From contig JAUIIQ010000011.1 in NCBI GenBank assembly GCA_030431585.1, positions 1-34,381 on the forward strand: a DNA stretch of 34,381 nucleotides. Direction: 5' to 3'. Source of the stretch: Gammaproteobacteria bacterium. GTDB lineage: Bacteria; Pseudomonadota; Gammaproteobacteria; Pseudomonadales; Halieaceae. How positions within the stretch are numbered: the first letter of the stretch is position 1; each line of letters opens with the position of its first letter. Positions 1 to 34,381 of this stretch are shown here, piece after piece. A program made the translations under genes and the position numbers. Under the pieces are notes generated by a model. It saw only the letters and a program-made list of their open reading frames with translations. It had not been told where the DNA came from and did not search any database.

Positions 1-1
1 T

Positions 2-520
2 ATCTATGACGACCTCGCAGGCGGGCATCTGCGCATTGAAATGCGCGCGCTGCCGGCGGGGCCAACCGCGATAGACATGGTGGCAAATGCTGCGTTTCTC
101 ATTGGCGCCGCGGAAGGCATACGTCCAGAGTTGGCGCAATTGCTGCCCGCTATCCCGTTTCGCAATGCAGAATACAACTTTTATCGCGCCGCCCAGTCTG
201 GTCTGGATGCGCAACTTGTATGGCCGGAGGCGGACCAGTCGGGATACCGGGAGCAAGCCATCACCGACGTTATCGCAGGCATGTTGCCAGTGGCCAGGTC
301 GGGTTTGCTGGCTATCGGCCTGCAGCCAGCGGAAATTGACCGCTATCTTGGCGTAATAGAGGAGCGCCTGGAGACACGACAGTCCGGCGCGGTCTGGCAG
401 CAGAAAAAGCTGAAACAGCTGAAACGACGCATGCCCGCCAAGCGGGCGTTACACGAACTACTGGAGAACTTTGTCGGCCTCAGTGCGCAGAACCTGCCTG
501 TGGCCCGGTGGCCTGTATGA
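2..520 (+). CDS. GCS2-like amidoligase (glutamate-cysteine ligase superfamily), C-terminal fragment
   Basis: The gene enters from the left edge, so only its last 172 residues are visible. The segment HLRIEMRALPAGPTAIDMVA at the start of the fragment resembles the conserved late block of GCS2-type carboxylate-amine ligases, where a strand with Glu and Arg lines the ATP/metal site. The rest is helical and ends in an Asn-Pro-Val-x-x-Trp stretch. Enzymes of this fold join an amine to a carboxylate using ATP. The substrate cannot be told from this fragment. The stop codon overlaps the start of the next gene in an ATGA, so the two are translationally coupled and probably act on the same compound. 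The family call rests on motif memory, and the N-terminal catalytic part is outside the window. Confidence 0.55.
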   Translation: MYDDLAGGHLRIEMRALPAGPTAIDMVANAAFLIGAAEGIRPELAQLLPAIPFRNAEYNFYRAAQSGLDAQLVWPEADQSGYREQAITDVIAGMLPVARSGLLAIGLQPAEIDRYLGVIEERLETRQSGAVWQQKKLKQLKRRMPAKRALHELLENFVGLSAQNLPVARWPV

Positions 521-1551
521 GACGATTCAAATTTGTACGCGACCCCAACCCGGCAGAACTGGGCTACAACATCGAGGAGTTTCTTCGCTGGATGGACGGA
601 CCCTGCTGCTTCTTGTTGACCGGTGACGATCCCTCGCGAACCCGCGCCCTGGTGACCCTGCTGCATGGCAACGAGCCTTCGGGGACGATCGCCCTGTATC
701 GGTGGCTCAAGAGCGGCCGGCGTCCGGCGGTTAACATCGTATGTATTGTGGCCTCGGTGGGCGCGGCCCTGGAGGCACCGGTTTTCAGCCACCGTATGCT
801 GCCGCGAGCGCGAGACCTCAACCGTTGTTTTCGTCCGCCTTTCGATGACGCCCAGGGTGCCCTGGCGGAAGAAATCCTGGAGATCCTGCGCTTGCACAAG
901 CCTGAGGCGGTGGTGGATATGCACAACACCTCGGGTTCCGGGCCGGCGTTTGGCGTGTGTACCTTTATGGATAGACAGCATGACGCGCTCGTCTCCCTGT
1001 TCACCCAAAGGCTCATTGTGTCTGACCTGGGTCTGGGCGCGTTGATGGAATTGAGCGAAGCGGCCTGCCCGACGGTAACGGTAGAGGTGGGAGGGCGCCT
1101 TGACGATGAGGCCCATGAGCTTGCTTATGAGGGGATGAGCCGGTATTTCCAGGCGCAAACTGTGCTTTGCCCCGGCGACACGGACTGGGGCCTGGAACTG
1201 CTGCGCGACCCGATACGCCTGGAGCTGCGGGAAAACGTGACCCTCACCTATGCGGAAGCACCCTGCGACAATTACGACATCACTCTGATGCCCGATATAG
1301 AGCACCACAATTTCGGTGGAATCAAACCCGATACCTTGCTGGGCTGGGCGCGTGCGCCAGAGACACAACTGTTTCGCGCCCTGGATGCGGGCGGGCGCTG
1401 CGCCGTGACCAGGCTGGTGCGTGTGGTGAACGGAGAGATGTACCCGGCTCAACCACTCAAGCTGTTCATGATTACCAATAACGCCGCCATCGCCCACTCG
1501 GACTGCCTGTTCTATGCCGTGTCGGATGATGGCTCAACGATCTGCGCCTGA
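517..1551 (+). CDS. Succinylglutamate desuccinylase/aspartoacylase-type zinc hydrolase (M14 family)
   Basis: A 344-residue protein with the marks of the AstE/ASPA branch of the M14 carboxypeptidase clan. H50-x-x-E53 in LLHGNEPSG and H136 in VDMHNTSG would bind zinc. ARDLNR (about residues 98-103) is the substrate-carboxylate motif. E190 in TVTVEVGG fits the catalytic glutamate. Family members hydrolyse an N-acyl or amide bond on an amino acid. I chose the ATG at 517, which overlaps the upstream stop (ATGA), over a GTG at 508. Coupling to a GCS2-like ligase suggests one enzyme makes an amide that the other cleaves or trims, but the substrate is unknown. Length is typical for the family. Confidence 0.8.
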   Translation: MRRFKFVRDPNPAELGYNIEEFLRWMDGPCCFLLTGDDPSRTRALVTLLHGNEPSGTIALYRWLKSGRRPAVNIVCIVASVGAALEAPVFSHRMLPRARDLNRCFRPPFDDAQGALAEEILEILRLHKPEAVVDMHNTSGSGPAFGVCTFMDRQHDALVSLFTQRLIVSDLGLGALMELSEAACPTVTVEVGGRLDDEAHELAYEGMSRYFQAQTVLCPGDTDWGLELLRDPIRLELRENVTLTYAEAPCDNYDITLMPDIEHHNFGGIKPDTLLGWARAPETQLFRALDAGGRCAVTRLVRVVNGEMYPAQPLKLFMITNNAAIAHSDCLFYAVSDDGSTICA

Positions 1552-1641
1552 TGAGTCCCGGGGGCAGGGTGTGAGCGCTCTTGCCCTCGCCCTTGCGCGG
1601 GGGCGACGGGAAAGCCAGCCAGGCGTTCTATTTTCGCAGGG

Positions 1642-1661
1642 TTGTGCTACATTTGCCACAA
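1642..1661. promoter_or_regulatory. Possible operator upstream of the HxlR-type gene
   Basis: TTGTG and CACAA form an inverted repeat 10 nt apart, 21 nt before the start codon of the regulator gene. A TACATT (1648-1653) inside it could serve as a -10 box, although no good -35 was seen. Autoregulation through such a site would be normal for HxlR proteins. It is inferred only from symmetry and position. Confidence 0.25.
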
Positions 1662-1682
1662 ATCAAAACGGGTAGTTGATCC

Positions 1683-2207
1683 ATGCGCTGGGATGATATC
1701 GACAAGCAAACCTGCTCCGTTGCCCGCTCCCTGTCGGTGGTTGGCGAGCGCTGGACTATGCTGATTATCCGCGATGCCTTCCTGGGCACGCGCCGTTTTG
1801 ACCAGTTCCAGAGCAACCTCGGCATTACCCGACACCGGCTCTCCGAGCGCCTTGGTAAGTTGGTTGAAGCCGGCGTACTGGTAAAGGTCCCCTACAATGA
1901 CCGTCCGCTGCGCTACGAGTACAGGCTTACCCGCAAGGGCCTGGGGCTGTACCCGGTATTACTCACCCTGGCGCGCTGGGGCGATGAATGGATGGACAAG
2001 GGCGAGGGCGCGCCCATGGAGTATGTTCACCAGCGCTGCGGCCAGCAGACCCATGCGGTACTGACCTGCAGCGAATGCAATGAGCCCCTGCGGCCGGAAG
2101 AAGTGTCGCCCCGGCTGGGGCCGGCCCTGGTCAAACTCGCTGAGCAACTCGGCGAGAGCGGCGAGTCTTTTGACGAAATCCCACCTCTGTTGAGACGCTC
2201 TCTGTAG
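1683..2207 (+). CDS. HxlR-family transcriptional regulator with C-terminal zinc-ribbon-like tail
   Basis: A 174-residue winged-helix protein. Residues 1-100 match HxlR regulators: a Cys near the N terminus (C11), VVGERWTMLIIRDAFLGTRR, then the recognition region LGITRHRLSERLGKLVEAGV and a wing with PLRYEYRLTRKG. HxlR proteins are dimeric DNA-binding regulators, often responding to redox or electrophile stress through the N-terminal Cys. After the domain comes a tail with HQRCGQQTHAVLTCSECNEP. The Cys-x-x-Cys and the earlier Cys/His suggest a small metal-binding ribbon, seen in longer members of the family. It precedes a TonB-dependent receptor gene in the same direction, which is a plausible but unproven target. 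Confidence 0.85.
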   Translation: MRWDDIDKQTCSVARSLSVVGERWTMLIIRDAFLGTRRFDQFQSNLGITRHRLSERLGKLVEAGVLVKVPYNDRPLRYEYRLTRKGLGLYPVLLTLARWGDEWMDKGEGAPMEYVHQRCGQQTHAVLTCSECNEPLRPEEVSPRLGPALVKLAEQLGESGESFDEIPPLLRRSL

Positions 2208-2311
2208 CGTGCCCTCTGCACGCGCAACCGGTCGCAGAATCCTCTCGCTTTAACGCAAAACCGCCTGCGCAAGGCTGCTGTTTTTCTATGAAATAGTTAC
2301 GCTGCCCTGGA

Positions 2312-2340
2312 CTGTCACTTATGCGCTCAAGGTATAGAAT
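2312..2340 (+). promoter_or_regulatory. Candidate sigma-70 promoter of the TonB-dependent receptor
   Basis: CTGTCA at 2312-2317 and TAGAAT at 2335-2340 are separated by 17 nt. This would start transcription near 2346, about 86 nt before the receptor start codon. The leader is AT-rich and holds an interrupted palindrome, TATTAT-N4-ATAATA (2373-2388), that could be an operator. Consensus matching only. Confidence 0.35.
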
Positions 2341-2431
2341 GGCGGCACAATAATAAAGATAGTAACAGCAAGTATTATCAAAATAATAAGTTCGTAACAA
2401 ACACACCACACAAATTGCACGGAGCACCGCA

Positions 2432-4727
2432 ATGATTAACTTCAGAAAAACCGTACTTGCTGCGGCCGTTGTTTCAATGGTCCCCGCAGTGTCCTACGCG
2501 CAACTGGAAGAGGTACTGGTAACCGCTACCAAGCGCTCGGAATCAGTTCAAGACCTGCCCTTCTCGGTCAATGCGCAGACAGAACAGGATATACAGCGCT
2601 CCAACGCCACAACGCTAGAGGAACTCTCGCGCAATGTGGCCGGGCTGTCTATCCAGAACCTTGGCCCTGGCCAGAGCCAGGTGGCTATCCGCGGTGTATC
2701 CGCAGGCCAGATCGTACGTGACCAGCCCGGCGTGAAAGAGCAGGTGGGTGTCTACCTGGATGAAACCGTCATCTCCCTGTCGCTGTTCACCCCTGACCTG
2801 GACCTGTTCGACCTGAACCGGGTGGAAACCCTGCGCGGACCGCAAGGCACCCTGTTTGGCTCCGGCTCCATCGGTGGCACCGTTCGCTTCATTACCAAGC
2901 AACCGATGCTGGACGAAATGGAAGGCCAGCTCGAGGCGAATGTGAACACAGTGGATGACGGCAGCGAAGGCGGTCATCTGAAAGGCGCTATCAACATCCC
3001 CATGGGCGATACGCTGGCGCTGCGCCTGGTGGGTTATGGCACGCAGTACCCGGGCTATATCGATGCCCTGGGCGAAGGCGGCAGAGTGGATGAAGACGTC
3101 AATGACGGGTCTCGCAACGGGCTGCGCGCAGCCTTGCTCTGGCAGCCCACAGACACCCTGTCGATTACGCCAAGAATCGTCTACCAGGAGCTGGAGACAG
3201 ACGGCTACAACCGTCAGGAAACCTACAACATGTTCGCCAACCCGTTCACCACAACGCGTCCGGCGATCCAACTGGGTGACCTCGAGCAGTACCTGTTGCT
3301 GGACGAGGCCTTTGACGACGAGACGACCATCGCTGATGTCGTTGCCGTATGGAGCCTGGATGGCGTCGATTTAACGTATGTAGCAAGCTACACCGAGCGT
3401 GACATTGTAGTAAGCCGTGATGCGAGCGCACTCACCGGCAGTATCACTATAGATTTCGGCTTTGGCGAGGAAGCGGCGCAGTTGCCGTCCAATCTGAAAT
3501 CTATAGCTGCAGTGGGTAGCGGGCGTTTTCTACTCGGACACCCAGCGCGATTATGGGCAGTTCCTGCCCACACCTGGCTACGATGATGCCATCGACGCCG
3601 CCAATGGCTCCGGCGCAGCAGACGCCACCTACGTCAACGGCCTGGGTCCGAACTCACCGTTTAATTCGGAGCTGAGCTACGATATCGAACAGACTGCCGT
3701 TTTTGGTGAAGCCACTTACAGCTTTACCGATCGCCTTAACGTAACGCTGGGCGGTCGCTGGTACGACTTCGAAGAATCCCGGGACATTCTGCAAGACGGC
3801 ATTTTCTCCTCCTACGCCGATCAGCGTGATGAAACCAGCTCGGACGGTTTCACCCCGCGTATTCTTGCAGCCTATGATGTTAACGAATCCATCACCGTGA
3901 ACGCCCAGGCCTCACAGGGCTTCCGTCTCGGTGGCGTGAATGACCCGCTCAACGCTCCGCTGTGTTCCGACAGTGACCGCCAGATATTTGGTGGATTCCA
4001 GGACTACGATGACGAGACGCTGTGGAACTACGAAATTGGTTTCAAGAGCATGTGGGATAACATCCGCCTGAATGCGGCTGTCTTCTACACGGATATCGAA
4101 GATCTGCAGGTCACCCTGGATGCAGGTACCTGCTCCTCGCGCGTTTCCTTCAACGTTGAGGAAGCCCATACGCTGGGCGCCGAGCTGGAACTGACCGCCT
4201 ACGTAACAGACGCCTTTGTAGTGACCTTTGCCGGCAGCGTACTGGAAGCCGAATTTGATTCAACTGTACTCGATGGCGACGGCAACGTGGTAGGTGGCGT
4301 TGAAGACGGTAACCGCCTGGCATCAGTACCCGAGTGGCAGTTCTCGCTGTCCGGTACTTATAGCTTCGGCAGTCTCTTCGGTTCCGAGGACTCCTATGTG
4401 TCGGTGTGGTGGCAGGCAGTGGGTGATCGTATCACGCAGCCTTCCGACCAATTGCCGGGTTCAGATACTTTCCAGGCCGGCAGACCGTTTGCCGGTATGA
4501 CAGGCAATGAGGTGTACCAGGTGGATACCGAACTGGACTCCTACGATCTGGTTAACCTGAGTGCTGGCCTCAACTATGAGTCCTGGGACTTCGTGGCCTA
4601 CGTCAACAATGTGACCGACGAGTTGGCACTGCTGTCGCTGGATAAAGAGCGTGGCGGTACCGCGCGTGCGGGACACCGGGTGAACCAGCCGCGCACCTTT
4701 GGACTGACGGCGCGTTATAACTTCTGA
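2432..4727 (+). pseudogene. TonB-dependent outer-membrane receptor, disrupted by a frameshift near 3500
   Basis: The first reading frame (2432-3586) gives a signal peptide ending near SYAQ, a TonB box-like LEEVLVTATKR, and a full plug domain with VETLRGPQGTLFGSGSIGGT, then the first barrel strands. Around 3496-3507 the protein sequence jumps to another frame. That frame is open from 3507 to 4727 and begins LQWVAGVFYSDTQRDYGQ, a typical mid-barrel strand, ending in LTARYNF with the usual terminal Phe. The ATG at 3897 in the second part is an internal Met. The junction is short compared with related receptors, so some bases may be missing rather than just one. This family imports siderophores, vitamins or larger organics, and the substrate is not clear. 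A sequencing error is possible; otherwise the gene is inactive. A strong terminator follows. Confidence 0.8.
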
Positions 4728-4756
4728 CAGTAATCGCTGGCAGAGGTGTAATCAGG

Positions 4757-4787
4757 AAAACCGGCGTGAAAGCGCCGGTTTTTTTTT
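4757..4787 (+). terminator. Rho-independent terminator after the TonB-dependent receptor
   Basis: A perfect 10-bp stem (AAAACCGGCG with CGCCGGTTTT) and a 6-nt loop (TGAAAG) are followed directly by a T tract through 4787. It lies 30 nt after the receptor stop codon. The repeat element starts at the next base, 4788. Confidence 0.9.
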
Positions 4788-5082
4788 GGCTCTTCGCAGA
4801 TTAGCGGGGTTGCCTGGTGGATAGACACTTTACAGCTGAACGGACACTGCAATCGTGGTACGCGCGCCCCGCTGGGGTGCCCTCCGTCGGTCGCGAACCG
4901 GAAAAGCGCCGTTTCGCTCCCTCCCTCGGCGCGCACTTGCGACGAGCGGTTCAGCCGCTTCACCGACTCTGCATCGAGGGCACTACCTGTTTGTACTGGT
5001 GAGATCCTGTGGCTTACCCCGTTTGTGGTGTCCGCTTTGTCTGAATGACTCGTTCTCCGCTAAATGTGCGATGAATCATTTT
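4788..5082 (+). repeat. Mobile repeat element, copy A (MITE-like)
   Basis: The left 73 bp (4788-4860) match the reverse complement of 20226-20298 at about 64 of 73 positions without gaps. The right ~72 bp (5011-5082) match the reverse complement of 20037-20107 at roughly 84%. The 150-bp interior (4861-5010) is unrelated to copy B and is GC-rich without a convincing gene. The ends are imperfect inverted repeats of each other: TTAGCGG near the left end, CCGCTAA near the right, with CGGACAC/GTGTCCG further in. These are the features of a non-autonomous insertion element. No transposase is encoded. It fills most of the gene-free stretch 4728-5170; nothing else was recognised in 5083-5170. Confidence 0.75.
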
Positions 5083-5170
5083 TTTGGGTTTTGTGATTTA
5101 AGTTGAACGAGCAGAACCGCGAAAGTGAATGAGCGACGCTTCGAGTACCCCAAGGAATCGATATCTGGTC

Positions 5171-6199
5171 TTACTGGTTTTCACCAAACGGACAATCCAG
5201 CTTTGGACATTCATCTGACGCGGTGGTCGATTGCACCATTGTGTTGATTTCTGCCTGGCTATGTTTCAAGGCATGGTCAGCCGGTGCGCTTTGAATCGCG
5301 CAAGCAATTGCTTGCAAGGCCTGGGGGCCACAGGACAGCGCTGCGAGACTGTACGCCAGGTTGTTCCAACCGGCGGCAGCCATAGGGCGCTGATGCAGGT
5401 AAGACGAAAAGAATTGCTGCGAAGCGTGATACTCGCCCAGTGCGTACGCGCTGTTACCGGCTCCGAAATACGCTTCTGCCGTACCCGGCCAACGTCTTGT
5501 TATGGACTTATATACCGATAAGGCTGCGGCTGTTTCACCTACCTGCTCCAGGTCATTTGCGGCATTCAGTGTTTTTAACGGCTTTGCTGTCGCAGGCAAT
5601 ATTCCCGCCGGTAGTGCAACCATCGCCCAGGATTGCGCGCGGCGCCATGTTTTCAGGAACAGGCCAAAATCGATTTCGTGGGTGAATACCTCACCGGAGC
5701 GCAGCTCGATGGTTTCTTCATTCAGGTCGAAACCTATGGCAACACTGAAGTGCCACCGCGGCAGCCAGGCAAAGCCCAGGTTCTGCATGACCAGCACTGG
5801 ATGCCCCGCATCAATCTCGGCCAGAACATCATATAATCGCGGCTCGAGGATGTACGCCAGCATGCCGTAGCGCCTTGCTCGGGCCACCATTTCGGTGGTC
5901 ACCGCCCCCTCTTTGCCTGGAATATACAATTTCCCTCGCAGTGCCTCGGCTGTTACATCCACGCCCTGGGTTGCGAGTACAGTGGCTAGCGATGCGGGCC
6001 CGCATTGGTCTTCAATCTGAGGAAAAAAGGCGACATTATCCAGTGATTGCACTGGAGCGAGCGCAGCATAACCGGCAACGTCAACGTTCCCGGAAATGCT
6101 CGAACAGCCTGCTAGTACGCTTAATGTTATGGCAGTCCAGTATTTACAGGCTGAGGGTTTGCTCAATACCTTTGCCGTTGCAATGAAGACGCCCGGCAC
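5171..6199 (-). CDS. PA2778-family C39-like cysteine peptidase, lipoprotein with TPR-like repeats
   Basis: A 342-residue protein from the GTG at 6199. A hydrophobic segment ends in the lipobox LSVLAGC (C32), so it should be anchored to a membrane by lipid. Residues 57-160 form a C39-type papain-like domain: FFPQIEDQCGPASLATVL with oxyanion Gln61 and nucleophile Cys66, and RWHFSVAIG with His150. Residues about 210-320 hold TPR-like helical repeats (AEAYFGAGNSAYALGEY, GWNNLAYSLAAL). C39 peptidases usually cut after Gly-Gly. The start at 6199 lies 11 nt past the stop of the upstream gene, with AGGG five bases before it. A longer frame from a GTG at 6253 would overlap that gene and lacks a ribosome site. 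The pairing with a PA2779-family gene is conserved in other bacteria; the function is not known. Confidence 0.8.
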   Translation of the reverse strand: MPGVFIATAKVLSKPSACKYWTAITLSVLAGCSSISGNVDVAGYAALAPVQSLDNVAFFPQIEDQCGPASLATVLATQGVDVTAEALRGKLYIPGKEGAVTTEMVARARRYGMLAYILEPRLYDVLAEIDAGHPVLVMQNLGFAWLPRWHFSVAIGFDLNEETIELRSGEVFTHEIDFGLFLKTWRRAQSWAMVALPAGILPATAKPLKTLNAANDLEQVGETAAALSVYKSITRRWPGTAEAYFGAGNSAYALGEYHASQQFFSSYLHQRPMAAAGWNNLAYSLAALSCGPQALQAIACAIQSAPADHALKHSQAEINTMVQSTTASDECPKLDCPFGENQ

Positions 6200-6210
6200 A
6201 TTCACCCTGC

Positions 6211-6606
6211 TTAATTGATGCACCTGACAAAAGTAAAGACATCGGTGGCGCACAGCATATCGGTGATGACGAAGACGATGAAAATCGTCAACAAAACACC
6301 AACAATTCCACCAGCTGGCTGTTGTTCCAGGTCGGCATTGAGTTGCTGAATTTCTTCCGCAGTCAAGCTCGCGATACGATCGTTGAGCTGTTTGGTGTCG
6401 ACCCCTAACTCCTGTAACTGCTGCCGCAGCTCTTCGGACTCAAGGGCAGTCTGTAACTGTTGTTGGTTGTATTGTTCAGTCCCTGCGTTGATCACAGCAT
6501 CGGTTGATATCATGCTGGCGTGAGCGTTGCCGGCAAAGATACTGGCAACCACCAGCATTGAGACCAGAAAATGATTGATCCACCTGAAATTTCCCAAATT
6601 TCTCAT
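6211..6606 (-). CDS. PA2779-family small exported membrane protein
   Basis: A 131-residue protein. An N-terminal signal or membrane segment ends near GNAHA (residue 30). A Gln/Glu-rich helical stretch follows (about 45-95), then PAGG (97-100), one hydrophobic segment (101-117) and a short tail with TDVFTFV. This layout matches the PA2779 family, found next to PA2778-type peptidases. The ATG at 6606 is chosen because AAGGA lies about 7 nt upstream; a longer frame to 6654 has no support. The Gly-Gly immediately before the membrane helix resembles a C39 cleavage site, so this protein may be the substrate of the neighbouring peptidase. That is inference; no function is established. Confidence 0.75.
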   Translation of the reverse strand: MRNLGNFRWINHFLVSMLVVASIFAGNAHASMISTDAVINAGTEQYNQQQLQTALESEELRQQLQELGVDTKQLNDRIASLTAEEIQQLNADLEQQPAGGIVGVLLTIFIVFVITDMLCATDVFTFVRCIN

Positions 6607-6703
6607 ACGACATTCCTTCTGTTTTCCGCGTGAATAGAACAAGCATGAAGACACAAACCAGCGACGGAATATGAATGCTCTCTCGATCCTGAATTACTTC
6701 ATC

Positions 6704-7159
6704 TTACCCGGTTTTCTTATCATCACGGGTCATTCGTAGGAAAAGGCCCAGGGCAGCCAGAAGCAAGGCGGTGCTCGCTATAATCGCCACTGGATAATAA
6801 AGGTTTCCTGCAAGTTCCAACTGGCTGTACTTTATCACCATAATCAAACCTTCCAGCGACAGTGCGATGCAGACTGTTCCGATGAATCGTGGAATGGTTC
6901 TTCTTACGCTTGCGACTGGGTCATCATTCTCCCTGGCCTCTACCGCATACTCTTTGTTGACGACCAGCGCCAATTCGAAAACAGCCAGCCCAATAATACT
7001 CGTATTGATACTGCTCAGGAAAACCTGGGTAATATCATCGCCTGACAGAAAACCTACAAGCAAATTCTTGAACAGAATAAAAATGATGGACAGTGTTAAA
7101 GCAAGAAAAATAAAGGTAAATAACTGAGCGAATATGAGTTTGATCGAGTTAATATTCAT
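6704..7159 (-). CDS. Four-helix inner-membrane protein of unknown function
   Basis: A 151-residue protein with four predicted membrane segments, near residues 8-35, 47-66, 88-108 and 120-143. A charged loop, NKEYAVEARENDDPVASVRR, lies between the second and third, and the tail is basic. I do not recognise a named family with confidence. A strong ribosome site (AGGAGG, 7 nt before the ATG) supports the start. It is followed on the same strand, about 100 nt later, by the PA2779/PA2778 pair and may be transcribed with them. Base composition is more AT-rich than its neighbours, which could mean a separate origin. Confidence 0.6.
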   Translation of the reverse strand: MNINSIKLIFAQLFTFIFLALTLSIIFILFKNLLVGFLSGDDITQVFLSSINTSIIGLAVFELALVVNKEYAVEARENDDPVASVRRTIPRFIGTVCIALSLEGLIMVIKYSQLELAGNLYYPVAIIASTALLLAALGLFLRMTRDDKKTG

Positions 7160-7255
7160 TCCACAACCTCCTTGTATGAATTGTTTGATCTGTTATCAAG
7201 ACCCCGGTCATCAGTGGCAACGATGATCTACATTCACGGGTGGGCTGTCTCTCTC

Positions 7256-7338
7256 GGCCAGGCAACTGACGTTGCTGGTGGCCAAGCGGAGAGCGTCCGT
7301 GCGAGGCATCCTCGCGTGAAAATGCCTCGCATCGACGC
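7256..7338. repeat. Two adjacent strong hairpins downstream of metY
   Basis: The larger hairpin pairs AGCGTC (7292-7297) and TGCGAGGCAT (7300-7309) with ATGCCTCGCA (7322-7331) and GACGCT (7334-7339): 16 pairs, a 2x2 internal loop and a 12-nt apical loop. A smaller one pairs GGCCA/GCAAC (7256-7266) with GTTGC/TGGCC (7271-7283). They lie past the metY stop codon and before the membrane-protein gene. No T tract follows on either strand, so this is not a standard rho-independent terminator. It may protect the 3' end of the mRNA or be a REP-like palindrome. Confidence 0.6.
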
Positions 7339-7358
7339 TTGTCGTAGGGATAGCTGGC

Positions 7359-8630
7359 CTATTTCGCCGCCGCCAGCGCCTGCTCTATATCAGCGATGAT
7401 GTCGTCGACATGCTCGATGCCGATAGACAGGCGCACCATCTCCTCGCTTACCCCGGCAGAAGCCAGCTCTTCCGGGTTCAACTGTCGGTGGGTGGTGCTG
7501 GCCGGGTGACAGGCCAGTGATTTGGCGTCGCCGATATTTACCAGGCGCAGGATCAACTGTAATGCGTCGATAAATTTTGTGCCGGCTTCAATGCCACCTT
7601 CAATACCAAAGCTGAGAATACCTGCCGCCTTGCCATCACAGATCTTTTCGCAGGTCTCGCGGTAGGGGCTGTCTTTCAGGCCGGCATAGTTTACCCACTT
7701 TACCTGCGGCTGCTTCTGCAGATACCTGGCAACTTTTTTGGCATTTTTGCAGTGCTTCTTCATGCGCAGCGCCAGGGTTTCCAGCCCCTGCATGATCAGG
7801 AATGCGCTGTGCGGTGACAGGGCTGCGCCGGTATTGCGCAGCGGCACCACCCGGCAGCGGCCAATATAGGCGGCGGGCCCGAGGGCTTCGGTGTAGACCA
7901 CGCCGTGGTAGGAAGGGTCGGGCGTGGTCATCACCGGGAAGCGGCCGCTGGCGGCCCAGTCGAATTTGCCGGAATCGATAATAGCGCCGCCAATGGTGGT
8001 ACCGTGGCCGCCTATGTACTTGGTCAGGGAGTGCACGACGATGTCGGCGCCGTGATCAAACGCCTTGCACAGCAGCGGTGTTGCCACTGTATTGTCTACA
8101 ATCAGCGGCACGCCCGCTGCATGGGCAATGTCTGCCCACTTCTGAATGTCCACAACGTTTCCCGCCGGGTTACCTATAGACTCGCAGAACAGTGCGGTAG
8201 TTTTGTCATCAATCAGCGAGGCCACTTTGTCGTAGTCATCCGCATCAGCGAAACGCGTTTCTATACCCTGGCGCGGGAAAGTGTGCGCAAACAGGTTGTA
8301 GGTGCCACCGTAGAGCTGTGAGGTGCTGACGATATTGGAACCGACCTCGGAAATAGCCTCTATGGAATAGCGTATCGCGGCCATGCCGGACGCCACTGCC
8401 AGCGCGCCCACGCCGCCTTCCAGTTCAGCCAGGCGCGCCTCGAGCACAGCGTTGGTGGGGTTCATAATGCGGCTGTAGATGTTGCCGGGCACGGCCAGGT
8501 TGAACAGGTCGGCGCCGTGCTGTGTATTGTCGAAGGTGAATGACGTGGTCTGGTAGATCGGGGTGGTGGCGGCATTGGTGCTGGGGTCGCCGTCGTAGCC
8601 GGCATGCAGGGCGATAGTTTCCGGTTTCAT
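7359..8630 (-). CDS. metY: O-acetylhomoserine sulfhydrylase (aminocarboxypropyltransferase)
   Basis: A 423-residue PLP enzyme of the Cys/Met metabolism family. It makes homocysteine from O-acetylhomoserine and sulfide (or can use O-acetylserine) in the cytoplasm. HAGYDGDPSTNAATTPIYQT at the start, IYSRIMNPTNAVLEARLAEL for the partner-subunit active site, and SLTKYIGGHG with the PLP lysine K204 are all present. Length and the long insertion typical of MetY rather than MetB/MetC agree. It lies 122 nt downstream of the B12 operon on the same strand. The gap (8631-8752) shows no SAM or other riboswitch that I could recognise. Since methionine synthase often needs B12, the neighbourhood makes metabolic sense, but shared control is not shown. 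Confidence 0.9.
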   Translation of the reverse strand: MKPETIALHAGYDGDPSTNAATTPIYQTTSFTFDNTQHGADLFNLAVPGNIYSRIMNPTNAVLEARLAELEGGVGALAVASGMAAIRYSIEAISEVGSNIVSTSQLYGGTYNLFAHTFPRQGIETRFADADDYDKVASLIDDKTTALFCESIGNPAGNVVDIQKWADIAHAAGVPLIVDNTVATPLLCKAFDHGADIVVHSLTKYIGGHGTTIGGAIIDSGKFDWAASGRFPVMTTPDPSYHGVVYTEALGPAAYIGRCRVVPLRNTGAALSPHSAFLIMQGLETLALRMKKHCKNAKKVARYLQKQPQVKWVNYAGLKDSPYRETCEKICDGKAAGILSFGIEGGIEAGTKFIDALQLILRLVNIGDAKSLACHPASTTHRQLNPEELASAGVSEEMVRLSIGIEHVDDIIADIEQALAAAK

Positions 8631-8752
8631 AACTGGGCCTTGTGGTCAGGGTTGAACGAAGTTGTCGATACTTGCTTGATATTATGCAGCTGAAAATACA
8701 GAAGCAGAGCTTAGCACAAGACGCGCCTGTTGCTAGCCATGCAGAGGGTTAC

Positions 8753-9643
8753 TCAGGGCCGGGGGTAAGCGCGTCGCGCCTGCTCCAGCTGGGTGCACAG
8801 GGAACGGGCTCCCCGGACGATGCGGGCCGTGGGTCGCTGGATCAGGTCGGGGTGCACGTGTAACAGGGTATTGTGCTGCACTGCCTGCAGGCTGGGATAC
8901 CGGCGCCAGTCATCCAGCCACTCGGGCCGCGACTCACCCATGCCGCTGGCCACTATAACCTGTGGGTCGGTGGCCAGCAGGGACTCAAGCGAGATGTGTG
9001 GCGTGAGCTGGGGCTGCGTGGAAAAGATATTGTAGCCGCCGCATAAGGCGATCACTTCACTGATGAGGTGTTCGCCGTTAACAGTCTGCAATGGGGCATT
9101 CCATATCTGGTAGAACACACTTAATGGCGGCGCGTTGCTGCGATTACGGTTGCGCAGCCGGGTGATCTCGTCGTCCAGGTCCTGGGCCGTTCTGGAAGCT
9201 GTTTCTGTTGTGCCGGCCAGCGCCCCGAAATCGCGGATACTGTCACTGATGTCGGCAAAGGCACGGGGCTCACTCACGTACACATTCAGGCCCAGGCGCT
9301 CCAGTTGCGGCAGTGCGCTCATGCCATTGCCTGAACCCCACATGACCACCAGGTCAGGAGCGAGGGCCACCACCGACTCCAGGCTCCAGCTGAAAGCGCT
9401 GCCTACCTGAGGCAGAGCGGTGGCGGCTTGCGGATAGTCGCTGTGACTGACAACAGCCACCAGCTTGTCGCCGGCACCGGCACTGTACAGGTTCTCCACT
9501 ATGTGTGGAGCCAGCGCCACAATCCGCTGTGCCGGTTGCTCCAGTTGCACTGTGCGGCCAACCGAATCAACCACTGAAGGCCCGGCGGCGGTCACCAGCG
9601 GCCAGCCGCTGAGCAGTAGCGTAATGGCGAGGCGCACCATCAT
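8753..9643 (-). CDS. btuF: Cobalamin ABC transporter, periplasmic binding protein
   Basis: A 296-residue protein with a signal peptide (about residues 1-19) and the two-lobe layout of class III binding proteins: DSVGRTVQLEQPAQRIVALAP, then SLESVVALAPDLVVMWGSGN, and SLESLLATDPQVIVASGMGE. These match BtuF/FepB-type proteins. It would capture vitamin B12 in the periplasm and pass it to BtuCD. The start ATGATG overlaps the btuD stop by 4 nt. The substrate is assigned from the operon, which begins with a cobalamin riboswitch and includes B12 genes. Alone, the sequence would also fit an iron-siderophore binder. Confidence 0.87.
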   Translation of the reverse strand: MMVRLAITLLLSGWPLVTAAGPSVVDSVGRTVQLEQPAQRIVALAPHIVENLYSAGAGDKLVAVVSHSDYPQAATALPQVGSAFSWSLESVVALAPDLVVMWGSGNGMSALPQLERLGLNVYVSEPRAFADISDSIRDFGALAGTTETASRTAQDLDDEITRLRNRNRSNAPPLSVFYQIWNAPLQTVNGEHLISEVIALCGGYNIFSTQPQLTPHISLESLLATDPQVIVASGMGESRPEWLDDWRRYPSLQAVQHNTLLHVHPDLIQRPTARIVRGARSLCTQLEQARRAYPRP

Positions 9644-10419
9644 TGAATCACCAGCACAGAGCCATTTGTGGGGTGAGTTTGTACCACCACGTTTACTGCG
9701 AATACTTCCGCAAACATGGCCGGAGTGAGCACCTCCCGGGCCTGTCCGTGGCTGTGCTGGCGACCTTCCTGTAGTACCAGCAATTGACTGGCGTGGGCAG
9801 AGAGCAGGTTAAAGTCATGGGTGGCGACGATCACCGCACAGCCCTCAGCCGCCAGCGTGTCAACGCACTCCATGACCATGCGTTGATGGGCCAGGTCAAG
9901 CGCCGAGTTGGGCTCGTCAAGAATGAGCAGCCGCCCGAGGCTGTCCTCTGCGCGCCACAGTTGGGCCACCGCGCGTGCCAGTTGCACCCGTTGTTTTTCA
10001 CCGCCGGAGAGCTGCGTATAGAGACGGTGGCGCAGAGCAAGCGTATCGGTGGCCTGCAGCACCTCATCCAGAATCTGCTGGTCCACCGCTTGCCCGCTGG
10101 CGTGCGGCATACGACCCAGTAACACCACCTCTTCAACGGTGAAGGGGAAATTCAGCGCGCAATGCTGCGTTTGCATGGCGAGCGCGCGGGCGCGCTGAAT
10201 CGGGCTGCTGGCGGCCAGGGGGCTGCCGTTCAGTTGAACTTCGCCCTCATCCAGGGCGATACCGCCAGCCAACGCGTGCAACAGGGTGCTTTTACCTGCG
10301 CCGTTAGGGCCTATCAGCCCCAGCACTTCACCCGCACGCAGGGAGAAGTTGATGTTCTGCAGCAGGCTGGGGCCGTAGGGTGCGGCGCTGGCAGCTGTCA
10401 CCTGCAGTACCGTCATCAT
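9640..10419 (-). CDS. btuD: Cobalamin ABC transporter, ATPase
   Basis: A 259-residue ATP-binding subunit. Walker A GPNGAGKST (about residues 37-45), the signature LSGGEKQRVQLARA, Walker B RLLILDEP and the switch His in VIVATHDFNLL are all intact. The sequence is of the FecE/BtuD/HmuV type. It powers B12 import together with BtuC and BtuF. Its start overlaps the btuC stop and its stop overlaps the btuF start, each by 4 nt. Confidence 0.9.
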   Translation of the reverse strand: MMTVLQVTAASAAPYGPSLLQNINFSLRAGEVLGLIGPNGAGKSTLLHALAGGIALDEGEVQLNGSPLAASSPIQRARALAMQTQHCALNFPFTVEEVVLLGRMPHASGQAVDQQILDEVLQATDTLALRHRLYTQLSGGEKQRVQLARAVAQLWRAEDSLGRLLILDEPNSALDLAHQRMVMECVDTLAAEGCAVIVATHDFNLLSAHASQLLVLQEGRQHSHGQAREVLTPAMFAEVFAVNVVVQTHPTNGSVLVIQ

Positions 10420-11453
10420 TGCATTCCGTAGTCCCTGCGGCGGTGCAGCAGGGAGATGAAGAAGGGCACCCCGATACAGGCAGTGACAATACCCACCGGA
10501 AGCTCTACCGGTGCAATCAGCGTGCGCGCGAGGATGTCTGCACAGACCAGGAAAATAGCCCCGAACAAGGCTGAAGCGGGCAGCAGGAAGCGATGGTCCG
10601 GGCCGATCAGCAGGCGCACGATATGCGGTATGACCAGCCCCACGAAAGCAATGGTGCCGGCGAGGGCCACACTTGCGCCTACCGCGATGGCGACGATCAC
10701 GACAATCCAGGTCTTGGTGGCTTCCACGTTGATCCCCAGGTAGCGCGCCTCCGACTCCCCCAGCAGAAGCGCGTTGAGCGCGCTGGCGTGCCGCGGCAGT
10801 GCCAGCGCCACGCCAGCTGCCAGAACCAGGGCAACCAGCACCCGCGGGTAATCAGCTCCGTCCAGTCCGCCCATGCGCCACAGGCTGATACGGCGAAGTA
10901 CTTCATTGGAGGAGAACAGCTCCAGCAAATTCCCCAATGCGCCAGCCAGCGCGGTAATCGCAATACCTGCCAGCAGCATGGTAGCCACCGACGTGCCGGT
11001 TTCCGAGTTGGCCAGACGGTAGACCACCACAACTGCCGCCATGCCGCCGGCGAAGGCACCCAAAGACACCAGGGTGAGACCGCTGATGCCGCTGATCCAG
11101 CTGCCGGCACCGGCTATGACCAGGCTGGCGCCCAGGGCGGCCCCGGCGGTGACACCGATCAGTGAGGGGTCAGCAAGCGGGTTGCGGAAGATGCCCTGCA
11201 TGGCGGCCCCACTGATACCCAGCATCGATCCAACCAGGGCCGCAAGCAGTGCCCTGGGTAGACGGATCTGGCCGATGATGACGGCGGCCCGGTCCGGTGT
11301 GTCGGCCTGCAGCAGCTGGCCCAGCGCGCGTGCGGATTCGCCCGCGCCCAGACTCACGCTGCCCAATGCCAGAGCGGCTAACAGCGCCGCCGGCAGTAGC
11401 AGTAACAACACCACCAGTAACCGTCGGGCGCGCTGTTGGCGTGAGTGATTCAC
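10416..11453 (-). CDS. btuC: Cobalamin ABC transporter, permease
   Basis: A 345-residue hydrophobic protein with about ten membrane helices, of the FecCD/BtuC family. Conserved blocks include [40 protein letters not shown] and the ATPase-contact region [20 protein letters not shown]. It forms the inner-membrane channel for vitamin B12. The start overlaps the cobQ stop by 4 nt, and the end overlaps btuD. The B12 role is assigned from the operon; the family as a whole also moves siderophores and haem. Confidence 0.9.
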
Positions 11454-12910
11454 GCTGCTGCGAAGCCTGCCGGAAACAGCTGGCGCAGATCCATGTGCTG
11501 CTCGACGCAGTCCGCCACGCGCTCCAGTTCCCGTTCGCGGATGGCATCGCGGTCTATCTCCCGGGCCTCCTCCAGTCCGGCCCAGCGCAGCAGTGCAGCG
11601 CAGGCCTGTGCGTCGTCGAAGAGGCCGTGCAGATAGGTGCCGGCTACCTGGCCATCGGCAGAAATAGCGCCGTCTTCACGTTTGTCCTCAAGCGTCAGGA
11701 AACTGCGGGTATCCGACTGGCGCTGGCTTTCCCCGCAGTGTATTTCGTAGCCACTGACGGCAACGCCCAGTGCGGTGATATGGCCCTTTACCTGTCGCAG
11801 CGTCTTTCCCGGCTGCAGCACAGTGGTGATGTTCAGCATGCCCAGCCCTTCACTGCTGCCGGCTTTGCTCTCAATGCCCGCCGGGTCGTGAATGGTCGCG
11901 CCCAGCATTTGCATACCGGCGCACAGGCCCAGCACCTTGCCGCCATAACGCAGGTGGCGCTGCAGGTACTGCTCCCAGCCGTTGTGGCGCAGCCATTGCA
12001 GGTCCTCGCGCACGTTTTTGCTGCCGGGCAGGATGACCAGGTCGGCGGGCGGTGGTCGCTGCGTTTGCGCCACAAAGTGGACGTCCGCTTGCGGGTGCAG
12101 GCGCAGGGCGTCGAAGTCAGTATGATTGGAGATGCGTGGCAGGGCGGGCACCACGATCTGCAGCCGCCGGGTGTCCTTTGCCACTTGTGCTGTATCGATG
12201 GCGTCCTCTGCGTCCAGCTGCAGGTTATGCAGGTAGGGCAATACGCCCAGCACCGGTTTTCCTGTGCGCTTCTCCAGCCAGTCCAGACCGGGTTCCAGCA
12301 GGGCGATATCCCCGCGGAAGCGGTTGATGACAAAGCCGCTCACGCGTGCCTGTTCGCTGGCAGAGAGCAGTTCCAGGGTGCCCACCAGGTGCGCAAAAAC
12401 GCCGCCACGGTCAATATCGGCAACAATAATGACCGGGACATCTGCTTTTTCGGCAAAGCCCATATTGGCGATATCGCGGTCGCGCAGGTTGATCTCCGCC
12501 GGGCTGCCGGCGCCCTCTACCAGGAGATAGTCGTAGCGCTGCTGCAGCCGTTGCCACGCCGCCATAACGGTCTCCATGGCCAGTGTCTTGTAGTGGTGGT
12601 AACCCACTGCGTCCATATCTTCCAATGGCTTGCCGTTGAGCACCACCTGGGCGACCTTGTCGGAGGTGGGTTTGAGCAGCACCGGGTTCATATCGGTGTG
12701 CGCTGCGGTACAGGCAGCCTGGGCCTGCAATGCCTGGGCGCGCCCAATCTCGCCGCCCTGTGCGGTGACCGCGCTGTTTAAAGACATGTTTTGTGGTTTG
12801 AAAGGCGCAACGCGCAAGCCCCTGCGCGCCAGCGCCCGGCACAGGCCTGCCACGAGCACGCTCTTGCCCGCGTCAGAGGTGGTGCCCTGCACCATCAGCG
12901 CGGTGGGCAT
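11450..12910 (-). CDS. cobQ: Cobyric acid synthase (glutamine-dependent amidotransferase)
   Basis: A 486-residue two-domain enzyme. The N-terminal dethiobiotin-synthetase-like ATPase half shows [20 protein letters not shown] (P-loop), [20 protein letters not shown] and DIDRGGVFA. The C-terminal class I glutamine amidotransferase half has the nucleophile Cys in [12 protein letters not shown] and the catalytic His in [10 protein letters not shown]. It adds four amide groups to adenosylcobyrinic acid diamide to give adenosylcobyric acid. It starts 2 nt after the cobO stop. It is the only late corrin-ring enzyme in the operon besides CobO, so the other nucleotide-loop genes must be elsewhere, or the strain only completes partial precursors. 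Confidence 0.95.
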
Positions 12911-12912
12911 GC

Positions 12913-13521
12913 TTAATAGTCCACGCCCTGGCGTGCCTTGATACCGGCTTTGAATGCGTGCTTGATTTCCTTCACTTCCGATACCGTGTCCATTACGTCC
13001 TGCAGGGCGGTGCCCCCGCCGCGGCCGGTAACCACGACACTCTGTTCACGCGGCCGCTCGCGAATGGCCTTGATCACTTCTTCCTCTGGCAGGTACTTGT
13101 AGGCGAGCATGTACGTCAGCTCGTCCATCACCACCAGGTTGTAACTCGGGTCGCGCAGCATGGGCAGGGCAACCGCCCAGGTATCCCTGGCGGCCTGCAT
13201 GTCAGCCGTGCGATCCTGGGTGTCCCAGGTGAAGCCGGTGCCCATCTGGTAGAAGGTCACGTCCGGGCATTTCTCTTTCAGGTAAATCTCTTCGCCGGAA
13301 AGCTGCTGTCCCTTGATGAACTGCACCACGCCCACCTTGTGGCCGTAGCCCAGTGCGCGCATCACCATGCCGAAGGCAGAGCTGGATTTACCTTTACCGT
13401 TGCCGGTGAGCAGTATGGCTACGCCGCGCTCCTCATCGGCGGCCTCAATATTGGCATCCACTTTGCTCTTCTGCTTTTCCATGGCCGCCTTGTGTTTGGC
13501 GTTCTTGCGCTCGTCGCTCAT
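12913..13521 (-). CDS. cobO: Cob(I)yrinic acid a,c-diamide adenosyltransferase
   Basis: A 202-residue protein of the CobA/CobO/BtuR family. It transfers the adenosyl group of ATP to Co(I) of corrinoids, making coenzyme B12 forms. The P-loop [12 protein letters not shown] (residues 40-51), the VGVVQFIKG strand, and [12 protein letters not shown] are the family blocks. A lysine-rich, charged N-terminal extension of about 30 residues precedes the domain, as is common. It lies 18 nt after btuB and 2 nt before cobQ, so imported B12 or precursors can be adenosylated at once. The E. coli name for the same family is btuR/cobA. Confidence 0.93.
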
Positions 13522-13539
13522 GCGATGGCTCCTGAGTGG

Positions 13540-15372
13540 CTAGAATGAGTAGCGTACGCCGGCGTAGGCTGCGGCACCCGTTGTCTGAAAGTTGCGAACC
13601 TCAACGTAGTCCTCATCGAACAGGTTTTCCACTCTGCCGTAGAGGTCAAGGCCGTCGAACAGCTCGAAGCGAGCGTTGATATCCACTACCTCGTAGTCGT
13701 CCAGTGGCTGGCCGTCGGTCTCCAGTGCGTCGCGGGACAGCCTCGCGTTGACACCCAGGCTGAGGCGACCGTCCAGTCCCTGCCAGGCAAGCCCCAGGTT
13801 GGCCAGGTGCTCTGGCCGGCGCGGGCGCTTCTCGCCGTTGATTTCCTGCGCATCGTTGTAGGTGTAGTTAGCGGTGAGTGACAGTGTTTCCAACAGTGGC
13901 CATTCGGCTATGAGCTCTACGCCGGATGAATCGGCTTCGCCTCTGCCCTGCAGGTAGCCGGCAAAGGTTTGCAGGTCGAAGAAGATGTCCTCGTCCACTG
14001 TCTGGTCGAAATATACGGCTTCAAGGTACAGGCCGTTGTTGCCAAACCAGGAAACCGCCAGATCATAGCCCTGGCTCTCCTCGGCCTGGTCAAGCTGTAC
14101 ACCGTTGCCGAAAGGCCCGTTGTTGTAGGCTATCTCCGCGAGGCTGGGAGCACGGAAGCCCGTGCCGTAAGTGCCGCGCAGTTTTATCTCGCCGCCGCTG
14201 GCGGGGATAAGGTATGCGCCGCTGACGCGCCAGGTAGTGTGGTTACCAAAGTCGTCATTGTCGTCATGGCGAGCGCCCGCGGTGACGAACAGGCGCTGGG
14301 AAAAGTCGCCCTGGTATTCAAGGTAATAGCCAGTCTGGTCGCGCTCTGTGTTGTTGCCAGCGTCGTCACGGGAGTCGGTTCTGAACTCCGCTCCGTAGAC
14401 CAGGCGCATGCTGTCATCCGCAGTGAAACTGCCCAGGTAGTTCCATTTTTCCAGCTCGCCTTTTCCGCCAAAGGAGAAGGCGCCGTCGCTGAAATTGCGG
14501 TTCTCGGTTTCGCTGGTGCTGTAGCTCAGTTCGTGGCTGAAGCGTTGGCCCTGGTAGCGTGCGCCGGCGCGCCACGCCTGTTGCTCGAACTCACTGCGGC
14601 AGTTTTCGCTGCGCGGAAAGCCGCAATTATCGAAGTCATTGTCACCCTCTACGTCGCGACCCACCAGTTCCAGGCGCAGTGTGTCACTGACGTTCCAGCC
14701 CAGCCGCGCGTGTAAGGTGGTGTTCTCGTAGCCATCCTCATCGCGCAACACGGCATCGTCGCTGCGTGAATTGTAGCCGTCGGTCTTGTAGTCGGTCAGT
14801 GTCAGGTTGCCATCCACAGCGTCGCCACCGTAGCCCATGGCCGCCGAATATTGTTGCGTACCGTAGCGCCCGCCCTCGGCACTGAGTTCACCGCCAAAAC
14901 CCGCATCGGGCGTAGCGGTTGTCAGGCTGACCACGCCTCCGGCATCAGCGCCGTACATCAGGCCCTGTGGGCCGCGCAGTACTTCCACGCGGTCAATACC
15001 ATTACTCAACAGTTGATCCAGCCTGGGCAGGAATTGCGGGCTGGTGGTGTCGCTGATGTCGATGCCGTCTACCAGCACCAGCGTGCGGTAGCCCTGTTCA
15101 CCGCGTATGCGCAGCGTCGACACCTTGCCAGCCCCGCCGGTGTTGCTGACGCCAACCGATGGCATGGTGCGCAGCACATCAACCATGGAGTTGAAACCCA
15201 GCGCCTGGATTTCATCGCTGGTGAGCACCGAGACAGAGGTGCCTACCTGGCGCAGGGGCATCTCTACCCGGGACGAGGTGACCACAAGTTCCTCGAGCTT
15301 GTTATTGGCGAGAACGGGCAGGGCACAGCAAACGCCCAGCGCGGCTGCGGGGATAAACAGGGTTTGTTTCAT
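13540..15372 (-). CDS. btuB: Vitamin B12 TonB-dependent outer-membrane receptor
   Basis: A 610-residue receptor, close to the usual BtuB length. It has a signal peptide ending near VLANN, the TonB box-like LEELVVTSSR, and a plug domain with LRTMPSVGVSNTGGAGKVST, TLRIRGEQGYRTLVLVDGID and RVEVLRGPQGLMYGADAGGV. A 22-strand barrel follows, ending AAYAGVRYSF with a terminal Phe. It brings cobalamin across the outer membrane using TonB energy. The ATG has GAGGA nearby, which is partly caught in a hairpin (15381-15407). A cobalamin riboswitch lies 113 nt upstream, which strongly supports the substrate. It is the first gene of the B12 operon. Confidence 0.95.
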   Translation of the reverse strand: MKQTLFIPAAALGVCCALPVLANNKLEELVVTSSRVEMPLRQVGTSVSVLTSDEIQALGFNSMVDVLRTMPSVGVSNTGGAGKVSTLRIRGEQGYRTLVLVDGIDISDTTSPQFLPRLDQLLSNGIDRVEVLRGPQGLMYGADAGGVVSLTTATPDAGFGGELSAEGGRYGTQQYSAAMGYGGDAVDGNLTLTDYKTDGYNSRSDDAVLRDEDGYENTTLHARLGWNVSDTLRLELVGRDVEGDNDFDNCGFPRSENCRSEFEQQAWRAGARYQGQRFSHELSYSTSETENRNFSDGAFSFGGKGELEKWNYLGSFTADDSMRLVYGAEFRTDSRDDAGNNTERDQTGYYLEYQGDFSQRLFVTAGARHDDNDDFGNHTTWRVSGAYLIPASGGEIKLRGTYGTGFRAPSLAEIAYNNGPFGNGVQLDQAEESQGYDLAVSWFGNNGLYLEAVYFDQTVDEDIFFDLQTFAGYLQGRGEADSSGVELIAEWPLLETLSLTANYTYNDAQEINGEKRPRRPEHLANLGLAWQGLDGRLSLGVNARLSRDALETDGQPLDDYEVVDINARFELFDGLDLYGRVENLFDEDYVEVRNFQTTGAAAYAGVRYSF

Positions 15373-15380
15373 AGTATTTC

Positions 15381-15407
15381 CTCAATGCCTTAAAGGTGGC
15401 GATTGAG
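15381..15407 (-). promoter_or_regulatory. Hairpin covering the btuB ribosome binding site (riboswitch expression platform)
   Basis: On the minus strand CTCAAT-C-GCC pairs with GGC-ATTGAG around an 8-nt loop, a 9-bp stem with one bulge. Its 3' arm ends in GAG of the GAGGA ribosome site, about 8 nt before the btuB ATG. Hiding this site when B12 is bound would shut off translation, as known for many gammaproteobacterial cobalamin riboswitches. The coupling to the aptamer is inferred. Confidence 0.5.
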
Positions 15408-15484
15408 GGAGGGGATCAGGGAACGCGACAGGATCATCGTGCAACCTTTAATGAAGCCCTCCGCTCCATCGGTGCAACACATGT

Positions 15485-15602
15485 CCAGGCAGGTTTCGGG
15501 CTCACAACTCTTACGTTGCTTACCGTTGCGGGGGCAGCGGTGGCATTTCACCACACTTCCCATTTAACCTACCCAGCCGCTTTCGCGACGGCAGGCACCT
15601 GG
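15485..15602 (-). ncRNA. Cobalamin riboswitch
   Basis: Read on the minus strand, the region holds the conserved aptamer pieces in order: GGTTAAATGGGAAGTG, GGTGAAATGCCACC, GCTGCCCCCGCAACGGTA, and the B12 box AGCCCGAAACCTGCC (15488-15502). The spacing agrees with the RF00174 class. Adenosylcobalamin or a related corrinoid would bind and turn down the six-gene operon that starts with btuB. This, together with its leader, accounts for most of the gene-free stretch 15373-15712. Confidence 0.93.
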
Positions 15603-15712
15603 TACGGGCGAGGATTGTGGGGCTGCGCCCGCTCTTTGTCAATCACTCCGGCGCTGCCTGCCCGGTCGCTTTCGCGTAGAATGGCGGCATTGCAGCAGGG
15701 AATGGACAAGAC

Positions 15713-16216
15713 GTGGTATCAGCAGCACAACGCGCGGCCGTGGCGGCACTTCTGGATCGCGAACCCCGAGGCCTGGAGGCGATACCTGTGGTCTCGCCGC
15801 AGGGGGAACCCATGGTGATCCGGGTGGCATCGCTGGTGGACGGCAAGCCCTTCCCGACGCTTTTCTGGCTGGTGGACAGGGCTTTGAACTACCGCATTGA
15901 TGGTGACGAGGCCACGGGGCTGATCGCCCGGCTGCAGGCAGACATCGATAGCGACCCCGCATTGCAAACGGCCATGCAGGACGATCATCGGGCGCATATT
16001 GCCCTGCGAGACAGCTTTATCGATGCGCAGCAGCGCGAGCAGATCGCGGCGCTTGGTTACCAGGCGGTTTTTGCTGACAGAGGCATAGGCGGTATCGCTG
16101 ACTTCACTCGCATCCGGTGCCTGCATACCTGGTATGCGGCGCACCTGGTGACTGCCAATACGGTAGGCCGTCTGCTGGACGCGCACTGGGCGCAGCAGGA
16201 TGCCGCACCGGCTTGA
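15713..16216 (+). CDS. DUF501-family protein
   Basis: A 167-residue protein resembling the DUF501 family. The strand EPMVIRVASLVDGKPFPTLF followed by WLVDRALNYRIDGDEATGL is the family's signature region, and FTRIRCLHTWYAAHLVTANT near the C terminus holds the conserved Cys-Leu-His. No function is established for the family; in many bacteria it sits near eno or ppx genes, which are not seen here. The GTG at 15713 is used, with AGGGA 11 nt before it. The start is uncertain and could be downstream. It diverges from the B12 operon. Confidence 0.75.
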   Translation: MVSAAQRAAVAALLDREPRGLEAIPVVSPQGEPMVIRVASLVDGKPFPTLFWLVDRALNYRIDGDEATGLIARLQADIDSDPALQTAMQDDHRAHIALRDSFIDAQQREQIAALGYQAVFADRGIGGIADFTRIRCLHTWYAAHLVTANTVGRLLDAHWAQQDAAPA

Positions 16217-16242
16217 GCGACGCGCGGATATCCCCAGGCGTG

Positions 16243-16271
16243 ATGTCCTCGGCTCACACAGGTGGTATATT
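16243..16271 (+). promoter_or_regulatory. Candidate promoter of aroG
   Basis: TATATT at 16266-16271 is a good -10 box about 60 nt before the aroG start. The matching -35 position (16243-16248, ATGTCC) is weak. The leader holds a small inverted repeat, GGGAAA-gct-TTTCCC (16289-16303), without a following T tract. Confidence 0.35.
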
Positions 16272-16330
16272 AGGCGCCTTTTTTCCATGGGAAAGCTTTT
16301 CCCCGCAGCCACAGACAGGCCACTCAAGAC

Positions 16331-17386
16331 ATGACCGCGAATACAGATGATCTCCGGATCGAGAAAACCAACGAACTGATATCTCCAGAACAACTGATCG
16401 CCGACATAGGCGTCAGCGAGCGTGCTGCAGAAACTGTGGACAACGCGCGTCGCGCGATTCACAACATTCTTCGCGGCGAAGATGATCGCCTTTTGGCCAT
16501 TGTCGGTCCCTGCTCAATACATGATCCCGATGCGGCGCGCGACTACGCTGCCAAACTCAAGCGCGAAGCCGAGGCCGTCGCCAACGAGGTATTTGTGGTG
16601 ATGCGTGTGTACTTTGAAAAACCGCGCACCACCGTCGGCTGGAAGGGGCTGATCAATGACCCTGACCTCAACGGTACGTTCCAGATCAACAAAGGCCTGC
16701 ACCTGGCACGCCAGCTGCTGGCAGACCTGGCCGAGATGGGGCTGCCCGCGGGAACCGAATATCTGGACCTGATCAGCCCCCAGTACTACGCCGACCTGGT
16801 CTCATGGGGCGCGATTGGTGCACGCACCACCGAGAGCCAGACTCACAGGGAACTGGCCTCTGGTCTCTCCTGCCCGGTGGGATTCAAGAACGCCACGGAT
16901 GGTGACATTCAGGTGGCCATCGATGCGATTAACTCAGCCTCGCAGCCGCATAACTTTCTCTCGGTAACCAAGCAGGGGCGTTCGGCTATTTTCCAGACAG
17001 CCGGCAATGAGGACTGCCACATCATCCTGCGCGGTGGCAAGCACCCCAACTACGATATGTTCTCGGTGGATGACGCCGGCGCCATGCTGGCCAAGGCCGG
17101 GTTGCCCGCGCGCATCATGATCGATGCCTCCCACGCCAACAGCCGCAAGATACCCGCGCGCCAGATCGACGTGGCCTCGGATATTGCGACGCAGGTAGCC
17201 CGCGGCAGCGACAGCATCTTTGGCATCATGCTCGAGAGCAATCTGGTGGAGGGCAGGCAGAACGTGGTGGACGGTCAGGAGCTGACCTACGGGCAGAGCA
17301 TCACCGACGCCTGCATCAGTTGGGACGACACCAGCTCATTGCTGGAGGAATTGGCCACGGCGGTGCGTCTGCGCCGCGGCAGCTGA
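16331..17386 (+). CDS. aroG: 3-deoxy-7-phosphoheptulonate synthase (DAHP synthase, AroG type)
   Basis: A 351-residue class I-alpha DAHP synthase. It condenses phosphoenolpyruvate and erythrose 4-phosphate in the first step of aromatic amino-acid synthesis. IVGPCSIHDP (metal-binding Cys61), MRVYFEKPRTTVGWKGLIND, SWGAIGARTTESQ, CPVGFKN and DASHANSRK are intact. Compared with the E. coli isozymes it is nearest AroG: the N terminus TDDLRIEKTNELISP, FLSVTKQG, and the end SITDACISWDDT all follow AroG rather than AroF. This suggests phenylalanine-type feedback control, which I cannot confirm. A hairpin GCGCTG-gcga-CAGCGC follows the stop but lacks a T tract. Confidence 0.95.
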   Translation: MTANTDDLRIEKTNELISPEQLIADIGVSERAAETVDNARRAIHNILRGEDDRLLAIVGPCSIHDPDAARDYAAKLKREAEAVANEVFVVMRVYFEKPRTTVGWKGLINDPDLNGTFQINKGLHLARQLLADLAEMGLPAGTEYLDLISPQYYADLVSWGAIGARTTESQTHRELASGLSCPVGFKNATDGDIQVAIDAINSASQPHNFLSVTKQGRSAIFQTAGNEDCHIILRGGKHPNYDMFSVDDAGAMLAKAGLPARIMIDASHANSRKIPARQIDVASDIATQVARGSDSIFGIMLESNLVEGRQNVVDGQELTYGQSITDACISWDDTSSLLEELATAVRLRRGS

Positions 17387-17438
17387 AGCGCTGGCGACAG
17401 CGCCGCCCGCCCTTCAAAAGGCAGCGTTAGTTGAAGGT

Positions 17439-19490
17439 TCAGTTGAAGGTATAGCCGATCTCAACATACGCCCCCAGAGGCTGGCCGACGAAATAGCGAT
17501 AATTGCCAAAGGCATAGTCTGCGCGCTCGGCATAATCTTCGTCCAGCAGGTTGATCAGGCGCAGCGTGCCACGCCACTGCCTGGAGAATTGCGAGCTCAC
17601 GCGCAGGTTCAGCAGTGAATGCCCGTCGTATTTGTGCTCGTTGTCTGCATCCAGGTAGTGCGAACCCAGGTAAACCCATTCCAGCTCGGCTACGGTGTCG
17701 GCGCCGGGTTCCCAGCCCAGCCGCGCGCTGCCGAAACGGCGCGGTGCGGTGTCCACATCATTCCCCTTGATATCACCTGACGACCCTAACAGGTTGCTGC
17801 GGCTGGTGTAGCGGTGACGGGCAAGGCTGGCGGCGCCATTGACATACCAGTTGTCGTTGAGGCGGTAGTCAAGACTCAACTCAAGGCCCTGGTGGGAGGT
17901 GCTGGCGCCACTGATATTCTGGCGATTGGCGTCCTGGAAAATAACCTCGTCCTTGTCCATGTGGTATACGGACGCATCATAGGCCAACCTGCTGCCCAGG
18001 CGGCCGCGCAGGCCAAGCTCTATATTCTGCAGCTCTTCGGAATCCAGGTCGGCAACCTGCTGGCCGGATTGCAGGCGATAAAGCTCGGCGGCCTGCGGTG
18101 CGCGAAAGCCGCTCGCCAGGCGCAGGTAACCCAGATGGCTCTCGCTGAAGGCGTAGCTGGCGCCGGCGTTCACCGAGAGGTTGGTAAAGCTGTCGTCCCT
18201 GTCTGCGGGGCGGAAGAAACGGCATGCTGAGGCGCCTGGCTCGCAGGCCGAGCCGTCGCCCGTGCGATTGTCGTAATCGTAGTCGGCGTAGTCCAGACGC
18301 AGCCCGGCTGATAATTCGAGCGCGCCACGGCGCCAGGTTCCCTGGCTGAATAACGCGGTGTTGAGCGCATCCACCTGGTAGTCATAGTGCACGCCCACTG
18401 GTTGGTTGGGGCTGAACGGCTCGTCCTGGGTTTCCTTTAGCCAGCCGTCGGTGTAATCAATGTCGAGGCCGTTGACCCAGGTCCAGTCGCCGAATTCGCT
18501 GTGCAGTGCCGCCTGCAGGCCCAGACTGGAGTGGCCGTTTTCCTCCAGCGGTTGCCAGGGAAAGAAATGCATGAGGAAGGCCATGTCGTTGTCGCGCAGG
18601 TAGGGCGTGAGCACCAGGGTATGATCCGTCCCCAGTGTTCGAGTGGCGCGGCTGTAAGCGCGCAAAGACCAGGCGTCGCGGTAGGCCTCAGGGTTGGGGT
18701 TGCTGTCTTTGAGCTGCGCATCCTCATAGCTCTTGAAGCCCTGAATAAAACCGGCTGTCTCCTGGTTGAGATTGGCGTAGTCGAGTACGCTGGTGATCTG
18801 CCAGACGTCACCCTGGTAATCGTGCCGCAGCGTCAGTTTCTGCTGATCATAGCCCGAATCATCCTTGTAACCGCCATCGGTGGTGCCGTTGAAGCGCAGG
18901 CTCAGTGCGTGGTCATCACCTTCCACGCTGTAGGCCAGTTTTCCGCGGTAGTAGTCGTAGGGCCCGGCCTCTACGCTGATATCGTTTGCGCCACCCGGCC
19001 GGGCGCTGAGTACATTGATCACCCCGTGCAGTGCATTGGAGCCGTACAGGGCGGTCGCCGGCCCCTTGATGACTTCAATCCGCGCGGCTTGTTCCGTGTT
19101 GGCATCAAACAGCTGGTTTATGTTGCAGAAACCGGGCGCGCGCAGGCTGATGGAGTCGGCTGCCATGAAGAACGCGCCACAGCTGCCGGCCCCGGTGAAC
19201 ACCGGAGATCGCAGCGAGGGCAGGCTTTCCTGGCCGTTGCCGCGGCTTATCCAGGCTCCCGGCACGCGCTGCATGGTTTCGGTTATGTGCACATGGCCGG
19301 TGAGTTGCAGGGCATCGTTATCCACGGCCGACCAGGAAAGCGGCAGGGCGGCGCCTTCCTGCTCAATGCGAGTGGCGGTGACGAGGATGTTCTCCAGCTC
19401 GGGCTGCTGGGCTGCTGCGGGCAGGCCGGTGAGGCCGAGGCAGGAGAGTGTGGCCAGGGTAATTGGCAGCTTCATATTCAAGGGAGTCAT
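17439..19490 (-). CDS. TonB-dependent outer-membrane receptor
   Basis: A 683-residue receptor. It has a signal peptide ending near LPAAAQ, the TonB box-like LENILVTATR, and a plug with IEVIKGPATALYGSNALHGV. A pair of cysteines sits in the plug (GAGSCGAFFMAADS and APGFCNINQLFD). A full barrel follows, ending GAYVEIGYTFN. Such proteins take up iron chelates, vitamins or other scarce ligands; nothing in the sequence fixes the ligand. The ATG at 19490 is chosen because it lies 4 nt after the stop of the haemoglobin gene; a longer frame to 19562 would overlap that gene. Tight coupling to a truncated haemoglobin hints at a haem, iron or nitric-oxide-linked role. Confidence 0.88.
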   Translation of the reverse strand: MTPLNMKLPITLATLSCLGLTGLPAAAQQPELENILVTATRIEQEGAALPLSWSAVDNDALQLTGHVHITETMQRVPGAWISRGNGQESLPSLRSPVFTGAGSCGAFFMAADSISLRAPGFCNINQLFDANTEQAARIEVIKGPATALYGSNALHGVINVLSARPGGANDISVEAGPYDYYRGKLAYSVEGDDHALSLRFNGTTDGGYKDDSGYDQQKLTLRHDYQGDVWQITSVLDYANLNQETAGFIQGFKSYEDAQLKDSNPNPEAYRDAWSLRAYSRATRTLGTDHTLVLTPYLRDNDMAFLMHFFPWQPLEENGHSSLGLQAALHSEFGDWTWVNGLDIDYTDGWLKETQDEPFSPNQPVGVHYDYQVDALNTALFSQGTWRRGALELSAGLRLDYADYDYDNRTGDGSACEPGASACRFFRPADRDDSFTNLSVNAGASYAFSESHLGYLRLASGFRAPQAAELYRLQSGQQVADLDSEELQNIELGLRGRLGSRLAYDASVYHMDKDEVIFQDANRQNISGASTSHQGLELSLDYRLNDNWYVNGAASLARHRYTSRSNLLGSSGDIKGNDVDTAPRRFGSARLGWEPGADTVAELEWVYLGSHYLDADNEHKYDGHSLLNLRVSSQFSRQWRGTLRLINLLDEDYAERADYAFGNYRYFVGQPLGAYVEIGYTFN

Positions 19491-19494
19491 GATC

Positions 19495-19923
19495 TCAGTG
19501 AGAGGCGATAATGTTGGGATTTTCGCTGGCGGCGCCGGGTGCTTCGCGATTGCGGATGGCATCGGCGATGCGGAACAGAGGTACTTTCAGCATGTCCACC
19601 AGTTCTTCGCTGGCGTCTATGCGCTCCAATGCTTTATCCATGCACAGTAGCCATTGGTCGCGTTCCCGGGGGCCTATTGCGTAAGGTTCGTGTGGCGTGG
19701 TCATGCAGACGGTGCCGTACTTTTGCGCATAGAGCGGCGGTCCGCCCATCCAGCCGGTGAGGTAGTCAGCGAGCTTTTCTTTCATTGGTTCCAGGTCCCG
19801 GGCATGCATCCTGCGCAGTTCCGCTACCTCCGGCAACTCATCCATCAGGTCGTAGAAAGCACTGGTTAGTCGGCGGATGCCATCCTCGCCGAGTATCTGG
19901 TAGGGGGTGTCAGTCTGGTTCAT
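19495..19923 (-). CDS. Group II truncated haemoglobin
   Basis: A 142-residue small globin. YQILGEDGIRRLTSAFYDLM (helices A-B, with Tyr24 at the B10 position), YLTGWMGGPPLYAQKYG, H78 in TTPHEPYAIG (proximal His F8) and W91 in ERDQWLLCM (Trp G8) match type II truncated haemoglobins. These bind oxygen or nitric oxide through haem in the cytoplasm. The ATG at 19923 has AGGAA about 8 nt before it. The longer frame to 20019 adds 32 residues unlike globins and reaches towards the terminator. It is directly followed by a TonB-dependent receptor and probably shares its transcript. Confidence 0.85.
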   Translation of the reverse strand: MNQTDTPYQILGEDGIRRLTSAFYDLMDELPEVAELRRMHARDLEPMKEKLADYLTGWMGGPPLYAQKYGTVCMTTPHEPYAIGPRERDQWLLCMDKALERIDASEELVDMLKVPLFRIADAIRNREAPGAASENPNIIASH

Positions 19924-19999
19924 CAATCCGTTCCTGTTGGCCTGCATGCAATTAGCCAGAGGCGGTATTTTACACAGGACAAGGCGGTTTGTCGGTGCC

Positions 20000-20032
20000 A
20001 AAAACCGCTGTTGAGTCAATGCACAACAGCGG
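20000..20032 (-). terminator. Rho-independent terminator for the arsR-arsM transcript
   Basis: On the minus strand CCGCTGTTG and CAACAGCGG form a perfect 9-bp stem with a 10-nt loop, followed by TTTTT. It lies between repeat element copy B and the haemoglobin start, so it would stop transcription coming from arsM. On the plus strand the stem is followed only by GTTT. Confidence 0.75.
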
Positions 20033-20036
20033 GTTT

Positions 20037-20298
20037 AAATTGGTTCATCGCGCGTTAGCGGGGAATGAGGCATTCAAACAAAGCGGACGCCACAAATGGG
20101 GTAAGCCTTCCTCGGTTGAAAACAAACGTCCACGCCCTCTGAAGGCTTACCCCATTCGTGGTGACCGCTGTGATCGTGGTATACCCCCGAAAGGGAGTCA
20201 AAGGGGGTTCGACCGCTCGGGGGTATACCGCGATTGTAGTGGCCGCTCAGCTGGAAAGTGTCTATCCACCAAGCAATTCCGCTAATCTGCCAAGAGCC
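20037..20298 (-). repeat. Mobile repeat element, copy B (MITE-like), with foldback interior
   Basis: Inverted relative to copy A at 4788-5082. Its two ends match that copy (about 88% over 73 bp and 84% over about 72 bp), while the 118-bp interior is different. Inside are two long inverted repeats: 20079-20110 with 20141-20172 (28 of 32 pairs) and 20173-20190 with 20217-20234 (17 of 18 pairs). So each conserved arm folds back on an inverted partial copy of itself. No open frame of note is present. The element sits in the 400-bp gene-free stretch 19924-20334, between arsM and the haemoglobin gene. Confidence 0.78.
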
Positions 20299-20334
20299 TT
20301 TAAATTGCCGGAAAGAAGGCCTGTACAGGGCTGC

Positions 20335-21141
20335 CTAAGCATTCTCTTTGCGGCCTGTGAACTTGGCGCTCCACGCCACGCCCGGGTGCTTTTCCAGTAA
20401 TCCGGTGATGTCGATACCCTTGAGATCAAGCCCGGGAATCTCCTCGGCGAGTATGGCGCGCAGTTGCCCGGCGTCGTATACCAGGCGCTCCGTCACCGCC
20501 ACATCAACCAGGCCTGCGTCGCGCAAACCCTGAATGTATTCTTGTTCAGTAATGGCTCCTGCGATACATGCAGACCATGCGGCAGCGCTCTTGCGCAAAG
20601 CGTCAGGCAGAGTGTCGAGCACGATATCAGATATGCTGAACTGCCCCCCGGGTTTCAAAACCCGGTACATTTCACTAAAGACCCGGTCTTTCTGCGGTGA
20701 CAGGTTGATAACGCAGTTCGAAATCACCCAGTCAACTGAAGCATCGTCCAGCGGGAGGTCCTCTATCACGCCCAACTGCAGGTGAATGTTGTCGTGCTGG
20801 GAACCATCCGCATTCCGCCTTGCCGCGGCGATCATTTCCTCGGTCATATCAACGCCTATTACTCTGCCGCTGGGGCCCACCTTCTCAGCAGCTATCAGCA
20901 GGTCCAGCCCGGCACCGGAACCCAGGTCGAGCACCGTATCGCCGGGTTTCACACCGGAGAAGGCCAGGGGATTACCACAGCCGAAAGAGGCATCTGCCGC
21001 CTCGCCATGCGCCGGCGTTCCGTAGTTTTCCGCCAGACTGGCGACAGGGCTGGACGTGCCGGCCGCGGATTGCTGCTGTGCGCCTTTGATCATCCGGGCG
21101 TAGCTGTCTTTGACCATGTCGTGGGTTTTCGTGGTTTTCAT
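20335..21141 (-). CDS. arsM: Arsenite S-adenosylmethionine methyltransferase
   Basis: A 268-residue class I methyltransferase. The SAM motif VLDLGSGAGLDLLIAAEKVG (about residues 70-89) is followed by GVDMTEEMI. Three cysteines sit in the positions conserved in ArsM: C55 in SFGCGNP, C143 in ISNCVINLSP, and C192 in ACIAGAI. The enzyme methylates trivalent arsenic to mono-, di- and trimethyl forms, a detoxification route. It lies about 100 nt downstream of an ArsR-type regulator on the same strand. A copy of the GTGCACAT palindrome lies in the gap. No arsenic pump or reductase gene is next to it. Confidence 0.92.
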   Translation of the reverse strand: MKTTKTHDMVKDSYARMIKGAQQQSAAGTSSPVASLAENYGTPAHGEAADASFGCGNPLAFSGVKPGDTVLDLGSGAGLDLLIAAEKVGPSGRVIGVDMTEEMIAAARRNADGSQHDNIHLQLGVIEDLPLDDASVDWVISNCVINLSPQKDRVFSEMYRVLKPGGQFSISDIVLDTLPDALRKSAAAWSACIAGAITEQEYIQGLRDAGLVDVAVTERLVYDAGQLRAILAEEIPGLDLKGIDITGLLEKHPGVAWSAKFTGRKENA

Positions 21142-21203
21142 TTTGCGACCCTCCAGGGGTATGTGTTCTTAAGGTTGTTGTCGTGCTTGGCATTAATGTG
21201 CAA

Positions 21204-21213
21204 ATGTGCACAT
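21204..21213. promoter_or_regulatory. Palindromic operator candidate between arsR and arsM
   Basis: ATGTGCACAT is a perfect 10-bp palindrome in an AT-rich stretch upstream of arsM. A half copy, ATGTGCA, lies just before it (21196-21202). The core GTGCACAT recurs upstream of arsR at 21576-21583. Shared sites at both genes suggest binding by the ArsR protein. Confidence 0.45.
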
Positions 21214-21239
21214 AAAAACATATAAAAAGGGCAAAAAAA

Positions 21240-21563
21240 TCAGCAACAGCCCATGGCAATGCACTGCCTGAGACTGGCCACCAGTTGTTCCGACTTTTGC
21301 AGGGCGCTGTCACCGTCAACACTGTAGACAACGTGCCTGCCTGCCTTGTGCATGCGCAAGAGCCCGGCTTTCTCCATGGTCGCCAGGTGGCGGGAGATTA
21401 CCGAGCGATCCTGTGGCATCTGTTGTGCAAGCGTTTTGACGTCGCTCTCGCCCGCTACAATGAGATGCTTGAGTATCTCGATGCGCACCGGTTCCGCCAG
21501 CGCTTTGATGAAGTCGCCATCGATGCAGGCCAGTGTTTTTTCAACCGCTTTGCTTTGGTTCAT
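21240..21563 (-). CDS. ArsR-family metalloregulator with C-terminal cysteine cluster
   Basis: A 107-residue winged-helix repressor. FIKALAEPVRIEILKHLIVA and the recognition helix DRSVISRHLATMEKAGLLR are typical of ArsR/SmtB proteins. The classic ELCVCDL metal site in the DNA-binding domain is absent. Instead there is C13 near the N terminus and CIAMGCC at the very end (C101, C106, C107), which could bind trivalent arsenic or another soft metal. The ATG at 21563 is preferred over a GTG at 21581, because the latter lies inside the candidate operator. It is followed by arsM, so it likely controls arsenic methylation and its own expression. Confidence 0.85.
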   Translation of the reverse strand: MNQSKAVEKTLACIDGDFIKALAEPVRIEILKHLIVAGESDVKTLAQQMPQDRSVISRHLATMEKAGLLRMHKAGRHVVYSVDGDSALQKSEQLVASLRQCIAMGCC

Positions 21564-21572
21564 GCGTGCATC

Positions 21573-21585
21573 ATAGTGCACATAT
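21573..21585. promoter_or_regulatory. Operator candidate upstream of arsR
   Basis: ATAGTGCACATAT shares the core GTGCACAT with the palindrome upstream of arsM. It lies 10 nt before the chosen arsR start codon, where a bound repressor would block transcription. Confidence 0.4.
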
Positions 21586-21690
21586 AGATGGTACGCAACA
21601 GGTGTTCGTGGCCATCTCCTCTGCTAGAATCCTGTTCCTTTCCCGGGCGCTAGCCTGCTGCTCCCATACACTCATGCATGGAATACGCCG

Positions 21691-22794
21691 ATGAGTCTCG
21701 CCGACCAGGTTATGGCCGTAAACAACGATCTCCCCATCCGCACCGCTGCGCCGGTGCACAGTGGCAAAGTACGCTCAGTGTACTGGCTCACCGAGGCGGA
21801 CAGCGCCCGGCTGATTACCCAACGCGGCTACGATGTGGCCGCGGATGCGCCACTCGCTATCATGGTGATTTCGGATCGTATTTCCGCCTTCGATTGCATC
21901 TGGCACGGGGAGGGAGGGCTCAACGGCGTACCGGGCAAGGGCGCCGCTCTTAACGCCATCTCCAACTATTGGTTTGCCCGCTTCCGTCAGCAGGGCCTTG
22001 CAGACAGCCACATCCTCGAGGTTCCCCATCCCCTGGTTTGGATCGTGCAGAAGGCCCGCCCGGTAAAGATAGAGGCGATTGCCCGCCAGTATATTACCGG
22101 TTCCATGTGGCGCGCCTACGCCGACGGCGAACGCGAGTTCTGCGGTATTCGACTACCGGAAGGCCTCAAGCAGAACCAGAAGCTGCCCGAACTGCTGATC
22201 ACACCCTCCACCAAGGGCATTCTTGAGGGTATTCCCGGCGTCCCGGCAGCCGATGATGTCAACATCACCCGTGACGACATTGAGCAAAACTTCAAAGCCT
22301 TCAACTTCAGTAAACGAGAGGATGTTGCGCGATACGAAGCGCTGCTCAGCCAGGGCTTCGAGCTGATCAGTGCGCGCCTGGCGGAGCTTGACCAGGTGTT
22401 TGTAGACACCAAGTTTGAGTTTGGTTACGTCACCGACACGGCCGGTGAGGAAAAGATGATCTACATGGACGAGGTGGGCACGCCGGATTCCTCTCGTATC
22501 TGGGACGGCCCTGCATGGCGTGAAGGTGCCGTGGTGGAGAATTCCAAGGAAGGGTTCAGGCAGTTTCTGCTGAACCATTTTCCAGATCCGGACGTCCTGC
22601 TGAACAAGAATCGTATGGCCGAGCGCCAGGCACTGGCCAGCGACAACGCATTACCGGCAGAGGCATTGATGGCACTTTCCGCGACCTACACCCGTATCGC
22701 GGAGAAGATCACCGGGCAGCCGGTTTTGCTTTCCACCCATCCGCAGGCCGAAATTGTCGACATTCTGGGCGAGCGCTACGGCCTGATCGAATAG
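21691..22794 (+). CDS. purC: Phosphoribosylaminoimidazole-succinocarboxamide synthase (SAICAR synthetase)
   Basis: A 367-residue SAICAR synthetase of the longer type found in many gammaproteobacteria. It joins aspartate to CAIR using ATP in purine synthesis. [11 protein letters not shown] (nucleotide-binding strand), [29 protein letters not shown] and KFEFGYV (catalytic-site region) are present. The C-terminal part with [12 protein letters not shown] is complete. A TAGAAT at 21625-21630 may be its -10 box, about 60 nt before the start. It diverges from arsR and is followed by an enoyl-CoA hydratase-like gene 41 nt later. Confidence 0.93.
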
Positions 22795-22835
22795 AACCGG
22801 TCATGTTTACCGACCCTGCAAGGAGGACCCCGGTG

Positions 22836-23642
22836 ATGAGTGCTATCACGTTGGAAAAACGCGGCCAGCAGGCCTGGATTACGATCAATCGGCCTGCGGC
22901 AAAGAATATGCTCAACGGTGAAGCTTTCGTTGCGCTGGCGGATGCCTGGGAAGAGGTGCGAGAGGATGACTCACTGCGAGTCGCAGTGCTCACGGCTGCC
23001 GGTGAGGAGGACTTCTGCTGCGGGGGCGACCTGGGCGAGGTGATTCCCCTGTGGACCGGGGCGCGCCAGCCTGCCAATGAGTTGGAGCAGCGTCTTCAGG
23101 GCGATCCCATGATTTCCGACAGTGTCATGCTCAAGAACAAGCCGCTGTACAAGCCGGTTATCGCGGCTGTGAACGGTCGTGCGCTGGGTGGAGGAACGGA
23201 ACTGTTGCAGGCCACGGATATCCGCATTGCCGCCGAGCACGCAGTGTTTTCGCTGCCGGAACCCAAGGTGGGTATAGTACCCGGCGCCGGCTCCATGGTG
23301 CGTCTTACGCGACAACTGCCCTGGGCTCACGCCATGCGCATATTGCTGGGCGGGGAGGCGATCACGGCACAGGACGCGCTGGCGATGGGGCTGGTATCTG
23401 AGGTGGTTCCCCTGCAAGCGCTGCAGGCACGCGCGGAACAATACGCCGATAATATCTGCCGCCAGGCGCCGCTGGCTCTGCAAGCGATCAAGCGAACGGC
23501 ACTGGAGACGCACACCTTGCCCTGGGCTGATGCTTTCCGCTTTGAAATGGAGCAGGCGGGCGCCATAATGATGAGCAAAGATGCCCGTGAAGGACCCCGC
23601 GCGTTCAAGGAAAAGCGCCAACCGAACTTTAGTGGTGAGTGA
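22836..23642 (+). CDS. Enoyl-CoA hydratase/isomerase (crotonase) family protein
   Basis: A 268-residue crotonase-fold protein. The oxyanion-hole strands are in EEDFCCGGDLGEV (about residues 57-69) and VIAAVNGRALGGGTELLQAT, and the third conserved block is LPEPKVGIVPGAGSMVRLTR. The family hydrates, isomerises or otherwise acts on acyl-CoA thioesters, and the exact substrate cannot be read from the sequence. An excellent ribosome site (AAGGAGG at 22820-22826) sets the start at ATG 22836, or GTG 22833 just before it. It lies 41 nt past purC and may be co-transcribed, though there is no metabolic link. Confidence 0.87.
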   Translation: MSAITLEKRGQQAWITINRPAAKNMLNGEAFVALADAWEEVREDDSLRVAVLTAAGEEDFCCGGDLGEVIPLWTGARQPANELEQRLQGDPMISDSVMLKNKPLYKPVIAAVNGRALGGGTELLQATDIRIAAEHAVFSLPEPKVGIVPGAGSMVRLTRQLPWAHAMRILLGGEAITAQDALAMGLVSEVVPLQALQARAEQYADNICRQAPLALQAIKRTALETHTLPWADAFRFEMEQAGAIMMSKDAREGPRAFKEKRQPNFSGE

Positions 23643-23709
23643 TCGCGGTGCACATGCGTGAGCCGTCAGCGCAGGGTCAGCCATGGGCACTGTATTGGAG
23701 AACAGGATA

Positions 23710-24117
23710 ATGAACGCCTACAAATTAAGCGAAAGCCTGACCGTGTCTGGCCAGATTACCCCGGCTGCCGTGGCTGAGATTGCGGCGGCGGGCTACAAAG
23801 TGCTGATTAACAATCGGCCCGATGGGGAAGAAAGTGGCCAGCCCAGCAGTGCGGAAATCGCTGCCGCTGCCCAAGAAGCAGGCATGGAGTATTTTTATCT
23901 GCCCGTCAATGGAATGAATTTCCCGGGCGACCACCTGCAGGAAATGGCTGATCTGTTTGACGACGAGCAACGGCCGGCGTTTGCTTTTTGCCGCACCGGC
24001 ACGCGTTGCTCCAACCTGTGGGTACTATCGCGAGAAGCCGATGAACGTGAGGCGGCGGCAGACGTCGCGCGAAAGATCGGCTTCGATCTCAGTATGGCGG
24101 CTCGCGCCCTGGCCTAG
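23710..24117 (+). CDS. DUF442/TIGR01244-family phosphatase-like protein
   Basis: A 135-residue protein with the protein-tyrosine-phosphatase-like fold of the DUF442 group, also found fused to Blh-type sulfur dioxygenases. ITPAAVAEIAAAGYKVLINN and RPDGEESGQPSSAEI open the domain. The phosphate-loop-like AFCRTGTRCSN holds C94 and R99. That loop is one residue shorter than the classical CX5R. Roles in sulfide metabolism have been proposed for the group, but its reaction is unsettled. The ATG at 23710 has GGAG about 9 nt upstream; a longer frame to 23683 is less likely. Confidence 0.82.
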   Translation: MNAYKLSESLTVSGQITPAAVAEIAAAGYKVLINNRPDGEESGQPSSAEIAAAAQEAGMEYFYLPVNGMNFPGDHLQEMADLFDDEQRPAFAFCRTGTRCSNLWVLSREADEREAAADVARKIGFDLSMAARALA

Positions 24118-24153
24118 TGCCTTACCGCCGCTGCGCATAGCTGCCGCGCGCGG

Positions 24154-24185
24154 TGCTGCCATGGGCGTGCTGCTGCCATGGGCGT
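24154..24185. repeat. Short tandem duplication between convergent genes
   Basis: TGCTGCCATGGGCGT occurs twice, at 24154-24168 and 24171-24185, a 17-bp period. It lies in the 86-nt gap between the DUF442 gene and the DUF3604 gene, which converge. Its role, if any, is unknown. Confidence 0.6.
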
Positions 24186-24203
24186 TACCCGAGAGGGCGT
24201 CGC

Positions 24204-26243
24204 TCAGGCTTCCGGGGTATACCAGATGGGTGAGCTCCAGGCGCGTTCCTGTATAACCCGCTGGTGGTCTTCACTGCAGCAATTCTCCAGACCTTCGCCA
24301 ACGGTTGTTGGGTCTTCACAGCGCACGCCCGCGCTCGCGCAAATCTGCTGACTCCAGCGACAACTGGGGTTTTCCAGTACCCGGGTGTAGTAGAAAGCCT
24401 GGGCGTTGGCGTTGAAACTGTCATCCTGCCACACGGTACACAGCTGTGCGTGGCCGCTGCCGCTTGTTTCACAGGTGTTGATGTCCACGCTCGCATTATT
24501 GTCGCCGCCGGCGACATCCAGCACCCGCTCGTGCAATTCACCGTCCTCATACCAGCCTTTGATAAGCTGAATACGCTGCAGTGGCGTTCCCGGGTACTGT
24601 TCTGTGCCACTGTCAGCCAGAGCGGAAACAATAAAGCGCGGAGCCTCACTCTGGCTGCTGGGGGCCTGCAGGTCACCGCCCATGGGCACGCCGCCTGCGT
24701 ACCCCCTGGCAACCATATCACCGCGGGTGCATGCGTCTTCCGGGTAGTCCCAGCCGCCGAAGAAACGCAGGATGGGGCGCGTGCCGCTGGTCGCGTAGGC
24801 TTCGCGTCGCTGCATTGCGGCGAACAGGGAGTCTCGCGTGTTTTCCTCCGCGTAGAGCACCGCCAGGCCACCGGGACCATACTCCAGTTCATCAGGCAGA
24901 CCTTTGGGTAATTCGCCGCGCGACCCCTTGCCGGCACCGCCATGCCCGGGATGGTTTTTTTCCATGGTCAGGCCCGGCGCGGCGATATGGGTGTCGGTGC
25001 TGGAAATCAGGCCGTACTTGAAACTGTTGACCCCCAACTCCGCCTGCTGCTGCAAGCCTTTTTTCAGCGCGTAGCGCAGGAAGTTGCTCTCGTCAGGCAG
25101 TTTGGTCTGGGGCAGACTTTCCTCGTCCACGAACAGGGTCAGCCACTTGGCGTCGATGCCGCCGGGGGTGCCGGTATTCTTGCCGCCGAAACTGTCGTAA
25201 CCGAGTTTCTCAAAATTGCAGTATTCATCCTCAGACCAGGCGGGGTTGCGGTTGTCACATTCGGAGGAGCCTTTGTGTTGCATCACCTCGAACAGCCTGT
25301 TCCAGCGGGCCCGCCGGGCGGCTTCTTCAGCCGTGACTGGCTCAGTCGGCACGGTCTCGTCAGAGAGCCTTGCTGTCTCAAACATCAGGCCGCCGCTCAG
25401 GTTGGAGTTGTGGGGTATAACGACGGCATCGCACCCCGGTTTACCTTCTATGCACTCCTTGTCCAGGTAGTCCCACAAGGTCACCTGGGACGTGGATTCG
25501 ATCCATGACAGTGCGCGGTCGGGTACCTGGTGGTTTTTGAAGACCACATTGTGATGCAGGTTCTGGCCACTACCGACGGTGGCTGTCCATTCGTAGGCTG
25601 CGAAGCTGGTGAAGCTGCAGTCGCTGCTGCGATCATAGGCCTGCTCCGCAGCGCGCTGGATGTCCAGCCAGGTATCTGCCGCCTGCGCGGAACAGGTTTC
25701 GTTGCCTTCACCGCAGAAGCCCCAGCGGTTCTTGCCCTGTAAGCCATAGGCGGCAAGGGTGGCAAAAGTCAGCTGCGGCAGGTGACGGTGAGCGATGCAA
25801 ACGGGGTGCCAGTAGCCGGGTGAGCCCGGCGTGTTGCACATGCGCATTTCGGCCATGAATTCCGAGTGATCCGTTACCGCGGTGAAGTCCAGCGGCCGGT
25901 CTATCTGGATGGTACGCAGGGATTTGTCATTCTCGTCGTAGGGCTGAATTTCCAGCCGCTCGCCTTTGGCGAAACGATAAGCGTCCTCCGGTTTGTTGCG
26001 CGTGTCCTGGGAGTTGGCGTCGAAAGACCAGGCCGTGTGCACGTGGGTGTCGCCGAAATGCGGGCGTCGCAGGGGATCATGGTTGTCGCAGGGTTGGCGT
26101 TCTTCGCTGCTTGTGTAGTCGAGAGCGGGCAAGGGGACGGGCGCAGCGCTCAACGCCGCGGTCGCCGGCTGCGGCACCGGTTCGGCTAGTGCAGTGGCGG
26201 TTGCCAGCAATGCGGGCAGAACAAGCAGGGAAGGATGACGCAT
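24204..26243 (-). CDS. DUF3604-family exported protein (PHP-like metal hydrolase fold)
   Basis: A 679-residue protein with a signal peptide (about residues 1-20), so it acts outside the cytoplasm. The DUF3604 opening RRPHFGDTHVHTAWSFDANS holds the metal-binding-like H67-x-H69. FTAVTDHSEFMAEMRMC, VVIPHNSNLSGG and SSTDTHIAAPG continue the pattern of His/Asp ligands seen in PHP-type hydrolases. The C-terminal region is rich in cysteines (for instance NCCSEDHQR), suggesting disulfides. The family's reaction is not established; members are abundant in marine bacteria. It starts 105 nt after a TonB-dependent receptor gene on the same strand and is probably transcribed with it. Confidence 0.9.
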   Translation of the reverse strand: MRHPSLLVLPALLATATALAEPVPQPATAALSAAPVPLPALDYTSSEERQPCDNHDPLRRPHFGDTHVHTAWSFDANSQDTRNKPEDAYRFAKGERLEIQPYDENDKSLRTIQIDRPLDFTAVTDHSEFMAEMRMCNTPGSPGYWHPVCIAHRHLPQLTFATLAAYGLQGKNRWGFCGEGNETCSAQAADTWLDIQRAAEQAYDRSSDCSFTSFAAYEWTATVGSGQNLHHNVVFKNHQVPDRALSWIESTSQVTLWDYLDKECIEGKPGCDAVVIPHNSNLSGGLMFETARLSDETVPTEPVTAEEAARRARWNRLFEVMQHKGSSECDNRNPAWSEDEYCNFEKLGYDSFGGKNTGTPGGIDAKWLTLFVDEESLPQTKLPDESNFLRYALKKGLQQQAELGVNSFKYGLISSTDTHIAAPGLTMEKNHPGHGGAGKGSRGELPKGLPDELEYGPGGLAVLYAEENTRDSLFAAMQRREAYATSGTRPILRFFGGWDYPEDACTRGDMVARGYAGGVPMGGDLQAPSSQSEAPRFIVSALADSGTEQYPGTPLQRIQLIKGWYEDGELHERVLDVAGGDNNASVDINTCETSGSGHAQLCTVWQDDSFNANAQAFYYTRVLENPSCRWSQQICASAGVRCEDPTTVGEGLENCCSEDHQRVIQERAWSSPIWYTPEA

Positions 26244-26348
26244 GTTTTCGTGACCTGTGTTGGCTCCATCAAGACGATATAGTTTGCAGTTTTTCCCGGG
26301 AGTGGCAAAGCGGCTGGTATTGGTCAGTGGACTGTCAGCGTATTTCCT

Positions 26349-28640
26349 TCAATAGCGGAAGCGGATGTCCAATCCCCAACTGCGTGGCTCACCCCACAGC
26401 ACGGCTCGCGAAGCGTGCGGCAGGTTGTCGATGGTAAAGGTGACGTATTCCTCGTCCAGCAGATTGCTCACCCAGGCTGATACAGTGAGCTCACCCTGCG
26501 GCATGTCGATCTCCGAGAGCGTCAGCCTGGCTCCCAGTAACTGGTGAGCGTCGATAACGTTGAACGGGCTGTCCGTATCACGTTCGTCTGTATAGGTGTA
26601 ATTGATGTTGGCACTCAACGTGCCGGCAGACCAGGGTGGAAACTGGTAATCAAGATTGAAGCTGGCGCTATGTCCTGGTGCGTTGCTGAAACCAAATGCG
26701 CGTGGACTGCCGCTGAATGGATCGTCAACGTCGTCGATTGCGCTGTGCAGGTAAGCGTAGTTCAGTCTTGCCAGCAAGCCGTGGACAGGCATGGCGACCA
26801 TCTCCAGTTCCAGCCCCGCAAGCCTGGCAGCGCCGCTGTTGAACACGCGCGTATCGGAGAGAGTACCCGGCAGAAGAAAATTAAGCTGCATGTCACTGAA
26901 GCGCGAATAGAACAGGGCAGAATTGACGCGCAGCGCCCGTTGCAGCCACTCGCTTTTCATGCCGATTTCCAACGTACGGTTTTTTTCCTCGTCAAAGCCC
27001 TGGGAAAAAAATATCGGGTCAGGGTCGCGTGTATTGAAGCCTCCGCTCTTGTACGCTTCGGCCAGCTTCGCATACAGCATAGTGTCTTCGCCGGGCTGGT
27101 ATTGAATGATGAAGCTGAAGGCGTTGTCGCTGAACCGTTTGCTGGCCCTGGCCCGGAAGTCGATTTGCTCGAAGGGGCCCAGCACTGCGTTGCCGAAGTC
27201 CACATAGTTTTCCTGGCGGAACAGTCGCCTGACGTCGCGTGTATCGCGTGTATATCGCCAACCCAAAGTGAACGCCCAGTCTGCTATGGGTGACCAGGTG
27301 AGCTGCGCATAGGTTGCCACCGCGCGATTGTCGATACGGTTGTCTTCAGCACGCAGGTTGACGGCCACTGCCTGATCGTCGCTGGCGATCACCGGGAAGC
27401 TGAATATATGGTGCAATGGGAACCAGTTTTCCTCGGCCTCCTCGCGAAAAAAATAGCCGCCGGCAACCAGATCCAGGGTGTCGCCCAGCGGGCCGATCAA
27501 CTGCAGCTCCTGGGAAAACTGGCGCTGCTGCAGACGTGTGCGGGTCTCATCGTAGTGCTGCTGCCCGGAACCCTGTGCGCCCAGGGTGACAGCGCCAAAG
27601 TCGAGGCGGTATTCGGCGCTGGCCCCGCTGGCAAAATCGATATAACTGTCATCGTCCAGCTGTCGCCATGCGGAGATGGAGCGCACAGTGAAGTCCTTCA
27701 GTTCCCAGCCTATCTGCAGGGCGTGGCCTTCAATGTCGGTATCGTTGGGTTGTAGTGGGACAGACGTGGCAAGCTGGTCCAGCCTGCGCTCGGCGTAGGG
27801 CACGAAACGCTGCGAGCTGACAATGGCCGCATCCGCCGGTGTCCCTGTGGTCATGCCCGGTAGTACTGCCTGGGGCGTGTAGTTGTAGGATTCCACGCGA
27901 GAGCTGTTCCAGCTGTAGTCGACAGTGAGAGTGGGGTGCGGGCGCCAGCGCCAGTCCAGGCGATAGCCACTGGCTACTGCGTCGCCGAAATTGCCACCGG
28001 GCCCGGTATTGTCAATAAAACCGTCCTTCTCCCGGTACAGAGCCGCCAGCTTGATCGCTGCATTGGCTGATACCGGGAGGTTGAGACTGCTGCGTGCCCG
28101 CAACAGGTTGCGATCTCCCGCCCCCAGATCCACCTTGAGGGCATGGTTTGCCGGGTCCGGCCGGGAGGTAATGAGGTTGAGCGCGCCGCCTGTGGTATTG
28201 CGTCCGTAAAGGGTGCCCTGCGGTCCGCGCAGTATTTCTATGCGCTCAAGGTCTGCCAGTTCGCTGGCAAGGCCACTGGAGCGAGCGAGGTAGACACCAT
28301 CCAGGTATACGCCAACAGCCGGATCCTGGGTGATCTGTACGTCGGTAATGCCGACGCCGCGAATGAAAAGCCGCAGGGTCTGGTTACTGGAAGGAAAGCT
28401 GTCAACGACAAAGCCGGGTACGTTGCCGGCAATGTTGTCGACGCTGTAGATGCCCAGCGCGGCCATGGAAGCGCTGTCCAGTACCGCCAGCGAAAGCGGT
28501 GTATCCTGGGCGGATTCCTGTACACGCTGGGCAAGCACCACGACTTCTTCGAGAGCGGTTTGAGCGCTGGCGAGGCTGGCAGTGGTCGGTGCCAGTATTG
28601 TCATGCAGAGAAAGCGTGTGATGGCTGCGGTAGCGCGCAT
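26349..28640 (-). CDS. TonB-dependent outer-membrane receptor
   Basis: A 763-residue receptor. A signal peptide ends near LASAQ, followed by the TonB box-like ALEEVVVLAQRV and a plug with RLFIRGVGITDVQITQDPAV, then RIEILRGPQGTLYGRNTTGG. The barrel is complete and ends WGLDIRFRY. The plug resembles receptors that are expanded in marine and sphingomonad-like degraders and often handle aromatic, terpenoid or steroid compounds. That is general knowledge of the group, not proof here. It is followed by a DUF3604 gene, which may process the same substrate. It diverges from the Nudix gene. Confidence 0.88.
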   Translation of the reverse strand: MRATAAITRFLCMTILAPTTASLASAQTALEEVVVLAQRVQESAQDTPLSLAVLDSASMAALGIYSVDNIAGNVPGFVVDSFPSSNQTLRLFIRGVGITDVQITQDPAVGVYLDGVYLARSSGLASELADLERIEILRGPQGTLYGRNTTGGALNLITSRPDPANHALKVDLGAGDRNLLRARSSLNLPVSANAAIKLAALYREKDGFIDNTGPGGNFGDAVASGYRLDWRWRPHPTLTVDYSWNSSRVESYNYTPQAVLPGMTTGTPADAAIVSSQRFVPYAERRLDQLATSVPLQPNDTDIEGHALQIGWELKDFTVRSISAWRQLDDDSYIDFASGASAEYRLDFGAVTLGAQGSGQQHYDETRTRLQQRQFSQELQLIGPLGDTLDLVAGGYFFREEAEENWFPLHHIFSFPVIASDDQAVAVNLRAEDNRIDNRAVATYAQLTWSPIADWAFTLGWRYTRDTRDVRRLFRQENYVDFGNAVLGPFEQIDFRARASKRFSDNAFSFIIQYQPGEDTMLYAKLAEAYKSGGFNTRDPDPIFFSQGFDEEKNRTLEIGMKSEWLQRALRVNSALFYSRFSDMQLNFLLPGTLSDTRVFNSGAARLAGLELEMVAMPVHGLLARLNYAYLHSAIDDVDDPFSGSPRAFGFSNAPGHSASFNLDYQFPPWSAGTLSANINYTYTDERDTDSPFNVIDAHQLLGARLTLSEIDMPQGELTVSAWVSNLLDEEYVTFTIDNLPHASRAVLWGEPRSWGLDIRFRY

Positions 28641-28709
28641 GGATCAGGGATTAGTGGGTAAGGAAGGCTGAGACTACCACATGCGTGTTGCCGCCAGTAT
28701 GGCGCGGGA

Positions 28710-28738
28710 CTGCCAAAGCGAAGCCTTGCTGTTACAAT
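28710..28738 (+). promoter_or_regulatory. Candidate promoter of the Nudix-cytochrome b561 pair
   Basis: CTGCCA at 28710-28715 and TACAAT at 28733-28738 are 17 nt apart, placing a transcript start near 28745. This supports the ATG at 28767 as the Nudix start rather than the GTG at 28740, which would lie upstream of the RNA start. Confidence 0.45.
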
Positions 28739-28766
28739 AGTGGAGTCAATTCCCAGGTTCGTTTTT

Positions 28767-29489
28767 ATGTCTGCCACGCCCGAAATTCGTCCTGCCAGCA
28801 CGGTTGTTCTGCTGCGCGATTCACAAGATGGTCTGGAAACACTGCTGCTGCGGCGCAATAAGGCATTGGCTTTCGCAGGTGGCTTCTGGGTGTTCCCGGG
28901 CGGCAGCCTGGATGCCGAAGATATGGCCGCGGGGGATGGCGATGAAGAACGCGCTGCGCGTGTAGCGGCGGCGCGTGAAGCGATGGAAGAGTGCGGCCAG
29001 CAGCCGAAACCTCAGGATATGGTTCTGTTAAGCCACTGGACCACGCCCGAGTCGGAGAAGCGGCGGTTTTCTACCTGGATCTATGCGGCACCCTTGCGCG
29101 CCGATGAAGACGTCGTGATTGACGGCGGTGAAATACATGACCACCGCTGGATTACGCTGCGTCAGGCGCTTGCAGAACATTACGCCGGTGAGTTGCGTAT
29201 CCTGCCGCCGACCATGGTGACACTTACCCGGCTGGCCACGTATGACACCGTCGCCGAGGTCCTGGAAATTGAAAGGGATTCACCCGTGCCCAGGGTGTTG
29301 CCGGTAATCACTGCCCACAACGACGCGATTGTGGCCATGTATCACGGCGATGCCGGCTACGAGGCTGTGGATCCGGCGCTGCCCGGTGCCCGGCACAGAG
29401 CGGTTCTGAAAGATGGCGGGTGGCGATATGTGTGTGAGAACGTGGCCGAGGACATCGTGCCGCTGATACCGCTGGAGACCAGGCGTTGA
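28767..29489 (+). CDS. Nudix hydrolase (NUDT7/NUDT19-like)
   Basis: A 240-residue protein. FWVFPGGSLDAED and RVAAAREAMEECG together form a Nudix box (R70-E71-x-x-E74-E75-x-G77) with extra residues between the Gly-rich strand and the helix, as in NUDT7/8/19-type enzymes. Those cleave the diphosphate of coenzyme A or related nucleotides; the exact substrate here is unknown. The C-terminal half (AHNDAIVAMYHGDAGYEA) is the extension seen in this subgroup. The stop overlaps the TTG start of the cytochrome b561 gene by 4 nt, so the two are translationally coupled. Confidence 0.82.
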   Translation: MSATPEIRPASTVVLLRDSQDGLETLLLRRNKALAFAGGFWVFPGGSLDAEDMAAGDGDEERAARVAAAREAMEECGQQPKPQDMVLLSHWTTPESEKRRFSTWIYAAPLRADEDVVIDGGEIHDHRWITLRQALAEHYAGELRILPPTMVTLTRLATYDTVAEVLEIERDSPVPRVLPVITAHNDAIVAMYHGDAGYEAVDPALPGARHRAVLKDGGWRYVCENVAEDIVPLIPLETRR

Positions 29490-30142
29490 GTAGCCGGTTC
29501 ATCCTTTGGGACATTCCCACCCGGGTATTTCACTGGGCGCTGGTAGTCGGAATCGCCCTCGCGTGGTGGAGTGGTGAGGAGGGCCGCAATGACGTTCACG
29601 AGTGGACAGGCTATGCGCTGATTGTGCTGATTGTCAGTCGTATTTTTTGGGGCTTTTTCGGCAGTAGGCATTCGCGCTTCACGGATTTTGTGCGCGGCCC
29701 CGCAGCTATTTTGGCTTACCTGCGTGGTGAAGGCAGCCCCACCCCGGGGCATAACCCGTTGGGTGCGCTGTCTGTGATTGCCCTGTTGCTGCTGGTGCTG
29801 GCCCAGGCAGTGAGCGGTCTATTCAATTCCGACGATATTCTGTTTTCCGGCCCGCTTTACTACATGGCCAGCACTGAGTTACGTGGCTTTATGGGTTCGG
29901 TTCATGACATCAGCTTCAATATTCTGCTCGGCCTGATTGCCCTGCACGTGCTGGTAGTGGCCTACCATCAGCTGGTGAAAAAAGACGGCCTGATCACGGC
30001 GATGTTCACCGGCAGGTCAGAACGAAAAGCGGGTCTTGCCCCGCCTGTGCCGGTGTGGCGAGCATTGCTTATTGTCGCCCTGGTGGCAATTGCGCTGTGG
30101 CTGGGGCTGGAGCAAGCGCCCCAGCCACAGCCGCTTTGGTAG
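29486..30142 (+). CDS. Cytochrome b561-family membrane protein
   Basis: A 218-residue protein with four main membrane helices plus a C-terminal one (about 192-208). Likely haem-binding histidines are H16 in TRVFHWALV, H38 in VHEWTGYA, and one each in SVHDISFN and LIALHVLVV. This matches the bacterial cytochrome b561/hydrogenase b-subunit family, which passes electrons from quinols to periplasmic partners. The start is TTG in TTGA, overlapping the Nudix stop; no ATG option exists nearby. The convergent neighbour encodes cytochrome c', a common companion of this family, here on the opposite strand with a 6-nt gap. Confidence 0.87.
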   Translation: MSSRFILWDIPTRVFHWALVVGIALAWWSGEEGRNDVHEWTGYALIVLIVSRIFWGFFGSRHSRFTDFVRGPAAILAYLRGEGSPTPGHNPLGALSVIALLLLVLAQAVSGLFNSDDILFSGPLYYMASTELRGFMGSVHDISFNILLGLIALHVLVVAYHQLVKKDGLITAMFTGRSERKAGLAPPVPVWRALLIVALVAIALWLGLEQAPQPQPLW

Positions 30143-30148
30143 CAGGGG

Positions 30149-30628
30149 CTAGTACAGGTAGTTCTCGGCCTTGTACTCATCATGGCAGCTTTTGCAGGAT
30201 TTACCGGCGGCGCCTGTCGCCTCGGCAATAATCTTGCGGTCGCCAGAGCCCGCCGCGACCTGCAGCGCCGCCACGGCCTGGCGCATGTCGTCCAGCTTGG
30301 CGGAGAAGTCATCCATGTTTTCCCAGATTTCCGGCTTGGCTCGGGTAGTGCCCTTGTCGGTGCCGGGCGCAAAGGCACGGGACACATCCATGGTGCCAAG
30401 GGCGGCCATTTCATTGGCAAACAGTTTTACCTTGGCGTCGTCCCAGGGCATCTCCCCTTTGACCATTGCCCCGATTGGGCCGAAATTCATCGCCAGTAAG
30501 GTGAAGTAGGATTGTCGGTAAGACTGCATGGGTTCTTTGTCATTCAGATGAGCGGCGACCTGCACCGAGGCCGCGATACAGCCGGCACCGGCCAGGGACA
30601 GCAGCAGATTGCGAGTGAGACGTTTCAT
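30149..30628 (-). CDS. Cytochrome c'
   Basis: A 159-residue protein with a signal peptide (about residues 1-25) and a four-helix bundle ending in the haem site C145-x-x-C148-H149 (CKSCHDEYK), in the C-terminal position that defines cytochrome c'. It sits in the periplasm, binds haem covalently and can bind nitric oxide. The ATG at 30628 begins MKRLTRNLLLSLAG; a longer frame to 30847 adds 73 residues with no family match. The cytochrome b561 gene that converges on it may encode its electron partner. Confidence 0.93.
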   Translation of the reverse strand: MKRLTRNLLLSLAGAGCIAASVQVAAHLNDKEPMQSYRQSYFTLLAMNFGPIGAMVKGEMPWDDAKVKLFANEMAALGTMDVSRAFAPGTDKGTTRAKPEIWENMDDFSAKLDDMRQAVAALQVAAGSGDRKIIAEATGAAGKSCKSCHDEYKAENYLY

Positions 30629-30846
30629 AAGGGTGTTACCTCTGGTTGACGAGTGACATTCCTCGGCCTTCGAGTGTATGCAAGTCCGTGGGCGCGGCGC
30701 AAGCGCTGCTTGCTTGAACCACAGGCGACATCTGGCCGAGCGCGCGACCAAAAAGTTAAACCTGCGCCTGCTTAAAACTCCCGCCTGGGCCTTTTGGCGG
30801 CTTGGGTGGGCTACCATGCGTGCATTGAACAGTCGGGTATTTGGCA

Positions 30847-32565
30847 ATGAGTGAAGAACAGCAGTGGGACTATAGCTTCGATGTGGTTGTGGTCGGCTCT
30901 GGCAACGGCGGTATGACGGCCGCCCTGTGCAGCTATGAAATGGGCACCAAGGACGTCCTGGTAGTCGAGAAATCTGACCTTTACGGGGGCACCAGCTCTG
31001 TCTCCGGTGGCGGTGTTTGGATTCCCGGCAATCGCTATGCCGCAGCAGCGGGGGCTGAAGATTCCTTCGACAAGGCCAAGACCTACCTCAGGCAGCTGAT
31101 AACTGAAGAAGAGGTGCCTGAAGAACAGCTGGATGCGTTTCTGGAAAATGGCCCGAAAATGGTCGACTTCCTGCATCAACGCACCCGGGTTCGCTATGTC
31201 ACGCTGGAGCATTACCCGGATTACTACACCAATCTTGAAGGTTCAATGGAGGGGCACCGCTCCATGGAACCGGAGACGTTCGACGCCAGCGAGCTGGGAG
31301 AGGAGTGGCGTCGCCTGCGGCGCACCCACCAGATGATGCACCTTGGAGGGGTGATTGGTATTACCCAGGTAGAAGCTGCAGAGTTGGTAGGGCAGCAACC
31401 GGGCTGGTGGAAAACCGTGCTCAAGTTATTTGCGGATTACCTGCTGGATATCCCCTGGCGGTTAAAAAGCCGCTTCCACCGGCGCCTGGCGACGGGATGC
31501 GCCGGCGTGGCGAGGCTGCGCGCGTCCATGCTCGATCGCGACATGCCGCTGTGGTTGAACACCAGTATGACGCGGCTGGTGGAAGAAGATGGCAAGGTGG
31601 TTGGCCTGGAAGTAAGCCGAGACGGCAAACCACTGCGGATTCAGGCACGCAAGGGCGTGATTCTGGCTGCTGGAGGCTTCGAACACAATCAGGCCATGCG
31701 AGAGGAATACCTGCCCCAGCCTACTGACCACCGCTGGAGTGCGGGGGTGATGGAAAATACCGGCGATGCGCATAAAGAGGGCATGCGGCTTGGCGCCAGG
31801 ATGCATCGGCTCAACGAGGCCTGGTGGTGTAACACCATTACCGTACCGGGTGAGCCAATCCCGCGGCTGTCGGTAATGGAGCGGTCATACCCCGGTTCGG
31901 TCATTGTGAATCCAGCGGGCAAGCGCTTCAGCAATGAGTCGCAGAACTACATGGCGTTTCAGTTGGAAACGTTTGCCAAGCACTCAGAAGACAGCCCCAC
32001 GTATCCTACATGGCAGATATTTGATGCGAACTTTCGCGCCAATTATTTCGTAGGCCCCTTGTTCAACAGCAAGTTCCGTCCCGATTGGCAGGTGCCCAAG
32101 GGATTCAATTATGAGCAGGGAGGCTTCTACGCCAAGGCGGATACTATCGGCGACCTGGCGCGACGTATTGACGTGGACCCCGCAGGGCTGGAGAAAACAG
32201 TTAGTGACATGAACGAGTACGCCCGCACCGGTGTAGACCCTGAATGTCATCGTGGTGAGTCTGCCTACGATCGCTACTATGGCGACCCCAGGGTTACGCC
32301 CAATCCCTGCCTGGGCCCAGTGGTGAAACCTCCGTTCTATGCTGTGCGACTGGACCCGGGCGACTTCGGTACCCAGGGCGGCATGGTCATTACCGGCAAT
32401 GCCGAGGTGGTCCGTGAGGACGGCTCGGTCATATCCGGCCTCTACGCCTGCGGCAACTGCAGCGCGCCCACCTTGCCCTGCTACCCCGGCCCGGGGTCAA
32501 CGCTGGGGCCGTCGATGACCTTCGGCTACCAGGCCGCCAAGGCTATCACCGGCTACAAGGACTAA
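30847..32565 (+). CDS. FAD-dependent 3-ketosteroid dehydrogenase-like protein (KstD family)
   Basis: A 572-residue flavoprotein. The FAD-binding GSGNGGMTAAL (residues 17-27), VVEKSDLYGGTSSVSGGGVW and the second FAD contact GVILAAGGFEHNQAM are typical of the KstD/fumarate-reductase flavoprotein superfamily. The C-terminal LYACGNCSAP, YPGPGSTLGPSMTFGYQAAK matches the active-site end of delta-1 and delta-4 ketosteroid dehydrogenases, whose Tyr and Gly in the Tyr-x-Gly-Pro-Gly motif act in catalysis. Sterols or bile-acid-like steroids are plausible substrates, and which double bond is formed cannot be decided. The ATG at 30847 is used; an in-frame TTG lies 6 nt before it. A REP-like element follows the stop directly. 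Confidence 0.83.
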   Translation: MSEEQQWDYSFDVVVVGSGNGGMTAALCSYEMGTKDVLVVEKSDLYGGTSSVSGGGVWIPGNRYAAAAGAEDSFDKAKTYLRQLITEEEVPEEQLDAFLENGPKMVDFLHQRTRVRYVTLEHYPDYYTNLEGSMEGHRSMEPETFDASELGEEWRRLRRTHQMMHLGGVIGITQVEAAELVGQQPGWWKTVLKLFADYLLDIPWRLKSRFHRRLATGCAGVARLRASMLDRDMPLWLNTSMTRLVEEDGKVVGLEVSRDGKPLRIQARKGVILAAGGFEHNQAMREEYLPQPTDHRWSAGVMENTGDAHKEGMRLGARMHRLNEAWWCNTITVPGEPIPRLSVMERSYPGSVIVNPAGKRFSNESQNYMAFQLETFAKHSEDSPTYPTWQIFDANFRANYFVGPLFNSKFRPDWQVPKGFNYEQGGFYAKADTIGDLARRIDVDPAGLEKTVSDMNEYARTGVDPECHRGESAYDRYYGDPRVTPNPCLGPVVKPPFYAVRLDPGDFGTQGGMVITGNAEVVREDGSVISGLYACGNCSAPTLPCYPGPGSTLGPSMTFGYQAAKAITGYKD

Positions 32566-32805
32566 ACCCAAAAACAGGGGACAGACCACGGTTTTTGCAA
32601 CCAACTGGAACAACAGGGGACAGACCACAATTTTTGCAACCAGTTGGTGACCGACCGACCGAGCATGGCAATCGGCTGTTGTTGAATCTCGGAGGAAAAT
32701 GCTTTCGCTGTGATCAAGTCGACCCGGTTCGTACCGCGAGGAGAAAAATGACATGCAGGATTCTTGTGTGCGGTTAATCGTGGTCTGTCCCCGGTTTTTG
32801 TGGGA
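32566..32805. repeat. REP-like element with GGGGACAGACCAC repeats
   Basis: Two direct 34-bp repeats (32575-32608 and 32614-32647, 30 of 34 identical) begin CAGGGGACAGACCAC. An inverted copy, GTGGTCTGTCCCC, lies at 32780-32792. The outer edges (AAAAAC before, GTTTTTG after) also match in inverse. CCAACTGG (32601) and CCAGTTGG (32640) can pair. Sequences of this kind are linked in other gammaproteobacteria to Y1-type REP-associated transposases; none is encoded here. The interior (32648-32779) has no recognised gene. Confidence 0.75.
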
Positions 32806-33724
32806 AAGCGTGATGCGCCTCCACGAGCGCGTCTACCAGTGTTTGCAGCACACGCGATGGTGGCGGTGAATGGCGCACTATAGCGCTGAACTGGCACACG
32901 TACTGGAATGTCTCCGGCAGTAGGGGCCGCATCACTCCTCGCTCCAGAAACCCGGCTGCATAATGCTCCGGCAGATAGCCCACGTAGCGCCCCGAGAGCA
33001 CCAGGTGCGCCACTGCTTCCTGATCGTGCGCGGTGGCGTGACGTTGCAGGCCCAGCTTACGCGTGGCCTCCATGTTCGGAGAGTGATAACCAATTCCCAC
33101 GTAACGAGATCGGCGAATAGCGCCGGGACTGATGCTGCTGTCACTGCCGGTGAACAAGGGGTGCCCGCTGGCGCAGTACAGGTACATCTGCTCCTCAAAC
33201 AAGGGGTAATAGGTGAGGCTGGCGGAGGGGCGGTGGTCCGGGATGATACCCAGCTGGAAGCGGCCTTCCATGACGCCTCGTTCTATGGCGTTGATCGGTT
33301 CAACATAAATCTCCGGGCGCACTTCCGGGGCAGCACGGTCGAAGGCGTCCAGGGCCTTGTAAATCCTGCAGGCAGGGTTGGACGCGGTCTTATCGAAGAT
33401 GGCAATGGACAGTGGACCGGTGAGGCGCTGGTGCAACTCGGCCACATCGTGCTGAAACTCTTCCATGGCCGTCATGATGCGGGTGGCACTGGCGAATACG
33501 CTCTCGCCCTCCGCTGTCAGCGCGAAGCCGCCTCGACCGCGACGGCATAAGGTGACACCCAGGCGAGTCTCCAGTTCCTTGATATGTCGTGAGATGGTCG
33601 ATCGATTGATGTTCAGTTCCAGCTCCGCAGCTGAAAACCCGCCACAGTGCACAACTGCTTTGAATACACGCAGCAGGCGCAGGTCGTTGTCGGTGACGTT
33701 ACCCAGCAGCGCTTTACCGGCCAT
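32774..33724 (-). CDS. LysR-family transcriptional regulator
   Basis: A 316-residue LysR protein. The N-terminal winged helix spans about residues 11-70 (LRLLRVFKAVVHCGGFSAAE, INRSTISRHIKELETRLG). The C-terminal effector domain begins near LTGPLSIAIFDKTAS. AGGAGG 8 nt before the ATG sets the start. It diverges from an aminotransferase gene, the usual LysR arrangement, so it likely controls that gene in response to an amino acid or amine. The last nine residues (PQKPGTDHD) are coded by the inverted end of the REP-like element, so the native C terminus has been replaced. Confidence 0.9.
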   Translation of the reverse strand: MAGKALLGNVTDNDLRLLRVFKAVVHCGGFSAAELELNINRSTISRHIKELETRLGVTLCRRGRGGFALTAEGESVFASATRIMTAMEEFQHDVAELHQRLTGPLSIAIFDKTASNPACRIYKALDAFDRAAPEVRPEIYVEPINAIERGVMEGRFQLGIIPDHRPSASLTYYPLFEEQMYLYCASGHPLFTGSDSSISPGAIRRSRYVGIGYHSPNMEATRKLGLQRHATAHDQEAVAHLVLSGRYVGYLPEHYAAGFLERGVMRPLLPETFQYVCQFSAIVRHSPPPSRVLQTLVDALVEAHHAFPQKPGTDHD

Positions 33725-33773
33725 ATACCCTGCCTCCTGCTTTTCTTTAGATGAATGATAATGAAACTAAAGG

Positions 33774-33803
33774 TTGATAGGTATTGATTTATGCAACTAT
33801 AAA
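33774..33803 (+). promoter_or_regulatory. Promoter and possible LysR operator of the aminotransferase gene
   Basis: TTGATA (33774-33779) and TATAAA (33798-33803) lie 18 nt apart, about 50 nt before the aminotransferase ATG. The interrupted palindrome TTAT-N6-ATAA (33789-33802) overlaps the -10 box and could be a binding site for the divergently coded LysR protein. The surrounding 33730-33810 is AT-rich, as expected for a shared control region. Confidence 0.5.
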
Positions 33804-33850
33804 CCGCGCGTATCATCCTCGGCAATCAAGCTTTTGATGAGTGGAATAAC

Positions 33851-34381
33851 ATGACCAGCCGGCAGACGATCCAGCCCCCTTTGACACGGCAACAGTTGGA
33901 AGCCCACTGGATGCCCTACACGGGCAATCGCCAGTTCAAGGACGACCCGCGCATGATTGTGGGTGCCGATGGCATTTATTACCTCGATGACAAAGGTCGG
34001 CGCATCCTGGACGGCCTCTCCGGCCTGTGGACCTGCGGCCTGGGCCACAATCGTGCAGAAATCACCGAGGCGGTGTCGAGGCAGATGCAGACGCTGGACT
34101 ACGCGCCCGCGTTTCAGTACGGCCAGCCGCGATCGTTTGAGCTGGCCAATCAGATCAAATCACTGACTCCGGAGGGGCTGGACTATGTGTTTTTCACCAA
34201 CTCCGGCTCGGAGAGCGCGGACACATCGTTGAAAATGGCCAGAGCCTATTGGCGCCTGAAAGGCCAGCCGAGCAAAACCCGCCTGATAGGCCGTGCCAAG
34301 GGCTACCATGGTGTCAACTTTGGCGGTATTTCCGTGGGCGGCATTGGCGCCAACCGCAAGATGTTCGGCAACGCAGTGGAG
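33851..34381 (+). CDS. Omega-amino acid:pyruvate aminotransferase (class III), N-terminal part
   Basis: The window ends inside this gene; 177 residues are visible. HWMPYTGNRQFKDDPRMIVG, GLSGLWTCGLGHNRAEI, LDYAPAFQYGQPRSFELANQ, VFFTNSGSESADTSLKMARA and GRAKGYHGVNFGGISVGGIG match beta-alanine/omega-amino acid:pyruvate transaminases of fold type I. NSGSES binds the PLP phosphate; the PLP lysine lies beyond the edge. The enzyme would move an amino group from beta-alanine or another terminal amine to pyruvate. GTGGA lies about 6 nt before the ATG. The divergent LysR gene probably regulates it. Confidence 0.88.
   Translation, partial: MTSRQTIQPPLTRQQLEAHWMPYTGNRQFKDDPRMIVGADGIYYLDDKGRRILDGLSGLWTCGLGHNRAEITEAVSRQMQTLDYAPAFQYGQPRSFELANQIKSLTPEGLDYVFFTNSGSESADTSLKMARAYWRLKGQPSKTRLIGRAKGYHGVNFGGISVGGIGANRKMFGNAVE

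Follow-up and report, generated by a model that had tools for sequence, protein, structure and literature searches.

Does a stand-alone C39-like lipoprotein peptidase process the small exported protein encoded beside it? The question is raised by two adjacent genes of the PA2778 and PA2779 families in a 34,381-nucleotide stretch of gammaproteobacterial DNA, called the window here. A preliminary description had proposed that the PA2778-type peptidase cuts its neighbour after a Gly-Gly motif and so releases the exported N-terminal part of that protein from the membrane. The genes themselves are not new, both families being already named in NCBIfam and Pfam; a literature search on PA2778, PA2779 and DUF6627 found no paper dealing with what the pair does. 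Elsewhere in the window (2432-4727), a TonB-dependent receptor gene is seemingly split into two open reading frames, as if frameshifted: 2432-3586 encodes the plug domain, and 3897-4727 covers where the barrel ends.

The PA2779 gene lies upstream, and only 11 bases separate it from the GTG at 6199 at which PA2778 starts, which makes an operon likely (Table 1). The longest open reading frame for the PA2778-type protein spans 5171-6253 on the minus strand (360 aa). The preliminary description had assigned it Gln61, Cys66 and His150 together with a lipobox; all were recovered, and the numbering fits the GTG start. Profile comparisons placed both proteins in their families: the PA2778 protein scored 316 bits against NCBIfam NF033920 (E 1.7e-94; curated cutoff 150 bits), and the PA2779 protein scored 128.3 bits against NCBIfam NF033919 (E 1.8e-37; cutoff 40) and 116.3 bits against Pfam DUF6627 (E 1.2e-33; cutoff 27 bits). 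The C-terminal hydrophobic stretch is the only one in mature PA2779, since the other is the N-terminal signal peptide, and PAGG stands directly before it, as had been described. Gly68 and Arg77 were invariant in 58/58 sequences and in 155/155 of a larger alignment, and residue 116 was D or E in 58/58 and 154/155, respectively. Comparison of PA2779 with solved structures gave a best E of only 0.019, to an unrelated regulator.

Table 1 Positions in the window of the PA2779 and PA2778 genes and of the features assigned to their products
Feature	Position	Strand	Basis
PA2779-family gene (DUF6627), 131 aa, likely partner or substrate	6211..6606	minus	NF033919; Pfam
Predicted Sec signal peptide of PA2779, residues 1-30, ending A-H-A	6517..6606	minus	sequence; A-x-A largely conserved in alignment
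Predicted periplasmic helical region of PA2779 with invariant Gly68 and Arg77	6319..6456	minus	alignments; helical at pLDDT about 80-90 in read-through model of L278
PAGG of PA2779, residues 97-100; conserved part P-x-G	6307..6318	minus	alignments
Hydrophobic segment of PA2779, residues 101-120, with acidic residue 116	6247..6306	minus	sequence; alignments
Cys119 to Cys129 of PA2779, both or neither present	6220..6252	minus	164 distinct sequences
PA2778-family gene	5171..6199	minus	GTG start 6199; NF033920 match; AlphaFold2 model
Lipobox L-A-G-C in the signal peptide of PA2778, Ser at +2 (no Asp at +2)	6104..6115	minus	sequence
C39-like peptidase domain of PA2778	5600..6058	minus	Pfam Peptidase_C39_2 8e-10; VIA-align
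Gln at oxyanion position, Q79 of ORF (Gln61 from GTG)	6017..6019	minus	Q in 155/155 partnered full-length rows
Catalytic Cys, C84 of ORF (Cys66 from GTG)	6002..6004	minus	C in 155/155 partnered full-length rows
Catalytic His, H168 of ORF (His150 from GTG)	5750..5752	minus	H in 155/155 partnered full-length rows
Predicted C-terminal TPR arm of PA2778	5234..5581	minus	Pfam TPR below gathering score; Foldseek/VIA matches to TPR proteins

An AlphaFold2 model of PA2778 built from 52 sequences had a pLDDT of 95.3 and a pTM of 0.91. The best structural match of its peptidase domain was the C39-like 3erv (VIA-align Z 17.6, rmsd 2.1 over 151); the double-glycine protease LahT (6mpz; Z 16.2, rmsd 2.2 over 134) and ComA (3k8u; Z 16.2) were also matched. 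In this predicted structure the domain adopts the C39 papain-like fold, and the Gln, Cys and His expected of peptidase family C39 are present in the window protein and in 155/155 partnered full-length rows. The Asp of the C39 triad is not evident in the sequence alignment, where the corresponding column of 156 full-length rows read RSG in 77, HSG in 33, HTD in 12 and RSA in 11, with others making up the rest. Among 52 rows, four cysteines located in the TPR arm or behind it are almost invariant.

The lipobox pattern matched 62 of 65 distinct PA2778 rows, a few of these matches being possibly spurious; of the three other rows, two are either truncated or split and the third has LQGCA at its end. 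Asp at +2 was seen in none of the 62. Under the +2 rule of E. coli, a lipoprotein lacking Asp at this position is sorted to the outer membrane, and PA2778 is therefore most likely located on the periplasmic face of that membrane.

Profile searches across the phylum indicated that the two genes travel together. Among 398 sampled genomes, PA2779 was found in 40 and PA2778 above cutoff in 41, the extra genome (G261) carrying a short form with neither Cys nor His; the same 18 of 58 near relatives carried both. PA2779 was upstream in 80/80 genome loci fetched by PA2778 sequence, and the 81st locus is a viral contig that starts inside the peptidase gene. Among the matches listed in the profile searches, full-length PA2778 adjoined a PA2779 match with the sole exception of G405, where the two genes lie at the ends of different contigs. 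In G112:C9 the peptidase frame contains one stop, and PA2779 adjoins it. Altogether 155 distinct peptidase-partner pairs were collected, which rules out chance as the source of the observation. At E 0.001, NF033920 also matched TPR proteins (12/14 control genomes), and for this reason only above-cutoff matches were counted in such searches; at E 1e-18 it matched 0/14 control genomes, as did NF033919 (0/14). Many intact pairs were found via PA2779 searches and one scan used patterns containing QCGPA; the profile searches are therefore the fair test for an active enzyme without its partner. A first scan of genome contigs with a single PA2779 protein as query found no relative.

The module appears to consist of two genes. 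A survey of open reading frames of at least 90 aa within 4.5 kb of the pair (less where flanks were shorter) found no shared third gene, the commonest neighbour cluster occurring in 26 of 133 loci. In 3/81 loci (L267, L289 and L338; two Thioalkalivibrio records and a groundwater MAG), two PA2779 genes stand in tandem before one PA2778. A distant pair was seen at L122 (3078-5160), where a TPR-then-C39 lipoprotein that keeps Gln-Cys-His directly follows an exported protein of 309 aa with weak similarity to PA2779 (E 8e-4), which has hydrophobic C-terminal segments and no PAG.

Comparison of 196 distinct PA2778-like genes (155 full-length and partnered, 39 short, one at a contig end and one with a split frame) showed that the fate of the active site follows the presence of PA2779. 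Gln, Cys and His were kept in 155/155 full-length genes with PA2779 in the locus. Cys or His was kept in 0/39 of the short, TPR-less relatives (40 rows, with one gene entered twice), in which Cys is replaced by Ser or Gly and His by Arg or Gln, and PA2779 was absent from all 39 loci. The contig-end gene (L123), the split frame (L011) and the distant pair (L122) stand outside the 155/39 comparison; for the full-length contig-end gene, the PA2779 of the same genome is located at one end of a different contig. An intact active site was thus seen, among the genes read, only alongside PA2779. Together with the near-universal adjacency, this bears out the earlier proposal that PA2778 and PA2779 form a dedicated pair.

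All 39 short forms come from one Pseudomonas-type genus, that of G190, and few independent loss events are therefore represented. The last 100 residues of one PA2778 sequence from this genus match Pseudomonas straminea. Within the genus, 192 of 199 genomes have a PA2778-like match (E up to 1e-18) and 24 have the full pair; among the matches listed, about 168 have short matches only, with the TPR arm absent. The short forms adjoin a FAD-dependent oxidoreductase gene in 27 of 39 cases; the same gene flanks intact pairs of the genus, which indicates that these 27 occupy the orthologous site. The other 12 are at a different site, beside a D-Ala-D-Ala carboxypeptidase gene and in most cases also near folD. 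One genome (G542) carries a full pair and a short form together, and no PA2779 remnants were found beside the dead short forms at E below 2. These dead PA2778-like lipoproteins (L116-L121, L214-L239, L250-L258) are widespread in the genus and are retained without PA2779. In 10 of the 199 genomes (L186, L240-L248) a second PA2779-like gene was observed; its product has PAGG or PAAG ahead of a hydrophobic end that lacks a tail, and no C39 gene was found next to it. Nine of the ten genomes have an intact pair elsewhere, and in L247 this second gene lies between a class I tRNA synthetase gene (W/Y type) and scpA.

The preliminary description had taken Gly-Gly as the cut site and had accepted that the proposal would fall if Gly-Gly were not conserved among PA2779 homologues. 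In the alignment that it called for (164 distinct sequences, after merging four near-duplicates of 168 rows), Gly-Gly is not conserved, which is to the letter the outcome it had named against itself: contiguous Gly-Gly occurs in only 59 of the 164, the window's own PA2779 being one of those that have GG. The residue following the first-Gly position was G in 65, A in 54, S in 15, E in 21 and Q in 9, with E or Q in 21/21 rows assigned to Marinobacter, and it changes at least 34 times on the PA2778 tree, about as often as the median column (31). Gly-Gly as an invariant signal was rejected on this alignment and these change counts.

The conserved element of the juncture seems to be P-x-G, which is near-invariant and replaces Gly-Gly as the candidate site. 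The triplet was PAG in 135 of the 164 sequences, PVG in 11, PAA in 7, PTG in 4 and others in 7, with the first Gly (Gly99) kept in 157; on the PA2778 tree of 155 pairs, the minimum number of changes was 3 for Gly99, 6 for Pro97 and 10 for Ala98. Because Pro-x-Gly is so nearly invariant, PA2779 may still be cut at the membrane juncture; the motif may also be conserved as a helix break. According to the excerpted text of PMC10885120, C39 enzymes cut after GG, GA or GS, and LahT requires hydrophobic residues at -4, -7 and -12. The PA2779 family as a whole departs from the first of these rules, with E or Q after the glycine in 30/164 and no first Gly in 7. When the cut was placed after the first Gly, position -4 was mostly L/A/M and position -7 I/L/M; when it was placed after the second Gly, Pro and an acidic residue came to lie at -4 and -7. 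There is only a hint in these sequences that the bond, if cut, lies after P-x-G rather than after the second Gly.

Two cysteines bear on the topology of the substrate candidate. Cys119, where the hydrophobic segment ends, and Cys129, in the tail, were both present in 81 of the 164 distinct sequences, both absent in 83 and never found singly (84, 84 and 0 in the 168 rows before merging). The pair needs at least five changes on the tree, but well-supported branches hold just two independent pairs, which is not enough for a test. Cysteines that occur only together usually do so on account of a disulfide, and the tail of a protein with a signal peptide and a single membrane pass would be cytoplasmic. 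The pattern suggests a Cys119-Cys129 disulfide, in conflict with a cytoplasmic tail, and a simple N-out/C-in anchor does not easily account for the pair. Either the hydrophobic segment is not an inner-membrane pass, or the cysteines have another role. Their joint occurrence weakens the picture of a protein that is anchored and then shaved off, and it makes the C-terminal piece worth asking about as the product. In a rather unlikely version of events, PA2779 would be a periplasmic precursor whose Sec-exported helical leader docks on the outer-membrane C39 lipoprotein, the product being a released hydrophobic peptide of about 32 residues, often closed by a disulfide between Cys119 and Cys129. 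If true, this would be a leader-peptidase system wholly outside the cytoplasm, with P-x-G in place of Gly-Gly and no ABC transporter.

The two proteins were also modelled as one chain by using a locus with adjacent in-frame genes (L278), the stop being read as Gly (443 residues). This read-through model had a pLDDT of 87.4 and a pTM of 0.84, with the PA2779 helices at about 80-94 and the hydrophobic helix at about 67. By our own estimate, the pTM expected if PA2779 were not placed against PA2778 is at most about 0.65. Judged from its pTM, the model hints that PA2779 may have its helical region placed against PA2778. Inter-protein mutual information over 155 pairs (Neff about 101) gave no clear contact signal, with a top z of 6.7 across proteins versus 9.9 within them; covariation was set aside as contact evidence, the hub columns resembling clade effects.

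Taken as a whole, we lean by a narrow preference towards a two-gene periplasmic processing module in which PA2778 is predicted to cut PA2779 at or next to P-x-G, and the idea of an enzyme and its substrate is somewhat more likely to be right than wrong. PA2779 would be exported by Sec, and PA2778 would be exported as a lipoprotein that most likely ends up in the outer membrane, facing the periplasm. The TPR arm and the peptidase domain would hold the helical region of PA2779, and a cut at or next to the P-x-G hinge would separate about 69 exported residues from a hydrophobic C-terminal piece of about 32 residues; which fragment matters, like the substrate, the position of the cut and the outer-membrane location, we infer. 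The model is supported by the strict pairing and the linked fate of the active site and PA2779, by the three loci at which two PA2779 genes precede one peptidase, by the match of the C39 fold to LahT and ComA, by the rarity of changes at Gly99 and Pro97, and by a read-through pTM that exceeds the estimate for an unplaced PA2779. It is weakened by the variability of Gly-Gly, by the 30 sequences whose residues do not fit the GG/GA/GS seen in known C39 substrates, by the -4/-7 hydrophobics, which are in register only for a cut after the first Gly, and by a triad Asp that is not evident. Further points against it are that an outer-membrane lipoprotein must reach a site at the inner-membrane surface, that 10 genomes of one genus have PA2779 paralogues with no C39 gene next to them, that the dead short forms represent few independent events, 12/39 being at a different site, and that mutual information gave no clear contact signal.

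The same pairing could arise if PA2779 were a partner, as membrane anchor, activator or inhibitor, that positions PA2778 to act on another envelope protein. Strict pairing and linked fate fit such an obligate partner as well as they fit a substrate, the helical region, in which Gly68 and Arg77 are invariant, could serve for docking, and the second Gly is unconserved. We nevertheless consider this unlikely, if a serious contender: P-x-G at the juncture is among the slowest-changing columns, with no obvious reason in a pure anchor, the PA2779 doublets before one peptidase look more like several substrates per enzyme, and there is no common third gene to serve as the substrate. Pro and Gly are also typical helix breakers, and with the residue after Gly varying freely (at least 34 changes), P-x-G could do no more than separate the helical region from the hydrophobic helix as a structural break, with PA2778 cutting PA2779 elsewhere or never. 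A break, however, does not need a strict P-x-G, and this improbable reading leaves the loss of the PA2778 active site in the absence of PA2779 unexplained.

It is very improbable that PA2778 is a sortase-like transpeptidase or amide-forming enzyme that moves part of PA2779 to another acceptor. A motif followed by a hydrophobic segment and a short tail does recall the sorting signals LPXTG, PEP-CTERM and GlyGly-CTERM, and such systems usually have several target proteins in a genome (both points from a partial text of PMC3237569); PA2779, by contrast, numbers only one or two per genome among the genomes searched. Papain-fold enzymes can transfer acyl groups, and phytochelatin synthase (2bu3) was matched with a Z of 14.0, but no acceptor is known.

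Processing of PA2779 by PA2778 at P-x-G, the preferred reading, lends itself to experiment. About one in ten of the phylum genomes sampled (40/398) carries the pair, Pseudomonas and Marinobacter included, and the pair offers a natural experiment in which the active site is lost where PA2779 is absent. It is simple to test because it is present in these genera and because a PA2779-family gene is listed in the promoter-screening table of a P. stutzeri paper (PMC10155442, in excerpt). For Pseudomonas aeruginosa clone CHA, a published table lists the start codon of PA2778 as lost through an A to G change at codon 1 (PMC3697988, in excerpt).

Several known systems share parts of this arrangement. 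The C39 domains of PCAT/AMS systems (LahT, ComA, PCAT1) share the fold (Z about 13 to 16) and Gln-Cys-His with PA2778, and in their substrates, as in PA2779, a glycine site follows a helical, leader-like region. Unlike them, PA2778 is not fused to an ABC transporter, has a lipobox and TPR instead and is predicted to be extracytoplasmic; the PA2779 site is P-x-G followed by G/A/S/E/Q, not GG/GA/GS only, and the catalytic Asp is not evident. GlyGly-CTERM proteins are likewise Sec-exported, with a glycine motif just before a C-terminal hydrophobic helix and a dedicated protease. Their rhombosortase is a rhomboid, whereas PA2778 has a C39 fold, and PA2779 has no Gly/Ser-rich stretch and no clear basic cluster; GlyGly-CTERM TIGR03501 was absent from NCBIfam matches at E up to 1. 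The short Pseudomonas-type forms resemble the C39-like domains of type 1 secretion transporters, which have lost the catalytic residues and retained the fold; the short forms, however, are lipoproteins that stand alone and lack PA2779. For such non-catalytic domains, the excerpted text of PMC5557850 mentions a role as substrate chaperone.

Stand-alone periplasmic C39 enzymes are little characterised, and FapD is the one that we found with genetic data: FapC secretion needs the active-site Cys of FapD, whose target the authors could not settle (PMC5557850, in excerpt). PA2778 and PA2779 would be a second example, with one obvious candidate substrate and a conserved candidate cut site, P-x-G. 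FapD belongs to a multi-gene fap operon with an outer-membrane pore, whereas PA2778 has a lipobox, a TPR arm and a two-gene module without a shared third gene. By the description in that source FapD is, as PA2778 is predicted to be, a Sec-exported stand-alone C39-like cysteine peptidase active in the periplasm beside small exported proteins, and FapD, likened on this description, is the nearest functional parallel of PA2778.
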